A stretch of DNA of 64,000 bases from Stappia indica. GTDB taxonomy: Bacteria; Pseudomonadota; Alphaproteobacteria; Rhizobiales; Stappiaceae. This document shows, one piece after another, positions 1 through 64,000 of this stretch; within the stretch, counting starts at the first letter, position 1; every line of letters starts with the position of its first letter. The stretch spans positions 310,001 through 374,000 of the forward strand of contig NZ_JAIVMG010000001.1 of NCBI RefSeq assembly GCF_020177335.1, in the 5' to 3' direction. Position numbers and translations under genes: made by a program. The notes beneath the pieces were generated by a model. The model was given only the letters and a program-made list of their open reading frames with translations, had not been told where the DNA came from and did no database searches.

Positions 1-570
1 ACCACGGCCGATCTCGTCCGCCTTGCCGCCGATGACAAGGTGGTGGCCATCGGCGAAGCCGGGCTCGACTATTTCTACGACAAGGCGCCGCGCGAAGCGC
101 AGGCGACCAGCTTGCGCCGTCACATCGCCGCCGCCCGGGAAACCGGCCTGCCGCTGGTGATCCATTCGCGCGATGCGGACGAGGACATGGCGGCAATCCT
201 GCGCGAGGAAATGGGGAAGGGGGCCTTCCCGGCCCTGCTGCATTGCTTCTCCTCCGGGCGGGAGCTGGCGCTGACGGGGATCGAGCTGGGGCTTTACGTC
301 TCCTTCTCCGGGATCCTGACGTTCAAGCGCTCGGAAGACTTGCGGGCAATCGCCGCGGAACTTCCGGCGGATCGCTTGCTGGTGGAAACGGACGCGCCGT
401 ATCTTGCGCCGCAGCCCTGGCGCGGAAAGCGCAACGAGCCGGCCTATGTGGCGCATACCAACAAGGTGCTGGCGGAGGCCCGCGGTGTCGACGAGGCGGA
501 GATGGCCCGTCAGACCACCGAGAATTTCTTCCGGCTGTTTTCCAAGGTGCCGAAGGTGGAGCAGGCATGA
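1..570 (+). CDS. tatD: TatD family metal-dependent hydrolase (5' end outside window)
   Basis: The reading frame is open from base 1, so the first third or so of the gene lies upstream of the window. TatD proteins are amidohydrolase-fold metal-dependent DNases/hydrolases of the cytoplasm. The visible part has the family blocks: the AIGEAGLDY segment, the LPLVIHSRDADEDM segment with a metal-ligand His, the LLHCFSSG segment, and the LLVETDAPYLAP segment near the C-terminus with the conserved Glu/Asp. Its stop overlaps the start of the next gene (ATGA), so the two are translationally coupled. In many alphaproteobacteria tatD sits between metG and this same metallohydrolase, which supports the call. 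Confidence 0.93.
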   Translation, partial: TTADLVRLAADDKVVAIGEAGLDYFYDKAPREAQATSLRRHIAAARETGLPLVIHSRDADEDMAAILREEMGKGAFPALLHCFSSGRELALTGIELGLYVSFSGILTFKRSEDLRAIAAELPADRLLVETDAPYLAPQPWRGKRNEPAYVAHTNKVLAEARGVDEAEMARQTTENFFRLFSKVPKVEQA

Positions 571-1412
571 CGACAGGCAATTCCTCCGGCGAGACCCTGC
601 ATTTCACCATTCTGGGCTGCGGCTCGTCGGCGGGCGTGCCGCGTGTCGGCAATATCTGGGGCGCCTGCGACCCGAACGAGCCGCGCAATCGGCGCAAGCG
701 CTGCGCGCTGCTGGTGCGGCGCATCGGTCCGGAAGGAGAAACCACCGTCCTGGTCGATGCCGGGCCGGACCTGCGTCAGCAGCTTCTCGATGCGGCGGTG
801 ACCGATCTCGATGCGGTGCTGTTGACCCATGCCCATGCGGATCATCTGCATGGCGTCGATGATGTGCGGCCGCTGGCGATCACCCATCGCAAGCGCATTC
901 CGGTCTATATGGATGCGTTGACCTCCGAGAGGGCGAACGCGCTTTTCGGCTACGGGTTTCGCACGCCGGAAGGCTCCAGCTATCCGCCGATCCTGAGCGA
1001 GCACCGGATTGTCGCCGGGCGCGAACAGGTCATCGACGGGGCGGGCGGTCCGATCCGCTTCACCCCGTTCGAGGTGGAACACGGCGATATCCCCGCGCTC
1101 GGGTTTCGCTTTGAGAACGTCGCTTATCTGCCTGATGTAAAAGACATTCCGACTGCCGCGATGGACGGGGTTTCCGGGCTCGATGTCTGGATCATCGATG
1201 CCTTGCGGCGCAGCCCGCATCCGAGCCATTTCTCGCTCGACGATGCGCTGGGGTGGATTGCTCGGATGGGACCGAAGCGGGCCATTCTCACCAACATGCA
1301 TGTGGATCTGGACTACCGCACGCTGGAGCGTGAACTGCCGCCAGGTGTGGAGCCCGGCTATGACGGGATGCGGTTCGAAGTCCCGGCGATGGCGCGGGCG
1401 ACCGCTGGCTGA
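567..1412 (+). CDS. MBL-fold metallo-hydrolase, PhnP-like
   Basis: A 281-residue metallo-beta-lactamase-fold hydrolase. The zinc-binding motif HAHADH is visible in LLTHAHADHLHGVDDVRPL, and the N-terminal ILGCGSSAGVPR segment is typical of the PhnP/RNase Z-like branch, whose characterised members are phosphodiesterases. The start is the ATG overlapping the tatD stop (ATGA), with a GGAG six bases upstream; a longer upstream frame exists but lies inside tatD. The stop overlaps the ATG of the recX-like gene (TGATG), so tatD, this gene and recX form one coupled unit. The natural substrate cannot be told from sequence. Confidence 0.88.
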   Translation: MTTGNSSGETLHFTILGCGSSAGVPRVGNIWGACDPNEPRNRRKRCALLVRRIGPEGETTVLVDAGPDLRQQLLDAAVTDLDAVLLTHAHADHLHGVDDVRPLAITHRKRIPVYMDALTSERANALFGYGFRTPEGSSYPPILSEHRIVAGREQVIDGAGGPIRFTPFEVEHGDIPALGFRFENVAYLPDVKDIPTAAMDGVSGLDVWIIDALRRSPHPSHFSLDDALGWIARMGPKRAILTNMHVDLDYRTLERELPPGVEPGYDGMRFEVPAMARATAG

Positions 1413-2023
1413 TGGCGCGCAAACCGGTCCCGCCGAGCGAGGATCGGCTGATGCGTTCGGCGCTGGCGTATCTGGATCGCTACGGCTCCAGCGAAGCCAA
1501 TCTGCGCCAGGTGCTGGTGCGCAAGCTGCGCCGTCTGGCCATGCAGCTTGGAACCGATCCGTCCGATTATATGCCGTTGATCGATCCGGTGGTGGCGCGT
1601 TGCGTTCGCGCCGGGTTGATCGACGACAAGGCCTATGCCGAGGCGCGGATCGCCAGCGAGCGCCGCAAGGGCCGGTCCGCGCGGCGGATCGGCATGGGGC
1701 TTGCGGCCAAGGGCGTCGATGCGGATCTGATCGAGCGGCTGATGCACGACGAGCGCTCCGGTGATGATCTCTCGGCGGCCTGTATCGCCGCGCGCAAGAA
1801 GCGCATCGGACCGTGGCGCCGGAGCGATGCGGATTTCGCCATTCGCCAAAAGGAAATCGCCGCGCTGTGCCGTGCCGGATTTTCCGTAGGCCTGTCGCGC
1901 CGGGTCATCGAGGCGCCGAGCATTGCATCGCTGATGGAAGACGTGGAGGACGCCAGCGACGTCGGCACCGGCTTTGGCGGGTGGATGGCGGCCGGCGACG
2001 ATCACTTCGGCGATGAGACCTGA
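1412..2023 (+). CDS. recX: RecX family regulatory protein
   Basis: A 203-residue RecX-family protein. RecX modulates RecA filament growth in homologous recombination. The features seen are the N-terminal AL-YLDRYGSSEANLRQVLVRKLRR helical segment, a basic stretch (IASERRKGRSARRIGMGLAAKGV) typical of RecX helical repeats, and a third repeat near residues 130-180. It begins inside the stop of the metallohydrolase gene. It is not next to recA here, which is common in alphaproteobacteria. The C-terminal tail is poorly conserved. The family call is sound; function as a RecA modulator is inferred. Confidence 0.82.
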   Translation: MARKPVPPSEDRLMRSALAYLDRYGSSEANLRQVLVRKLRRLAMQLGTDPSDYMPLIDPVVARCVRAGLIDDKAYAEARIASERRKGRSARRIGMGLAAKGVDADLIERLMHDERSGDDLSAACIAARKKRIGPWRRSDADFAIRQKEIAALCRAGFSVGLSRRVIEAPSIASLMEDVEDASDVGTGFGGWMAAGDDHFGDET

Positions 2024-2274
2024 GCGGCCATCCGACATCACCGACTGGCAACCATCTGAAGTCTCTGACGGGCTACCATTTCAAACTGCCGGCGGGCAAC
2101 CGCCTGATACCACTGAGCATTCGCCGTTTTTCGGTCGATCTAAAAATATTCCATAATATATCTTATGCGAATTGGATTTGTGGTGGAGGGATATGGGGAA
2201 TGGGTCGGTTCGAGCCTCGCCTTTCGAGGTTTCCGGACTGACTACCGTGTGTTTGGGAGCGAGCTGAAAGCGAC

Positions 2275-2889
2275 TTACTCGACAGCGTCGCTCTCGGTTC
2301 CGTTTGCCAACATTGCGCCAGTCCCAATTGCGCTAATGCCAGTGATCTGATTGTTGCGATCTAGCCAGCGCGCAATCAGGAAGCGGCGGAGGCCGAACAA
2401 TGCGATGATGGGCAAGGCAACCCCGACGATGACACTCTCGTTGTGAGTGAGTGCCCAGGCTGTTGCGGCCAATGTCGCGATGAGTAATTTTGCTGAATGG
2501 CTTTGCGTTGCCGAGGGTGAAAGCCCGCCAACTCCAATGAAGCCGTCGCGAGACACCAGAGTCAGCGCGATACCGACAAGAAAGATGGTGACAAGGACTG
2601 CGCCTTGCGAATAGCGGGTCAGCGTCGCTCCCACCTCAGGAAATCCGAATTGGTACACTGACACGATGAGTGGCGTAATGATAAAGAGATGAACGTTGAT
2701 GCCGAGTAAGATCGGGTTGTAGCGGATGCGACACGCTAGAAAACCAAATAAAACCATGGCCGCAAGCCCGGTCCCGATCCAGCCGGCCAATTCCAGATCG
2801 TTTCCAGACCTCAATAGTGCGAAGAACACAAGAGAAGGTGCGCTTTCGAGAAGGTCCGTGAGCCATTCACGCTGAAAGGAAGATGACAC
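2275..2889 (-). CDS. Hypothetical polytopic membrane protein
   Basis: A 204-residue protein I do not recognise. It has five or six hydrophobic segments (for example IGTGLAAMVLFGFLA, LGINVHLFIITPLIVSVY, GAVLVTIFLVGIALTLV, LLIATLAATAWAL and VIVGVALPIIALFGL), so it is probably an inner-membrane protein. The start is a GTG preceded by an AAGGGG-like site. Base composition is clearly lower in GC than the flanking recX and diguanylate cyclase genes, suggesting later acquisition. It stands alone between the recX unit and a convergently unrelated VOC gene on the same strand. No function can be assigned. Confidence 0.6.
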   Translation of the reverse strand: MSSSFQREWLTDLLESAPSLVFFALLRSGNDLELAGWIGTGLAAMVLFGFLACRIRYNPILLGINVHLFIITPLIVSVYQFGFPEVGATLTRYSQGAVLVTIFLVGIALTLVSRDGFIGVGGLSPSATQSHSAKLLIATLAATAWALTHNESVIVGVALPIIALFGLRRFLIARWLDRNNQITGISAIGTGAMLANGTESDAVE

Positions 2890-2945
2890 TGCCCTGCCCC
2901 TTTATCGATGTTCTTTGGATTTCCCTATACTCCCGGAACGCGGTT

Positions 2946-3422
2946 TCAGTCTTGAGTACCGGGAACATCGGTGCAGACTTGCGACAGAGGGATGGACGGA
3001 ACCCAGACATAGCCGTCGGCGTCCATGAGATAGGCCTCGCGCAGACCGTGCGGTTTGTCCCTGGCCTCGTCGATCACGGAAAAGCCATGCGCGCGGGCGC
3101 GTTCTTGCGCCTCATCCGGGTCGCAGCCCTGAACGCGGATCTCGCACCCGGCCCCGCGTGAGCTGGCCTCGCGGGTCAGCGCTCCCATGGGATGGGGTGC
3201 GTAGGTGGCGTCCTCATGGATCATCCAGGTCGATCCGGCATGACGCATGAGGGCGAAAGACCGGTCCCGGTAAAGCGTTTCGCAGCCCAGGATCTCGGTC
3301 TGAAAGCCAATCGCCAGATCGAGATCCTTCACCAAAAGGTTCAGCCACAGCCCATTCGGCATGGCCCGCGCCAAGTCATCGACATGCGCGCATGGGTTTT
3401 CCTGCGTCCGCCGATCCATCAT
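2946..3422 (-). CDS. VOC-superfamily (glyoxalase/bleomycin-resistance-like) protein
   Basis: A 158-residue vicinal-oxygen-chelate fold protein. One half-module opens with LWLNLLVKDLDLAIGFQTEILG and closes with the strand pattern REAYLMDADGYVWVPS, characteristic of the family. VOC proteins include glyoxalases, dioxygenases and antibiotic-binding proteins; the specific role is not evident. Its ATG overlaps the stop of the upstream diguanylate cyclase gene (ATGA at 3419-3422), so the two are translated as a coupled pair. Confidence 0.8.
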   Translation of the reverse strand: MMDRRTQENPCAHVDDLARAMPNGLWLNLLVKDLDLAIGFQTEILGCETLYRDRSFALMRHAGSTWMIHEDATYAPHPMGALTREASSRGAGCEIRVQGCDPDEAQERARAHGFSVIDEARDKPHGLREAYLMDADGYVWVPSIPLSQVCTDVPGTQD

Positions 3423-4633
3423 GAGACCGCCGCCGGCCGGGACAAGATCTCCGCGCCGGTCAGCGGGAATGGTGACGCCTTGGGTTGGTGAACGGTCACG
3501 CCGTTGCGGCCGCCATGCTTGGTTTGATAGAGGGCGAGGTCGGCGCGATGCAGCGCGTCGCGAATGTCATCGCCGGTCTCGGGCCACCAGGTGCTGAGGC
3601 CGAGGCTGAGCGACAGCGGGATCAGGTGGCCGTGCCAGGCGAAGGGGCTGGAGGCGACCGCCTCCCGCAGCCGATCCGCAATCCGGGCGGCCTTGGCGAT
3701 GTCCGTGTCCGGCAGCAGCAGGCAAAATTCATCGCCGCTCAATCGGGCGAGCAGATCGCCCGGACGTTCGACACTTTGCGCCAGCCGTGCCACATGCACG
3801 AGACAGGCATCGCCGGCGGCATGGCCATAGCGGTCGTTGACGGACTTGAAGTTGTCGAGGTCGATCATCATCACGGCGGCCCCCTGGCGGCGCCGCCGCC
3901 CCACCTGTTCGCACAGGCGCACCATCTCGCGGAAGCCGCGACGGTTTGGAAGTCCGGTCAGGTCGTCCCGGGTTGCGAGATGGGCCAGATCGGCTTTGAG
4001 ACGATCGATCGCCATGAGCAGAAAACCGAGGTTCCAGAGGCTGCATCCGATCACGACGGCGACAAGGAACCAGGCTGCGAAATCATAATAGCTATCGTCC
4101 TGCATGAAACCGATGAGCCGGGCGATGTTGCTCCCCGCCTCGCCTGCGTGTCCGGCGAAGGCAATGATAGCGGCGCCGGCGGCGACCAGGGCGCCGAGCT
4201 TCCTGGGGCGCAAGGTCACAAGCGCCATCACCACGAGGAATATCGGCACCATCTGGACGCCGGCGAATACCACATTTTGCTGAGCGCGGTGCTGGCTGGC
4301 CAGGACTAGCGCGAGGGCCAGAGCGCTGCCCAGAACTATCAGCGCGAGCAAGCCCCATCGCGGCCTTTGACCATAAAAGACACGAACTCCCTGCCACATC
4401 ACACCAAAGCCGGCACCGATCAGACAAATGCCAAAGCCGGTGAGTCCGGTTGCAGTCGGCGCATCGTCCAGCGCCAGAAACGCACCGCCCATACTCGTCA
4501 TCACCAGCGATGCCAGCCAGTAGCGCGCGGCCAGAAACGGCTTGTTGACCCAGACAATCGCTGCCCAGATGACGATCAGGCTCAGCGAATTCAGGATGAT
4601 GACAACATAAAGGGTCTGAAAATCGAGGTGCAT
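3419..4633 (-). CDS. Membrane-anchored diguanylate cyclase (GGDEF)
   Basis: A 404-residue protein. The N-terminal ~210 residues hold about six transmembrane segments, and the rest is a GGDEF domain that makes cyclic di-GMP from two GTP. The active-site motif is SGDEF at residues 299-303, a variant generally compatible with activity. Nine residues upstream is RPGD (290-293), matching the RxxD inhibitory site with the standard five-residue spacing, so product feedback inhibition is expected. No EAL domain follows. It is the first gene of a two-gene unit with the overlapping VOC gene. Confidence 0.92.
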   Translation of the reverse strand: MHLDFQTLYVVIILNSLSLIVIWAAIVWVNKPFLAARYWLASLVMTSMGGAFLALDDAPTATGLTGFGICLIGAGFGVMWQGVRVFYGQRPRWGLLALIVLGSALALALVLASQHRAQQNVVFAGVQMVPIFLVVMALVTLRPRKLGALVAAGAAIIAFAGHAGEAGSNIARLIGFMQDDSYYDFAAWFLVAVVIGCSLWNLGFLLMAIDRLKADLAHLATRDDLTGLPNRRGFREMVRLCEQVGRRRRQGAAVMMIDLDNFKSVNDRYGHAAGDACLVHVARLAQSVERPGDLLARLSGDEFCLLLPDTDIAKAARIADRLREAVASSPFAWHGHLIPLSLSLGLSTWWPETGDDIRDALHRADLALYQTKHGGRNGVTVHQPKASPFPLTGAEILSRPAAVS

Positions 4634-4838
4634 GATCCAGGACGTACCGCAAGCGCCGTTAGCCCGCTGTTACAAGCGGGCGAATGGTGCAGGTTTTGAA
4701 GACGGGGGCGACTATGGAAGGGCGGCCTTAAGGTCGATCTTCGCCAATCCGTAAAATGCCATATATTAAAAAAGTTGTGGAGGTGTTTCTTGTGGGCCCC
4801 TCGCCTCCGCCGCGCGCGGACGGGCGAGGCACACGGCG

Positions 4839-6176
4839 TCAGGTGCGCAGAAGATCGCCCAAGGTCGCCGCAACGACGACGGTGGCGGCTCTGAGGTCGG
4901 AAAGCAGCACATGCTCGTCGGCGCCATGGGCGTTGGCTGCCGTCAGTGAGGTCGGGCCGCTGCCATAGAGGATCGTCGGAATGCCGGCGGCGGCGTAGTG
5001 GCGGGCATCGGAAAAGATCGGCGATCCGCTGGTGCGGGTGTCCGCGTCGGGAAAGATCTCGCGAATATGCCGATGCGCGGCGCTGGCCAATGTGCCAACT
5101 CCGGTGACCGGACGCAACGGCTCGGCCAGAAGGATGCGTCGGCACTCGACCTCAAGCCCCTCCTCCTCCTCGCCGGCGGCATTCTGGATCAGGGTGGACA
5201 GGGCCTGTTCGACGGTCTCCCCATCCTCCTCCGGCAACAGCCGGCGATCCAGACGGATCAGCACCCGATCCGGCACCACATTGGTGTTCACCCCGCCCTG
5301 GATCAGGCCGATGGTGAGCGAAGCTGCGATATCCGGATCCAGGGCACTGCGGCAGGAGGAGAGCCGGTCGCGCTCGCGGTAGAGGGCATGCAGAATGCGG
5401 GTGGCCGCCTCCAGTGCATCGACACCGGCGCCCGGCTCGGCGGCATGGGCGGCTCGGCCGCGGACGATGATTTCCTGATGCAGGCAGCCGCTGTGGGCTG
5501 TGGTGACGAAGCGGCTGAAGCCGGAAGCGATGGCGAAATCCGGCTTGCTCAGTTCCTGTCCGAGGATCCAGCTTGGGCCGACATAGCCACCGGCTTCCTC
5601 ATCGAAGGTGATATGCAGCTCGACCGTGCCGGAGAGTTTCGCCGCACCTTCGGCGCGCGCCTCTTCCTCAAGAGCCAGCAATGCAAAGGTATAGGCGGCG
5701 ATGTCCGATTTTCCGAAGGCGGTGCCACGCCCGAACAGCAGTCCGTTTTCCTCGGTGGCTCCATAGGGCGCGTGATGCCATCCCTCCCCCGGCGGAACCA
5801 CGTCGGCGTGGCTGCACAGGGCGATCACCGGGCCGCGGCCATCTGCGAACACCCGTCGGACAATCAGATTGGTGACGCTGCGCATGCCGGTCTGGCGAAC
5901 AAAGGGTTCGGGCACCGGGTGGCGCTCGACCTCAAGGCCCAGAGCCTGCAGCGCATCTGCAATGTCGCTGGCAAATGGGTCCATGTCCCCAGGCGGGATC
6001 TCACTCGGCATCCGGACCAGGGTCTTCAGAAACGCCCGTTGTTCCGCCCATCTGGCATCGATGGCCGAGCCGAGCCTGGACAAGAGCTGCAATGCGGAGG
6101 CGGCGTTCGGCTGTCGGTCCGGGGTGCTGCCGGATTGATCGGCTGTCTGGTCGTCTGAGTGGTTTTCGGAAGACAT
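4839..6176 (-). CDS. M20 family metallopeptidase/deacylase, variant metal site
   Basis: A roughly 445-residue M20 (ArgE/DapE-like) hydrolase. It has the first metal-ligand block CSHADVVPPGEGW, the catalytic-glutamate block TFDEEAGG, a dimerisation-domain segment around GAGVDALEAATRIL, and the C-terminal ligand block AHGADEHV. Two canonical ligand positions differ: the GRGxxDMKG block reads GRGTAFGKSD, and the GEPT block reads ASGFSR. I start at ATG 6176; an in-frame upstream start at 6230 would add 18 residues that look non-native. It is monocistronic, with no informative neighbours. Allantoate amidohydrolase is also M20, but the motifs do not match that subgroup. Confidence 0.85.
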   Translation of the reverse strand: MSSENHSDDQTADQSGSTPDRQPNAASALQLLSRLGSAIDARWAEQRAFLKTLVRMPSEIPPGDMDPFASDIADALQALGLEVERHPVPEPFVRQTGMRSVTNLIVRRVFADGRGPVIALCSHADVVPPGEGWHHAPYGATEENGLLFGRGTAFGKSDIAAYTFALLALEEEARAEGAAKLSGTVELHITFDEEAGGYVGPSWILGQELSKPDFAIASGFSRFVTTAHSGCLHQEIIVRGRAAHAAEPGAGVDALEAATRILHALYRERDRLSSCRSALDPDIAASLTIGLIQGGVNTNVVPDRVLIRLDRRLLPEEDGETVEQALSTLIQNAAGEEEEGLEVECRRILLAEPLRPVTGVGTLASAAHRHIREIFPDADTRTSGSPIFSDARHYAAAGIPTILYGSGPTSLTAANAHGADEHVLLSDLRAATVVVAATLGDLLRT

Positions 6177-6559
6177 CGGATCAGGGACCCATCCGCGTGA
6201 TGCCGCGCGCCTGTTGGCCTGGCTGCGCACCCTCCCGGCAGTGCGGTCCTGCCGAGAAAGCGAAACGTGTGGAGAGATCTGAGCAACTATCTGAAATCAG
6301 GAATGAAAGCAATGATCCAGCAAGGTCATGATTGGGGGGAGTTCGGAGCATATCCCCTTCCCGGTCCTGTCGTGACCGGTCCTGATGGTGACGTTGCATG
6401 TCCCCCGTCCCTGCTGTTGGCCGTGCGTCCTGTCCGCGGCCTCTGGCAATCTCGCAGAACGGGAGGTGGCCATTTTCAATGGCGCTCATTCCGAGGCGCC
6501 AGGCTTCGCGGCATCGGAATGGTTTCCCGATGCCGCACTTCGATCACAGATACCGTCGC
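6177..6559. other. Intergenic region between M20 gene and the purine-importer operon end
   Basis: About 380 bases with no convincing gene; the short open frames on both strands lack Shine-Dalgarno sites and family features. The right end holds two hairpins just past the importer gene stop (see the terminator entry). The left end would hold the M20 promoter, but I see no strong -35/-10 pair. Confidence 0.5.
6481..6536 (-). terminator. Putative terminator hairpins after the BMP-importer operon
   Basis: Read on the minus strand just past the stop at 6560, there is a perfect 10-bp stem (arms 6508-6517 and 6527-6536, 9-base loop), then a second hairpin with GGCGC/GCGCC arms at 6481-6500. No long U-run follows, so a Rho-assisted or weak terminator is possible. 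Confidence 0.4.
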
Positions 6560-7627
6560 TTACTGCGGCAGCTGGTCATCGATGCCCTTGACGTACCAGT
6601 TCATGCCCAGCATCGCCTGATCGTCAAGCAGAATGCCATCGGCCACGGCGAGTTCGCCGTCCTGCTTGTAGATCGGGCCGGTGAAGGGATGCAGCTTGCC
6701 GGAACGGATCTTCTCCACCGTCTCCTTGGCGGCGTTCGCGACATCTTCCGGCATGTTGGTGAACGGCGCCATCAGCACCATCTCGGCATCGAGCCCGCCC
6801 CAGGTGTCGGTGCTTTCCCAGGTGCCGTCCAGCACGGCCTTGGTCCGGTTGACGTAGTAGACGCTCCAGTCGTCGACAATGGCGGTCAACTGGCCCTTCG
6901 GCGCGAACTTGATCATGTCGGACGCCTGACCGAAGCCGATCGCGCCCCGTTCCTCGGCCACCTGCAGCGGCGCCGGGCTGTCGGTGTGCTGCGCAAGGAC
7001 GTCGACGCCCTGGTCGAGCAGTGCCTTCGCTGCGTCAGCTTCCTTGCCCGGATCGTACCAGCTGTTGGCCCAGACGATCTTGACCTTGAAGTCCGGGTCG
7101 ACCGACTGCGCACCGAGCATGAAGGCATTGATGCCGCGGATCACTTCCGGGATCGGGAAGGAGCCGATGTAGCCGGCGGTGCCGGTCTTCGACATGCGCG
7201 CGGCGATCTGACCGATCACGTAGCGGCCCTCGTAGAAGCGGGCGGAATAGGTCGAAACATTGGCCGCCCGCTTGTAGCCGGTGGAATGCTCGAACTTCAC
7301 GTCCGGGAACTTCTTGGCGACCTTCAGGGTCGGGTTCATGAAGCCGAAGGAGGTGCTGTAGATCAGGCCGGCGCCGTCACGGGCAAGACGCTCGATGGCG
7401 CGTTCCGCATCCGGGCCCTCGGATACGCTTTCGATGTAGACCGTTTCGACCTTGTCACCGAAAGCGGCTTCAATGGCCAGCCGGCCCTGGTTGTGCTGGT
7501 AGGACCAGCCGTAATCGCCGATCGGGCCGACATAGATGAAACCGACCTTGAGCTTGTCGGCGGCTTCGGCGCCGACAACGCCGAAGCTCAGAACCGCCGC
7601 GGCGGCCATGCTGAGAAGTTTACGCAT
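6560..7627 (-). CDS. BMP family ABC transporter substrate-binding protein
   Basis: A 355-residue exported binding protein of the basic-membrane-protein (PnrA/Med-like) family, whose members bind purine nucleosides or related compounds. The signal peptide is clear (MRKLLSMAAAAVLSFGVVGAEAA). The mature start KLKVGFIYVGPIGDYGWSYQHNQG is the family ligand-site block with its conserved Asp and Trp. I start at ATG 7627, which has GGAG eight bases upstream; the longer open frame adds an implausible leader. It is the last gene of the importer operon, after two permeases and the ATPase, and downstream of xanthine dehydrogenase, so a purine nucleoside or base ligand is inferred. Confidence 0.92.
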   Translation of the reverse strand: MRKLLSMAAAAVLSFGVVGAEAADKLKVGFIYVGPIGDYGWSYQHNQGRLAIEAAFGDKVETVYIESVSEGPDAERAIERLARDGAGLIYSTSFGFMNPTLKVAKKFPDVKFEHSTGYKRAANVSTYSARFYEGRYVIGQIAARMSKTGTAGYIGSFPIPEVIRGINAFMLGAQSVDPDFKVKIVWANSWYDPGKEADAAKALLDQGVDVLAQHTDSPAPLQVAEERGAIGFGQASDMIKFAPKGQLTAIVDDWSVYYVNRTKAVLDGTWESTDTWGGLDAEMVLMAPFTNMPEDVANAAKETVEKIRSGKLHPFTGPIYKQDGELAVADGILLDDQAMLGMNWYVKGIDDQLPQ

Positions 7628-7724
7628 ATGTGAACTCCACATCCCCGTTGAGCATCCGTTTGTTTTCAAGCAAAAAGAAGCGGCGGATGGCATGTCCCGC
7701 TTCATCTTGTGGTGTCGTGCGGGT

Positions 7725-8645
7725 CTACCGGTCGGGAACGAAGGGCTGGCCGAGACAGGCCGGCGTGTTGATCCGGGTGAGCACACGATTCCGGGAAATC
7801 ATGACAAGAACGATAATGGTTGCAAGATACGGCAAGGCGGTCAGGAATTGCGAGGGGATCGCAACCCCGTGCGCCTGGGCGTGAAACTGGAGAATGCCGA
7901 CGGCACCGAACAGATAGGCCCCGGCGAGAAGCCGCAGCGGCCGCCAGGTGGAGAACACCACCAGCGCCAGCGCGATCCAACCCCGCCCGGCGGTCATGCC
8001 CTCGACCCATTGCGGCGTGTAGGCCAGCGACAGGTAGCCGCCGGCAAGACCGGCGCAGGCGCCGCCGAACAGCACCGCGAGGTAACGCACCCGGATCACC
8101 GAGACGCCAAGGGCATGGGCGGAGCCGTGATTGTCGCCAACGGCGCGGATGATCAGCCCGGCGCGGGTGCGGAACAGCACGAAGGACACGCCGGCGACAA
8201 GCGCCAGGGAGAGGTAGACCAGCAGATCCTGGCCGAACAGCACCGGGCCGATGAACGGCAGCGTGCTGAGGCCGGGAATGTGCAGCCGCTCAAGCCGGAT
8301 GCCCGGCTGGCCGACGAAGGCCTCGCCGATCATGCCGGCCAGGCCGAGGCCGAGCAGGGTCAGGGCAAGGCCCGTTGCCACCTGATTGGCCACCAGGTGC
8401 AAGGTCAGGAACCCGAACAGCAGTGCCAGCCCCATGCCCGCGCCAAGGGCGCAGAGCGCGCCGATATAGGCCGAACCGGTGGCCTGGGCGCCGGCAAAGC
8501 CGAGCACGGCGCCGACGATCATCATGCCTTCGACACCGAGGTTGAGGACGCCGGAGCGCTCCACGACGAGTTCGCCGATGGCGGCCAGCAGCAGCGGCGT
8601 GGCCGCTGTGATGACTGTCAGGAGGATGGATTCATACCCGCCCAT
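7725..8645 (-). CDS. ABC transporter permease (BMP/nucleoside type)
   Basis: A 306-residue inner-membrane permease of the branched-chain/nucleoside importer class (BPD_transp_2). About eight to ten hydrophobic segments are seen, with the characteristic ELVVERSGVLNLGVEGMM block near the N-terminus and TAGRGWIALALVVFSTW near the C-terminus. The ATG at 8645 lies one base after the stop of the preceding permease, with GGAAAG upstream, so I prefer it to a start nine codons earlier. It would pair with the next permease to form the transmembrane channel. Confidence 0.92.
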   Translation of the reverse strand: MGGYESILLTVITAATPLLLAAIGELVVERSGVLNLGVEGMMIVGAVLGFAGAQATGSAYIGALCALGAGMGLALLFGFLTLHLVANQVATGLALTLLGLGLAGMIGEAFVGQPGIRLERLHIPGLSTLPFIGPVLFGQDLLVYLSLALVAGVSFVLFRTRAGLIIRAVGDNHGSAHALGVSVIRVRYLAVLFGGACAGLAGGYLSLAYTPQWVEGMTAGRGWIALALVVFSTWRPLRLLAGAYLFGAVGILQFHAQAHGVAIPSQFLTALPYLATIIVLVMISRNRVLTRINTPACLGQPFVPDR

Positions 8646-8646
8646 C

Positions 8647-9729
8647 TCAGGCTTCCTTTCCCGACGGCGCAAAAGTTCTGGTCAGGCGAATGCGGTAGAG
8701 GATCAGTGTGTCGCAGGCGAGCACATAAAACAGCAGCATTCCCTGGAACACGCGGGTGGTCTTGTCGGACAGGCCGAGCGAGACCTGTGCCGCCTCCCCG
8801 CCCAGATAGGACAGGGCCAGCAGGAAGCCGGCAATGAAGATGCCGATCGGGTTGAGCCGGCCGAGGAAGGCGACGATGATCGCGGTGAAACCGTAGCCCG
8901 GTGAAATCACCGGTGTGAGCTGGTTGATCGAGCCGGACACCTCGCTGATGCCGGCAAGCCCGGCCAGCCCACCCGACAGCAAAAAGGCAAACAGCACCAT
9001 CTTGTTGCGGGAAAAGCCGGCGAACTGTCCGGCACGCGGCGCCTGCCCGAGCACGCGCACCTCGAAGCCCTTGAGGGTCTTCATCAGGATCACGCTCATG
9101 GCGATGACGGCAAGCAGCGCGAACAGCGCGCCCACATGCATCCGCCCATCGGCGAGCGGCTGCAGGATCGCGGCGTCGGAGAACAGGCGGCTTTCGGGGA
9201 AATTGAAGCCTTCCGGATCGCGCCAGGGGCCGCGCACCAGCCAGTCGAGGAAGAGCTGGGCCACATAGACCAGCATCAGGCTGGTCAGAATTTCGTTCGC
9301 GCCAAAGCGGATCTTCAGAAAGGCGGGAATGGCGCCCCAGAGCATGCCGCCGGCGATACCCATGAGCAGCATCAACGGCAGGGTAAGCGGCGTCTCAAAC
9401 CCGGGCACCATGATCGGCAGCAGCGAGCCGGCGATGGCACCGAAGGTGAACTGCCCTTCCGCACCGATGTTCCAGGTGTTCGACAGGTAGCAGACCGCCA
9501 AACCGACGGCGATCAGGATCAGCGGCGCCGCCTTGACCACCAGCTCCTGCAGCGACCAGGAGGCGGTCAGAGGCTCGATGAAGAAGGTGTAGAGGGCGCG
9601 CACAGGGTCCTGACCGAGCAGGGCGAACATGATCGCGCCGCTGACCAGCGTCAGAAGGAGGGCGAGCAGCGGCGAGAGCACCGCCATGGTCCGTGAATGC
9701 TCGGCGCGCTTTTCCAGCTCAAGCCGCAT
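8647..9729 (-). CDS. ABC transporter permease (BMP/nucleoside type)
   Basis: A 360-residue permease of the same class as its downstream neighbour, with about ten membrane segments. Family blocks include AVGLAVCYLSNTWNIGAEGQ and SPGYGFTAIIVAFLGRLNPIGI. The gene begins 11 bases inside the 3' end of the ATPase gene, and its stop abuts the next permease start, so the whole importer is one transcript with coupled translation. Confidence 0.92.
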   Translation of the reverse strand: MRLELEKRAEHSRTMAVLSPLLALLLTLVSGAIMFALLGQDPVRALYTFFIEPLTASWSLQELVVKAAPLILIAVGLAVCYLSNTWNIGAEGQFTFGAIAGSLLPIMVPGFETPLTLPLMLLMGIAGGMLWGAIPAFLKIRFGANEILTSLMLVYVAQLFLDWLVRGPWRDPEGFNFPESRLFSDAAILQPLADGRMHVGALFALLAVIAMSVILMKTLKGFEVRVLGQAPRAGQFAGFSRNKMVLFAFLLSGGLAGLAGISEVSGSINQLTPVISPGYGFTAIIVAFLGRLNPIGIFIAGFLLALSYLGGEAAQVSLGLSDKTTRVFQGMLLFYVLACDTLILYRIRLTRTFAPSGKEA

Positions 9730-11305
9730 GATGTGCCTTCCCCTGCCCCTCTTCCAGCCCGCCCATCAGCAGGCCGATCCGCTCTCGCGTCAGCTGCACG
9801 GCGGGTTCCGCCGGCGACAGGTGCCCGCGGGAAATCACGGCAATCCGGTCGGCGACCTCGAAGATTTCATCGAGGTCCTGACTGATGACCAGGACGGCCG
9901 ATCCTTGCCGCGACAAATCGATCAGTTCCTGGCGGATCAGCGCGGCGGCGCCGGCATCGACGCCCCAGGTCGGCTGATTGACCACCAGCACGCCGGGGGT
10001 CCGGTCCAGCTCACGGCCAATGACGAATTTCTGCAAGTTGCCGCCCGAAAGCGCCCGCGCCTCAGGATCGTCGTGCGACATGCGCACATCGAAATTGGAT
10101 TTGATCCGCTGTTCCATCCGTCGCGCCAGCCCCATGTCGAGCATGCCGCCGCGCACCAGCCCATCGCCGGTGCCGTGCCGGGTCAGAACGATGTTCTCCG
10201 ACAATCTGAGGCCGGGCACCGCCCCATGGCCGAGCCGTTCCTCGGGCACGAATCCGCAGCCCTGCCGCCGCCGGTGGGTGATGCCGAGATGACCGCTGGC
10301 GGTGCCGTCGATGACAATGGCACCGCTGTCTTGCGCGCGCCGCTCGCCGGAGAGAAGATCGAACAGCTCCCCCTGCCCGTTGCCGGCGATGCCGGCGATG
10401 GCCACGACCTCGCCGCCCTTCACCGACAGGTCGATGTCCTGCAGGGCCACGGAAAACGGCCCGTCCGGCGGGGCGGACAGACCCCGAAGCTCAAGACGGG
10501 GGGCGCTCTCGGCGACCTGCGCACCGCGTTTCAGATCGTGAACGGCGGAGCCGACCATCAGACGGGCGAGCGAGCCGGCGGTTTCCTGGGCGGGATCGCA
10601 TTCCATCACCACCTTGCCGTGCCGCATGATGGTCGCGTGATGGCAGATCCGCTTCACCTCTTCCAGACGGTGGGAAATATAGAGGATGGCGCAACCTTCC
10701 GCCGTCAGCCGTTCCAGGGTCAGGAACAGCTGGTCGGCCTCCTGCGGCGTCAGCACCGAGGTCGGCTCATCCATGATGATCAGCTTCGGTTCCTGCAGCA
10801 GGCAGCGCACGATCTCGATGCGCTGGCGGATGCCAACCGGCAGATCGGCAACGATGGCGTCCGGGTCGAGGGCCAGGCCATAGTCCTGCGAGACACTGCG
10901 GATCCGCTTGGCAAGGTCGCGCAAGGGCGTGCCGCCCGGCAGGGCAAGGGCGATGTTTTCCGCGACGGTCAGCGCCTCGAATAGCGAGAAATGCTGGAAC
11001 ACCATGCCGATGCCGAGGGCGCGTGCCTCCGCCGGGCTGGAGATGCGCACCGGCGCACCGCGCCAGTGGAGCGTGCCCGCATTGGGTTCCAGCGCGCCAT
11101 ACAGAATCTTGACCAGGGTCGACTTGCCGGCGCCGTTTTCGCCGAGCAAGGCATGGATTTCTCCGGCGCGCAGGACCAACGACACGTCGTCATTGGCGCG
11201 CACGTCGCCGAACTGCTTTGTGATGCCGCGCGCCTCCAGAAGAACCTCGCCACTGCGGCGTGTTTCTGCGCCGGGCGGCGGATTCGTCTCATGGTCTTGC
11301 ATCAT
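9719..11305 (-). CDS. ABC transporter ATP-binding protein, two fused nucleotide-binding domains
   Basis: A ~528-residue sugar/nucleoside-importer type ATPase with two nucleotide-binding domains. The first has Walker A GENGAGKST and Walker B IIMDEPTSVLT. The second has a degenerate Walker A (GIAGNGQGE) and a signature LSGGNLQK, which is the usual arrangement in RbsA/YufO-like proteins. The start is the ATG pair at 11305/11302 behind a GGGGGACGCT site; the longer frame is unlikely. It lies 20 bases after xdhC and overlaps the downstream permease, linking purine oxidation to uptake. Confidence 0.93.
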   Translation of the reverse strand: MMQDHETNPPPGAETRRSGEVLLEARGITKQFGDVRANDDVSLVLRAGEIHALLGENGAGKSTLVKILYGALEPNAGTLHWRGAPVRISSPAEARALGIGMVFQHFSLFEALTVAENIALALPGGTPLRDLAKRIRSVSQDYGLALDPDAIVADLPVGIRQRIEIVRCLLQEPKLIIMDEPTSVLTPQEADQLFLTLERLTAEGCAILYISHRLEEVKRICHHATIMRHGKVVMECDPAQETAGSLARLMVGSAVHDLKRGAQVAESAPRLELRGLSAPPDGPFSVALQDIDLSVKGGEVVAIAGIAGNGQGELFDLLSGERRAQDSGAIVIDGTASGHLGITHRRRQGCGFVPEERLGHGAVPGLRLSENIVLTRHGTGDGLVRGGMLDMGLARRMEQRIKSNFDVRMSHDDPEARALSGGNLQKFVIGRELDRTPGVLVVNQPTWGVDAGAAALIRQELIDLSRQGSAVLVISQDLDEIFEVADRIAVISRGHLSPAEPAVQLTRERIGLLMGGLEEGQGKAHHAA

Positions 11306-11324
11306 AGCGTCCCCCACCCCCTTA

Positions 11325-12329
11325 TCATCCGGCTCGCATCCTGTGGGCAAGCGTCTTGCCGTCATAATTGTGGACAGTGGTGTCAACGACCGACGTCAGC
11401 GCCTCGCGCCGTATCAAGAGGTCGGCGGTGACCGACGCGGCGATCACCGCCGGCTCCTTCGAGGAAATGCCGGCAATGCCGATGGGGCAGACGAAGCGGG
11501 CAAGCGCCGCCTCCCCATGCCCCGCCGCGCGCAGCCGCGAGCGCATCCGGGCCGCCTTTGTCGCGCTGCCGATCATCCCCACATGGCGGATGGCCGGCTG
11601 GTGCAGCGCAGCATCGGCGATGGCCAGATCCTGTGCGTGGCTATGGGTCATGATCAGCACCAGAGTGCCGGGGGCAGCCATGCCGACAAGCTCTTCCGGT
11701 CGCTCTGCCGTTCGGCAGGTCACATTGCGCGGCACCGCGGCCGGAAAGACATCGGCGCGGCTGTCGATCCACTCCACCTGGAACGGCAGCATGGCCAGCG
11801 CAAGCACCAGCGCCTTGCCCACGTGGCCGGCGCCGAACAGCATCACGGGTGTCGGGCTCCTCCCGAAGCGCTCCACAAGCTCTCCCGCATGAAGGCCAGG
11901 GCTGCGCTCCGCAGGTTCCTCAAGGAGCCGCCGTTCGCCGACGTTCCCCGCCGGATCGACCGAAAGGACGGAGGCAAACGGCCCCTCCCCGAGTTCCGCC
12001 ATCCGGGTTGCTTCCGCCAGTCGCTTCCGGGTGAAGGTCTCGGTCGCGATGCTCACCCGACCGCCGCAGCACTGGCCGAGGTCCGGACCGAGCGAGATGC
12101 GCTGAACCGCGAACCGGTCCTCACCGGTAGCGGCCGCCTCGGCGGCCTTGTGGATCACCTGATATTCCAGCGTGCCGCCGCCGATCGTTCCGGAAAACGT
12201 CAGATCCGGCGCGACCACCATGCGCGCGCCCGGTTCGCGCGGTGCGGACCCGGCCACGTCAAGCACCGTCACCATGGCGCAGGCGCCATGGGTCCGAAGG
12301 GCCGTGACGATGGCGGGCCAGGGGGTCAT
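11325..12329 (-). CDS. xdhC: Xanthine dehydrogenase accessory protein XdhC
   Basis: A 334-residue XdhC-family protein. XdhC binds the molybdenum cofactor, promotes its sulfuration and inserts it into the XdhB subunit. It shows the family N-terminal domain (CAMVTVLDVAGSAPREPGARMVV), a Cys-rich segment LGQCCGGRV, and a Rossmann-like C-terminal domain (VMLFGAGHVGKALVLALAML, LVLIMTHSHAQD). Its ATG overlaps the xdhB stop (ATGA at 12326-12329), the standard alphaproteobacterial xdhA-xdhB-xdhC order. Confidence 0.94.
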   Translation of the reverse strand: MTPWPAIVTALRTHGACAMVTVLDVAGSAPREPGARMVVAPDLTFSGTIGGGTLEYQVIHKAAEAAATGEDRFAVQRISLGPDLGQCCGGRVSIATETFTRKRLAEATRMAELGEGPFASVLSVDPAGNVGERRLLEEPAERSPGLHAGELVERFGRSPTPVMLFGAGHVGKALVLALAMLPFQVEWIDSRADVFPAAVPRNVTCRTAERPEELVGMAAPGTLVLIMTHSHAQDLAIADAALHQPAIRHVGMIGSATKAARMRSRLRAAGHGEAALARFVCPIGIAGISSKEPAVIAASVTADLLIRREALTSVVDTTVHNYDGKTLAHRMRAG

Positions 12330-14653
12330 CTCGTTGCCTTTGTCCGCTTGATCCGGGCGACCGCCTTGAGGATTTCCTCTGGCGTCGCCGGGGCGTCGAG
12401 CTCAGGCACGACGCCCGGATTGATACTGGATATAGCGTCGGTAATCGCGCTGAACACCGAGATGGCGAGCATCAGCGGCGGTTCGCCCACCGCCTTGGAG
12501 CGATGGATGGTCGGAGACGGGTTGCCGGACGAGGCATAGAGCGCGACCCGGAAATCCTCCGGCACATCCGAGGCGGTGGGGATCTTGTAGGTGGAGGGCG
12601 CATGGGTGCGCAGGCGTCCGCTGTCGTCCCAGACCAGTTCCTCGGTGGTGAGCCAGCCCATGCCTTGCACGAAACCACCCTCGATCTGGCCAAGGTCGAT
12701 GGCCGGATTGAGGGAATGACCGACGTCATGCAGGATATCGACCCGGTCCACCCGCATTTCGCCGGTCATGGTGTCGATGGTCACTTCCGAACAGGCCGCG
12801 CCAAAGGCGAAATAGTGGAAGGGGCGCCCGCTGGCGCTCTGCCGGTCCCAGGTGATGTCCGGCGTCTTGTAAAAGCCGGTGGAGGACAGCTGTACCCGTG
12901 CCAGATGCGCCTCCTTCGCCAGCGCGCCGAGCGAGAGCGAGCGGTTGCCGATCAGAACCTGATTGTCCCGGAACGAGATGGTGTCCGCGTTCGCGTCGAA
13001 ATGCTCCACGGCGAAGGCAATGAGCCGGTCGCGGATGGTCTCGGCGGCGATCTTCGCGGCCATGGCGTTGAGGTCGGTGCCGGAGGAGGCCGCCGTCGGT
13101 CCGGTGTTGGGCACCTTGCCCGTGTGGGTGGCGGTGATGCGGATGCGGTCGAGAGAGACGCCGAACACCTCGGCCACCACCTGCGCCACCTTCTGGAACA
13201 GCCCCTGCCCCATCTCGGTGCCGCCGTGATTGAGGTGGATCGAACCGTCGGTGTAAAGGTGCACCAGCGCGCCGGCCTGGTTGAGATGCTTCAGGGTGAA
13301 GGCGATGCCGAACTTCACCGGGGTCAGCGCCAGCCCGCGCTTGAGGATATGGCTGGTGGCATTGGCCTCGGCGATCTCGGCGCGGCGGGCACGGTAATCG
13401 GCGCTTTCCTCAAGCTGCGCGACCAGTGCATGCAGCGTGTCATGTTCCTCGACATGCATCCCGTATGGGGTGGTGTCGCGGCCCGCGCCGTAGAAATTCT
13501 CCTTGCGCAGATCGAGCGGATCGCGCCCCAGGGTGATCGCCAGCGCGTCCATCATCCGTTCCGCCGCCAGCATCCCTTGCGGCCCGCCAAAACCGCGAAA
13601 GGCGGTGTTGGAACAGGTGTGGGTCTTCAGCCGGCGGGAGCGGATCAGCGCGTCGGGGTAGAAATAGGAGGAATCGGCGTGAAACATCGACCGGTCGACC
13701 ACGCCCAGCGACAGATCCGCCGAATAGCCGCAACGGGCATGGATGCGCTGGTCCACCACACGGATCCGCCCTTGCGCATCATGACCGACGGTCCAGTCGA
13801 CACGCATGTCGTGGCGCTTCCCGGTCATGATCATGTCGTCATCGCGGTCGAGCCGCAGCTTGCAGGGGCGGCCGCTGACCCGGGCGGCGGTGGCGGCGAT
13901 GGCCGCCCAGTGATTGGCCTGGGTTTCCTTGCCGCCGAAGCCGCCGCCCATGCGTCGAACCTCGACGGTGACGGCGGCGTCGGGCACGCCGAGCACGCGG
14001 GCGACCACATGCTGGGTCTCGCTCGGATGCTGGGAGGAGGTGTGGACGAACATGTCCCCCTCTTCGCCCGGCACGGCCAGCGACACCTGACCTTCCAGAT
14101 AGAAATGCTCCTGCCCGCCAATTCGCAGGGAGCCGGTCAGGGTGCGGTCGGCCGTCGCCAGTCCGGTCTCCGGCGAGCCCTTGCGGAACTGGTAGTCAGG
14201 CAGCACCGTCTCGTTCGCCTCAAGCGCGTCCTCGATGGTCAGCAGCGGCGGCAGCGCATCGGTGACGATCCGCGCCAGCCGTGCGGCATGGCGGGCAGCC
14301 TCGCGGCTCTCGGCGACGACGGCAAACACCGGCTGGCCCCAGAAGGAGATTTCGTCAGTGGCGAACATCGGCTCATCGCCAAGCGCGGGCGACACATCAT
14401 TGGCGCCGGAGACATCGGCGGCGGTCAGCACAGTGACGACACCGGGTGCGGTGCGGACTGCCGTCAGGTCGATCTCGGCGATGGTGCCGCGAACCGCGTC
14501 ATCTGCCCATCCAGGCACCACGTGCAAGGTGCCCGCCGGCTCGCGGATGTCGTCCACATAGACGGCCTCGCCCGTGACATGCCGGACGGCACTGTCATGG
14601 GGGCGCGGCTGGCGGATTTCCGCGAAATCCGGCTGCATCTCCTCATGCCGCAT
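12326..14653 (-). CDS. xdhB: Xanthine dehydrogenase, molybdopterin-binding subunit XdhB
   Basis: A 775-residue large subunit that carries the molybdopterin active site for oxidation of hypoxanthine and xanthine to urate. Domains: an aldehyde-oxidase/xanthine-dehydrogenase hammerhead domain (about residues 20-130, opening RHVTGEAVYVDD) and the molybdopterin-binding domain (about 150-760). Visible motifs include RMGGGFGGKE, FRGFGGPQG and GGTEMGQGL, and the late GEPPLMLA segment that contains the catalytic Glu in this family (VGEPP). The start has GGAGG six bases upstream and overlaps the xdhA 3' end by 11 bases. Length is normal. Confidence 0.96.
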   Translation of the reverse strand: MRHEEMQPDFAEIRQPRPHDSAVRHVTGEAVYVDDIREPAGTLHVVPGWADDAVRGTIAEIDLTAVRTAPGVVTVLTAADVSGANDVSPALGDEPMFATDEISFWGQPVFAVVAESREAARHAARLARIVTDALPPLLTIEDALEANETVLPDYQFRKGSPETGLATADRTLTGSLRIGGQEHFYLEGQVSLAVPGEEGDMFVHTSSQHPSETQHVVARVLGVPDAAVTVEVRRMGGGFGGKETQANHWAAIAATAARVSGRPCKLRLDRDDDMIMTGKRHDMRVDWTVGHDAQGRIRVVDQRIHARCGYSADLSLGVVDRSMFHADSSYFYPDALIRSRRLKTHTCSNTAFRGFGGPQGMLAAERMMDALAITLGRDPLDLRKENFYGAGRDTTPYGMHVEEHDTLHALVAQLEESADYRARRAEIAEANATSHILKRGLALTPVKFGIAFTLKHLNQAGALVHLYTDGSIHLNHGGTEMGQGLFQKVAQVVAEVFGVSLDRIRITATHTGKVPNTGPTAASSGTDLNAMAAKIAAETIRDRLIAFAVEHFDANADTISFRDNQVLIGNRSLSLGALAKEAHLARVQLSSTGFYKTPDITWDRQSASGRPFHYFAFGAACSEVTIDTMTGEMRVDRVDILHDVGHSLNPAIDLGQIEGGFVQGMGWLTTEELVWDDSGRLRTHAPSTYKIPTASDVPEDFRVALYASSGNPSPTIHRSKAVGEPPLMLAISVFSAITDAISSINPGVVPELDAPATPEEILKAVARIKRTKATR

Positions 14654-16124
14654 GGGGCGCCTCCGAAGCTCTTGGCTCTGTCACCCGGGTCTTGTTCACC
14701 GGTGTGCCGCCGATTTCCACCAGGGCCTTGGCGAGCAAGGCGCGTGCCACTTCCCGGCGGTAGCCTTCGCTGGCGCGCATGTCGCTGATCGGCGAGAAGT
14801 CATCGGCAAGGGCGCGCAGGGCCGCGCCCCAGCTTGCCGGTTCGGCTGGCCGGGCGCCGATCAGGGCGGTTTCGGTCAGCTCGGCGCGGGCCGGGGTCGC
14901 GGCCATGCCGCCGAAGGCGATGCGCGCCTCGGTGATGGTGCCATTGGCAAGGGTCAGGCGCAGGGCGCACAGCACCGAGGAAATATCCTGATCGAAGCGC
15001 TTGGAGATCTTGTAGCAGCGGAACACCTGATTGGGATCGAGCCGGGGCACGTAGAGCCCGGTAACGATCTCGCCCGGTTCCCGGTCCTGCTTGCCATAGT
15101 CGATGAAGAACTCCTCCAGCGGCAGGGTGCGGGCGATCTCTCCCTTGCGCAGCTCAAGGGTGGCGCCGAGGGCGATCAGCGCCGGGGGGCTGTCGCCGAT
15201 GGGCGAGCCATTGGCGATGTTGCCGCAGACCGTGCCGGAGGCGCGCACCTGCTTGGAGCCGATCCGCCGCCACAGCGCGCCAAGATCCGGGTCGATCCGC
15301 TCCATCAGCGGTTCGGCATCGGCGAAGGTGGCGCCCGCCCCCATCAAGACGCCGCCGGCGGTCTCCTCCGCCCGGTCGAAATCCTCTACGCGGCCGATCC
15401 AGATCACCTTCGGCAGGTCGCGCAGTTGCTTGGTCACCCAGAGGCCGACATCGGTGGCGCCGGCCACCAGGGTCGCGTCCGGATGGCGGGCGTAAAGCTC
15501 GGCCAGCGCGTCGAGGGTGCGCGGAGCGGCGACGAACCGCTCCGCGTCGCCAATCCACACATCCTCGCCATCGGCAAGTGCGCGCAAGGCGCTCTCCGTC
15601 TCGGCGGCGCGGCGGGAAAACGCATCGTCGATCTCGTTGAAACAACTGCGCAACGCCGCCTCGACAATTGGCCGGTAGCCGGTGCAGCGGCAGAGATTTC
15701 CGGCCAGCCAGTCGGTGACGGTCTTGCGCGTCGGCGGCACATCGTCGGCGTGATAGAGGGTAAACAGGCTCATCACGAAGCCCGGGGTGCAGAAGCCGCA
15801 TTGCGAACCGTGACAGGCCACCAGCGCCTGTTGCACCGGATGCAGCCTTCCGTCCTCGGCAAGGTCCTCCACGGTGACCAGTTCGGCGCCGTCGAGCATG
15901 GCCAGGAACTGGATGCAGGCGTTGATCGGCTGATAGACCAGCCGGCCTTCCACCAGCCGGCCGACGGCCACGGTGCAGGCGCCGCAATCGCCCTCGCCGC
16001 ATCCTTCCTTGGTGCCGGGCAAGCCGGCGCGCAGACGCAGATAGTCAAGCACCGTCTCGGTCGGTCCGACCTCCGACAGGTCGACGACCTTGCCACGATG
16101 CAGGAAGCGAATGGAATGGCGCAT
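14643..16124 (-). CDS. xdhA: Xanthine dehydrogenase small subunit XdhA (2x[2Fe-2S], FAD)
   Basis: A 493-residue electron-transfer subunit. The first ~170 residues carry two [2Fe-2S] clusters: ligands in GCGEGDCGACTV for the plant-ferredoxin-like cluster, and in HGSQCGFCTPG and NLCRCTGYRPI for the second. The FAD-binding domain follows from about residue 190 (LVAGATDVGLWVTKQ), and the CO-dehydrogenase flavoprotein C-terminal domain starts near 375. Electrons pass from XdhB to NAD+. It is 5 bases downstream of uraH and overlaps xdhB. Confidence 0.96.
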   Translation of the reverse strand: MRHSIRFLHRGKVVDLSEVGPTETVLDYLRLRAGLPGTKEGCGEGDCGACTVAVGRLVEGRLVYQPINACIQFLAMLDGAELVTVEDLAEDGRLHPVQQALVACHGSQCGFCTPGFVMSLFTLYHADDVPPTRKTVTDWLAGNLCRCTGYRPIVEAALRSCFNEIDDAFSRRAAETESALRALADGEDVWIGDAERFVAAPRTLDALAELYARHPDATLVAGATDVGLWVTKQLRDLPKVIWIGRVEDFDRAEETAGGVLMGAGATFADAEPLMERIDPDLGALWRRIGSKQVRASGTVCGNIANGSPIGDSPPALIALGATLELRKGEIARTLPLEEFFIDYGKQDREPGEIVTGLYVPRLDPNQVFRCYKISKRFDQDISSVLCALRLTLANGTITEARIAFGGMAATPARAELTETALIGARPAEPASWGAALRALADDFSPISDMRASEGYRREVARALLAKALVEIGGTPVNKTRVTEPRASEAPHAA

Positions 16125-16129
16125 GACGG

Positions 16130-16504
16130 TCAGCTCCCCCGATAGGTGGAATAGCCGTAGGGCGACAGCAGCAACGGCACATGGTAATGCGCGTGCGGCT
16201 CGGCGATGCCGAAGCGCAGCGGGATGACATCGAGGAACAACGGATCCGGCAGGGCTCCTCCCGCGCCATGGTGGGCACGCAGATAGGCGCCGGCTTCAAA
16301 GCGCAGCTCGTAGATCCCTGCCTCGAAGGCATCGTCCTCCAGCAGCGGCGCATCGACCCGCCCGTCGGCGTTGGTCACAGCGCTGCCGATCTGCTCGAAG
16401 TCCCCGGCTCCCGCCTGTCCCCTCGCCCGCCAGAGCGTGAGAGCGAGGCCCTCGGCCGGACGTCCAAGCGCCGTATCGAGAACGTGGGTGGTCAGTCGTC
16501 CCAT
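16130..16504 (-). CDS. uraH: 5-hydroxyisourate hydrolase (transthyretin-like)
   Basis: A 124-residue HIUase, which hydrolyses 5-hydroxyisourate after urate oxidation. It opens [16 protein letters not shown] with the catalytic His of the family (THVLD), has the Arg-containing YELRFEAG segment, and ends with the diagnostic YRGS tetrapeptide. I start at ATG 16504, with GGAG six bases upstream; the longer frame adds 61 unrelated residues. It is the first enzyme gene of the xdh operon. The gene for urate oxidation itself is not in the window. Confidence 0.95.
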
Positions 16505-16813
16505 GATCGGCTCCGCGCCTCCTGAAACTCCCTCGGTGCCCCCCTGGCCCCGGAAAGAGATCCTGCCTCTTGAGTGTCGAGCATGCTCCTGTTCGAGAAC
16601 CGGAAATTCGGTTCGGGACCATGCCTTAGTGTGAATGACAAACCCGGCCGGGTGAAGATCTGTCCCCCACCCGTCGCACCTGCCCATTGCAGTCCTCTGT
16701 CCAAAGCCGGGGGCAGCCCTCCCCCGCGCCGGACTTCCGGTTGCGACCCGGTGCCCCGTAAACCTGAAGAGTGCAACAGGACGCAGATCGGCACCAGAAC
16801 AGATTCGCGTACC
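16505..16813. promoter_or_regulatory. uraH-xdh operon leader with inverted repeat
   Basis: This 309-base region between the LysR gene and uraH (both minus strand) should hold the purine-operon promoter. The clearest structure is an inverted repeat GAACCG-N6-CGGTTC at 16597-16614, about 95 bases upstream of the uraH start, a plausible regulator site. I found no convincing coding frame and no clear -35/-10 pair. Confidence 0.35.
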
Positions 16814-17755
16814 CTATGATGCCGGATCGGCATCGATTAGGGAAAGCCGATCACGCAATGCGGCCGCGGAATGATCGAAAAAGGCCTGCGCCGCCCGGCT
16901 GAGCGCCCGATGGGCGGTGGCGAGAATGGTGAACCGGTCCCGCTGCAAGGGCGCATCGGTGAGCGCGCGAAACAGCAGCGAGCCCTCGGCGATCTCCCGC
17001 TCCAGCCCCAGGATGGTCTGGAAGGCAATGGTATCACTGCTGCGGGCGATTGCCTTCATCAGTTTCAGGGAGTTGGCTTCCACATGGGCGCGCTCCCGGA
17101 TCGGCGTTTCGGCCAGCACCACGTCGATGCGCTTGCGCAAGGAAAGCCCCCTGGCGGGCAGGCACACCGGATAGGCAAGGCACTGGCCGAAGGACAGAGG
17201 GGCCTCGGCGGCCAGCGGATGGCACGGATGCATCACCGCGCCGATGGCCAGGTCCTGATAAAAGGCGATGGCGAGGCGAGTGTCCTCCGGCGGCTCGAAG
17301 GTGAAGCCGACATCGGCCTCGCCGGCAATGATGGCGGCGGCAACCTTGTCGGAACTGGCCAGCCGCACGGAAACATGGACGCCCGGAAACTTGTCGCGAA
17401 AGGCGGCGATGACCCCCGGCAGCAGGCTTTCGGCCACACTTTCAACCGTTGCGATCTCGACTGTTCCCCGGCGCATGCCGGTCAGCGCGTCGAGCTCCCC
17501 TGCCGTTGCCTCGAAGTCGGACAGGGTGCGCAGCACATGAGCGCGCAACACCTCGCCGGCCTCGGTCAGCCGCACGCCCCGGCCGAGCCGGTCGAACAGA
17601 TCATGGCCGAGGGTGCGTTCCAGCCAGAGGATCTGCCGGTTCACCGCCGAGGACGCGACATGCAGCTCCCGCGCGGCGGCGCGGATCGAGCCGGCTTCGG
17701 CCACGGCGGCGAAGTAGCGCAGGGCCGGGCCATGCAGATGGCGGACGCGATCCAT
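16814..17755 (-). CDS. LysR-family transcriptional regulator, likely of the xdh operon
   Basis: A ~313-residue LysR regulator. The N-terminal winged helix is clear (LRYFAAVAEAGSIRAAARELHVASSAVNRQI) and is followed by a linker helix and a two-lobed effector domain (GTVEIATVESVAESLLPG onward). The start is uncertain: ATG 17755, or TTG 17764, which lies four bases after a GGAGG site. It sits upstream of uraH-xdhABC on the same strand, a common position for a purine-catabolism regulator, so local control is inferred. Confidence 0.88.
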   Translation of the reverse strand: MDRVRHLHGPALRYFAAVAEAGSIRAAARELHVASSAVNRQILWLERTLGHDLFDRLGRGVRLTEAGEVLRAHVLRTLSDFEATAGELDALTGMRRGTVEIATVESVAESLLPGVIAAFRDKFPGVHVSVRLASSDKVAAAIIAGEADVGFTFEPPEDTRLAIAFYQDLAIGAVMHPCHPLAAEAPLSFGQCLAYPVCLPARGLSLRKRIDVVLAETPIRERAHVEANSLKLMKAIARSSDTIAFQTILGLEREIAEGSLLFRALTDAPLQRDRFTILATAHRALSRAAQAFFDHSAAALRDRLSLIDADPAS

Positions 17756-17835
17756 GGGCGACAACAGGCCTCCGGTGACGGGTGGGAGGTCGCGGGCGTA
17801 ACCAGCTCTTGGCCACGCCCGTCTCCCTACCGTTG

Positions 17836-18813
17836 TCAGGGCAGCAAGACGCTGGCGCCAGTGGTCTTGCGCCCCTGAAGATCCTCATGGGCGCGTTTGG
17901 CGTCCTTCAGCGGATAGTCCTGGTTGACGGCGATGGTCACCGCGCCGGACCCGACCACATCGAACAGGTCATTTGCGGTTTCCTCCAGATCGGCGCGTTC
18001 CGCGATGTAGCTGAACAGCGTCGGCCGGGTGGCGAACAGCGATCCCTTGGCAGACAGCATCGCGAGGTTGAAATCCTCGATCGGTCCGGAGGACTGGCCG
18101 AAGGACACCCACAGGCCGCGCGGCTTGAGGCAGTCGAGCGAGCCGGGATAGGTGTCCTTGCCAACGGAATCGTAGACCACGTCGCAAAGCTTGCCGCCGG
18201 TGATCTCCTTCACCCGCTCGACGAAATTCTCGGTGCGGTAGTTGATCACATGGGTGTAGCCGTTGGCGCGCGCCAGCTCGGCCTTCTCATCCGACCCGAC
18301 GGTACCAATGGCGGTGGCGCCGAGCGTTGCCGCCCATTGGCCGGCGATGAGGCCGACGCCGCCGGCGGCGGCATGGAACAGCAGGACGGTGTCGCTGGTG
18401 ACCTTGTAGGTCTGGCGCAGCAGATAGCGGGCGGTCATGCCCTTCAGCATCATTGCCGCGGCGGTGCGGTCGTCGATGCCTTCGGGAATGCGCACCAGCC
18501 GGTCGGCGGCGATCAGCCGTTCCTCCGAATAGGCGCCGAGCGGGCCGGCATAGGCCACCCGGTCGTCGGCGGAAAGGTGGGTTACCCCCTCGCCGACCGC
18601 CTCGACCACGCCGGCGCCCTCGTTGCCCGGGATGAACGGCAGGCCCGCCGGTGCGGGGTAGAGCCCGGAGCGGAAATAGGTGTCGATGTAATTGAGGCCG
18701 ACGGCCGTATGGCGCAGGCGCACCTCGCCCGGCCCCGGTGCGCCGACGGACACCTCTTCCCAGCGAAGAACGTCGGGACCGCCCGTCTCATGCACCGTAA
18801 TCGCGTGAACCAT
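17836..18813 (-). CDS. NADPH:quinone oxidoreductase, MDR superfamily
   Basis: A 325-residue medium-chain dehydrogenase/reductase of the zinc-free quinone oxidoreductase branch (QorA-like). Family blocks are VGLNYIDTYFRSGLYP, PGNEGAGVVEAVGEGV, the coenzyme-binding Rossmann segment VLLFHAAAGGVGLIAGQWAATLGA, and SFGQSSGPI. These enzymes reduce quinones in the cytosol with NADPH. It is a single gene between the LysR gene and terC. Confidence 0.92.
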   Translation of the reverse strand: MVHAITVHETGGPDVLRWEEVSVGAPGPGEVRLRHTAVGLNYIDTYFRSGLYPAPAGLPFIPGNEGAGVVEAVGEGVTHLSADDRVAYAGPLGAYSEERLIAADRLVRIPEGIDDRTAAAMMLKGMTARYLLRQTYKVTSDTVLLFHAAAGGVGLIAGQWAATLGATAIGTVGSDEKAELARANGYTHVINYRTENFVERVKEITGGKLCDVVYDSVGKDTYPGSLDCLKPRGLWVSFGQSSGPIEDFNLAMLSAKGSLFATRPTLFSYIAERADLEETANDLFDVVGSGAVTIAVNQDYPLKDAKRAHEDLQGRKTTGASVLLP

Positions 18814-18889
18814 GACTTGCTCCAGATGATTGAACTCGTGTTCGTATCCGGATCATGGAGCCGCGCGCCGCTGGCGGCAAGCCCCTCGC

Positions 18890-19606
18890 CTATCCCGCCT
18901 TGCGGCGGGCCGAGGCGAGAATGTTGATGAGCTCGACACCGGCGGAAAACGCCATGGCGAAGTAGATGTAGCCGCGCGGAATGTGGAAGCCGAGACCGTC
19001 CGCCACCAGGGCGACGCCGATCAGCAGCAGGAAGGCCAGTGCCAGCATCTTGGTGGTGGGGTGCCGCTGCACGAAGGCGGAAATCGGTCCGGAGGCGATG
19101 TACATGGCGATCATGGCGATCACCACGGCGGCCACCATCACCTCGATGTGCTGGGCCATGCCGATGGCGGTGACGATGGAATCGACCGAAAACACCATGT
19201 CGATGACGATGATCTGGGCAATCACCGCGCCAAAGCCCACCGCCGCCGCGCCGGACTGCTCCATATGGCCGCCCTCGATGCCCTGGTGGATCTCGTGGGT
19301 TCCCTTGACGATCAGGAACAACCCGCCGGCAAGCAGGATCAGATCGCGCCAGGAGAAGGCTTCGCCGAACAGGGAAAACACCGGCTCGGTCAGGCCGATC
19401 AGCACGGTCAGGATCGACAACAGGGCAATCCGGAAGATCAGCGCCAGCGCCAGGCCGATTTGCCGGGCGCGCTTGGCGGCCTTTTCTTCCAGCCGACTGA
19501 CGATGACGGAGATGAAGATGATGTTGTCGATGCCAAGAACGATTTCCATCACCGTCAGGGTGAAGAGGCTCGCCCAGACCGCCGGGTTGCCGAGAAGGTC
19601 CATCAT
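18890..19606 (-). CDS. TerC family integral membrane protein
   Basis: A 238-residue polytopic membrane protein of the TerC/YkoY family, which is linked to metal (Mn) efflux and tellurite resistance. Seven or so hydrophobic segments are seen, and the signature acidic membrane motifs are present: EIVLGIDNIIFISVIVSRL and VIDMVFSVDSIVTAIGM. The start ATG has GAGG seven bases upstream. The ion it transports cannot be told from the sequence. Confidence 0.9.
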   Translation of the reverse strand: MMDLLGNPAVWASLFTLTVMEIVLGIDNIIFISVIVSRLEEKAAKRARQIGLALALIFRIALLSILTVLIGLTEPVFSLFGEAFSWRDLILLAGGLFLIVKGTHEIHQGIEGGHMEQSGAAAVGFGAVIAQIIVIDMVFSVDSIVTAIGMAQHIEVMVAAVVIAMIAMYIASGPISAFVQRHPTTKMLALAFLLLIGVALVADGLGFHIPRGYIYFAMAFSAGVELINILASARRKAG

Positions 19607-19660
19607 TGCCGTGCCTCTTTATCCGTCAGGTCGCCGGGGGCTTCTTGCATGCGCGGAGCG

Positions 19661-20389
19661 TCAGCGCAGCCGCTCCAGGAGCTGCTGGACGGCCGAGACC
19701 AGCAGCAGATAGAGGCTCGACAGGGACAGCGCCCATTTCACCAGGCCCTCCGCCGACATGCCGTTGGCGACGGCGAAGCCGGCGGCGATGAACCAGACAA
19801 GGGTGACCGTGAGGGTGAGGCCGCGCCAGCGGGTGACACGCACCGGATGAACAAAGCGGATCGGCGCGAAGGTCAAAACGCACAGGGCCAGCACAAACAG
19901 CACGGTGAAGACCTGCGAGGAGGACAGCACCATCAGCCCGAACACCACCATGTTCCAGCCGGCGGGAAAGCCCTTGAACGAGCCGTCCGGCTGTTTCATC
20001 GCGTTGTCGGCGAAGTAGAGCGCGCCGGTGAATACCACCAGACCGCCGCAGATCCAGTTCCACGGCCCGTCCAGCATGCCGCTGCCGGCAAGGGCGAAGG
20101 CGGGCAGAAACACATAGGTGGCATAGTCGATGACGAAGTCGAGCGAGGCGCCGGACCATTGCGGCATGCGCCGGGCGATGTCGAAACGGCGGGCCAGCGG
20201 GCCGTCGATCCCGTCCACCACCAGGGCGATGCCAAGCCAGATGAACAGCATGGGCCAGTTGCCCTGGGCGCCGGCCAGCAGCGCCAGCAGGGCGATCGGC
20301 GCGCCCAGTGCGGTCAGCACATGGATCAGGAACAAGGGGTGGGCGCTGGGAACCCGTGCCACCGCGCCCGTCTGGTCAACATTTGCCAT
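19661..20389 (-). CDS. pcs: Phosphatidylcholine synthase (CDP-alcohol phosphatidyltransferase)
   Basis: A 242-residue membrane enzyme that condenses CDP-diacylglycerol with choline to make phosphatidylcholine, a pathway typical of Rhizobiales. The CDP-alcohol phosphatidyltransferase motif is present in the Pcs form: DG-x2-AR-x12-G-x3-D-x3-D, beginning VDGIDGPLARR near residue 60. The 12-residue spacing separates Pcs from other family members. Eight membrane segments are likely. I use ATG 20389, five bases after AAGG; a GTG five codons earlier is also open. Confidence 0.92.
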   Translation of the reverse strand: MANVDQTGAVARVPSAHPLFLIHVLTALGAPIALLALLAGAQGNWPMLFIWLGIALVVDGIDGPLARRFDIARRMPQWSGASLDFVIDYATYVFLPAFALAGSGMLDGPWNWICGGLVVFTGALYFADNAMKQPDGSFKGFPAGWNMVVFGLMVLSSSQVFTVLFVLALCVLTFAPIRFVHPVRVTRWRGLTLTVTLVWFIAAGFAVANGMSAEGLVKWALSLSSLYLLLVSAVQQLLERLR

Positions 20390-20554
20390 CTTGCCTTTTC
20401 CCACGGGCTCTGCCTCGTACTAAAAATCGTTGCCGAGCGCGCGCGAAAAAAGACAGCGGCGCATCTGTTCAATCTTCCGTATGCCCGCACAAGGGCGTTT
20501 CCGCAACTGCAACAACACACCAATTGCAAGGGAAATGGTCCGAAACGGTGCCGG

Positions 20555-21493
20555 TCACCCGAACAGGATCTTCTGTCCGGCATCGGAAAGGGCGAGAACG
20601 AACAGGCCCCAGACGATCAGGAACACACCGATGGCGCGGGGGATCCAGAACCGGAACACGGTCTTCTCGACGGTCATCAACAGGCCGAGAACGGCGATCC
20701 ACAAGACGTTCATCACCCCGACGGCGAACATCACGGTCATCAGCGCCCAGCAGCAGCCGAGACACAAAAGTCCCTGAATGAGGCCGAGCCGGTAGACACC
20801 GAAAAGCGATGTCGGCCGGCGTTCCATGAAGAACGGGATCGGCCGCTGGCAGCGGATGAGGCAGGCCATTTTCGCTGGGGTGAACTGGTAGATGCCGGCG
20901 GCCAGCAATGTCGTTCCCGCCAAGACCATGGTGGCCGGGGACATCATCGGCGACATCATTCGCGCCGCCGTCAGCACCCCTTGCGCGACCGTGGCAACGA
21001 GGCCGTAGCCGACCCAGATGGAGAGGTACCCGGCGGCCAGCATCATGACCGGGACGACGCGGCCCGGCCGGTCCACCATCGGCTGCGGCAGTTCGGCGAA
21101 GCGGGCGATCATCGGCGCGGCGCTGGGAAGCATCATCGCCAGCGCCATCATCACCCACATCAGGAACACAAGTCCCGCGTCGGCGATACTCCAGATCTGC
21201 GAGGCCGGCATGCCGAAGGTGCTTGCCCCTTCCGGCAGGCAGATGGCGGCAAGGGCGGCGCGCGCCTCCGCCGGCAGGCCGGCGAAGATGTTGAAGGCGT
21301 TGAACATGGCCATGCCGGGGCCGAGCTCGCCCATGTCCATCATCGGCACCATGGCCGCGACCATCGCCGCGAGATAGGCCCAGCCGGCCAGCGCGGCGAG
21401 CGCGACGGCGGCAAAAACCACGATCCTGGGGCTGCGGGACAAAAGGCCCGGGGATGTTCCGTCCTTGCCGGTCTCTCCGTAGGTCTGGGTCAT
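20555..21493 (-). CDS. DUF2182 polytopic membrane protein
   Basis: A ~312-residue integral membrane protein of the DUF2182 family (predicted metal-binding membrane protein, function unknown). Recognisable blocks are MWVMMALAMMLPSAAPM, the YQFTPAKMACLIRCQRP cysteine-bearing loop and LGCCWALMTVMFAVGVMN. Methionine, cysteine and histidine richness in and near the membrane is consistent with metal binding, but this is inference. Start at ATG 21493; upstream in-frame starts at 21541 and 21559 cannot be excluded. Confidence 0.85.
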   Translation of the reverse strand: MTQTYGETGKDGTSPGLLSRSPRIVVFAAVALAALAGWAYLAAMVAAMVPMMDMGELGPGMAMFNAFNIFAGLPAEARAALAAICLPEGASTFGMPASQIWSIADAGLVFLMWVMMALAMMLPSAAPMIARFAELPQPMVDRPGRVVPVMMLAAGYLSIWVGYGLVATVAQGVLTAARMMSPMMSPATMVLAGTTLLAAGIYQFTPAKMACLIRCQRPIPFFMERRPTSLFGVYRLGLIQGLLCLGCCWALMTVMFAVGVMNVLWIAVLGLLMTVEKTVFRFWIPRAIGVFLIVWGLFVLALSDAGQKILFG

Positions 21494-21719
21494 GGTGGGC
21501 AGAAAATCCTTCGCAACTCTGTAAAACCGGTTCGTCGCCATCTCAGCGCGGATGCGCAATCCGTATTCCGGCGTCGTACCGCTTTTAGGCCATTGTGCCC
21601 GGCTTTTTTGAGCCGTAACCCTCCCAATGCGACCATATGCCCAAGGGGGGGACTTGCAAATCCGTCGCCGCGCGCCATTCTCCGGCAGATTCTATCACAT
21701 CGACTGACGGAGCCGGCAC

Positions 21720-22964
21720 ATGGGAAGCGCGACGCAACAGGACACGGCGGCGGTCCGGGTGGATGTCGCCGTCATCGGCGCAGGGCCGTCCGGCCTGACC
21801 ATGGCGATCCTTCTGGCGCGCCACGGGTTCACCACCGCGCTGGTCGCCCCGGCCGACCCGGCCGAGGATGACCGCACCACCGCGCTGCTGGAGTCCTCGG
21901 TGGCGCTCTTGCGCGCCCTCGATCTGTGGTCGGCGATCGAACCCCATACCGCGCCGCTGGCGCATATGCGCATCGTCGATGATACCGGACGGTTGATTCG
22001 CGCGCCCGAGACGGTGTTCGACGCCGCCGAACTCGATCTGCCCGCCTTCGGCTACAACATTCGCAACCGCGATCTCAACGGGGCGCTGGGCGCCGCTGCG
22101 GCGGAAACGCCGGGCCTGGTGCGGGTTTTCGGCCGGGTCGAGGCGATCCACTCCGATGCCACAGGCGCCTCGGTGACCGTCGACAGCGGCGAAACGGTGA
22201 CGGCGGCGCTGGTCGTCGGCGCCGACGGGCGCCGCTCGATGGTGCGTGAGACCGCCGGCATCGACACCCGCGACTGGCGCTATCCGCAGGCGGCGCTGAT
22301 CGTCAATCTGGAGCACGACGTTCCCCATCACGATCATTCGACCGAATTCCACACGCCGACCGGGCCGTTCACGCTGGTGCCGCTGAAGGGCAACCGCTCC
22401 TCACTGGTCTGTGTGGTCGAACCGGAAGAGGCCGAACGGCTCAAGGCGCTGCCGGACGATGCGCTGGCGGCGGAGCTGGAACGGCGCGCGCATTCGGTTC
22501 TCGGCGCCATGCGGATCGCCGGAGCGCGGCAGATCTACCCGCTCGGAGGCCTCAGCGCCAACCGGCTCGGCGCGGCGCGCTGCGCCTTGATCGGCGAAGC
22601 GGCCCATGTGTTCCCGCCCATCGGTGCGCAAGGGCTCAATCTGGGCCTGCGCGATGTGGCGGCGCTTGGCGAGATCCTGGTTGCCGCCCAGGCGCGCGGC
22701 GAGGATATCGGCGGTGCGGCCACGCTGGAGCGCTATGAGCGGGCGCGGCGGCCGGATATCGCCTCGCGCGTTGCCGCCGTCGATCTGCTCAATCGCTCGC
22801 TTCTGTCGGACCTTTTGCCGGTTCAGGCGCTGCGCGGTCTCGGGCTTTACGCCATTGGCCGGATCGGCCCCTTGCGCCGGATGATGATGCGCGAGGGCAT
22901 CGCCCCATCGCTGGGGCGCCCCCGGCTGATGCGCGGCCTGTCCATCGGCGGCAACGCGGGCTGA
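21720..22964 (+). CDS. UbiH/UbiF/COQ6-like FAD-dependent hydroxylase
   Basis: A 414-residue flavoprotein monooxygenase of the ubiquinone-biosynthesis hydroxylase family. The N-terminal dinucleotide fold is VAVIGAGPSGLTMAILLARHG, the mid DG motif is VVGADGRRSMVRETAG, and the GD-like block is ALIGEAAHVFPPIGAQGLNLGLRD, with the UbiH-typical QGLNLG. It probably adds an oxygen to the quinone ring at the membrane. The start has GGAG seven bases upstream. Which ring carbon it hydroxylates cannot be decided here. Confidence 0.9.
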   Translation: MGSATQQDTAAVRVDVAVIGAGPSGLTMAILLARHGFTTALVAPADPAEDDRTTALLESSVALLRALDLWSAIEPHTAPLAHMRIVDDTGRLIRAPETVFDAAELDLPAFGYNIRNRDLNGALGAAAAETPGLVRVFGRVEAIHSDATGASVTVDSGETVTAALVVGADGRRSMVRETAGIDTRDWRYPQAALIVNLEHDVPHHDHSTEFHTPTGPFTLVPLKGNRSSLVCVVEPEEAERLKALPDDALAAELERRAHSVLGAMRIAGARQIYPLGGLSANRLGAARCALIGEAAHVFPPIGAQGLNLGLRDVAALGEILVAAQARGEDIGGAATLERYERARRPDIASRVAAVDLLNRSLLSDLLPVQALRGLGLYAIGRIGPLRRMMMREGIAPSLGRPRLMRGLSIGGNAG

Positions 22965-22998
22965 TCCCGCTCGCAGCCGCGTTGCTGGAAAACGCCAG

Positions 22999-24144
22999 CT
23001 ACCGCTCGTCCAGCGGTTCCATCGCCTTGGCGATGGGGGACGCCGCCCGATGCGCGCCGCGAAACCTTGGGGCGATCGGCAGCGGAATGGCGGGGATCTC
23101 CCCCTCCCCGGTTTCCACCTGAAAATCGAACAGGCCGCGCTCGCGGAAATGCGGATCGGAGAAGGCCTCGGCAAGGCTCGCCAGCGGCGTGGCGCAGCAG
23201 TCGGCTTGGGTCAGCGGCTCGGCCCAGTCGGCGCCGGAACGGGCGGCGAAACACGCGGCAACGCCCCGGATCGTCGCCGCCGGGTCCTTGCGATCATTGC
23301 GCAAGGCCTCAGGCAGGCCGATGACGTCACAGAGCGCGTCCCAGAACTTCTGTTCCAGCGCGCCGACGGCAATCGGCGACCCGTCTCCGGCGGCATAGAT
23401 GCGGTAACGCGGCGACGCGCCGGTCAGAAGGTCGGCGCCATTGTCCGGTGCGCGGCCCGAGATCGCGAGCCGGGCCTGCGCGAACAGGGCGAAGGTAAAC
23501 ATGGCGTCGGTCATGGCGATGTCGAGGTGGCAACCGCTGCCGCCGCGCTCGCGCTGGAGAAGCGCCAGCAGGATGTTCATCACCGCCGGAAAGCTGCCGC
23601 CGCCGATATCGGCGATCTGGGCCGGCGGAAGGACGGCGGCGTCCGCAGGGCCGTAAGAGAGCGCAAGAAGGCCGCTGAGCGCCAGGTAGTTGATGTCATG
23701 GCCGGCCTGCGGCGCGCGCGGTCCCGACTGGCCAAAACCGGTGATCGAACAATAGATCAACCGGGGGTAGCGGCGCCTCAGCGTCTCGGCACCAAGGCCG
23801 AGGCGGTCCATCACCCCGGGGCGGAACTGCTCGATGACGATATCGACGGACGGCAGAAGCGCATGGATGCGCTTCGTGGCATCCTTCGCCTTCAGGTCGA
23901 TTTCCAGTGCAGTCTTGCCCCGGTTGAGCATGGCGTAAAGCGCGCTTGCCGGGCCGTGTTTCGGCGGAAAGCCGCGCATCGCCTCCCCGCCCGGCGGCTC
24001 GATCTTGATGACCTCGGCGCCGGCCTCGGCCAGCATCAGGCTGGCGAGCGGCCCGGGCAGCAGCGTCGTAAAGTCAAGCACCCGGATCCCGGACAGCGGC
24101 TGGTCATGCATGAAATCCATCCCGTCACTTTGTGGTCTGGGCAT
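22999..24144 (-). CDS. CaiB/BaiF CoA-transferase family protein
   Basis: A 381-residue family III CoA-transferase or alpha-methylacyl-CoA racemase-like protein. It opens LSGIRVLDFTTLLPGPLASLMLAEAGAE, and the conserved catalytic Asp lies in GHDINYLALSG, as in formyl-CoA transferase and racemase (where it is a racemase acid/base or an acyl carrier). ATG 24144 or ATG 24120 may be the start. It is 21 bases downstream of the AEC transporter gene on the same strand, so co-transcription is likely. Substrate unknown. Confidence 0.9.
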   Translation of the reverse strand: MPRPQSDGMDFMHDQPLSGIRVLDFTTLLPGPLASLMLAEAGAEVIKIEPPGGEAMRGFPPKHGPASALYAMLNRGKTALEIDLKAKDATKRIHALLPSVDIVIEQFRPGVMDRLGLGAETLRRRYPRLIYCSITGFGQSGPRAPQAGHDINYLALSGLLALSYGPADAAVLPPAQIADIGGGSFPAVMNILLALLQRERGGSGCHLDIAMTDAMFTFALFAQARLAISGRAPDNGADLLTGASPRYRIYAAGDGSPIAVGALEQKFWDALCDVIGLPEALRNDRKDPAATIRGVAACFAARSGADWAEPLTQADCCATPLASLAEAFSDPHFRERGLFDFQVETGEGEIPAIPLPIAPRFRGAHRAASPIAKAMEPLDER

Positions 24145-24165
24145 GATCCTTCCCGGTCGGGCGGC

Positions 24166-25119
24166 TCAGCGCAAGGGCAGGATTCCCTCGGTAATGGCAT
24201 AAATGAATGCCGACACGGTCACGGTCGAGGCAACCGTGCCAATCAGGATCGCGCTCGACGCCCGCTGGACATAGACGTTGTATTGCTGGGCAATGACGAA
24301 GACATTCGCCGCCGGCGGCAGGCAGGCCATCAGCACCGCCGTTGCCACCCAGGCCGGGTCGAACCCGCCGACCCAGTTCAAGAGGGCGAGCACGATCAGC
24401 GGATGCACCACCAGCTTGACCGCCAGCACCACCGGCATTTCCAGCGGCACCCGGCCGAGCGGCTGCAGGGCCACCGTCACGCCCATGGCGAACAGAGCGC
24501 AAGGGGCGGCGGCATTGCTGAGATAGGTCAGGAGCGTGTCGATGGCTTGCGGCGGCTGGAATCCCACGGCGGCGGCCAGCACCCCGGCGATGGTGGCGAG
24601 GATGAACGGATGGGTGAAGATGCGCCGCAGCACGGTCAGAACCGTGACCAGCGGCGGATGGTTCTCCGTTCCTCCGAGCGCCATCATCAGCGGTGCCAGA
24701 GTGAACAGCAGGATGTTGTCGAAGCAGAACACCAGCGCCGTCGGCACGGCGGCGGCGGGCCCGAGCACCGCCAGCGTCAGCCCCGGTCCCATGTAGCCGA
24801 TGTTGGAGTAGGACCCGGCCAGCGCCTGGATCGTCGCCTCGGAGATGTTGCCGCGCGAAGCGAAGACGCCGACGCAGAAGGCCAGGGCAAAGGCGCAATA
24901 GGTGGCAAAGGTCGTTGCCGCCACATAGGCAATGTTGGTGAGTTCCTCGATCGGCGTCTGCGCCAGCAAGCGGAAGAACAGCGCCGGTAGGGCGAGGTAG
25001 ATGACGAAGAACTGCATCCAGGCAAGACCCTCGGCGGGAATCTTGCGGAACTTGCCGGCGGCGATGCCAAGGAAAATCAGTCCAAAGAACGGAAGCGCCA
25101 AGGAAATCACACTGTTCAT
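24166..25119 (-). CDS. AEC (auxin efflux carrier) family transporter
   Basis: A 317-residue secondary transporter with ten predicted membrane segments. The N-terminal half runs from VISLALPFFGLIFLGIAAGK through a central loop, and the C-terminal half has the family PPAANVFVIAQQYNVYVQRAS segment that precedes the last helices. Bacterial members move malonate or other carboxylates. I start at ATG 25119, which has GGAGA seven bases upstream; the longer frame lacks such support. The pairing with a CoA-transferase gene suggests organic-acid metabolism, by inference. Confidence 0.9.
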   Translation of the reverse strand: MNSVISLALPFFGLIFLGIAAGKFRKIPAEGLAWMQFFVIYLALPALFFRLLAQTPIEELTNIAYVAATTFATYCAFALAFCVGVFASRGNISEATIQALAGSYSNIGYMGPGLTLAVLGPAAAVPTALVFCFDNILLFTLAPLMMALGGTENHPPLVTVLTVLRRIFTHPFILATIAGVLAAAVGFQPPQAIDTLLTYLSNAAAPCALFAMGVTVALQPLGRVPLEMPVVLAVKLVVHPLIVLALLNWVGGFDPAWVATAVLMACLPPAANVFVIAQQYNVYVQRASSAILIGTVASTVTVSAFIYAITEGILPLR

Positions 25120-25285
25120 TGAAATCTCCGAACCGGATCGCCCCGAAGCCGGCGCGGCAGGTTGCCTTCCTTCCGGTGCTTGGGTAAGCACCACGAGGCC
25201 TATCGGGTTCGCGGGTGGCGGTCAACGCCGCACGATACCGCACCGCAATGGGACGCAAAGGGACCGGGCGCACAGGATGACAGCG

Positions 25286-26197
25286 ATGGATCGCGCACGT
25301 GGCTCCGCCCCCCGGCATGGGGTGTCGCGGCGGCTCCGCTATTGGCTGGAGTGGGCTTTGCTGCGCTCGGGCGTTGCCCTGGTGCGGCTGATGCCGCCGA
25401 CCATGGCCGCCCGGGTCATCGGCAAGGGCTGGCGCTGGGTGGCGCCGTTCAACCGGCGGCATCAGCGGGCGCTGGAGAACATCCGCCATGCCTTCCCCGA
25501 CATGCCTCCCGAACAGCGCGAGGCGCTGGCCCGCGATGCCTGGGAAAATCTTGGCCAGGTGATGGCCGAAACCCTGCAACTGGACCGACTTGTCGCCGAT
25601 CCGTCCCGTTTCGAGTTCGACGTGGATGGCGTGCGCGAGGCGGTTGGCGACGGCGGCGCGGTGATCGTCTCCATGCACGCGGGCAACTGGGAGGTGACCG
25701 CGCTTGGCGGGCACGCCGCCGGATGGCAAACGGCCGGGGTCTATCAGGCGCTGAAGAACCCGCTCACGGAAACCTTGCTGCATGACCTGCGGGCGCCGGT
25801 CTATCCCGCCGGCCTTTTCGCCAAGGGGCATGACACCGCTCGGCGCCTGCTCGGCCTTGCCCGCTCTGGCGGCCGGGTGGCGATGCTGGCGGATCTGCGC
25901 GATCTGCGCGGTGTGGTCGTACCGTTCTTCGGCCGGGATGCCTATGCCACCCCCTATCCGGCCACCATCGCGCTTGCTGCCAAGGTACCGCTGATCGCCT
26001 GCCGGGTGATCCGCCTGCCCGGCAGCCGCTTCCGCATCGAGGCCGAGGTGGTGCCCATGCCGCAGAGCGGCGACCGCAAGGCCGATGCGCTGGAGGCGAC
26101 CCGCCGCTACCACGCCCGGTTCGAGACATGGATTCGCGAATATCCGGAACAGTGGATGTGGATCATGCGCAAATGGATCGACGGTCCGTCCCGCTGA
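25286..26197 (+). CDS. LpxL/HtrB-like lysophospholipid or lipid A acyltransferase
   Basis: A 303-residue inner-membrane acyltransferase. The N-terminal hydrophobic anchor is LEWALLRSGVALVRLMPP, the catalytic HxxxxE motif is HAGNWE, and the C-terminal WMWIMRKW segment is usual in LpxL-like proteins. These enzymes transfer secondary acyl chains in lipid A or modify other lipids. I prefer ATG 25286 because AGGA lies eight bases upstream; ATG 25277 is in frame and possible. It is divergent from the AEC gene, 166 bases apart. Confidence 0.9.
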   Translation: MDRARGSAPRHGVSRRLRYWLEWALLRSGVALVRLMPPTMAARVIGKGWRWVAPFNRRHQRALENIRHAFPDMPPEQREALARDAWENLGQVMAETLQLDRLVADPSRFEFDVDGVREAVGDGGAVIVSMHAGNWEVTALGGHAAGWQTAGVYQALKNPLTETLLHDLRAPVYPAGLFAKGHDTARRLLGLARSGGRVAMLADLRDLRGVVVPFFGRDAYATPYPATIALAAKVPLIACRVIRLPGSRFRIEAEVVPMPQSGDRKADALEATRRYHARFETWIREYPEQWMWIMRKWIDGPSR

Positions 26198-26365
26198 GCG
26201 GTTCCGCTTTCCCGACCCATTCCGCCGATGTCGCCTACCCATCCGGCATGAGTTTGTTTGCACCGCAGCAAAAGCGGTATAGACAGGGAGCATCTGCGAT
26301 GTGATCCCTCCGGTCATTGTCTCACGAGGTGGTGGCGGGAGGTTGGCTATTGTTGGGAGGACCCT

Positions 26366-27412
26366 TTGAAGACACCCCGCGCATTTTACCAACCGCTGGC
26401 GATCGGTGCGCCCGCGCCGCTTCGCGACCTGCCCGTGCAACTGGAACGCATGATCCATTTCGTGCCGCCGCATGTGGAGAAGATGCGGGCGAAGGTGCCC
26501 GATCTGATTTCCCGGGTCGATGTGGTGCTGGGCAATCTGGAGGACGCGATTCCCGCCGATCAGAAGACGGCGGCGCGGCGCGGCTTCATTGAGATGGCAC
26601 GGGAAAACGATTTCGGCTCCACCGGCCTGTGGACCCGGATCAACTGCCTCAACAGCCCCTGGGTGCTCGACGATCTGATGGAGATCGTCACCGAGGTCGG
26701 CGACAAGCTGGATGTGATCATGCTGCCCAAGGTCGAGGGCGCCTGGGACATTCACTATCTCGACCAGTTGCTGGCGCAGCTCGAAGCCCGCGCCGGGATC
26801 TCCCGCCCGATCATGATCCACGCCATCCTGGAGACGGCGGAAGGCGTGAAGAACGTGGAGAGCATCGCGACGGCCAGCCCGCGCATGCATGGCATGAGCC
26901 TTGGCCCGGCCGATCTCGCCGCCTCGCGCGGCATGAAGACGACGCGGGTCGGCGGCGGACATCCGGACTACATGGTGCTGGCCGATGGCACGGCCGAGGG
27001 CGCGCCGCGCGCCGGGTTCCAGCAGGATCTGTGGCACTACACGGTCGCCAAGATGGTGGATGCCTGCATGGCCGCCGGCATCAAGGCGTTTTACGGCCCG
27101 TTCGGCGACTTCTCGGACTCTGCCGCCTGCGAGGCACAGTTCCGCAATGCCTTCCTGATGGGATGCGTCGGCGCCTGGTCGCTGCATCCGAGCCAGATCG
27201 ACATCGCCAAGAAGGTGTTCAGCCCGGAGCCGGGCGAGGTCGCCTTTGCCCGCAAGATCATCGAGGCCATGCCCGATGGCACTGGCGCGGTGATGATCGA
27301 CGGCAAGATGCAGGACGACGCCACCTGGAAGCAGGCCAAGGTGATCGACGATCTGGCGCGGCTGGTGACGGAAAAAGACCCGGATTTTGCTCGGGTCTAC
27401 GCCGCCGGATGA
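26366..27412 (+). CDS. HpcH/HpaI aldolase / citrate lyase-like (malyl-CoA lyase family)
   Basis: A 348-residue TIM-barrel lyase of the citrate-lyase beta/malyl-CoA lyase superfamily. Visible are the acidic metal-ligand strand [15 protein letters not shown], the Arg-containing LWTRINCL segment, VIMLPKVEG with its conserved Lys, and the AILETAEGV strand holding the metal-ligand Glu. Such enzymes cleave or form malyl-CoA-type thioesters. The start is TTG 26366: a perfect GGAGG lies five bases upstream, and the protein then begins LKTPRAFYQ; the longer frame crosses poorly coding sequence. No adjacent ethylmalonyl-CoA genes fix the substrate. Confidence 0.85.
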
Positions 27413-27460
27413 GGTAAAATACCCTCGCGGGAGGTGGCCTGACGCCTCCTCCCCCCGGGC

Positions 27461-27490
27461 TTGACAATGGCAAGCGGGCGTGACTTGTAG
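27461..27490 (+). promoter_or_regulatory. Candidate promoter of hspQ
   Basis: A perfect TTGACA -35 box is at 27461-27466, followed at 18 bases by a weak -10-like TTGTAG at 27485-27490. It is 50 bases upstream of the hspQ start and inside the gap after the aldolase gene. Confidence 0.4.
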
Positions 27491-27506
27491 GGCGCCCGTT
27501 GAACCT

Positions 27507-27524
27507 CCGCGCCTTTGGGCGCGG
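27507..27524 (+). promoter_or_regulatory. GC-rich hairpin in the hspQ 5' leader
   Basis: CCGCGCC-TTTG-GGCGCGG forms a perfect 7-bp stem ending 18 bases before the hspQ ATG. It would lie in the 5' untranslated leader if the promoter above is right. It does not pair with the GAAGAG ribosome site, so a thermometer role is only speculation. Confidence 0.35.
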
Positions 27525-27542
27525 AAAGGGTCGAAGAGTAAT

Positions 27543-27866
27543 ATGCGCATTGCGAAATACATGATCGGTCAGGTTGTCCGCCACAGGGTCTATCCCTTCC
27601 GCGGCATCATCTTTGACGTCGATCCGACCTTCGGCAACACGGAGGAGTGGTGGGAGGCGATCCCCGACGATGTGCGTCCGGACCGTGATCAGCCCTTCTA
27701 TCATCTGCTCGCGGAAAACGCCGAAACCGAATACGTCGCCTATGTTTCGGAGCAGAACCTCGTCCCGGACGACAGCGGCGAACCGGTGCGCCATCCGCAG
27801 GTGGACGAGATTTTCGAGCAGCAGGCCGACGGCTCTTACCTGCCCCGGGACGTGGAGCTGCATTAG
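27543..27866 (+). CDS. hspQ: Heat-shock protein HspQ (YccV-like)
   Basis: A 107-residue member of the HspQ/YccV family, which includes an E. coli Lon-protease specificity factor that also binds hemimethylated DNA. Characteristic blocks are YMIGQVVRHRVYPFRGIIFDVDP, QPFYHLLAEN and YVAYVSEQNL. I start at ATG 27543 with GAAGAG six bases upstream; an earlier in-frame start falls in the promoter region. It is monocistronic. Confidence 0.92.
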   Translation: MRIAKYMIGQVVRHRVYPFRGIIFDVDPTFGNTEEWWEAIPDDVRPDRDQPFYHLLAENAETEYVAYVSEQNLVPDDSGEPVRHPQVDEIFEQQADGSYLPRDVELH

Positions 27867-27992
27867 CGGCAGCTTCGAACCCGCTGCCGGCGTCTCGACG
27901 AAAGCCTACACATTTCCGTTCAGGTAGCCTGTCGGTGCGGCGAACGACCCGAATGGCAAGGCGCCTCCGGGCCGCGTGAATTGAGCGCTTTT

Positions 27993-28595
27993 TTACTGAA
28001 TACTGCGCTGTTCCGGCCTCTCCGCGACCGGCACCATGATGTGGACATAGGGCGTGTCCTTCCACATCACATAGGGGCCGTCAGTGTCCGGCGTGGTCGG
28101 CAGCCCGGCATAGGCTGCCGGATCGGGCGAGATGATCATGATATGCGGTCCCTCGACCACCCACTGATTGTCGGCGGTGGGCGTGTCGGCCGCCGGATCT
28201 ATGTTGCTCGCGCCGCCGCCGGGCATGTCGCCGGCCAGCATGTAGGCGACGGCCACCCGTTCGGCCGTGAACGGCTCCTTTCCCATCCAGGCCTTCATCC
28301 AGCGGCGCCATTCGGCGTCCATGCACATGGGACCTGCGACGGTGGGCGGGGCGGGATAGCAAGTGTACTCGCTGTTCCCTTCACGCAGGATATTGCCTTC
28401 CAGATCCGAAACCGTGGCGGTTTTGGCGATGCTCGGCGGTGCGGCGCGCAAGGCGTCGGCGATCATCGCTTTCGCATCGGGAGCTTCCTGCGCAAAGGCA
28501 GGAGCAGCCAGAAGAAGACAGGCGCCGAGCGCGCATATGGTTGGGCGAATGCCGGAGGCTGTCACGGGCTGGGGTGAGGTTTGACGTGCACGCAT
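27993..28595 (-). CDS. Unknown exported protein
   Basis: A 200-residue protein with a clear Sec signal peptide (hydrophobic core ICALGACLLLAAPAFA, likely cleaved after AFA). The mature part has a possible disulfide pair (EYTCYPAPP and GPMCMDAEW), a Trp-rich segment WRRWMKAWMGKEP, and later MWKDTPYVHIMVPV. I do not recognise the family. The start has AGGAG seven or eight bases upstream. It is convergent with hspQ and sits alone. Periplasmic location is well supported; function is not. Confidence 0.75.
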   Translation of the reverse strand: MRARQTSPQPVTASGIRPTICALGACLLLAAPAFAQEAPDAKAMIADALRAAPPSIAKTATVSDLEGNILREGNSEYTCYPAPPTVAGPMCMDAEWRRWMKAWMGKEPFTAERVAVAYMLAGDMPGGGASNIDPAADTPTADNQWVVEGPHIMIISPDPAAYAGLPTTPDTDGPYVMWKDTPYVHIMVPVAERPEQRSIQ

Positions 28596-28721
28596 GGGGT
28601 GGCTCCTTGGAAATAGGACGGCCGCATTTCAGATTTTTTTCTGCGGACCTTCCCCAGAGTTCCGCAGCCTCTTCTTCGTGGATAGTCCAGAAACTGGACC
28701 TCCTTCCCCTCTGTGACGGGA

Positions 28722-29414
28722 CTAACCTACCATTTTTGCCTGCGCGGCAAAAGGACTGAGCCCTAACCAGGTCTGCATTGTTCGTGCGATGGCGGGATCG
28801 CCATCCAGCTGGATCTTGTCCCCTGCGTCCTCGACCCGTGCCAGTCCCATCCAGATCGCGGTCATTGTGCGCAGATCGGTCGTCACCCAAAGATCCACGT
28901 CATAGCCGGGATCGGTGGAGCACAGGTCCACTTCCGCTGTCGGCACGACCACCAGCCACCAATCGCGCTTGGCAAGGGGCAGTTCGGGATAGCTGAATTG
29001 CACCACCGTGCGGTTCTTCGGCAAGGGCGTCGGATCGAGATTGCGGCGCATGTCCCACATCAAGAGCGAGGGGTCGAGGTTCTTCAATGTCGCCTGGGTT
29101 TCGACCCATTTCTGTCCCCACAGACCAAAAGCCTCGATGACGGATTGCAGATCCCTACCCGCTTCCGTCAGGCGGTAGTCGTAAACGCCGGGTTCGCCTG
29201 GCGCGGGGGTGCGTGTGAGCACGCCCGCGGCCTCCAGCTCCTTCAGGCGCTGGGACAAAAGGCTTGGCGACATGCGCGGCACACCGCGCCGCAGATCGCC
29301 AAACCGGGTGGAGCCGGCGACCAGTTCCCGGACCAGAACCATCGTCCAGCGGGTGCACAGCGTCTCGGCCGCCATCGCGACGGGGCAGAATTGTCCGTAG
29401 CTGCCGTGTGTCAT
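28722..29414 (-). CDS. HxlR-type regulator with long C-terminal domain
   Basis: A 230-residue regulator. Residues ~5-100 are a HxlR winged helix (FCPVAMAAETLCTRWTMVLVREL, then RMSPSLLSQRLKELEAAGVLTR and YRLTEAGRDL). HxlR proteins are usually 100-150 residues; here ~110 extra residues follow (VVQFSYPELPLAKRDWW onward), resembling a small ligand-binding or SCP2-like domain, by inference. The start at ATG 29414 has GGGA eight bases upstream. It is divergent from the flavin oxidoreductase gene, 189 bases apart, which suggests it controls that gene. Confidence 0.85.
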   Translation of the reverse strand: MTHGSYGQFCPVAMAAETLCTRWTMVLVRELVAGSTRFGDLRRGVPRMSPSLLSQRLKELEAAGVLTRTPAPGEPGVYDYRLTEAGRDLQSVIEAFGLWGQKWVETQATLKNLDPSLLMWDMRRNLDPTPLPKNRTVVQFSYPELPLAKRDWWLVVVPTAEVDLCSTDPGYDVDLWVTTDLRTMTAIWMGLARVEDAGDKIQLDGDPAIARTMQTWLGLSPFAAQAKMVG

Positions 29415-29603
29415 GGTATTGTCCCTTGTTGCCCCCATCTCCCGCAGAGCGCGGCGAAAGAGCCCCTCTTGCGGAAGACAGTGAGTCAAGTGCGGTTGAC
29501 GGCGGCCCTTCCAGCGGAACGAGCTGGTCCAGTTCCAAGACTAGCGGAACGGCACGAAATTCCCCAGCGTCAACCGATCACGCAACCGGTTGGAGGACGA
29601 GCC

Positions 29604-31064
29604 ATGACCCTCTCCCTGAAGACATTGGCGGGTGGTAGCGCGCCGATTGAGGACGCGGTGTTGGAAGACCTGCGCGGCGTATTGCGCGGCGTTGCCATCG
29701 TTGAAAATGAGCCGGGCTACGATGACGCCCGCGCCCTCTGGAATGGAATGATCGACCGGCGGCCGGCCCTCGTGGTGCGTGCGCGCGGGACGAGCGACAT
29801 CTGCGCGACCGTCAATTTCGCGCGCGATAACGGGCTGTTGCTGGCGATCAAGGGGGGTGGTCACCAGATCGCGGGATATGCGGTCGCGGACGGGGCGTTA
29901 CTCCTGGACCTTTCGCTGATGCGCTCGGTCCATGTGGATCCCGCGTCGCGGACCGTACGGGTCGAGCCCGGCTGTATTCTGTCCGACGTCGATCAGGAAA
30001 CGCAGCTCTACGGCCTTGCCGTTCCGCTGGGAATCAACTCGACAACCGGCGTGGCCGGGCTGACATTGGGTGGCGGATTTGGCTGGATCACCGGCAAGCA
30101 CGGTTTGACCATCGACAATCTGCTTTCCGCCGAGGTGGTCTGTGTCGATGGGAACGTCCGCCTGGCGAGCCCGGATCGGAATGCGGACCTGTTCTGGGCG
30201 ATCCGCGGCGGCGGCGGCAATTTCGGCGTCGTCTCCTCGTTCAAGTTCGCGCTGCATTCGGTGGGGCCAGAGGTGCTTTCGGGTCTTGTCGTGCATCCGC
30301 TGGCCGAGGCGCGTGACCTCCTGCGGCGCTACCGCGAGATCTGCGCGCGCGCCCCGGACGAGTTGACGGCCTGGGCGGTGCTCCGCAAGGCGCCGCCACT
30401 GCCCTTCTTGCCCGAGGAATGGCACGGCCGTGAGGTTCTGATCTTCGCGGTCTGCTACACGGGCGGCATGGACGAGGGCGAGAAGGCCCTCCAGGAGCTT
30501 CGCAGCCTTGGCAAGCCAATCGTCGATGTCATTGGTCCGCATCCCTTCACAGGCTGGCAGAAGGCATTTGATCCATTGCTTACGCCGGGCGTGCGAAACT
30601 ATTGGAAGAGCAATGACTTCCTGACGTTGTCGGATGAGGTTATCGACACGGTCATCTCCTCCGTCGCCGCGCTTCCCGACCCACAATGCGAAGTCTTTGT
30701 TGCCCATCTGGGTGGCCAGATGGCGTGTGTGGAGCTGGCCGAAACGCCATTCCCGCAGCGCAGCGCGCATTTCGTCCTGAACGTTCACACGCGCTGGGTG
30801 GATCCGGCTCAGGATCAGGGCTGCATTGCCTGGGCGCGGGATCTGTTCGACCGGACGGCACCCCATGCGGCGGGCAGTGTCTATGTGAATTTCATGCCGG
30901 CGGATGACGAGGCGCGGATGCCGCAGGCCTATGGCTCGAACATGGAGCGGCTGCGGAAAGCGAAAGCGAAATACGATCCGGGCAACTTCTTCCGCCTGAA
31001 CCACAACATTCAGGCCGCAGCGGAAGCTGTGTCGGCATCGCGGCAGGGCCGCCCGGCCCTCTGA
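29604..31064 (+). CDS. FAD-binding oxidoreductase, berberine-bridge-enzyme type
   Basis: A 486-residue flavoprotein. Its PCMH-type FAD domain includes IKGGGHQIAGYAV, with His87 the likely 8-alpha covalent flavin attachment, and GLTLGGGFGWITGKHGLT. The C-terminal BBE segment reads YVNFMPADDEARMPQAYG then ERLRKAKAKYDPGNFF. The second (cysteinyl) attachment seen in bicovalent enzymes is not evident. Such enzymes oxidise sugars or alkaloid-like compounds with O2. I start at ATG 29604 with GGAGG seven bases upstream; a much longer frame runs antisense through the HxlR gene. Confidence 0.92.
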   Translation: MTLSLKTLAGGSAPIEDAVLEDLRGVLRGVAIVENEPGYDDARALWNGMIDRRPALVVRARGTSDICATVNFARDNGLLLAIKGGGHQIAGYAVADGALLLDLSLMRSVHVDPASRTVRVEPGCILSDVDQETQLYGLAVPLGINSTTGVAGLTLGGGFGWITGKHGLTIDNLLSAEVVCVDGNVRLASPDRNADLFWAIRGGGGNFGVVSSFKFALHSVGPEVLSGLVVHPLAEARDLLRRYREICARAPDELTAWAVLRKAPPLPFLPEEWHGREVLIFAVCYTGGMDEGEKALQELRSLGKPIVDVIGPHPFTGWQKAFDPLLTPGVRNYWKSNDFLTLSDEVIDTVISSVAALPDPQCEVFVAHLGGQMACVELAETPFPQRSAHFVLNVHTRWVDPAQDQGCIAWARDLFDRTAPHAAGSVYVNFMPADDEARMPQAYGSNMERLRKAKAKYDPGNFFRLNHNIQAAAEAVSASRQGRPAL

Positions 31065-31107
31065 CGCATCCGGTCTCCTTGCCGGTTGTTGTCGTGGAAC
31101 AGCCAAC

Positions 31108-31141
31108 AAAAAAAGCGCCGCAGTCGAACCTGCGGCGCTTT
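31108..31141 (-). terminator. Intrinsic terminator of the ialB-family gene
   Basis: A perfect 9-bp GC stem (31115-31123 with 31130-31138, loop of six) is followed on the minus strand by a seven-base U-run (the A-run at 31108-31114). It lies 25 bases after the ialB stop. The AAA/TTT flanks could make it act on the convergent oxidoreductase transcript too. Confidence 0.85.
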
Positions 31142-31165
31142 CGGATCTTCAACCTGGCTGGCCGG

Positions 31166-31789
31166 TCAGTTGGCGCCGGAAGCCTCGTTCTGCTTGTCGA
31201 TCAGCTTCTGACGGGCTTCCTCGGCCCGCTTCTGCAGCTCCGACTGCAGCTGCTGCTGCTTCTGCTGAAGTGCGGCGGCGTCGATCGGCGCGCCGTCATA
31301 GACCTTGGTGAAGCCGGAGAGCGTGAGCTGGAACGGAACCTGCTTGGCCTGCTGGTTCAGCGTGGTCAGGATCAGCGCGTTGCCCTTCTTCATCGAGCCG
31401 ATGAACTCGTCGTTGATGACCAGCTCGGAATAGCAGGCGTTCGGATAGCAGATGCCGTATTTGGCTTCGTTCTGCTTGCCGGCGTCGACCTGAACGCGCA
31501 GGCCCGGCTGGATCAGCATTCCCGGCGGCACGGCGATCAGCAGCGTCTTGCGGGCCTCGCCGCCAATTTCGCGCACGGCGACGGAGGCGAGGAACTGACC
31601 GGTGTCGGTGCGCAGTTCCTGCGTGACGACGCAGACTTCCTTCTTGGACTGCGGGTCGGTGTTGCAGACCTTGACCCACGGCGAGTCCGCGGCCGGCTCA
31701 ACGGTCTGGGCAAGGGCGCCCGGCGCCGCGGCGAAAACGGCAGCGGCAATCGACAGCCCCGCCAGTTGCGTCTTGAAACTCATAACCAT
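31166..31789 (-). CDS. Invasion-associated locus B (IalB) family protein
   Basis: A ~207-residue exported protein of the IalB family, widespread in Rhizobiales and named from Bartonella. It has a signal peptide (LAGLSIAAAVFAAAPGALA), then the family core WVKVCNTDPQSKKEVCVV, LLIAVPPGMLIQPGLRVQVD, YGICYPNACYSEL and LTLSGFTKVYDG. Four cysteines lie in conserved paired positions. The Gln/Lys-rich C-terminal ~45 residues look helical and coiled. Start at ATG 31789 (ATG 31783 also possible). The cellular role is unresolved in the family. Confidence 0.9.
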   Translation of the reverse strand: MVMSFKTQLAGLSIAAAVFAAAPGALAQTVEPAADSPWVKVCNTDPQSKKEVCVVTQELRTDTGQFLASVAVREIGGEARKTLLIAVPPGMLIQPGLRVQVDAGKQNEAKYGICYPNACYSELVINDEFIGSMKKGNALILTTLNQQAKQVPFQLTLSGFTKVYDGAPIDAAALQQKQQQLQSELQKRAEEARQKLIDKQNEASGAN

Positions 31790-31792
31790 CAA

Positions 31793-32193
31793 ATGCGTCC
31801 CTACGTCCGTGGTGTCGCTGCGGCGCGGTTGGATGCGACGCGCCGTTGCCTCGCACTGAAACCGAAGTGGCTTCTAGATCCGTCGCGCCGTGAAAACTCG
31901 CGCTCGCCCTTCATGTGCGTGGCGATTGCGGCGAGACATTGACCTGTCTGCTCCGCGCGCATCTTTACAGCCTTGCTACTCAAATATCCAGAATGACCGG
32001 CGAAATCTGCCGCACCACGTCCCGCGCGACGATAAAAAACTCGGCACCCGTGCGAATTTGCATCACCTGCGCCCCGGATCGACTGTCCGTGGCGGGGCCT
32101 CAATCCCTTGCCTGGCACAAGGGCTCCACACCGGATTGGGATTTTGACATTGTGTTAACCATAACAAAGTGATTGAGCCGCTACGGTCTGACC
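31793..32193. promoter_or_regulatory. Divergent intergenic region ialB / YejA-like gene
   Basis: About 400 bases between divergent genes, with no convincing coding frame. Near the right end there is a TTGACA box at 32144-32149 and an inverted repeat TGTTA-ACCA-TAACA at 32153-32166, within 45 bases of the binding-protein start. It may be a promoter with an operator, though no good -10 falls at standard spacing. Confidence 0.35.
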
Positions 32194-34050
32194 ATGATGA
32201 CATGCTTTCGCTCTCTGATTCTGTCCTCGGCGCGGGTCCTGGTGGCCGGTGCGCTGGGTGTGTGCGTATCGAGCGCCGTACTTGCCGCCGACGAGATGCC
32301 GGCACCGGCCCATGGCATCGCCATGCATGGGACGCCCGCCCTGCCAGCAGATTTTTCGCATCTTCCTTATGCGAATCCGGATGCTCCCAAGGGGGGCGCG
32401 GTCACCTATGGGGTGCAGGGAAGCTTCGACAGTCTCAATCAGTTCATCGTGCAAGGGGGCACGACCACCGCGCGCGGCATCCGCGATTCCGACTACGGCG
32501 CGCTGGTGATCGAAAGCCTGCTTGACCGCAACATGGATGAACCCTTCTCGCTCTATGGTCTGCTCGCCGAGGCGGTGCGGATGCCGGAAGCGCGCGACTG
32601 GATCGAGTTCACGCTGAACGAAAAGGCGCGGTTTTCCGATGGTACGCCCGTCACCGTCGAGGATGTGATCTTCTCCTTCGAGATCCTGCGGGACAAGGGA
32701 CGTCCGCATTTCCGCGCCCGCTATAACCGCATCACGGCGATGGAAAAGACCGGCCCGCGCAGTGTGCGCTTCACCTTCGAGGACGGGTCCGACCGGGAAT
32801 TGCCGCTGCTGGTCGGCTTGTCGCCGATCTTCGCCCGCCATGTGATCGATCCGCAGACCTTCGACAAGAGCACGCTGGTGCCGCCGCTCGGCTCCGGACC
32901 GTACATCATCGACGAGGTCGAGCCAGGCAATCACATCACCTACCGGCGCAATCCGGACTACTGGGCGAAGGATCTGCCGATCCGGCGCGGGCTCTACAAT
33001 TACGACACGGTGCGCATCGAGTATTACCGCGACGAGAACACCCTGCTGGAATCCTTCAAGAAGGGGCTCGTCTCGCTCCTGCCCGTTGCCGACCCGGCGC
33101 GCTGGATGACCGGCTTCGACTTCCCGGCGGTCACCGAGGGCAAGGTCATCAAGGACAGTTTCTCGCTGGGCACCCCGGCGGGCATGTACGGCTTTGTCTT
33201 CAACACCCGCCGGCCGGTGTTCGCCGATCCCCGGGTGCGTCAGGCGCTGGCCATGCTGTTCGACTTTGAATGGGTCAATCGCAACCTCTATCACGGGCTT
33301 TATCAGCGTACCGGCGGCTATTTCGACAACTCCATCCTGTCCTCGCGCGGCCGTCCGGCCGATGCGCGCGAGCGGGCGCTGCTCGCGCCCTACATGGAGG
33401 AGATCGCGCCGGATGTGCTGGAGGGACGTTGGACGCCGACCGAGGCCGATGGCTCCGGGCGCGATCGCAAGGTTCTGCGCGCGGCGGTCGGCCTGCTGCG
33501 AGAGGCCGGCTACACCATCAATGGGCGTGAGATGAAGGGGCCGGACGGTGTCCCCCTCACCTTCGAGATGCTGGTTGCGGCGAAGGATCAGGAACGGCTT
33601 GCGCTCGCCTATCAGCGGGTGCTGGCGCTGGTCGGGATCCAGGCAACGGTGCGCAGCGCCGACAGCGCCCAGTATCAGCGTCGCCGTCAGAGCTTCGATT
33701 ACGACATGGTGCTGAACACCTGGCTTTCGTCGCTGTCGCCCGGCAACGAACAGCGCTACCGCTGGGGCAGTGCCGCCGCCGGGCAGCAGGGCTCCTTCAA
33801 CTATGCCGGGGTGCAGAGCGCCGCCGTGGATGCCATGATCACCGCGATGCTGGCCGCGCGCAGCGCCGGCGATTTCGTTTCGGCGGTGCGGGCGTTCGAC
33901 CGGGCGCTGATTTCGGGACACTATGTGGTTCCGCTGTTCCACCTGCCGGAAAAGTGGGTGGCCCGTTGGGACAAGATCAGCCGGCCCGGGAAACATGCCG
34001 TTTCCGGGCCTCGTTTCGAAACCTGGTGGGCCACTGAGGCCGGGCAATAG
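32194..34050 (+). CDS. YejA-like extracellular solute-binding protein (family 5), no permease nearby
   Basis: A 618-residue periplasmic binding protein of the peptide/nickel family 5, YejA-like branch. A signal peptide ends near VSSAVLAAD. The mature protein has the YejA-type opening HLPYANPDAPKGG then FDSLNQFIVQGG, followed by FTLNEKARFSDGTPVTVEDV. Such proteins deliver peptides or microcin C-like compounds to an ABC importer. No YejB/E/F permease or ATPase gene is adjacent; instead an acyl-AMP-ligase-like gene begins 17 bases downstream. I use ATG 32194; the ribosome site is weak. Confidence 0.88.
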   Translation: MMTCFRSLILSSARVLVAGALGVCVSSAVLAADEMPAPAHGIAMHGTPALPADFSHLPYANPDAPKGGAVTYGVQGSFDSLNQFIVQGGTTTARGIRDSDYGALVIESLLDRNMDEPFSLYGLLAEAVRMPEARDWIEFTLNEKARFSDGTPVTVEDVIFSFEILRDKGRPHFRARYNRITAMEKTGPRSVRFTFEDGSDRELPLLVGLSPIFARHVIDPQTFDKSTLVPPLGSGPYIIDEVEPGNHITYRRNPDYWAKDLPIRRGLYNYDTVRIEYYRDENTLLESFKKGLVSLLPVADPARWMTGFDFPAVTEGKVIKDSFSLGTPAGMYGFVFNTRRPVFADPRVRQALAMLFDFEWVNRNLYHGLYQRTGGYFDNSILSSRGRPADARERALLAPYMEEIAPDVLEGRWTPTEADGSGRDRKVLRAAVGLLREAGYTINGREMKGPDGVPLTFEMLVAAKDQERLALAYQRVLALVGIQATVRSADSAQYQRRRQSFDYDMVLNTWLSSLSPGNEQRYRWGSAAAGQQGSFNYAGVQSAAVDAMITAMLAARSAGDFVSAVRAFDRALISGHYVVPLFHLPEKWVARWDKISRPGKHAVSGPRFETWWATEAGQ

Positions 34051-34067
34051 GCGCTGGAAGACCTGCG

Positions 34068-35711
34068 ATGATCCTGACACCGCTGAAGACCATTGAAGCG
34101 CATCAGAAGAGCGGCATCTGGGGCCGCGTCACCCTCGACGCGCTGTTCCGCAAGACCGCGATGGCCCATCCGGACCGGCTGGCTCTGTGCGACCCGGCGG
34201 ATCGCGCAGGCTGGATTCCCGGCACCGCACGCCAGCTGACCTATGGTCAGGCGGATGAGGAAATCACCCAGCTTGCCAGCTTCTTCGGCGCGGTGGGGCT
34301 TCAGCCGGATCACGTGATTGGCCTGCAGACGCCGAACACGGTGGATGGCGTCATCGCCCTGCTCGCCGCCTTGCGCGCCGGACTGGTGGTGGCCCCGTTG
34401 CCGCTCTACTGGCGCCAGAAGAACGTGCTGGAAGCCCTGTCACGCGCCGGAGCCAAGGCGCTGATCGCCGGCGAGAGCTTCGGCGGGCGCAGCCTCGGGC
34501 TGGAAGCGCGGGACGCGGCGGCGGAAATGTTCTCCCTGCGGTTCGTTTTCGGCCTGGGCCGGGATGTTCCCGATGGGGTGATGGAGCTTGGCGAAGTGCT
34601 CGGCGCCGGGGCGGAAAGCATGGGCGATCTGTCGGGCAACCTGCCGCGCCGGGGCACCGATGCCGCCGATCATGTGGCGACGCTGACCTGGACCCAGAGC
34701 ACCAGCGGCGAGCCGCTGCCGATCGCCCGCAGCCACAATCAGTGGATTGCCGCCGGCTTGATGCCCTATCTGGAGCTTTCCCTGCCGAGTGCGCCGAAAT
34801 TCGTGCTGCCCTATGCGGTGACCGGAATGGCCGGGATCGGCGCCGGGCTGATGCCCTGGCTGCTTTCCGGCGGCACCTTGCATCTGCATCAGCCCCGGTC
34901 CCTGCGCCGGCTGGCCGCGCATGTGGATTCCGTCGGTGCCGATTGCGTCCTTTGCCCCGGCAGCCTCGTCGGCAGTCTGGAGAAGCGTCTGGACAACATG
35001 GAATGCAGGGTTGTCGCGGTGTGGAGTGCGCATTCGGCGGCTCCCGTTCCGCGCGCCACCAATCGGGATCTCGTCGATCTGCATGTGCTCGACGAATTCG
35101 CCATGATCGCCCGCCGCCGGGAGGGCAGCGCCCTGCCCCGCCCGTTCCGCAGCGGCCGGATCGGTTCGCCATCAAGTGCCGCCAATGGCCCCGCGCTCCT
35201 GGAAATCGAGGTCGATACCGAGATGGAAGGCTCCGGTGGACCGAACACCTTGAAAGTGCGCGGTGCCATGGTCGCGGACTCGGCCTGGCCATCCTCGCGG
35301 GTGCGCATCCCCACCGACAAGGCGGGGTTCGTCGATACGCTTTTGCCCGTCAGAATGTCCGAACATGGGGTTTCGGGCGTTGGTATTCCCGGCACCTCCG
35401 CGCCGGGCGTGTTCTCCCTGCCCGCACTGGATGCACTCTATGGGGCCTTCCCCGGCATGAGGGAAGCAGCGGCCTTTCTCGTTGATGACGGCATTCTCGG
35501 CGCCCGGGTCTATGCCGCGCTGGTGCCGCAACAAGGCTTTCATCTCGATATCGAGGGGTTCTTCGCCTATCTCGATGCGGAGCGGGCCGGTCTGGCGGAA
35601 ATTCCGCATCGGATCCTGTCGCTGACGGCGCTGCCGCGCAAGGAGAACGGTGCGGTCGACCGGGCGGCCCTGTCGGAGCGGGTGAGCTTGCGCCATGCCG
35701 CGGTTGCGTGA
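34068..35711 (+). CDS. Acyl-AMP-ligase-like protein with degenerate active site
   Basis: A 547-residue protein with the overall layout of the ANL superfamily (acyl-CoA synthetases, fatty-acyl-AMP ligases): a large N-domain opening LTYGQADEEITQLASFFGAVGL and a small C-domain ending LTALPRKENGAVDRAAL. Key motifs are altered. The P-loop-like block reads TQSTSGEPLPIARSH (209-223) in place of the TSGTTGxPKG form. No YRTGD motif is visible. The A10 catalytic lysine (NGK) is Ala529. Classical adenylation therefore looks unlikely, and a binding or scaffolding role is inferred. It follows the YejA-like gene by 17 bases and precedes a PleD-like gene by 65. Confidence 0.75.
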   Translation: MILTPLKTIEAHQKSGIWGRVTLDALFRKTAMAHPDRLALCDPADRAGWIPGTARQLTYGQADEEITQLASFFGAVGLQPDHVIGLQTPNTVDGVIALLAALRAGLVVAPLPLYWRQKNVLEALSRAGAKALIAGESFGGRSLGLEARDAAAEMFSLRFVFGLGRDVPDGVMELGEVLGAGAESMGDLSGNLPRRGTDAADHVATLTWTQSTSGEPLPIARSHNQWIAAGLMPYLELSLPSAPKFVLPYAVTGMAGIGAGLMPWLLSGGTLHLHQPRSLRRLAAHVDSVGADCVLCPGSLVGSLEKRLDNMECRVVAVWSAHSAAPVPRATNRDLVDLHVLDEFAMIARRREGSALPRPFRSGRIGSPSSAANGPALLEIEVDTEMEGSGGPNTLKVRGAMVADSAWPSSRVRIPTDKAGFVDTLLPVRMSEHGVSGVGIPGTSAPGVFSLPALDALYGAFPGMREAAAFLVDDGILGARVYAALVPQQGFHLDIEGFFAYLDAERAGLAEIPHRILSLTALPRKENGAVDRAALSERVSLRHAAVA

Positions 35712-35776
35712 AGCGAGGGTGACTGCGGTGGCCGAGCGGACTGAAGCCTCTCCCCAGCGCTGCGGGAGGCGATGCA

Positions 35777-37003
35777 GTGCCCGCTAAACTGGGGCCGTTG
35801 CCGCGCAGCGGCGCCGGCGTTGCGCCATCGGTTGCCATCGAAATCGACGTCGATGCGGAAATGCCCCGGGCCGGCCCGTGGTTGACCGACGGGCTCGTCG
35901 GCTGGTTCGAGGTCACCACGAAAGACGCCCTGCAGCTGGCAAAGACCCACAACCGGTTTCCCGATGCTATCGCCCACTTTCGCGGACAGCACCGCCCGTC
36001 CACCGAGGATTCCGCACTCACGGAGCTGGTGCACCTCGCCCGGGCTCGCGGGTTGGAGCTTCCGGTCTTCGTCATCGGCGGGCGTGCCGGACAGTACGAC
36101 GGGGCCGTGCGCCCTGCAGCCTATGCGGATCCAAGCCTTTCGGCCCCGCTATTTGGGGAGCGGCTGGGGGACGTGATCCGCGAGATCGGCCGTCTCAGCG
36201 AAATCCGGCTACGGCGGCGGGTGTTCGGCGCCCTGCCGGGAGAGTGGACGGCGGAGAGCCGCGAGCATTCGACCATCGCCTTGCTGGTGCTCGGCCTCAG
36301 TCACCGGTTCGGCGCGGTGTTCGGCGTGGGCGCGGGACGGTTCGAGATCGTCGGAGCCTTCACGTTCGACATGGCGATGCAGTTTCTCGAAGCCCGGCGG
36401 TTCGATGCGGTGCTGATCGATTGTCCGCCGGAGATGGCTATCGACTATGTGACCCGGCTGCGCTTCGATCCCAGGCATGTCAATCTTCCCGTGATCGCTT
36501 GCGCAAGGGATGCGGCGGATGCGGCCCGGTTGCACGCGGCGGGGGCGAGCGATGTGCTGGCCCATGGGCTGGACCCGGCAGAGCTTTCGGAGCGGGTGCG
36601 GATCGCCATCCGTGCCGGAGCGCGGCGCCATCTGGCCGGCGCGTTGCTGCGCCGCTTCCGTCACCGGCATCTGGGCGAACGCGGCCGGCTGCCGCGTGCG
36701 GCCTATGACCGCTACCTTGCCGAACTCAGTCGCATCCTGGCCTTGCAGGGGCGAGAGCCCCTGGCGGTACCACTTACCTCGTTTCATCCTGATCCGCTGT
36801 GGCGGAGCGCGGCGAATGACGAGGCGTTTCGTCCCGCAGGCGGCAATCCGCTGCGCTCTGCGGCGCTCGCCGCCTCGCGCGAGGAGGATTTTGTTGCTAC
36901 GGTCGAGGGGCTGGGCGACATGGTCGTCCTGCGCGACGCCGCCGCCGTCGGCCGGCTGGCCCGTCGCCTGTCATCGATCGTGAGCGCGACCAGCTTCCTC
37001 TGA
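35777..37003 (+). CDS. PleD/PopA-like protein with degenerate receivers and GGDEF domain
   Basis: A 408-residue protein that I read as REC-REC-GGDEF with most signature residues lost. Residues ~20-135 resemble a receiver without its phospho-Asp. Residues ~155-285 resemble a second receiver (FDAVLIDCPPEMAIDYV, with Asp215 kept, but no acidic pair and His for the usual Lys in VLAHGLDP). Residues ~290-408 match a GGDEF outline: AAYDRYLAELSRILALQGR, then REEDF at 368-372 where GGDEF would be, with no RxxD inhibitory site. A diguanylate cyclase activity is improbable. Start is GTG 35777 with GGGAGG seven bases upstream. The domain reading is by pattern only. Confidence 0.6.
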   Translation: MPAKLGPLPRSGAGVAPSVAIEIDVDAEMPRAGPWLTDGLVGWFEVTTKDALQLAKTHNRFPDAIAHFRGQHRPSTEDSALTELVHLARARGLELPVFVIGGRAGQYDGAVRPAAYADPSLSAPLFGERLGDVIREIGRLSEIRLRRRVFGALPGEWTAESREHSTIALLVLGLSHRFGAVFGVGAGRFEIVGAFTFDMAMQFLEARRFDAVLIDCPPEMAIDYVTRLRFDPRHVNLPVIACARDAADAARLHAAGASDVLAHGLDPAELSERVRIAIRAGARRHLAGALLRRFRHRHLGERGRLPRAAYDRYLAELSRILALQGREPLAVPLTSFHPDPLWRSAANDEAFRPAGGNPLRSAALAASREEDFVATVEGLGDMVVLRDAAAVGRLARRLSSIVSATSFL

Positions 37004-37081
37004 GGCGGCGACCCGCGCGCGGATCCGGAACAGACGCCCGCCCGCAACCGGCGGGTGCCGTCAACGCTGAAGGACTGTTTG

Positions 37082-37744
37082 ATGGAAGAAGGCGATCCCC
37101 TGCGTATCGATATCGTGTCAGACGTGATGTGCCCGTGGTGCTATATCGGCAAGCGCCGGCTGGAAAAGGCCCTGGCCGAAGTGCCGGATATCGCCGTCTC
37201 CTTGCGCTGGATGCCGTTTCAGCTCGATGAGACGCTCCCGCCGGAAGGCAAGGACCGGGCGCAGTATCTCAACGAGAAATTCGGCGGAGCGGAGCGGGCC
37301 GAGGCCGCCTATGCGCCGGTGCGGGCGGCGGGCGCCGCGGAAGGCATTCCCTTCGCCTTCGACCGCATTCGCAAATCGCCCAACACCCTCGATTGCCACC
37401 GGCTGATCCTGTGGTCCCGTGCGGAGAACGCCCAGAGCGAAATGGCGGAGCGGCTGTTCCAGCTCTATTTCGTGGAAGGCGCCGATCTGACCGACCCGGA
37501 AACCCTGATCCAGGCCGCCGACGATGTGGGCATGATGTCCGATCTGGTGGCGGAGCTGCTGCCGACCGATTCCGACAAGGACAAGGTGCAGCGGGATCTC
37601 GACAACGCCCGCGCCATCGGGGTTACCGGCGTTCCCTGTTTCATCATCGATGAGCGCTTCATGGTGATGGGGGCGGAAGCGCCGGAAACCCTGGCGGCGG
37701 CAATCCGTCATGCGCATGAGACCCGGCCCGGCAACGGCGCCTGA
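37082..37744 (+). CDS. DsbA-family (FrnE-like) oxidoreductase
   Basis: A 220-residue thioredoxin-fold protein of the FrnE/2-hydroxychromene-2-carboxylate isomerase-like branch. The CPWC active site is in VMCPWCYIGKRRLEKAL, the cis-Pro region is GVTGVPCFIIDERF, and there is no signal peptide, so it is cytoplasmic. FrnE-like proteins act as thiol oxidoreductases or isomerases in stress response. I use ATG 37082 with AAGGAC upstream; a GTG nine codons earlier is also open. It follows the PleD-like gene by 78 bases. Confidence 0.9.
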   Translation: MEEGDPLRIDIVSDVMCPWCYIGKRRLEKALAEVPDIAVSLRWMPFQLDETLPPEGKDRAQYLNEKFGGAERAEAAYAPVRAAGAAEGIPFAFDRIRKSPNTLDCHRLILWSRAENAQSEMAERLFQLYFVEGADLTDPETLIQAADDVGMMSDLVAELLPTDSDKDKVQRDLDNARAIGVTGVPCFIIDERFMVMGAEAPETLAAAIRHAHETRPGNGA

Positions 37745-38700
37745 CCGCGCTGTCTCCGCTGCCTCAAAAACCAGAGTAAAATTTTCTCACTTTGAGTTCC
37801 CCAGCCATGTTTGAAGTAATTAAGAATTCTGCTCTGACGTGGATAGGAATTATAGGTGGGGCGATAACGCTTATCTCTAATATTCAAGGTATTGTTGAGC
37901 TGGGGAAGTGGGCTGATTGGCTGATTCTTAAGTGGCGCGCAACGGTTTTTCCTATTTTCTCAGGATTTATTGATCTCATCGGATTCAAGGTTTCGTCCAT
38001 CGCCATATCAATGATCGCGATGGCGGTATTTGTTAGCGCTATTGCTATCGGTTCGAATTTCGAAAAAAGAATAAAGGTAGATTCCGACGAAGAGTGGAGG
38101 TGGGGCCGAGGGAGGATATTTAATGCCCGAGTCCTATTTGGTATATTTATGTACTCATTTCATGCTTTAATTGTTTTTTCTATAAATAAAATTTCATTTA
38201 TTTATAATTTGTATTTTAATTTCCCATATATTTTTATTTCTCTTCTTTACGTTTTATATGTCGGAGCAATCGTGATTGGGTTGAAAGGATGGCCTCTATG
38301 GACCTCTATATCTATTGCGGCAAGCATGATTTTTTTTAGCTTTATTTTTGGTTATGCGGCAACTTCTTCCCAGGAGGCGGGTGTCTCTGATACTGCGTCA
38401 TTTTTCCTTTCGGGAATTAGCGCTATACTTTGCGGATTGATCGTAGTGGGGGTAGCGCCCCCTCTCACTTTTACACGCAGGATATACTTCCTGAATTTTG
38501 GTGTCGCCTGCGTGATTGCACTCAGTCAGATTGGTCGTCTTGGAGCTTCCGTTACGCCCTGAGCTCCCAAGATCGGTTGAGTTTTCTTCAAAACATACCC
38601 GGAGCGCCACAGGCACGCCGGGATCTTTCGTTTTTTGGCCATTGATTGAGAATGCCTCGCCTTGAGGCCTGTTCCAGCGATCTGGGGATGACGCCGAGAA
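37745..38700. other. AT-rich island between the dsbA-like gene and eno
   Basis: Base composition drops sharply here, with long A/T runs around 38130-38360, against strongly GC-rich flanks. It holds one membrane-protein gene and no transposase, integrase or obvious direct repeats. The boundary on the eno side lies near the hairpin at 38728-38766. Confidence 0.7.
37807..38562 (+). CDS. Orphan polytopic membrane protein, AT-rich
   Basis: A 251-residue protein with about seven hydrophobic segments (for example WIGIIGGAITLISNIQGIV, SSIAISMIAMAVFVSAIAIG, FPYIFISLLYVLYVGAIVI, ISIAASMIFFSFIFGYAA). The first membrane segment lies right at the N-terminus, with a charged loop NFEKRIKVDSDEEWRWGRG before segment three. 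I do not recognise it. Codons are A/T-rich, unlike all neighbours, which points to recent transfer. Start is uncertain: ATG 37807 or TTG 37792, neither with a good ribosome site. It resembles small membrane effectors only in the broadest sense. Confidence 0.7.
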   Translation: MFEVIKNSALTWIGIIGGAITLISNIQGIVELGKWADWLILKWRATVFPIFSGFIDLIGFKVSSIAISMIAMAVFVSAIAIGSNFEKRIKVDSDEEWRWGRGRIFNARVLFGIFMYSFHALIVFSINKISFIYNLYFNFPYIFISLLYVLYVGAIVIGLKGWPLWTSISIAASMIFFSFIFGYAATSSQEAGVSDTASFFLSGISAILCGLIVVGVAPPLTFTRRIYFLNFGVACVIALSQIGRLGASVTP

Positions 38701-38727
38701 GCGCCGTTGCCCCTTGTTTGCAGTCTG

Positions 38728-38766
38728 ACGGCGGCCCATCGGAGAAACGGGCCGCCGTTCGTTTTA
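38728..38766 (+). terminator. Intrinsic terminator between AT-rich gene and eno
   Basis: A perfect 10-bp stem (38728-38737 with 38749-38758, loop of 11) is followed on the plus strand by TCGTTTT. The same stem lies about 30 bases after the eno stop on the minus strand, so it may serve both convergent transcripts. Confidence 0.7.
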
Positions 38767-38786
38767 GCTGCTATCGGGCCACCGGC

Positions 38787-40190
<1,404 letters not shown>

Positions 40191-41042
40191 TCAGGCGGTG
40201 GCGCGGTACTTCTTGGACACCGCGTCGATCTCCATCAACTCCTGAAGAAGTCCCTTCAGGTCCTTGAGGGCAATCATGTTCGGCCCGTCGGAGGAGATGG
40301 TGTTGTCCGGATCCGGATGGGTCTCGATAAAGAGGCCGCCGACGCCGACGGCAACGGCCGCGCGCGCCAGCACCGCGACCATCTCGCGCTCGCCGCCCGA
40401 GGAGTCACCCTTGCCGCCGGGTTGTTGCACCGAGTGGGTGGCGTCGAAGACGACCGGCGCGCCGGTGGCGGCCATCACCGGCAGCGCGCGCATGTCGGAC
40501 ACCAGCGTGTTGTAGCCAAAGGACGCGCCGCGCTCGGTCAGGAGCACGTTGGGATTGCCGCTCTCGACGATCTTGGTCAGAACGTTCTTCATGTCCCAGG
40601 GGGCGAGGAACTGGCCCTTCTTGACGTTGACCACCGCCCCGGTCTTTGCAGCCGCGACGAGGATGTCGGTCTGGCGGCACAGGAAGGCCGGGATCTGCAG
40701 CACGTCCACCACTTCCGCCACCGGCGCGCACTGCTCGGCCGAGTGGATATCGGTCAGCACCGGCATGCCGTAGGTCTCCCGGATCTCGGCAAAGACCGGC
40801 AGGGCCTCATCGAGGCCAACGCCCCGGCTTGCGGACAGAGACGTGCGGTTTGCCTTGTCGAAGGAAGCCTTGAACACGACGCCAATCCCGAGCGCGTCGG
40901 TAATTTCCTTCACCGCGGCGGCGCATTCCAGCACATGCGCCCGGCTCTCCATCTGGCAGGGGCCGGCAATCAGGGCAAAGGGTGCCGAATTGTCAAAAGT
41001 GACCGTGCCCGCACGCACGGTGGTGTTGCAGTTTACCGTCAT
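40191..41042 (-). CDS. kdsA: 3-deoxy-8-phosphooctulonate synthase (KDO8P synthase)
   Basis: A 283-residue enzyme that joins phosphoenolpyruvate and arabinose-5-phosphate to make KDO-8-phosphate for lipopolysaccharide. Motifs are [34 protein letters not shown], the FLCRQTDIL segment, and [15 protein letters not shown] start at ATG 41042 (GGAG upstream); the longer frame adds a leader lacking homology. It is upstream of eno on the same strand with 129 bases between, a conserved alphaproteobacterial pairing that shares the need for phosphoenolpyruvate. Confidence 0.96.
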
Positions 41043-41262
41043 TTCGGAATCAGCTCCTACATTGCCCCCGAGGCCGGCAGTTCCCGGTTGATTAAACGCA
41101 TCCCCCCCCATTCGCAAGCGCCGGCAGGCATGCATGTATAGTGGGGCTTCGGGATTGGGGGAGAACCTCCCGGATCGGCCGCTTCGACTTGGTTCTTGGC
41201 ATCAGCCGGGATACACAACCACATTAGCTGTTTCAGCACGGCATATTTGAGAAGGTACGCGC

Positions 41263-42144
41263 ATGGCTCCGACGAAAATTCGCAAGGCGGTTCTTCCGGT
41301 CGCCGGTCTTGGTACCCGCTTCCTGCCCGCGACCAAGGCGGTGCCAAAGGAAATGCTGACCATCGTCGACCGGCCGATCATTCAATATGTGGTCGACGAG
41401 GCACGGAACGCCGGCATCGAGCACATCGTCTTCGTCACCGGCCGCAACAAGCATGTGATCGAGGATCACTTCGACATCGCCTATGAGCTGGAACACACAC
41501 TGATGGAGCGGGACAAGAAATCGGCGATGGCGCTGCTCGACGCGATCCGACCGGCGCCCGGCACCACCAGCTTTACCCGCCAGCAGGCGCCGCTCGGTCT
41601 GGGCCATGCCATCTGGTGCGCCCGTGATCTCGTCGGCAACGAGCCCTTTGCCGTCATGCTGCCGGACGTGCTGGTCAAGGCCGAGGTCGGCTGTCTGGCC
41701 CAGATGGTACATACCTACGAGGAGCGCGGCGGCAATGTGGTTGCCGTGGACGAGGTGGCGCCGGATCAGACCCACAATTACGGCATCGTCGACCCGCAGG
41801 ACTGGGATGGCGGCCGCGAGATTTCCATCAAGGGCATGGTGGAGAAGCCGGCGCCGGGGACCGCGCCGTCCAACCTCAGCCTGACCGGCCGCTATATTCT
41901 TCAGCCGGAAATCTTCGATCTGCTGCAGACCCAGGAAACCGGCGCGGGCGGCGAAATCCAGCTCACCGATGCGATGATCGCCCTGATGAAGACGCAAAAC
42001 TTCAGCGCGGTCGCCTATGAGGGGCGCAGCTTCGACTGTGGCTCCAAGCCGGGCTTCCTGGCGGCGAATATCGCCTATGCGCTCGACAACGACGAACTGG
42101 CCGGCCAGATCCGTCCCCTGCTTGCGGAAATCCTGAATTCCTGA
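41263..42144 (+). CDS. galU: UTP-glucose-1-phosphate uridylyltransferase
   Basis: A 293-residue UDP-glucose pyrophosphorylase. The nucleotide-binding signature [21 protein letters not shown], the [13 protein letters not shown] segment and [13 protein letters not shown] are all typical. UDP-glucose feeds exopolysaccharide, cell-envelope glycans and, after oxidation, UDP-glucuronate. GAGAAGG lies seven bases before the ATG. The next gene, an epimerase, starts 48 bases later and is probably co-transcribed, which suggests a UDP-glucose to UDP-galacturonate route. Confidence 0.96.
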
Positions 42145-42192
42145 CCGGGTGTTCCACCCCTCGCCGCTTACCGTTGCCTTCGATATCGGATC

Positions 42193-43209
42193 ATGATGCG
42201 CACTGTTCTTGTCACCGGCTCCGCCGGCTTCATCGGGTTTCACGTTTGCCAGCGGCTTCTTGCCGATGGCTGGCGGGTTGTCGGCCTTGACAGCGTCAGC
42301 CCCTATTACGATCCGGAGTTGAAGGAGGCGCGGGTGGCGATCCTGCGTCGGTCCAACCGGTTTCAGGAAGCGCGGATGTCGCTGGAGGATCGCGAGGCGG
42401 TGCTGGCGCTGGTGGAGCGTGAAGCGCCGTCGCGGATCATCCATCTCGCCGCCCAGCCGGGGGTGCGCTACTCGCTGACCGAGCCGCAGGCCTATGTGGA
42501 CGCCAATGTCACCGGTTTCCTGACGGTTCTGGAGGCGGCGCGTGCCTTTCCGGTGGAGCATCTCGTCTATGCCTCCACCTCCTCGGTCTACGGGCTCGAC
42601 GGGGCGATGCCGCTGTCGCCCCATCGCGGCGGCAATCATCCGATCTCGCTTTATGCGGCGACGAAGAAAGCGAACGAGGCGATGGCGCACAGCTATTCGC
42701 ATCTGTTCAAGATCCCGGTGACGGGCTTGCGCTTCTTTACCGTCTACGGCCCCTGGGCGCGGCCGGACATGGCGCTTTACAAGTTCACCCAGGCGATCCT
42801 CGCCGGCGAGCCGATCGACATCTACAACAACGGCCAGATGGTGCGCGACTTCACCTATGTGGATGATATCGTCGAAGGCATCGTGCGCATCGCCGACCGG
42901 CCGGCGGCGGAGGATCCCGACTGGCAGCCGCTCGATCCGGATCCGGCGAGCAGCGGCGGCGCGCCCTACCGGCTCTACAACATCGGCAATTCGCAGCCGG
43001 TGGAGCTGATGAGCTACGTCGAGGCCATCGAGGAAGCCTGCGGGCGCAAGGCTATCCGCAACTACATGCCGCTGCAGCCGGGCGATGTGCTGTCGACCTG
43101 GGCCGATGTGGAAGACCTGATCGAGGTCACCGGGTTCCGGCCGCAAACCAGCGTGCGTGATGGCGTCAAGGCCTTCGTCGACTGGTACCGCGCCCACTAC
43201 AACGTCTGA
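42193..43209 (+). CDS. NAD-dependent sugar-nucleotide epimerase, UDP-glucuronate 4-epimerase type
   Basis: A 338-residue short-chain dehydrogenase/reductase-like epimerase. NAD binds at VTGSAGFIGFHVCQRLL, the catalytic Tyr/Lys pair is in SLYAATKKANE, and the product-loop LRFFTVYGPWARPDMALYKF is characteristic of UDP-glucuronate epimerases (LpsL/Cap1J-like). It would make UDP-galacturonate for lipopolysaccharide or capsule. Two adjacent ATGs at 42193 and 42196 are both possible starts. Confidence 0.9.
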   Translation: MMRTVLVTGSAGFIGFHVCQRLLADGWRVVGLDSVSPYYDPELKEARVAILRRSNRFQEARMSLEDREAVLALVEREAPSRIIHLAAQPGVRYSLTEPQAYVDANVTGFLTVLEAARAFPVEHLVYASTSSVYGLDGAMPLSPHRGGNHPISLYAATKKANEAMAHSYSHLFKIPVTGLRFFTVYGPWARPDMALYKFTQAILAGEPIDIYNNGQMVRDFTYVDDIVEGIVRIADRPAAEDPDWQPLDPDPASSGGAPYRLYNIGNSQPVELMSYVEAIEEACGRKAIRNYMPLQPGDVLSTWADVEDLIEVTGFRPQTSVRDGVKAFVDWYRAHYNV

Positions 43210-43560
43210 CGGCAGGGCGGCGAGCCACGCCGTTCCGGCTCGGACCTATTGAAACCGCGCGCTTTGGGGCTCCCCGATCCCGGCTCGGGGGCCGGGATGA
43301 CGCCGAGGCGCGGGGCATCGACTTCAGTCATACGGGGCATTGCGGTCACCCTTGACGCACGCATGAGAGACAACTCACCGCAATGAGTTGCTGACCCCAC
43401 TTCATGGGCAAGGGCGGCTCTACACCGGACATCGCCTCACGCTCCGCGTCCTCCCGGACGGAGCGCAAGCGGAGATCCGGGATCGGAGAGCCACGGCCCT
43501 GTCGGCTCAAGCCCTTTGGAAACGTGCGCCCTTTTCGCCCCTTGTTCCCTGCCCCCGGAG
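43210..43560. repeat. Intergenic palindromic repeat-like sequence
   Basis: This 350-base gap between convergent genes has no convincing gene. It holds GC-rich dyads: ATCCCGGC-N6-GCCGGGAT at 43277-43298 and CGCTCCG-N12-CGGAGCG at 43440-43465, the latter followed by GGAGATCCGGGATCGG. The wording (GATCCCGG, CCGGGAT, GACGGAGCG) is like the palindromic intergenic elements common in Rhizobiales chromosomes. Family identity is inferred. Confidence 0.45.
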
Positions 43561-44940
43561 CTATTTCCCCTGGTTGGCGGCCTTCGCGGCCTTTTCCGCC
43601 TTGGCGGCGGCGAAGCGGGCGCGCAGCTCTTCCGCCTTGCCCGGTTTCACCGTCTGGCGGGCGCGGCCAAGCGCCAGCGCGTCGGCCGGCACCTCTTCGG
43701 TGACGACGCTGCCGGCGGCGAGATAGGCGCCATCGCCGATGCGCACCGGCGCGACCAGGGTGGAGTTGGAGCCGATGAAGCTGTTGGCACCGATTTCCGT
43801 CAGGTGCTTTCCGAAACCATCGTAGTTGCAGGTGATGGTGCCCGCGCCGATGTTTGCCTTGGCGCCGACGGTGGCATCACCGATGTAGCTGAGATGGTTG
43901 ACCTTCGCGCCCTCATCGACCCGCGCATTCTTGATCTCGACGAAATTTCCGATATGCGCGCCGGCACCGATCCGCGCCCCCGGGCGCAGACGGGCATAGG
44001 GCCCGGCGGTGACGCGGGCGCCGACGTCAGCCCCCTCCAGATGCGAAAAGGCGCGGATGCGGGTGCCATCGGCAACCGAGACGCCGGGGGCGAACACCAC
44101 ATTCGGCTCGATCACCACATCGCGGCCAAGCCTTGTGTCGTGGGAAAAGAACACGGTTTCCGGCGCGACCAGCGTGGCACCGTCAAGCATGGCCGCCCCG
44201 CGGCGGCGGGACTGGAACTCCGCCTCCACCGCCGCGAGCTGGACGCGGGTGTTGATCCCCTGCACCTCGGCTTCCGGCGCGGTTTCGGCGGCGACGTTGA
44301 GCCCTTGCGCCCGGGCGATCTCGACCGCATCGGTGAGGTAGAATTCATTCTGGGCATTGGCGTTGCCGATGGCCTCCAGAATGTCGGCGAAGTGCGTGCC
44401 GCGAAAACCCATGATCCCCGAATTGCAGAAGGTGACCGCCCGCTCCGCCGCGCTGGCGTCCTTTTCCTCGCGAATCGCCGTCAGGTTGTCGCCTTCAGTC
44501 AAAAGCCGACCATAGCCGGTCGGGTCGGCGGCTTCAAAACCGAGGACGACCACATCGGCGCCGGCGGTCAGGCGCTGGCGCACCCGGGCAATCGTTTCCG
44601 GCGTGACGAGCGGGGTATCGCCGAACAGGACGAGGATGTGATCGGCGGGCTCGGCATAGGCCGGTGCGGCGCTACGGGCGGCATGGGCCGTGCCGAGCCG
44701 TTCCACCTGCTCATGGATTGAGGCGGCGGGATCCAGCGCCGCGACATGGCCGGCAAGCTCCGGCATCTGCGGGCCGATGACCACGGCCACCTGATCGCAC
44801 CCGGCGGAGCGCACGGCCTTCAGCACATGTCCGACAAGCGACAGCCCCCCGACCTCATGCAGCACCTTCGGGAGCTGCGATTTCATGCGGGTGCCAAGGC
44901 CGGCGGCCAGAATGATCGCGAGACAGGACTGAGTGCGCAT
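43561..44940 (-). CDS. glmU: Bifunctional UDP-N-acetylglucosamine pyrophosphorylase / glucosamine-1-phosphate acetyltransferase
   Basis: A 459-residue bifunctional enzyme that makes UDP-GlcNAc for peptidoglycan and lipopolysaccharide. The N-terminal uridylyltransferase domain opens LAIILAAGLGTRMKSQLPKVLHEV. The C-terminal left-handed beta-helix acetyltransferase domain (about residues 255-440) has hexapeptide repeats and the catalytic-site segment RLRPGARIGAGAHIGNFVEIKNA. ATG 44940 is preferred because GAGG lies six bases upstream and abuts the alternative ATG at 44946. The C-terminal tail is Ala/Lys-rich. Confidence 0.96.
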   Translation of the reverse strand: MRTQSCLAIILAAGLGTRMKSQLPKVLHEVGGLSLVGHVLKAVRSAGCDQVAVVIGPQMPELAGHVAALDPAASIHEQVERLGTAHAARSAAPAYAEPADHILVLFGDTPLVTPETIARVRQRLTAGADVVVLGFEAADPTGYGRLLTEGDNLTAIREEKDASAAERAVTFCNSGIMGFRGTHFADILEAIGNANAQNEFYLTDAVEIARAQGLNVAAETAPEAEVQGINTRVQLAAVEAEFQSRRRGAAMLDGATLVAPETVFFSHDTRLGRDVVIEPNVVFAPGVSVADGTRIRAFSHLEGADVGARVTAGPYARLRPGARIGAGAHIGNFVEIKNARVDEGAKVNHLSYIGDATVGAKANIGAGTITCNYDGFGKHLTEIGANSFIGSNSTLVAPVRIGDGAYLAAGSVVTEEVPADALALGRARQTVKPGKAEELRARFAAAKAEKAAKAANQGK

Positions 44941-45150
44941 CGGCATCCTCAAGATGGGGTCAGGAATGAGGGTCAGTCACCACGACGCGCGCGCGCTCGT
45001 CAAGTCATGGCGTGCGCGATCGGAAAAACTGTTCCGTGAAACACATTCACCTGAGACGATCTGTGCCCTGTTGTCGCAGGCGAAGCTGTGCAAGTAAGGG
45101 CGACGGCGCGGCGCGACGCGACCCGCGTGGATGGAAGACAGAGGATGGCA

Positions 45151-46143
45151 ATGACGGACGGGGTGGTCGAACAGATGCAAGGCGAAGCCGAGGAACCGAG
45201 GCTGATGCATTTCCCGGTGACGTTTTTCGCAGCGGTGATGGGGCTGGCCGGGTTCGGTCTCGCCACCCGGCAGATCGAGCTGGCGCTTGACCTGCCCTTT
45301 ACCGCCAGCCGGTTGGTGATCGGGGCAACGGCGCTGGTCTTCCTTGCCATTGCCGTCTTCTTCATCGCCAAGGGCCTGCGCTATCCGGCGGCGTTGCGGG
45401 CGGAATGGAACCATCCGGTGCGCATCGCCTTCTTTCCGGCGATCACCATTGGCGTCTTGCTGATCTCCGCTGGCCTGCTGCCTGTGTCGGAGCCGCTGGC
45501 GCGTGGTCTGTGGTGCGCGGCAACGGTTGCCCATCTGGCGGTGACCCTTGGCGTCGTTTCCGCCTGGATCAGCCACCGGCCGTTCGAACAGGCGCATCTG
45601 ACCCCGGCCTGGTTCATTCCCGCCGTCGGCAATGTGCTGGTGCCGGTCGCTGGCGTGCGCCTTGGCTATGTGGAGGTGTCGTGGTTCTTCTTCTCGGTCG
45701 GCATCCTGTTCTGGCTGGTGTTCCTGACGCTGGTGTTCAACCGGCTGATCTTTCACAACCCGCTGCCGGAACGGCTGTTGCCGACCCTGGTGATCCTGAT
45801 CGCTCCGCCCTCCGCCGGCTTCATCGCCTGGCAGGAAATCAACGGCGGTGCGCTCGATCCGCTGGCCCGGGTGCTCTACTACGTCGCGGTGATGTTCGTG
45901 CTGATTCTCCTGACCCAGGTGCACCGGCTGTTCCGCCTGCCCTTCACCATGTCCTGGTGGGCCTATTCCTTCCCGCTCGCCGCCTTCACCATCGCCTCGG
46001 CCCATTTCGGCACCCGCACCGGGTCCGAGTTTCACATGGCGGCGATGTACGCGACCTATGCGGTGCTGGCCGTGGTGATCGCGCTTTTGCTCGTCAAGAC
46101 CGGCCGGGGAATCCTGCGCGGTGAGATCTGCCGCCCGGAATGA
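45151..46143 (+). CDS. TDT/TehA-SLAC1 family transporter
   Basis: A 330-residue membrane protein with ten predicted helices, of the tellurite-resistance/dicarboxylate transporter family that includes TehA and plant SLAC1 anion channels. Helix-1 reads FPVTFFAAVMGLAGFGLA, and a phenylalanine-rich mid region WFFFSVGILFWLVFLTLVF resembles the SLAC1-fold pore lining. Anion or dicarboxylate export is the family theme. I start at ATG 45151, where GAGG is six bases upstream; ATG 45145 abuts it. Confidence 0.9.
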   Translation: MTDGVVEQMQGEAEEPRLMHFPVTFFAAVMGLAGFGLATRQIELALDLPFTASRLVIGATALVFLAIAVFFIAKGLRYPAALRAEWNHPVRIAFFPAITIGVLLISAGLLPVSEPLARGLWCAATVAHLAVTLGVVSAWISHRPFEQAHLTPAWFIPAVGNVLVPVAGVRLGYVEVSWFFFSVGILFWLVFLTLVFNRLIFHNPLPERLLPTLVILIAPPSAGFIAWQEINGGALDPLARVLYYVAVMFVLILLTQVHRLFRLPFTMSWWAYSFPLAAFTIASAHFGTRTGSEFHMAAMYATYAVLAVVIALLLVKTGRGILRGEICRPE

Positions 46144-46196
46144 AACTTTGGCCGGCGGGGGCTGCCCCCCTCGCCCGCCCCTTCGCGGGCCTTGCG

Positions 46197-46808
46197 TTAC
46201 CAGAGGGTCTTCTGCGCCCGCTCCGGCCATGCGCGGTCATACTCCGCACCGCCGACCGTGTCCTTGCTCAGCCGCGCCAGAATGCTGCCCGGGGTCGGAA
46301 GACTATCTGGGGCTACCTGCTCGCCCGGATCCCAGAGCGCGGAGCGGACGATGGCCCGGGCGCATTGGAAGAACACGGTGGTGATGGTGAGGACGATCAC
46401 GCTGCGCGGAGCCTTGCCGTCAACGGCGAAGGAGGCCAGAAGCTCCGGGTCGACCGACAGATGGGCGGTGCCGTTCACCCGCAAGGTGGTGCCGCTGCCG
46501 GGGATCAGGAACAACAGGCCGACGCGCGGGTCGGCGATGATGTTGCGCAAGGTATCGACCCGGTTGTTGCCGCGCCGGTCCGGGATCATCAGCGTCTTTT
46601 CATCGGCGATGCGTACGAACCCCGGCCGGTCGCCGCGCGGCGAGCAGTCGAGCCCCTCCGGTCCGGATGTCGCAATCGTCAGGAACGGCGATGCGGCGAT
46701 GAAGGCCGCGTAGTCCTCCGACACGTAGTCGATTTCCTTCACCGTCGAGGCGGCGTTCGGCAGGCCGTAAAGGGCCTCAAGCTGGGCAATGCTGTCGATG
46801 CGCGACAT
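46197..46808 (-). CDS. Pyridoxamine 5'-phosphate oxidase-like FMN flavoprotein
   Basis: A 203-residue PPOX-fold flavoprotein of the MSMEG_1061-like branch, which binds FMN or F420-like cofactors. The core reads AAFIAASPFLTIATSGPEGLDCSPRGD then VRIADEKTLMIPDRRGNNRVDTLRNI. A C-terminal segment FQCARAIVRSALWDP carries a conserved CARA motif. I start at ATG 46808, with GGAG seven bases upstream; the longer frame is not supported. It is convergent with the TDT gene. Substrate unknown. Confidence 0.88.
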   Translation of the reverse strand: MSRIDSIAQLEALYGLPNAASTVKEIDYVSEDYAAFIAASPFLTIATSGPEGLDCSPRGDRPGFVRIADEKTLMIPDRRGNNRVDTLRNIIADPRVGLLFLIPGSGTTLRVNGTAHLSVDPELLASFAVDGKAPRSVIVLTITTVFFQCARAIVRSALWDPGEQVAPDSLPTPGSILARLSKDTVGGAEYDRAWPERAQKTLW

Positions 46809-46871
46809 GGGGGAGCTCCGGTGGGCGGGTGGCAGCGAAAGTAGCACCTCCGCCGCACCGGTCAACGCTGC

Positions 46872-48950
46872 CTATTCGGCAGCCTCCGCCCTGGGGCTGA
46901 TCACCGGCTCCATGCCTTCCAGCTCCGAAGGCTGGAGGTGGCACAGGATCCGGTGGTCCTGGCCGAAGGTGCGGTTCGGCGGCAGCTCCACATCGCAGGT
47001 GCCGGGGATCATGTAGGGGCAGCGGGTGGAGAACGGGCATCCCTTCGGCGGATTGGAGGGTGACGGGATTTCGCCCTTCAGCACAATATGCCGCTTCTTG
47101 ACCCGCGTGTCGGCAATCGGCACGGCGGCCAGAAGTGCCTCGGTATAGGGATGATAGGGCGGCGAGAACACCTCCTCGGTGGTCCCCTGCTCCATGATCC
47201 GGCCAAGATACATGACGACGATGCGGTCGGCGAGATAGCGCACCACCGAAAGGTCATGGCTGATGAACAGCATAGTGGTGCGGTTTTCGCGCTGGATGTC
47301 CATCAGCAGCTCGGTGACGGCGGCCTGAACGGAGACATCGAGGGCGGAGACCGGCTCGTCGGCGATCACCACGCTGGGGTTGCCGGCAAAGGCGCGGGCG
47401 ATGCCGACGCGCTGCTTCTGGCCGCCGGAGAGCTGGCGCGGCTTGCGCTTGGCGAAATCGCGCGGCAGCTTCACCGTGTCGAGCAGCCGATAGACGATCT
47501 CGTTGACCTCCTCCTCGCTCCGGGCAACGCCAAACTTGCGGATCACCCGGCCGATCTGCGCGCCGATGGTGTGCGAGGGGTTGAGGGTGTCGAACGGGTT
47601 TTGAAACACCATCTGCAAGTTGGCGATGGTGTCCTTCGTCCGCTTCTGCACGGGCAGATCGCCAAGCTCGGTGTCGCCGAGCAGCACCTGACCGTCGGTC
47701 GCGTCTTCCAGCCCCATCAGCACCTTGGCGAAGGTCGACTTGCCGCAGCCGCTTTCGCCGACGATGGCCACCGTCTCCGCTTCGCGGGCGGAAAAGGTCA
47801 GCTTCTCGTTCGCCTTCACCGTGCGAGTCGCCCCGCCCATGGCCAGAAGGCCGCCGGTCTCGATGGCGTAATGCTTGGTCATGTCCTTGACCGACAGGAC
47901 CACCGGGCCGGCCTTGATCGGCGGTTTGGCCTCGCCCTTCGGCAGGTCCCGGTCCCAATCGATCTCGGCAAAGCGCTCGCAGCGCACCCGGTGATCGTCG
48001 TCGCCGGGCACGGGATGCATCGGCAATGCGCGGGCGTCGCACAGCCCGCCCTTGAAGAAGCTGCAGCGCGGACCGAAGTTGCACCCCGGCGGGCGCTCGT
48101 GCGGCAATGGCAACTGACCGGGGATCGCCATCAGCGGATGGGCGTTCTTGTCCGCACCGGGCAGCGGGATCGAGCCGAACAGGCCGCGCGTATACGGGTG
48201 GCGCATCTCGTCGAAGACATCCTCGATATCGCCAACCTCCACCGCCTCGCCGGAATACATCACGGTGAGCCGGTGACAGGTCTCCAGGATCAGCCCGAGA
48301 TTGTGCGAGATGTAGATCATCGAGGTGCCGAATTCGGCGGAAATCTCGTTGATCAGCTCGACGATGCCCGCTTCCACGGTGACATCGAGGGCAGTGGTCG
48401 GCTCATCGAGCAGCAACAGGCGCGGGTTCGACAACAGCGCCATGGCGATCACCACCCGCTGCTGCTGGCCGCCGGAGATCTGGTGCGGATAGGAGCGCAG
48501 GATGCGGCGCGGATCCGGCAGGCGGACCTTGGCGAGCATCTCCTCCGCCCGCGCCAGCGCTTCACTCTGGGACAGGCCGTCATGATAGATCGGCACTTCG
48601 GCGAGCTGGTCGCCGATGGTCATGGCCGGGTTCAGGGAGGCCATCGGCTCCTGATAGACCATGGCGATCTTCGACCCGCGGATTTGCCGCAGCTCCTCCT
48701 CGGACATGGTGCGCATGTCGCGCCCCTCGAACAGGATCTCGCCGCCGACGATGGCACCGTTCCGGCCCATGTACTGCATGATCGCCAGCGCCACGGTCGA
48801 CTTGCCGCAGCCGCTCTCACCGACGATGCCATGGGCCTCGCCGGGCATGAGCTTCAGGTTGAAGTCGACAACGGCGGGAATTTCGCCGGCCCGGGTGTAA
48901 TAGGAGATGCACAGGTTGCGGCACTCCAGCACCGGTGTCTGTTCGGTCAT
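46872..48950 (-). CDS. Oligopeptide-type ABC transporter ATP-binding protein, fused DppD-DppF
   Basis: A 692-residue ATPase with two complete nucleotide-binding domains, equal to fused DppD and DppF. Domain 1 has Walker [10 protein letters not shown], signature ISGGQQQRV and Walker [13 protein letters not shown]. Domain 2 (from about residue 350) repeats Walker [10 protein letters not shown], signature LSGGQKQRV and [12 protein letters not shown]. Each ends with the Cys-rich oligopeptide tail ([11 protein letters not shown] and [10 protein letters not shown]). ATG 48950 has AGGAG seven bases upstream. It is the last gene of the operon. Confidence 0.95.
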
Positions 48951-48961
48951 CATGTGGCTCC

Positions 48962-49981
48962 TCAGTCCCGCAGGCTCATTTCCCGAAGGCCGTCGGCCAT
49001 CAGGTTGAAGCCGAGGATCAGGCTGGAGACGGCCAGCGCCGGCACCAGCAGCATGTAGGAGAATTTCCAGAGCATCGCCGTCTTGGCGCTCTCGCGGATC
49101 ATCAGTCCCCAGTCCGGGTCGGGCGGCTGCAGTCCGAGGCCGAGGAAGGTCAGGGTGGTGATCGCCACGGTGGTGTAGCCAAGGCGCAGGCAGGCATCGA
49201 CGATGATCGGTCCGCGCACATTCGGCAGCAGCTCGACGATCATGATGTAGAGCGGATGCTCGCCGCGCGTTTGCGCCGCGAACACATAGTCGCGGGTCTT
49301 GATGTCAAGGGTCAGCCCGCGAACGATGCGCATGATCGCCGGCGCCGAGGCGAAGGTCACCGCCACCACGATGTTGAAGCCCGAAGGGCCGAGATAGTTG
49401 AGGATGACGATGAACAGCACCATCACCGGGAAGGACAACAGCACATTGGCGACGAAGGAGATGATCTCGTCCCACCAGCCGCTGAGATAGCCGGAAATCA
49501 GGCCGAACAGGGCGCCGACCACATAGGCGACGAAGGTGGCCGAAACGCCCCAGACGATCACCCGCTGGCAGCCCCAGATCATCCGCGACAGCATGTCCCG
49601 GCCCTTGAAATCGGTGCCGAGCCAGAAGAACACGTCGCGCTTTTCGCTGAGCGGGGTGACGAAGGGCGCGATCGGCTTGTTCGGGTCGAGCAGCGGCAGA
49701 TAGGGCGCGGCGACGGCGGCAAGCAGCCAGAAGAAGACGAGGGTCAGGCCGATCACCGCGACCCGGCTTTCGCGAAAGGCGCGCACGCCCAGCACATAGA
49801 GCAGCAGCGTTGCCGGAATGGCCGGCAACAGGATGTAGTCGGCGGCCGGCCCGAGCGCGCTGCCGCCCATGACATAGCTCATCAGCGGCAGCCACATCAG
49901 CAGCCCCAGGGCGATCAGCGCCCGTGGGTGCGACAAGCGCTCCAGCGCCGAAGGTCCCGCCTCGATTTCGGTAACAGCCAT
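48962..49981 (-). CDS. ABC transporter permease, DppC-like
   Basis: A 339-residue inner-membrane permease of the binding-protein-dependent family. An N-terminal anchor is followed by about five more helices. The ATPase-contact loop with the EAA-like motif AAQTRGEHPLYIMIVELLPNVRG is clear, as is GTDFKGRDMLSRMIWG. Start is ATG 49981 with GGGAGAG upstream; a longer open frame is unlikely. It lies between dppB-like and ATPase genes on the same strand. Confidence 0.94.
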   Translation of the reverse strand: MAVTEIEAGPSALERLSHPRALIALGLLMWLPLMSYVMGGSALGPAADYILLPAIPATLLLYVLGVRAFRESRVAVIGLTLVFFWLLAAVAAPYLPLLDPNKPIAPFVTPLSEKRDVFFWLGTDFKGRDMLSRMIWGCQRVIVWGVSATFVAYVVGALFGLISGYLSGWWDEIISFVANVLLSFPVMVLFIVILNYLGPSGFNIVVAVTFASAPAIMRIVRGLTLDIKTRDYVFAAQTRGEHPLYIMIVELLPNVRGPIIVDACLRLGYTTVAITTLTFLGLGLQPPDPDWGLMIRESAKTAMLWKFSYMLLVPALAVSSLILGFNLMADGLREMSLRD

Positions 49982-50000
49982 TGAGGGTCTCTCCCGTCCT

Positions 50001-50951
50001 TCAGGCGAAGCGGATGCGCGGATTGAGGAAGGTGTAGCCGATGTCGGAAATGATCTGCGACAGCACGGCCACGGCCACGGCGACCAGGGTGCAGGCCTGC
50101 ACCACCTCCACATCCGGGAACAGGGCGGCCTCCAGCAACAACTTGCCGAAGCCGTCGTATTCAAAGAACACCTCGACCACGACCACGCCGGAGAGCAGCC
50201 AGTTGAGCTGCAGCACGATCAGCGTGAAGGGCGCGATCAGCGCGTTGCGCAGGGCGTGTTTCATCACCACGCGCCGATAGGGCAGTCCCTTGAGCACGGC
50301 GGTGCGGATGTATTGCGAGGTCATCACCTCGGCCATGGAGGCGCGGGTCATGCGGGCGACATAGCCAAAGTCGTAGATCACCAGCGTCAGCACCGGCAGC
50401 AGCAGTTCGCGGAAACTGAAGCCGTTGATCATCGCCGCCTTCGCCGGCAGCCAGCCAAGGCCGAGCGACAGCACCACCGTCAGCAGGATCGCCGTGGCGA
50501 TTTCCGGGATACTGGTGGTGAAGACCGACAGGAAGGAGATCGTCCGGTCCTGCACGGACCCCTCCTTCATTCCGGCGAGAATGCCCAGCACCAGCGACAG
50601 CGGGATCATCAGCGCGAAGACGAAGAAGGCGAGGATGCCGGTGTTCGCCAGCCGGTCGAGCAGCAAGGGGCCGACGGGGCGGTTCTTCTCATAGGAAAAG
50701 CCCATGTCGCCTTGCAGGATGTCCCCCACCCAGTTCAGGTAGCGGGTGTGGAAGGGCACATCCAGCCCCTTCTCCGCCAGCCAGGCGTTGTAGCTCTCCT
50801 CCGTCAGCGCGGAGACGGCAAAGCCGCCGAGTTCCTGAACCGCGAGACGCTTCTTGAACTCCGGCGTGTCGAAGATCGCGAACAAGAGCAGCGACGCGAC
50901 GGCCATGATCAACAGCATCTGGAGAAGCCGTCGCAGGATCAGTTTCAGCAT
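50001..50951 (-). CDS. ABC transporter permease, DppB-like
   Basis: A 316-residue permease partner of the DppC-like protein. About six helices are seen, with the family segment LILRRLLQMLLIMAVASLLLFAIFD at the N-terminus and the EAA-like loop RTAVLKGLPYRRVVMKHALRNALI. It lies downstream of the binding-protein gene after a 109-base gap and 19 bases upstream of dppC-like, completing the channel. Confidence 0.94.
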   Translation of the reverse strand: MLKLILRRLLQMLLIMAVASLLLFAIFDTPEFKKRLAVQELGGFAVSALTEESYNAWLAEKGLDVPFHTRYLNWVGDILQGDMGFSYEKNRPVGPLLLDRLANTGILAFFVFALMIPLSLVLGILAGMKEGSVQDRTISFLSVFTTSIPEIATAILLTVVLSLGLGWLPAKAAMINGFSFRELLLPVLTLVIYDFGYVARMTRASMAEVMTSQYIRTAVLKGLPYRRVVMKHALRNALIAPFTLIVLQLNWLLSGVVVVEVFFEYDGFGKLLLEAALFPDVEVVQACTLVAVAVAVLSQIISDIGYTFLNPRIRFA

Positions 50952-51060
50952 ATTGGGTCACCATGTCTGGATCCCGGCGCCGGGCCGCCCTGGAGAGGCG
51001 GTGCGGCGAAGGGCTGCCGGGCGGGAGATCGTCCCCCGCCCGGCCGGATCGTCATGGGCG

Positions 51061-52740
51061 TCAGGCCGCCTTCCAGACCTTGTTGAACTGGTGATACTGG
51101 GTCGGGTGCGCCGGGTAGCCATGCACCGCCTTGCTGGCGATGGTGTAGACCGGGCGGCAGATCGGCTGCACCATCACCGCATCGTCCTGAAGCACCTTCT
51201 CGATGTTCTCCATCAACGCGCGGCGCTTTTCCACGTCGAGCGTTGCTTCGGCCTCATCCAGGGCCTTGTCCCATTCCGGGTTGGAGTACTTCGTCTCGTT
51301 CCAGGGAACACCGGTCCGGTAGCCGAGCGACAGCACCATGGTGCCGAGCGGGCGGTGGGTCCAGGCGGTGGCGCCGAACGGCGTCTTGTCCCAGATCTCC
51401 CAGTATTTCGAGGGCGGCATCACATTGACGTTGAGGGTGATGCCTGCGTCCTTCAACTGGTCGCGCATGGCCTCGGCCACGGTCTGGTGCCACGGGCCAT
51501 CGGTGTTGCCGACGTCAATGGTCAGCTCCAGCCCGTCCGGATAGCCCGCTTCGGCGAGTAGCGCCTTGGCACCGTCGACGTCCCGCACCAGCGGCGGCAG
51601 CTTGAAGTATTCCGGATGGATCGGCGCCACATGCTGGTTCTCACCGATATCGCCGCCTTCCGGATAGACCAGCTCCTTGATCAGCGCATTGTCGACCGCC
51701 TTGACGATCGCCTGGCGCACCCGCTTGTCGTCGAACGGCTTTTCCGTCACCTGGAAGCGGCAGCACAGGGTCTGTGCGGTGCGCGCCGCGATGATGTTGC
51801 CATCCAGCGCCTTGGCCAGTTCCATCTGCTCGACGCCGAATTCGTAGATCGCATCCACGTCGCCGCCGGCGAAGGTGGTGAGCTGGTTGTCCTCATCGAA
51901 ATTGTAGTAGTGGATCTCGTCGAGATAGACCTTGCCGCCCCAGTACTCGATGCCCTCCACTCGCTTCAGGATGCAGCGGTCGCCGACGGTGTTTTCAACC
52001 AGCGTGAACGGGCCGGTGCCGATGGCATTGTCGGAGAACGGCGGCTTGAAGCTGCGGTGCACGAGGGCCGTCGGATAGTTGTACATGTCCTCGGGGAAGG
52101 ACAGCACCGCCTTCGACAGATGGAAGCGGATGGTGTGGTCGTCGATTACCTCGATGGCACCGTCGCGCATCACCTTCTTGCCGTCCTTTTCCTCCATCAG
52201 CGCGGCAATGGACGACAGGCCGACATTCGACGAGCCGAGATCCGGGTTCATCCAGCGCTCGAAGTTGAACTTCACGTCCTCGGTGGTGAAGTCGTCGCCA
52301 TTGTTCCACTTCACGCCCTTGCGCAGGTAGAACGTCCAGGTCTTGAGATCGTCCGAGGCCTCCCAGCGCTCGGCCAGCATCGGCCGGGTGACGTTGTCCG
52401 GGCCGGTCATCGTCAGGTGTTCCAGGATGTGCCGGGTCTGGTTGGACATCTCCACCCAGGAATAGGTCGCCGGATCCTCCATCTTCTGCACCTGCATGGC
52501 GACCTTCAGCACGCCGCCGGACTGGGCGTTCGGGTCATCGGGCGGGAACGGCATGTTGGCCTGGTCATCGGCGAAGGCGGGGCTCGGCAGGCCGGCCATC
52601 GAATAGGCGGCGCCGGCGCCAACGCCAAGAAGCGCGGCGAAGCGAACGAACTCGCGGCGGCTCAGCGCACCATCCTTCATCTGCTTCCGCAATTGCGGAA
52701 CCTTGGAATGCAGTCCCGTCGAAGAATTGTTGGTCGACAT
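51061..52740 (-). CDS. ABC transporter substrate-binding protein, family 5, Tat-exported
   Basis: A 559-residue periplasmic binding protein of the peptide/nickel family. The N-terminus has a twin-arginine signal, SRREFVR at residues 27-33, followed by a hydrophobic stretch ending near PSPAFA. The mature core has LAERWEASDDLKTWTFYLRKGVKWNNGDDFT and later AGYPDGLELTIDVGN. Peptides or related amines are likely ligands. It is first in the operon, with a strong AGGAGGT 11 bases before the ATG. Tat export is unusual but not rare for this family in Rhizobiales. Confidence 0.94.
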   Translation of the reverse strand: MSTNNSSTGLHSKVPQLRKQMKDGALSRREFVRFAALLGVGAGAAYSMAGLPSPAFADDQANMPFPPDDPNAQSGGVLKVAMQVQKMEDPATYSWVEMSNQTRHILEHLTMTGPDNVTRPMLAERWEASDDLKTWTFYLRKGVKWNNGDDFTTEDVKFNFERWMNPDLGSSNVGLSSIAALMEEKDGKKVMRDGAIEVIDDHTIRFHLSKAVLSFPEDMYNYPTALVHRSFKPPFSDNAIGTGPFTLVENTVGDRCILKRVEGIEYWGGKVYLDEIHYYNFDEDNQLTTFAGGDVDAIYEFGVEQMELAKALDGNIIAARTAQTLCCRFQVTEKPFDDKRVRQAIVKAVDNALIKELVYPEGGDIGENQHVAPIHPEYFKLPPLVRDVDGAKALLAEAGYPDGLELTIDVGNTDGPWHQTVAEAMRDQLKDAGITLNVNVMPPSKYWEIWDKTPFGATAWTHRPLGTMVLSLGYRTGVPWNETKYSNPEWDKALDEAEATLDVEKRRALMENIEKVLQDDAVMVQPICRPVYTIASKAVHGYPAHPTQYHQFNKVWKAA

Positions 52741-52942
52741 GTGCCCTGTCTACCTCCTCATTTTCAGTTTGTCCGGTGTCGAACTGTCGGGGTGCGAAGA
52801 CCGCGCGGCGGCGGTGTCGCGTGTTCGGCAGGCGGCGAAAGGCCGAGGTCTCTCGGTGAGTTTCACCCTCCCCGATCGGGGAGCATGGCTGATGCTTGTT
52901 GATCTCATTCAGTTACATCGCCGAGCCTGTCACTTGGCTATG

Positions 52943-52970
52943 ATCTTAATTTAGCACACGATCAGGTCAA
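52943..52970 (-). promoter_or_regulatory. Candidate promoter of the peptide ABC operon
   Basis: On the minus strand a TTGACC -35 (52965-52970) and a TAAGAT -10 (52943-52948) are separated by 16 bases, about 200 bases upstream of the binding-protein start. It lies in AT-rich sequence and abuts the dyad at 52974-53007. Confidence 0.45.
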
Positions 52971-52973
52971 TTT

Positions 52974-53022
52974 CGCAAAGCCTCAAATTTGATTTTTTTG
53001 CTTTGCGGCAGAAATTTTGCCG
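52974..53022. promoter_or_regulatory. Nested inverted repeats next to the candidate promoter
   Basis: An 8-bp inverted repeat CGCAAAGC / GCTTTGCG (52974-52981 and 53000-53007) has 18 bases between its arms, which contain the palindrome CAAATTTG (52984-52991). A further dyad CGGCA-N7-TGCCG follows at 53006-53022. The set lies immediately upstream of the candidate -35 and looks like a regulator-binding region. Confidence 0.4.
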
Positions 53023-53663
53023 TTCGCAGCTGGCTATTGCCGTCCGTCTTGCCGCCTCTGAATTTGCGGGAAAATTAATTAATCTCACGCATTTTTGGGG
53101 CGAACAGGAAATATACCTGACATTTCATCACCCGTCTGCGCACGGAATTCATGAGAATTTGCGCTTGTTATTTCGTCTTCTTTCGACGCGGAAAATGGCA
53201 GACGGACTTCCCTCGTCGGAGTGGTGCGCCCCACCCTGCGGCCACACGCCGCGCGGGTAGGTAAACCGCGCATTCCGGGGGGGGTGCGACCAGCTCGCCG
53301 GTGTCGCCGTCGAACCTTGACGAAACCTTGCCGCCCGGCGGCAGCGCCCTCGCGCAGCTCGCGTTTTTTTGCACCTGCAAAAGGACGGGAAAAGCGGTTT
53401 CCGGACGGCGTTTCGCGCCCTGCCCAGACAAAAAGGACTGGCGTCTCGCGATTCGAGCGGCGGCTGGATCGCGGGTGCTCCGCGCGAACCAGGGCCTGGC
53501 CGCCGCCCTCTCATTCAGTCAAATTGAATATGAAATAAGCGATTGAATTCAGATTGTTATATGATTTTTATAAACTTAATTGTCATCTCGCATCGATCGA
53601 GAAAGCTTCATTTCTCGTGTCGTTCATGAGGTGATTTCGATAAGTTTATGTCTTTGTTGAGTT

Positions 53664-54584
53664 TTAAGAGTCCTCTTCATCATCCCCAACCTGTCCATGC
53701 ATCATCTCGCCGAAGCAAGCGATGACATGGCTGGCGAAGGCGTCGGTGGCCTTTCCGGTCTTGCCCGCCTCCTTGAGGATCAGATGATAGGTACCGATCT
53801 CCGGCAGCCCGTGCCGGCGGCCGAACCGCTGCAAGGGCGGCTGAACCACGCTTGCCGGGAATGGAGCAATGGCGAGGTCCGCCAGCAGGGCGGCTTCCTG
53901 CCCGGCGCTGTGGAAGCTCTGGTAGGCAATGCGATAGGGGTGCGCGGCCTTGTCGAGCGCCGCACGCGCCGCCTTGCGCCAGGGGCAGCCGGAGACCGAA
54001 AGCGCCAGCGGAACCGGGTCGCGGCTATAGGCGACACCGCCCTCAAGACCGGCCCAGACCAGCGGCTCGGTGTAGACGATCTCTCCGCCGCGCGCGAGTT
54101 CACTGTCTGGGCGCGCGGTGTAGAGGATCAGGTCGAGTTGCCGATCCTTCAACTTCTGCAACAGCGGCGGGCTGCCGTCCAGATGCACATCCACATTGAC
54201 CGCCGGGTGAGAGCGGGCAAAGCGGGTGAGGATGTTCGGCAGGAAACGGGTGCCGAAATCGGAAGGGGCGCCAAAGCGCACCTCACCTTCCACCGCCGGC
54301 GCCCGGAACAGGGACACCGCCTCGTCATTCAGCATCAGGATGCGCCGGGCGTAGCCGAGCAGCGCCTCCCCTTCCGCCGTCAGCCGGACCGAGCGGCCTT
54401 CCCGGGAAAAGACCGAGACGCCCAGCAGCCCCTCCAGCTTCTTGATCTGCATGGAAACGGCCGACGGGGTTCGCCCGACCGCCTCGGCAGCCTTGGAAAA
54501 GCCCCCGGTCTCGGCAATGGTCAGAAAGGTGCGGTAAAGGTCCATTTCGACCAGCGGCGCGCCCTTGCCCGGCAGGTTGTCCAT
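53664..54584 (-). CDS. LysR-family transcriptional regulator
   Basis: A 306-residue LysR regulator. The winged helix is at about residues 14-72 (LYRTFLTIAETGGFSKAAEAVGRTPSAVSMQIKKLE), followed by the effector domain (VRFGAPSDFGTRFLPNIL onward). The C-terminus ends in an acidic DDEEDS tail. Start is ATG 54584 with GAGG five bases upstream. It is divergent from a small DUF1127-like gene, 147 bases apart, with a T-N11-A dyad close to its own start, so autoregulation is likely. Confidence 0.93.
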   Translation of the reverse strand: MDNLPGKGAPLVEMDLYRTFLTIAETGGFSKAAEAVGRTPSAVSMQIKKLEGLLGVSVFSREGRSVRLTAEGEALLGYARRILMLNDEAVSLFRAPAVEGEVRFGAPSDFGTRFLPNILTRFARSHPAVNVDVHLDGSPPLLQKLKDRQLDLILYTARPDSELARGGEIVYTEPLVWAGLEGGVAYSRDPVPLALSVSGCPWRKAARAALDKAAHPYRIAYQSFHSAGQEAALLADLAIAPFPASVVQPPLQRFGRRHGLPEIGTYHLILKEAGKTGKATDAFASHVIACFGEMMHGQVGDDEEDS

Positions 54585-54599
54585 CTTAACCTCGATCGT

Positions 54600-54612
54600 T
54601 CAAATTATTTGA
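54600..54612. promoter_or_regulatory. LysR-type T-N11-A operator candidate
   Basis: TCAAAT-T-ATTTGA is a perfect 6-bp dyad around one base and fits the LysR-box form T-N11-A. It lies 15 bases upstream of the LysR start. A second, looser dyad TTTGA-N8-TCAAA is at 54635-54652 and covers a TTGACA box (54640-54645). Confidence 0.45.
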
Positions 54613-54731
54613 TTTCATAATTAAGTTCTTTTCGTTTGATTGACAGGTCAAATGCGCACATATCCCGCGTAATGGCGCTGACGCTTGGCGCAGCGCGTGT
54701 CCCCATGTCGATCTCGCAAGAGGAGAACATC

Positions 54732-54935
54732 ATGTCCTATCTGACCCGGGTTCTCGGCCAGACCCTCGGTGTCGCATCCCGCGTTCACACCCTGCAGGTC
54801 GCGGATCGCGACGCGCGCAGCCTGTCCGATATTGGCGTTGCCGATAGCGAAGCCGCGCGTGCCCGGTTCAAGTCCCTGCGCTTCGGCGAGCCGGTGTCTT
54901 CCTTTGCCGCCCGTCTCGGTATCAACGGGCGCTGA
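54732..54935 (+). CDS. Small DUF1127-like protein
   Basis: A 67-residue basic protein. Its core RDARSLSDIGVADSEAARARFKSLRFG resembles the DUF1127 (YjiS-like) signature, in which an Arg-rich helix is followed by L-x-DIG. DUF1127 proteins in alphaproteobacteria are small, stress-linked and implicated in RNA turnover and phosphate/carbon responses. The start at ATG 54732 has AGGAG six bases upstream. It has its own terminator and is divergent from the LysR gene. Confidence 0.72.
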   Translation: MSYLTRVLGQTLGVASRVHTLQVADRDARSLSDIGVADSEAARARFKSLRFGEPVSSFAARLGINGR

Positions 54936-54973
54936 GGCCCACCGGGACAGCCACGCGCTGAGAAATTCAGATC

Positions 54974-55010
54974 ACAAGCCCTCGCCGATTTCCTCGGCGG
55001 GGGCTTTGTC
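54974..55010 (+). terminator. Terminator after the DUF1127-like gene
   Basis: A 13-bp stem (54976-54988 with 54994-55006, one T-G wobble) is followed by TTTGTCGTTT on the plus strand, 40 bases past the stop. It would shield mazG from read-through. Confidence 0.75.
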
Positions 55011-55140
55011 GTTTGGCGGTCCGATGGACAGGACAGGGCGCCCGGCACGGAAAACCGGTTCCCCTTTGGCTGTGCCTGATCTAAGTCACGGGGCAGACCA
55101 ACCGCGCGAGACAGACCAACGTCATTTCGGGGAGACTGCC

Positions 55141-56037
55141 ATGCAGCCGGCACGCGACATTCAGCGACTGATCGAGATCATGGCGGCCTTGCGCACGCCC
55201 GGAACCGGTTGCCCCTGGGACCTGGAGCAGGACTTCGGCACCATTGCTCCTTACACGATCGAGGAAGCCTACGAGGTCACCGACGCGATCGCGCGCGGCG
55301 ACATGACGGATCTGCGTGAGGAACTGGGCGACTTGCTGCTTCAGGTGGTCTATCACGCGCGGATCGCCGAGGAGGATCAGGCGTTCGTCTTCGCCGATGT
55401 GGTGGAGGGCATCACCGCCAAGATGATCCGCCGTCACCCGCATGTGTTCGGCGATGAGGATGCACGCAGCGCCGGCATGGCCAAGGGCGCCTGGGAGCGG
55501 ATCAAGCAGGAGGAAAAGCGTCTGCGAGCCGAGGCGCGGGCCGCCGAGGGATTGAGCGAGGAGGCGCCGCGCTTTCTCGACGCGGTGCCGCCGGTGTTCC
55601 CGGCGCTGACGGAGGCGGAAAAGCTGCAGCGCAAGGCCTCCCGCGTCGGCTTCGACTGGGGCGCGGCCGGTCCGGTGCTCGACAAGATCCGCGAAGAGGT
55701 CGAGGAACTGGCCGATGAGGTCTGTGCGCCACAGCCGGACCGGGAGCGGATCGCCGATGAGATCGGCGACATGATCTTCGCCATGGCCAATCTCGCCCGC
55801 CATCTCGACATCGATCCGGAGGAAGCCCTGAAGCGGACCAACCGGAAATTTCGCCGCCGCTTCGCCGCCATCGAGGATGCGGCGGCGGCGCAAGGGACGA
55901 CACTCGACGCCATGACCCTTGAGGACATGGAGGCGGTGTGGCAGGCGGCCAAGCGCCTGCCCGAAGAGACCGCCGCCGGCGCGGCGCCGGCCTCCCCTAC
56001 CGCTCAGACCGTCGGTTCGGAGTCAGTCGGTTCCTGA
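55141..56037 (+). CDS. mazG: Nucleoside triphosphate pyrophosphohydrolase MazG
   Basis: A 298-residue two-domain MazG that hydrolyses noncanonical or excess NTPs to NMP and pyrophosphate. The first domain has CPWDLEQDFGTIAPYTIEEAYEV, the EExxE metal site in EEAYEVTDAI, and RREELGD-like LREELGDLLLQVVYHARIA. The second repeats the pattern in EEVEELADEV and DEIGDMIFAMANLARHL. I start at ATG 55141 with GGGGAG seven bases upstream; the longer frame crosses the DUF1127 terminator. Its 3' end overlaps the convergent hflX gene by 15 bases. Confidence 0.94.
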   Translation: MQPARDIQRLIEIMAALRTPGTGCPWDLEQDFGTIAPYTIEEAYEVTDAIARGDMTDLREELGDLLLQVVYHARIAEEDQAFVFADVVEGITAKMIRRHPHVFGDEDARSAGMAKGAWERIKQEEKRLRAEARAAEGLSEEAPRFLDAVPPVFPALTEAEKLQRKASRVGFDWGAAGPVLDKIREEVEELADEVCAPQPDRERIADEIGDMIFAMANLARHLDIDPEEALKRTNRKFRRRFAAIEDAAAAQGTTLDAMTLEDMEAVWQAAKRLPEETAAGAAPASPTAQTVGSESVGS

Positions 56038-57507
56038 TCCCGAGGTCGGATCGTAACCGGAAGGTTTCGCGGGCGCGTTGTCCTTGCCCGCATCCTCGTC
56101 CGAGGGGAAGAGCGGTTCCGGCGCTGCGAGATAGCCGCGGCACCGGGCAAGAAACCCGCCCCGGTGGCGCTCGCTCACCCTTGCGCTGATCCGTACGCCC
56201 TCTTCGCCGTCCTGGCGGGCCATCACTTCAGTGTTGCGATAGAGCCAGGCGAGGGTCTCGCCATCATCGACGGGCAGGCGCAGTTCATAGGTGATGCTCC
56301 GGGTGGACAGCTCCGCCTCGATCCGCGCCAGAAGGGCGTCAACCCCCTCCCCGGTTTGCGCCGACAGGCCGATGGCACCGTTGGGGCGCCGGGCGTTTTC
56401 CGCCAGGATCGCCCGTTTGCGGTCTTCCGCCAGCCGGTCGATCTTGTTCCACACCTCGATGATGGTCGCGTCCTGGTCTCCCTCCAGACCGAGCAGCGCC
56501 AACGTGTCGGCGACATCGGCCGCCTGGGCCTCGCTGTCCTCGTGGGAAATGTCGCGGACATGCAGGATCAGATCGGCCTCGGTGACCTCCTCCAGCGTCG
56601 CCCGGAAGGCGGCGACCAGATGGGTCGGCAGATCGGAGATGAAGCCGACCGTGTCCGACAGGATCACCTCGCCGCCATGGGGCAGCGCGATCCGGCGCAA
56701 GGTCGGGTCGAGAGTCGCGAACAACAGATCCTTGGCAAACACCTCGGATTGGGTCAGCCGGTTAAACAGGGTCGATTTTCCGGCATTGGTATAGCCCACC
56801 AGCGCGATCACCGGCTGCGGCACCTTGCGCCGCTTGGACCGGTGCAACTCGCGGGTGCGGCTGACCTGCTTCAGGTCCTTCTCCAGTCGGGTGATCCGCT
56901 CCTGAATCAGCCGCCGGTCGGCCTCGATCTGGGTTTCGCCAGGGCCACCGATGAAGCCCAGACCGCCGCGCTGCCGCTCCAGGTGGGTCCAGGAGCGCAC
57001 GAGGCGGCTCTTCTGCCACTTGAGGTGGGCGAGTTCGACCTGAAGGGTGCCCTCCGCCGTGCTGGCGCGAGCGCCGAAAATCTCCAGGATCAGGCCGGTG
57101 CGGTCGAGTACCTTGCACTCCAGCGCCTTTTCCAGGTTGCGCTGCTGGATCGGCGTCAGCGGGTGATCGACGATGAGAAGTTCGATCTCCTCCGCCCGGA
57201 CGATGGCGGCGAGATCGTCGACCTTGCCGCTGCCAAGCAGGGTCGCGGGACGCGGCGCACTCACGCTGACGATGGCGCTGGAGATCACATCCAGTTCGAT
57301 CGCCGCGGCGAGGCCGACGGCCTCCTCAAGCCGGGCTTCGGGCGACCGGCGCGGCGTCTCCTGGCCGGTGTCCGAACGACGGCGAGGGTCGAGGACGGGA
57401 ACGATCACGACGGCCCGCGCCCCGGTGGAGGAACGCGGGCCATCGCTGGCATGGTCCGGTCCGCCCCCGCTGGGGGCGCCGGAGGTCTGGCGTGGCTGTT
57501 TTTTCAA
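56023..57507 (-). CDS. hflX: GTPase HflX
   Basis: A ~494-residue ribosome-associated GTPase that splits stalled or stressed ribosomes. The N-domain core reads LILEIFGARASTAEGTLQVELAHL and GGLGFIGGPGETQIEADRR. The G-domain has GYTNAGKSTLFNRL (G1), DTVGFISDLP (G3) and WNKIDRL (G4). No ATG is available in the expected place. The open frame begins with TTG 57507, immediately after and in frame with the hfq TGA. GTG 57408 is an alternative. It is coupled to hfq, a standard pairing. Confidence 0.93.
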   Translation of the reverse strand: MKKQPRQTSGAPSGGGPDHASDGPRSSTGARAVVIVPVLDPRRRSDTGQETPRRSPEARLEEAVGLAAAIELDVISSAIVSVSAPRPATLLGSGKVDDLAAIVRAEEIELLIVDHPLTPIQQRNLEKALECKVLDRTGLILEIFGARASTAEGTLQVELAHLKWQKSRLVRSWTHLERQRGGLGFIGGPGETQIEADRRLIQERITRLEKDLKQVSRTRELHRSKRRKVPQPVIALVGYTNAGKSTLFNRLTQSEVFAKDLLFATLDPTLRRIALPHGGEVILSDTVGFISDLPTHLVAAFRATLEEVTEADLILHVRDISHEDSEAQAADVADTLALLGLEGDQDATIIEVWNKIDRLAEDRKRAILAENARRPNGAIGLSAQTGEGVDALLARIEAELSTRSITYELRLPVDDGETLAWLYRNTEVMARQDGEEGVRISARVSERHRGGFLARCRGYLAAPEPLFPSDEDAGKDNAPAKPSGYDPTSGSGTD

Positions 57508-57765
57508 TCAGCCCGCGGCTTTCTCGCCCGCTTCCTCGGACGGATCGAACAGTTGCACCGGTGCGTTCGGCATCACAGTGGAGATCGCATGTTTGTAGAC
57601 GAGCTGCGAATGGCCGTCACGGCGGAGCAACACGCAGAAATTGTCGAACCACGTCACGACGCCCTGCAGCTTGACGCCATTGATCAGAAAGATCGTCAGC
57701 GGCGTCTTCTGCTTGCGAACGTGGTTGAGAAAAGTGTCTTGAAGGTTTTGAGCGCGGTCAGCCAT
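57508..57765 (-). CDS. hfq: RNA chaperone Hfq
   Basis: An 85-residue Sm-like RNA chaperone that pairs small RNAs with mRNAs as a hexamer. Sm1 ([28 protein letters not shown]) and Sm2 ([14 protein letters not shown]) are complete. AGGA lies 11 bases before the ATG. The short acidic-rich C-terminus is normal in alphaproteobacteria. Its stop codon abuts the hflX start with no gap, and both genes share one reading frame. The upstream neighbour is the D-amino-acid aminotransferase gene. Confidence 0.97.
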
Positions 57766-57965
57766 GTTTTATTTTTTCCTGATTTTGCCTTTGCATTATA
57801 GGTGCGCCCGCACCGACGTTTCGCGTGCCCGGCCAGCCGGCGCCATCTCGCGCGGCCAGCCCGAAGTCATGCACCCTGGAGGAAGGCGCATGACGACGCG
57901 GCGGACAGTCTATCGTATCCTTACGGGGAATTCTGCCCGTTTTTACAAAACGTCAAGCGCGGCAT

Positions 57966-58829
57966 TCAAACTGGTTCCAATTCACTAACCTCATGGAATT
58001 TTGAACGAAGTTCGCTTGCGAATGAACCGGGGTGCCCATTCCCGATCACGGCATCATCGACCTTCACCACCGGCATGACGAGGGTGGTTGCGGCGGTGAT
58101 GAACGCCTCCTTCGCGTTCTTCGCTTCTTCCACGGTAAAGGGTCGTTCGTCAAACGATAAACCCTCACGTTCAATCATATCGAGAACAACCCGCCGGGTA
58201 ATCCCTGCCAGAATGCCGTGTTCGGCCGGGCGGGTGACGAGGGTGTTGTCGGTGGTGATGATCCAGGCGTTGGTCGAGCCGCCTTCGGTGACGAACCCGT
58301 CCGCGTCAACGAACCAGGCTTCCTTAGCGCCGGCCTCCTTGGCCTTCTGCTTCACCAGGACGTTCGGCAGCAGGCCGACCGACTTGATGTCCACCCGGTC
58401 CCAGCGGTTTTCCGGCACGGTGATGACGCCGACGCCCGCCTCGGCGGCCTTGTCGCCAACTTCCGGCCGAACGGCACGGGAGGTGATCACCAGCGCCGGC
58501 CTGGTGCCGGCCGGCGGGAACACATGGTCGCGCCGGGCCACGCCCCGGGTCACCTGAAGATAGACGATGCCCGACTGCACCCGGTTGCGGTGGATCACCT
58601 CGCGCATCACCTGCGCCAGCGCGGCACGCGACATCGGCATGGCGATCGACAGCTCGCGCAAGGACCGTTCCAGCCGATCCAGATGCCGCCGCTCATCGAC
58701 GACCTTGCCGCGCCAGATCTCGCAGACCTCGTAGACGCCATCGGCGAACTGGTAGCCCCGGTCCTCGATATGCACCGCCGCTTCGGCATGGCGAACATAA
58801 CGACCGTTCACATAAGCAATACGACTCAT
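57966..58829 (-). CDS. D-amino-acid aminotransferase (PLP fold-type IV)
   Basis: A ~287-residue class IV aminotransferase, D-alanine-aminotransferase-like. It opens IAYVNGRYVRHAEAAVHIEDRGYQFADGVYEV, the PLP-binding Lys is in VDIKSVGLLPNV, and the cofactor-contact block is VTEGGSTNAW. These enzymes exchange amino groups between D-amino acids and 2-oxo acids, feeding peptidoglycan D-Glu. The start is ATG 58829 or 58832, close to a GGAGGG site. Position between trkA and hfq is conserved in this order. Confidence 0.92.
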   Translation of the reverse strand: MSRIAYVNGRYVRHAEAAVHIEDRGYQFADGVYEVCEIWRGKVVDERRHLDRLERSLRELSIAMPMSRAALAQVMREVIHRNRVQSGIVYLQVTRGVARRDHVFPPAGTRPALVITSRAVRPEVGDKAAEAGVGVITVPENRWDRVDIKSVGLLPNVLVKQKAKEAGAKEAWFVDADGFVTEGGSTNAWIITTDNTLVTRPAEHGILAGITRRVVLDMIEREGLSFDERPFTVEEAKNAKEAFITAATTLVMPVVKVDDAVIGNGHPGSFASELRSKFHEVSELEPV

Positions 58830-58921
58830 CATCCCTCCGAATGTCTCGCGCCGGACGCCCTCGCATCCCCGGGCATCCTGCTCGCGCGGACGCACGGATG
58901 CACCATTCGATTCCACACCTA

Positions 58922-60298
58922 TCAGAAAAATTCCAGACTGACGCGGAACATCTGCTCCACCTGGCGCACGCGCTCCGCGATCGCGAACAGCACCGCCCGG
59001 TCATGCGCCCGGATGATGGTGCTGCCGTCAGGCGTGATCACCTCGCCATCGCGGAAGATCGCGCCAACGCGGATTCCGTCCGGCAGGTCGATGTCGCGCA
59101 ACGGGCGGCCGACCAGCGGCGAGGTTTCCAGCGCCTCGGCCTCGATCACCTCGGCAGCGCCGTTCTGCAGGGCATGCACCCCGCGGATGCGGCCCCGGCG
59201 CACATGCTGCAGGATCTTGGAAATCGTCACCTGGCGCGGATTGACGAAGGCATCGATGCCGAGCGCGTGGGCAAAGGCCGGATAGCTGGGGTTGTTGAGC
59301 AGCGACAGGTTGCGCTTGCAACCGAGCTTCTTGGCCATGACGCAGGACAGGATGTTCACCTCGTCCTCATTGGTCAGGGCGATCAGCGTATCGGCGTCCT
59401 GAACATCGGCCTCCAGCAACAGCTTCTGGTCCAGCGCGCTGCCGTGCAGGATCACCGCCCGCTTCAGCGTGTCGGCGACGCTTACCGCCCGCTCGCGCGA
59501 GTGCTCGATGATCTTCACCTTGGCGGCCGATTGCCGCTGTTCCAGCGTACGTGCGACATAAAGGCCGATGTTGCCGCCGCCGGCAATCACCACCCGGTTC
59601 GCCTCCGGCTCCTCATGGCCGAAGATCGCCAGGGTGCGCCGCACCCGGTCGCGGCGGGCGGTGACATAGACCAGGTCGCCCACCAGCAGGGAATCGGAGC
59701 TCTTGGGCACGAACAGGTGATTGCCGCGAAAGACGCCGGTGACCACCGCCCCAAGGTCCGGGAACAGTTCGGTGAGCTGGCGCAGCGGTGTATTGACCAC
59801 CGGGCAATCCTCGCGGCAGATCACGCCGACGACGACGACCTGATCGTCGGCGAAGCGGATCGTCTCCACCGCGCCGGGCAGCGCCAGCCGGCGCATGACC
59901 ATTTCGCCCACCTCGATCTCGGGCGAGATGATCACGTCGATCGGCATGTTGTCGCGGGAGAAAAGGTCGCTCCACTGCGGCGTCAGATAGCTCTGGGCGC
60001 GCACGCGGGCGACCTTGGTCGGCACGCTGAACAGCGAATGGGCCACCTGGCAGGCGACCATGTTGACTTCGTCGTAAAGCGTGACGGCGATCAGCATGTC
60101 GGCCTGGTCGGCGCCAGCCTGGGCCAGAACGTCCGGATGGGCGCCATGACCGACGAAACCGCGCACGTCGAGCGTGTCGCGAATGGCGTTGATCAGCCGC
60201 GGCGACGAATCGATGACCGAGACGTCGTTCTGCTCCGAGGCGAGTTTTTCCGCTATGCCGTAGCCAACCTGGCCGGCTCCACAAATCACCACTCTCAT
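58922..60298 (-). CDS. trkA: Trk system potassium transporter subunit TrkA
   Basis: A 458-residue peripheral regulator of the Trk/Ktr potassium uptake system. It holds two RCK modules, each with a Rossmann nucleotide-binding fold (VVICGAGQVGYGIAEKL at the N-terminus, RVVIAGGGNIGLYVARTLE at about residue 235) and a TrkA_C domain. NAD(H) or ATP binding gates the channel. No TrkH is present in the window. It lies between ntrX and the aminotransferase gene, as in many alphaproteobacteria. Confidence 0.96.
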   Translation of the reverse strand: MRVVICGAGQVGYGIAEKLASEQNDVSVIDSSPRLINAIRDTLDVRGFVGHGAHPDVLAQAGADQADMLIAVTLYDEVNMVACQVAHSLFSVPTKVARVRAQSYLTPQWSDLFSRDNMPIDVIISPEIEVGEMVMRRLALPGAVETIRFADDQVVVVGVICREDCPVVNTPLRQLTELFPDLGAVVTGVFRGNHLFVPKSSDSLLVGDLVYVTARRDRVRRTLAIFGHEEPEANRVVIAGGGNIGLYVARTLEQRQSAAKVKIIEHSRERAVSVADTLKRAVILHGSALDQKLLLEADVQDADTLIALTNEDEVNILSCVMAKKLGCKRNLSLLNNPSYPAFAHALGIDAFVNPRQVTISKILQHVRRGRIRGVHALQNGAAEVIEAEALETSPLVGRPLRDIDLPDGIRVGAIFRDGEVITPDGSTIIRAHDRAVLFAIAERVRQVEQMFRVSLEFF

Positions 60299-60341
60299 GG
60301 GTCAGCGCGTCCTCTTAGTGTGCCATTTGGCGCGGTGTGTA

Positions 60342-61709
60342 TCACGAAAGGCCGAGGGACTTGAGCTTGCGATGCAGGGCCGAGCGCTCCATGCCGACGA
60401 ACTCGGCGGTGCGGGAGATGTTGCCGCCGAACCGCTTGATCTGCGCCTGAAGATAGTCCCGCTCGAACATCTCGCGCGCATCGCGCAGGGGCAAGGCCAT
60501 CAGATGCTCGCCGCCGCCGTTGGTCGGCAGGTTCGGAGCGTCGGCGCCGATCTCGCTCGGCAGAAGATCGGCGGTGATCACCGCCTCCGGATCGGCCCTT
60601 GTGAGGATCATCAGCCGTTCCACGTTGTTGCGCAGCTGGCGCACGTTGCCGGGCCAGTCATGGGCCTGCAGCACCGCCATGGCGTCGGCGCCGATGCGGC
60701 GGATCGGCAGGCCCGAGGCCACCGAAATCTGCTCCATGAAGAATTCCACCAGGCCGGGGATGTCCTCGCGCCGGTCGGCCAGCGCCGGCACATGCATCGG
60801 CACCACGCCCAGACGGTGGAACAGGTCCTCGCGCATGCGCGCCTCGGCGATCTCCTGTTCCAGATTGCGGGCGCTGGAGGACAGGATACGAATGTCGACG
60901 CTGACCCGGCCCGCGCCGCCGACCCGGGTGAAGGTCTGGTCGACGAGCACCCGCAGGATCTTGCCCTGGGTCTCGTAGGGCATGTCGGCGACCTCGTCGA
61001 TGTAGAGCGTGCCGCCGTGGGCCTCCTCCATCGCGCCGATCTTGCGGATCCGGCCGTCCTGGTCCTCGATGCCGAACAGCTCCTCCTCCATCCGCTCCGG
61101 GGTGATGGTGGCGGCATTGATCACCACGAAGGGATTGCGCGCGCGCTGCGACAGGGCGTGGATGCTGCGGGCGGTAAGCTCCTTGCCCGAGCCGGACGGG
61201 CCGGTGATCAGCACCCGGCTGTTGGTCGGCGCGACCCGCTCGATGGTGTTGCGCAGCTGGTTGATGGGACCGCTGTTGCCCAGGAGGTCGAGCGCGTCGG
61301 CACTGCGCTGTTTCAGCTCGCGGATCTCGCGTTTCAGCGAGGAGGCTTCCAGCGCGCGCTCGGTGATCAGCACCAGCCGGTCGGCCTTGAACGGCTTTTC
61401 GATATAGTCGTAGGCGCCGCGCTTGATGGCCGAGACGGCGGTCTCGATGTTGCCATGGCCGGAAATGATCACCACCGGCAGATCCGGATCCTGCTCCTTG
61501 ATCACGTCGAGCAGGCCGAGCCCGTCGAGCCGGCTGCCCTGGAGCCAGATGTCCAGCACCACCAGCGAGGGGCGCCGTTCCTGGATCGCGGCCAGCGCCG
61601 TATCGCTGTCGCTGGCCGTGCGCGTATCGAAGCCGTCGTCTTCAAGGATACCGGCAATCAGGTCCCTGATATCCGCTTCGTCATCGACAATCAAAATATC
61701 ATAGGCCAT
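60342..61709 (-). CDS. ntrX: Nitrogen-regulation response regulator NtrX
   Basis: A 455-residue bacterial enhancer-binding-type regulator. The receiver domain has acidic D9/D10 and phospho-Asp53 (VVLDIWLQG). The AAA+ domain has Walker A GPSGSGKE and a Walker-B-like GGTLYIDEV. The C-terminal Fis-like helix-turn-helix reads GGNISRTAEFVGMERSALHRKL. The canonical GAFTGA loop is missing: after ELFG comes IEDQDGRIRKIGAMEEA. It overlaps ntrY by 11 bases at its start. Its DNA targets in relatives include respiration and nitrogen genes. Confidence 0.96.
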   Translation of the reverse strand: MAYDILIVDDEADIRDLIAGILEDDGFDTRTASDSDTALAAIQERRPSLVVLDIWLQGSRLDGLGLLDVIKEQDPDLPVVIISGHGNIETAVSAIKRGAYDYIEKPFKADRLVLITERALEASSLKREIRELKQRSADALDLLGNSGPINQLRNTIERVAPTNSRVLITGPSGSGKELTARSIHALSQRARNPFVVINAATITPERMEEELFGIEDQDGRIRKIGAMEEAHGGTLYIDEVADMPYETQGKILRVLVDQTFTRVGGAGRVSVDIRILSSSARNLEQEIAEARMREDLFHRLGVVPMHVPALADRREDIPGLVEFFMEQISVASGLPIRRIGADAMAVLQAHDWPGNVRQLRNNVERLMILTRADPEAVITADLLPSEIGADAPNLPTNGGGEHLMALPLRDAREMFERDYLQAQIKRFGGNISRTAEFVGMERSALHRKLKSLGLS

Positions 61710-63960
61710 CTGTCACAACCGTTCCCGAGGTAAGGTGTTCGTCCGTGGCGTCCGTCGCGGCGTCCTGGCGCTCGGTGGCCATGGTCAGCCGCACCATCGC
61801 GCCGCGTCCGCCGCCGGAGCCGTCCGCATCCACCGGCGCATCCAGCAACTCGATGCCGCCGCCGTGTTCTTCCATGATCTTCTTGACGATGGCGAGGCCA
61901 AGGCCGGTGCCCTTCTCGCGGGTCGTCATGTAAGGCTCCAGCAGCCGTTGCCGGTTCTCCACCGGCAGGCCGATGCCGTTGTCGACCACCTCGATCGCCA
62001 GCCGGTCGCCCTGGTTGTGCAAGGTGACGGTGATGCGGCCATGCTCAAGCTGCTCCGGCGGCAGGGCCGACACCGATTCCGCCGCGTTCTTGATCACATT
62101 GGTCAGCGCCTGGCCGACAAGCCGTGCATCGAAGCAGGCGCGGGCGGGATCTTCCGGAAGCTGAGTGGAAATCGAGATGTCCGGATTGGCGACCGTTTGC
62201 AGGAACGCGGCCTCGCGCACGGTGTTGCGCAGATCGGCACTGCTCTTGGTCGGTTTCGGCATCCGGGCGAAAGAGGAGAATTCGTCGACCATCCGGCCGA
62301 TATCACCGACCTGACGAATGATCGTGTCGACGCATTGATCGAACACAGTACGGTCGTCGGTGATCTTCTTGCCGTAGCGCCGCCGGATCCGCTCCGCCGA
62401 GAGCTGGATCGGGGTAAGCGGGTTCTTGATCTCATGGGCGATGCGCCGGGCAACATCGGCCCAGGCGGAGGTGCGCTGCGCCGACACCAGATCGGTGATG
62501 TCATCGAGGGTAACGACGAAACCGTGCTCGCTGCGGGTTGACTGTTCGCTGGTGACCCGCACGTTGATGGTGCGCTCCCGGCCCTGGCGGTGAAGCGAGA
62601 GCTGGTCCTCGCGCATCCGGTCGTCCTCCCGCGCCAGCGCCTCGCCGAGCATCTCGGCAAGTTCCGGCACGGCGGTGCCGACGGGTTGGTCGAGCAAGTC
62701 GTCTTCCTCGACATCGAGAAGGGCGAGCGCCGAGCGGTTGACCAGGGTAATCCGGCCGCCATCGTCGACGCCAATCACCCCTGCGGTGACGCCGGACAGC
62801 ACCGCCTCGGTAAAGCGGCGGCGGCGGTCGATCTGGTCGTTGGCGGCCAAGAGGGCCTCGCGCTGGCCGCGAAGCTGAGCGGTCATGTTGTTGAAGGTCG
62901 CGCCGAGATTGGCGAGATCGCCGGCGGATTTGTCGGTTTCCACCTGGACATAGAGATTGCCCTTGGAGACCTGATCGGCAGCGCCGATCAACCGGCGGAT
63001 CGGTGAAACCAGCATGTTGGCGAAGCCGAAGCCGATCCAGACCGAGGAGAGCAGCAACACCAGGGTGACGCCGGTATAGACCAGTGCGAAGGCGACCTGC
63101 ACGCCGAAGCGGCTCTGTTCCATCACCGTGTACTGGCTGGCCCCCTCCTGCGCCAGCCGCATGTAGTCGACCACCCGCTTGTCCATCGCCCGGGCGACAT
63201 AGAGATACATGTCGTCATAGGCGGAAAGCTTCATCACACCGCCGACCAGATTGGAGATGCCCGGGGCGATCAGCACCGGTTCGCCGCCATCGGCCTGACC
63301 GAACGCCTCCTGCGGCGGCGGCAGCACCTCGATGTCCGGATTGACGATCACCCGGGTGATGACGGTGCCGTCCGAGCGCATCAGGAAAGCCCCAAGCAGG
63401 GAACGCAGCGAGGTCTGGGTCTGGAAGAAGCTGTCGAAGCGGGTCGGCTCGAAATCGTAGACGGTCTTGGCCCGATCCACGTCATTGGCCATGGCGATCA
63501 ACTCGCCGCGCAGCACCCTTGCATGTTCCTGCAAATAGGCCTGGGCCACGGTCAGCGCATTGTCGATGATCAGGCGGGTACGGTCCTCGAACCAGCGGTC
63601 GAGCCCCCGGTCGAGGGTGATGGTGGCAAGGATCGCCACCAGCACGGCCGGCACCGCGGCGACGACGCTGAACAGGGTCACGATCCGGCCATGCAGGCGG
63701 GCGGCGGCCCGTCCGCGCCGGCGCGCCTGCAACAGGCTGATGAACTCCAGCGCGATCAGCACCAGCAGCCCGGCGACCAGGATGCCGTTGATGATCATGG
63801 CGACTGTCGTGGCCATGCCATCGGGGGCGATCGGCGTCACCCCCATCAGCACGAAGAAGGTCACGGTGATCGAAATCAGCGCGGCGATGACGAACACCAG
63901 ACCGAGCTTGCGGATCACGCGGTTGCGCCCGCCGCGCTCCATCTGGAAATCGTTGCTCAT
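61699..63960 (-). CDS. ntrY: Nitrogen-regulation sensor histidine kinase NtrY
   Basis: A ~753-residue sensor kinase paired with NtrX. Domains: three N-terminal hydrophobic segments (about 15-120), a periplasmic sensory stretch, a fourth membrane segment near LVLLLSSVWIGFGFA, HAMP, PAS, a dimerisation domain with phospho-His509 (RRIAHEIKNPL), and an ATPase domain with N box LTNVIKNAAESV, G1 VVDNGIGLP and G2 GTGLGLAIVKKI. ATG 63960 is preferred; a GTG at 63978 is in frame. The ntrBC pair usually upstream falls outside the window. Confidence 0.95.
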   Translation of the reverse strand: MSNDFQMERGGRNRVIRKLGLVFVIAALISITVTFFVLMGVTPIAPDGMATTVAMIINGILVAGLLVLIALEFISLLQARRRGRAAARLHGRIVTLFSVVAAVPAVLVAILATITLDRGLDRWFEDRTRLIIDNALTVAQAYLQEHARVLRGELIAMANDVDRAKTVYDFEPTRFDSFFQTQTSLRSLLGAFLMRSDGTVITRVIVNPDIEVLPPPQEAFGQADGGEPVLIAPGISNLVGGVMKLSAYDDMYLYVARAMDKRVVDYMRLAQEGASQYTVMEQSRFGVQVAFALVYTGVTLVLLLSSVWIGFGFANMLVSPIRRLIGAADQVSKGNLYVQVETDKSAGDLANLGATFNNMTAQLRGQREALLAANDQIDRRRRFTEAVLSGVTAGVIGVDDGGRITLVNRSALALLDVEEDDLLDQPVGTAVPELAEMLGEALAREDDRMREDQLSLHRQGRERTINVRVTSEQSTRSEHGFVVTLDDITDLVSAQRTSAWADVARRIAHEIKNPLTPIQLSAERIRRRYGKKITDDRTVFDQCVDTIIRQVGDIGRMVDEFSSFARMPKPTKSSADLRNTVREAAFLQTVANPDISISTQLPEDPARACFDARLVGQALTNVIKNAAESVSALPPEQLEHGRITVTLHNQGDRLAIEVVDNGIGLPVENRQRLLEPYMTTREKGTGLGLAIVKKIMEEHGGGIELLDAPVDADGSGGGRGAMVRLTMATERQDAATDATDEHLTSGTVVTDGL

Positions 63961-64000
63961 GGATTTGTCCGCGATCACGGTCTGGCAACCACCTTGAAGA

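Follow-up and report, generated by a model that had tools for sequence, protein, structure and literature searches.

The cassette described here comprises four genes of Stappia indica and lies within a window of 64,000 nucleotides, the whole stretch of DNA that was analysed (C1:310001-374000 of the 4.66 Mb genome G000). The genes encode a YejA-like extracellular solute-binding protein (SBP), an acyl-CoA-ligase-like protein (LIG-A), a PleD-like protein (PLED) and a DsbA/FrnE-like thiol oxidoreductase (DSBA), with a gene of the IalB family as the divergent neighbour (Table 1). A first-pass annotation had described four same-strand genes with gaps of 17, 65 and 78 bases. All four open reading frames were found on the forward strand with these gaps between the starts and stops of Table 1, and Pfam and NCBIfam scans agree in outline with the family names it had assigned, including that of a thiol oxidoreductase with a CPWC motif, which is present in the sequence. 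Alternative in-frame starts exist for SBP (TTG at 32173) and for DSBA (GTG at 37055). A scan of positions 31700-38100 returned no promoter-like sites, against 0.8 expected, and four terminator-like sites, against 5.0 expected, none of which falls between two genes of the cassette. Stappia taiwanensis CCM 7757 (L084) is the closest named relative among the loci, with 98 percent identity in the ligase-like protein and 87 percent in the PleD-like protein.

Table 1. Features of the cassette and its divergent neighbour, in positions of the window.
Feature	Position	Strand	Evidence or remark
IalB-family gene	31166..31792	-	Pfam IalB 110 bits; divergent neighbour bordering the cassette in most relatives
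YejA-like extracellular solute-binding protein (SBP)	32194..34050	+	Pfam SBP_bac_5 217 bits
LIG-A, ANL-fold acyl-CoA-ligase-like pseudoenzyme	34068..35711	+	Pfam AMP-binding 87 bits; ATP-site residues gone
LIG-A former P-loop, residues 208-226	34689..34745	+	Lys and next Gly gone; R-x-H-N-x-W after it kept
LIG-A place of the catalytic C-terminal lysine	35652..35654	+	Ala in the window
PLED, probably an orthologue of PopA and a c-di-GMP receptor, with two REC domains and a degenerate GGDEF	35777..37003	+	Motifs, fold, tree, synteny
PLED c-di-GMP inhibitory-site motif R368-E-E370-D371	36878..36889	+	Equivalent to PleD R359xxD362
PLED third inhibitory-site arginine R397	36965..36967	+	Equivalent to PleD R390
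DsbA/FrnE-like thiol oxidoreductase (DSBA), CPWC motif	37082..37744	+	Pfam DSBA 153 bits

The four-gene cassette is conserved across families of the Hyphomicrobiales, beyond what chance would give, and thus shows the gene-neighbourhood conservation that had been proposed as a check. In 21 regions, the window and 20 relatives picked for having a PLED match, the usual order is divergent ialB, SBP, LIG-A, a second ligase gene (LIG-B) in some families, PLED and DSBA; the IalB cluster (C2) occurs in 18 of the 21, window counted in. In most families other than the window's own, DSBA is followed by mfd, sdhE and recG, which, together with hspQ, mcl and lpxL-like genes upstream, make up a wider conserved block. 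A collection made by LIG-A alone from genome contigs gave 54 loci, with SBP upstream of LIG-A in 53 and PLED downstream in 46. Of the eight without PLED, four hit a contig end (L094, L101, L113, L117) and four do not (L096, L099, L110, L118). DSBA lies downstream of PLED in 36 of the 46 named loci that have PLED, and in 34 of them the distance is no more than 400 bases.

At least 48 of 199 genomes of the order have a PLED match of 235 bits or more, a cut chosen after the score distribution was known, with at most the best 7 to 9 candidates per genome scored in the profile searches. This count is a lower bound, because a linked PLED in genome G049 (222.6 bits) falls under the cut and weak PLED-like matches occur at three further loci (L049, L056, L060). 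The ligase-like and PleD-like genes, whose pairing would have been called into question by their absence together from other genomes, do co-occur: LIG-A lies on the same strand and within 6 kb of PLED in 43 of the 48 PLED-positive genomes. In four of the remaining five (G032, G047, G057, G192) the contig stops within PLED or shortly upstream of it. The fifth, G026, has 5.4 kb upstream of its PLED match without LIG-A, and the match itself scores 238 bits against an ordinary PleD background of up to 231 bits. Twenty further regions comprised 19 with LIG-A but no listed PLED and one with an own-genome paralogue. SBP adjoins LIG-A in 18 of these 19, and the three weak PLED-like matches noted above (51-87 bits) lie downstream. 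LIG-A can therefore exist without PLED; the reverse is not clearly seen.

The residues of LIG-A identify it as an old, inactive relative of acyl-CoA ligases, a pseudoenzyme. Its Pfam AMP-binding match covers profile positions 1-269 of 384, and AMP-binding_C stays under the cut-off. The conserved motifs of such ligases are named A3, A5, A7, A8 and A10. We scored 44 LIG-A rows against an intact paralogue from the same genome (L064), in an alignment that is gappy at the P-loop: the P-loop lysine is kept in a single row and the glycine after it in none, the ribose-binding aspartate (motif A7) in none, and the C-terminal catalytic lysine in six. The window's LIG-A is without all three, that is, the P-loop lysine, the ribose aspartate and the C-terminal lysine. 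An active ligase encoded by LIG-A is ruled out by these lost motifs, and the first-pass description of a dead acyl-AMP-ligase-like protein is borne out by the loss of ATP-site residues throughout the 44 rows. Just past the P-loop, a stretch R-x-H-N-x-W is kept almost without exception (Arg in 43 of 44; His, Asn and Trp in 44 of 44 each).

The AlphaFold2 model of LIG-A (pLDDT 91.6, pTM 0.92) has the ANL fold, with Foldseek pointing to aryl-acid adenylating enzymes (TM 0.76 to CahJ). The best NCBIfam models are those for cyclohexanecarboxylate-CoA ligase (AliA type) and medium-chain acyl-CoA ligases, at 83 and 78 bits with a cut-off of 792 bits, and both models also rank in the top three for the intact paralogue encoded on contig C5. 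LIG-A thus shares its best NCBIfam models and the H-N-x-W stretch with AliA-type and medium-chain acyl-CoA ligases, but differs from AliA-type ligases in scoring far under the cut-off and in having lost the P-loop lysine, the ribose aspartate and mostly the C-terminal lysine.

In several families LIG-A is followed by LIG-B, a ligase with intact motifs; four LIG-B proteins keep the key residues, and a LIG-B homologue is encoded on contig C15 of the window's genome (663 bits). These observations would suit a ligase heterodimer in which LIG-A is the inactive subunit and LIG-B, neighbouring or distant, the active one. We consider such a heterodimer unlikely, since many families keep LIG-A and PLED without LIG-B in the cassette.

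PLED is 408 amino acids long in the window and is poorly recognised by standard domain models: in the Pfam scan Response_reg is under the cut-off and there is no GGDEF match, and the NCBIfam PleD model gives 17 bits against a cut-off of 474. A PleD profile nevertheless matches PLED in two stretches (E 2e-55) that span REC-REC-GGDEF. The predicted model has a pLDDT of 81.6, and the ten best Foldseek rows are all PleD (best E 1e-12), at TM values of only 0.45-0.53 and with large rmsd. VIA-align listed no match beyond the two REC domains (residues 16-296, Z 15.5, rmsd 3.9 over 256 residues). The layout of two REC domains and a GGDEF-derived domain thus comes from profile and fold, with VIA-align bearing on the REC part and saying nothing either way about the GGDEF part.

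The catalytic signature of PLED is gone. It reads EGLGD in the window, and GG[DE]E[FY] occurs in 0 of 23 rows from the order and 0 of 6 Caulobacter-family rows, compared with 18 of 18 PleD rows. The PleD metal aspartate 327 is lost together with GGEEF, and these lost motifs rule out an active diguanylate cyclase in the window. In PleD, R359, D362 and R390 form the c-di-GMP inhibitory site. Its counterpart in PLED is conserved: R368, E370 and R397 are present in 46 of 46 rows and D371 in 44, with N and C in its place in relatives L114 and L116. The glutamate in R-x-E-D is found in all 45 PopA/PLED rows and in none of the 18 PleD rows. The RxxD motif is described as marking the c-di-GMP inhibitory site, and degenerate GGDEF domains such as that of PopA as keeping it (PMC10333796). 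The earlier label of a dead PleD-like protein therefore holds for the catalytic signature but not for the c-di-GMP site. Rather than a dead scaffold, PLED is probably a PopA-type c-di-GMP receptor, which is in line with second-messenger control, a direction that had been put forward.

For the window's own protein, c-di-GMP binding is less sure than for those of Rhodobium and Prosthecomicrobium, because PLED of the Stappiaceae has lost much of its GGDEF body and evolves fast, with end branches as long as 1.6 changes per column and a stem of 1.96 in the tree. Its affinity for c-di-GMP could be lost through this erosion.

Evolutionary rates bear on whether LIG-A and PLED are pseudogenes in slow, functionless decay, a reading to which we give very little credence. 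The lost ligase motifs and the GGDEF body eroded in Stappiaceae are what it would predict, and selection appears relaxed in three Ancalomicrobiaceae-type locus pairs, where dN/dS is 0.22-0.53 for LIG-A and 0.24-0.39 for PLED. However, the frames are open across the order, residues are invariant at specific places, the predicted models are confident, and in eight Stappiaceae pairs dN/dS is 0.03-0.13 for LIG-A and 0.03-0.40 for PLED (0.35-0.40 for PLED in three Stappia pairs). Between the window and S. taiwanensis it is 0.08 for LIG-A, 0.20 for PLED, 0.05 for SBP and 0.06 for DSBA. Recent pseudogene formation is ruled out by purifying selection in Stappiaceae together with order-wide conservation. 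The two proteins are catalytically degenerate throughout the sampled order and not freshly broken, as the description of two intact pseudoenzymes side by side had implied.

PLED is probably best explained as an orthologue of Caulobacter PopA, to judge from its homology and fold, its motifs, its place in the tree and its neighbours. It is not a decaying PleD, because contig C16 of the same genome still encodes an intact one. In a tree of 63 proteins, a branch with 100/100 support has on one side every one of the 18 PleD rows, including L194, the PleD of the window's own genome, and on the other the PopA/PLED rows. Branching inside the PopA side is weakly supported: the Caulobacter group stands next to Stappiaceae at 92/77, and the rows from Hyphomicrobiales are not one clade. 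PLED thus resembles the diguanylate cyclase PleD in domain order and nearest solved fold, and differs from it in the lost GGEEF and metal site and in lying across the 100/100 branch.

Gene order outside the Hyphomicrobiales was examined in 19 regions taken from the best profile matches, one of which is a true PleD. PLED adjoins DSBA in 16 of the 19 and mfd lies in the same stretch in 10, so that popA-dsbA, in many cases next to mfd, is the core that extends beyond the order; LIG-A was found in none of the 19. One region (L157) has a YejA-like SBP 5.3 kb from PLED, in another (L158) a distance of 0.9 kb separates PLED from a LIG-B-like gene, and parts of the cassette may therefore predate the order. 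A C. crescentus-like genome (G512) gives a direct comparison, as it carries a PleD fragment 100 percent identical to the PDB chain of C. crescentus PleD over 240 residues. Its best profile match is a non-PleD gene (256 bits, with PleD at 148 bits), followed downstream by DSBA and then mfd; in four other Caulobacter-family genomes the best match scores 243-266 and PleD 187-191. The motif arginine of the G512 gene becomes residue 357 when a TTG preceded by GGAGG is taken as the start codon, and R357 is what we take to be the residue of the PopA I-site mutant. In Caulobacter crescentus, popA is given as CC1842 (PMC3764195) and mfd as CC1844 (PMC1839093), so one gene number lies between them; in other alphaproteobacteria DSBA is the gene between popA and mfd.

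PLED could also be a separately decayed copy of PleD that turned c-di-GMP receptor independently of PopA. Between-group identity is low, branches are long and branching on the PopA side is weakly supported, all of which this account can use. We hold it to be improbable, given that PLED shares with its counterpart in the C. crescentus-like genome a place ahead of dsbA and mfd, that the glutamate of RxED is common to PLED and PopA, and that PleD of the sampled genomes lies across the 100/100 branch.

Caulobacter PopA is reported to bind c-di-GMP, to bind RcdA via its N-terminal part and to bring CtrA to ClpXP (PMC8973945, PMC3764195). RcdA (DUF1465) is encoded in the window's genome (G000:C4:184781-185248, 201 bits), the identity of the family being anchored by a relative's copy that matches PDB RcdA 3ctw. 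It occurs in 179 of the 199 genomes of the order: in 48 of 48 with PLED and in 131 of 151 without. Because RcdA is common also where PLED is missing, its presence is weak evidence for a PopA function of PLED, not proof. PLED is thus like PopA (CC1842) in REC-REC-GGDEF homology, the lost signature, RxxD with the glutamate, the position before dsbA and mfd, and the presence of RcdA in the genome. It is unlike Caulobacter PopA in its Hyphomicrobiales host, in being joined to SBP and LIG-A, in the GGDEF body shortened in Stappiaceae, and in that DSBA but not mfd is adjacent in the window. PLED may share the RcdA, CtrA and polar functions known for Caulobacter PopA.

The other two members of the cassette have more familiar relatives. 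Sequence comparison makes SBP the third YejA paralogue of its genome. The other two, at 41 and 39 percent identity, stand on contig C12 in a yej-like operon of two binding proteins, two permeases and one fused ATPase gene. SBP thus shares with YejA of the yejABEF peptide transporter the SBP_bac_5 family and has two long paralogues beside permease and ATPase genes in the same genome, but unlike YejA it has no transporter genes alongside. The first-pass view of a YejA-like binding protein without its transporter is accurate for the immediate surroundings, where there are no permease or ATPase genes, but leaves out the operon on C12. Because its two paralogues stand with permease and ATPase genes there, SBP might feed the C12 transporter or act alone. 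We rejected as its transporter the oligopeptide ABC operon that occupies 46.9-52.7 kb in the window: the matches of SBP in the genome at 1e-10 do not include the binding protein of that operon, and the C12 paralogues are closer. DSBA has in common with FrnE/DsbA thiol oxidoreductases the DSBA thioredoxin domain and a CxxC motif, features read here from its sequence.

Taken as a whole, the evidence tips us, with modest confidence, towards the cassette being the popA locus of the Hyphomicrobiales, with PLED as the PopA orthologue and probable c-di-GMP binder and LIG-A most likely as its non-catalytic partner or regulator. We see a real possibility, though one short of even, that only regional synteny is at work, with popA, dsbA, the YejA paralogue, LIG-A, ialB, hspQ, mcl and the lpxL-like genes kept together by an unrearranged block and the jobs of LIG-A and PopA unrelated. 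Linkage alone does not show joint function, because the surrounding block, from hspQ, mcl and lpxL-like genes upstream to mfd, sdhE and recG downstream, is conserved as well, and some genomes keep LIG-A without PLED. However, the block is broken on the mfd side in the window's family while SBP, LIG-A, PLED and DSBA remain tight and on the same strand. The first usable PLED start also lies at most 34 bases from the LIG-A stop in 27 of 46 loci and overlaps it in five, gaps that are minima because the most upstream in-frame ATG was taken as the start. Finally, none of the 48 PLED-positive genomes with adequate upstream DNA is clearly without LIG-A, bar G026 with its near-background match.

PopA is known from the Caulobacter cell cycle and has been described as restricted to relatives of Caulobacter. 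PopA-like receptors already appear in the alphaproteobacterial tree of a 2023 review (PMC10333796), and Hyphomonas neptunium has a listed popA homologue at 25 percent (PMC7200025). The text of a 2010 comparative study of alphaproteobacterial cell-cycle genes makes no mention of PopA (PMC2877005), and an Agrobacterium paper names it once, for Caulobacter (PMC3577659). Looking for PopA orthologues in Hyphomicrobiales led to one paper on Caulobacterales, which names PopA a single time. In the open-access literature we found no report of PopA in Hyphomicrobiales, although the tree of PMC10333796 may include members under other names. Nor did we find there a YejA-type protein together with a ligase and a GGDEF protein in this order, or a described function for an order-wide pseudo-ligase such as LIG-A.

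From the computed orthology signals, conservation, synteny and linkage, motif states and tree, we infer a possible working of the locus. PLED no longer makes c-di-GMP but probably binds it through the kept inhibitory site, and this binding would alter how PLED dimerises and which partners it takes, as has been described for PopA. By analogy with Caulobacter, PopA and RcdA may act in Stappia as an adaptor that presents substrates such as CtrA to ClpXP. LIG-A, an acyl-CoA ligase descendant that has lost its ATP motifs and retained the fold and R-x-H-N-x-W, would most likely be a metabolite-responsive, non-catalytic partner or regulator of this PopA adaptor, akin to metabolic proteins in Caulobacter cell-cycle control. 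Precedents described for CtrA control are CitA, a citrate synthase, and KidO, which resembles an oxidoreductase and is itself a substrate of the same adaptor proteins (PMC7083601). SBP and DSBA are probably neighbours with periplasmic and redox jobs of their own. A bolder version, which we offer as speculation and think rather doubtful, has LIG-A serve PopA as a dedicated metabolic input: blind to ATP, this acyl-CoA-ligase relic would still bind an acyl or aryl ligand, contact PopA or RcdA, and so tie c-di-GMP-dependent proteolysis by ClpXP, and entry into the cell cycle, to carboxylic-acid or lipid metabolism throughout the Hyphomicrobiales.

If the orthology holds, PopA would be older and more widespread in the class than its description as restricted to Caulobacter relatives implies, and it would become open to study in budding, marine and host-associated Hyphomicrobiales. 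LIG-A, a pseudo-ligase conserved across the order, would then be a testable candidate partner of PopA.

In one family (f50), a diverged form of the ANL-fold pseudo-ligase LIG-A is present in all five sampled genomes, including G198 (locus L063) and G087 (L057). Searches for PLED, the probable PopA orthologue, gave no match above the background scores of ordinary PleD proteins in any of these five genomes, and four of the five lacked a match in the search for RcdA, the partner of PopA in Caulobacter.

Several families encode a second ligase with intact motifs, LIG-B, placed between the pseudo-ligase and popA (e.g., L038, L039, L040, and L043). LIG-B matches models for benzoate-CoA ligase and fatty-acid ligases, with every score below the cut-off. 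In the genome of the window, the LIG-B homologue (663 bits) is located on contig C15 instead. The cassettes at L031/L092 and L036/L097 are interrupted by extra genes. Among these loci, LIG-A and PLED are separated by an insertion of about 1.2 kb, and two ORFs, 409 and 284 aa long, separate PLED from the DsbA-like gene.

Two further features follow the cassette in the window.

Features downstream of the cassette (window coordinates)
Feature	Coordinates	Size	Position
AT-rich insertion	37745-38727	~980 bases	between DsbA-like gene and enolase
Hydrophobic ORF	37792-38562	256 aa	sole ORF noted inside the AT-rich insertion
Complete oligopeptide-type ABC operon	46872-52740		9 kb downstream of the cassette

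GC content around the insertion is 46 percent. The sequence flanking the insertion can be aligned with that of Stappia taiwanensis, in which 29 bases occupy the same place. Scans of the hydrophobic ORF against Pfam and NCBIfam returned no family match, and tblastn against the fetched loci recovered only the copy in its own genome. The ABC operon comprises a fused ATPase, two permeases, and an SBP_bac_5 protein with a Tat-like start; it was rejected as the expected partner of the YejA-like binding protein.

Outside the order Hyphomicrobiales, the genes in the popA position at L159 and L163 retain both an intact GGDEF and the RGED motif. Judging from these motifs, they may encode still-active cyclases and represent an ancestral state. 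Also outside the order, a YejA-like binding protein is encoded 5.3 kb from PLED at L157, and a LIG-B-like gene lies 0.9 kb from PLED at L158. These two arrangements hint that parts of the cassette are older than the order.
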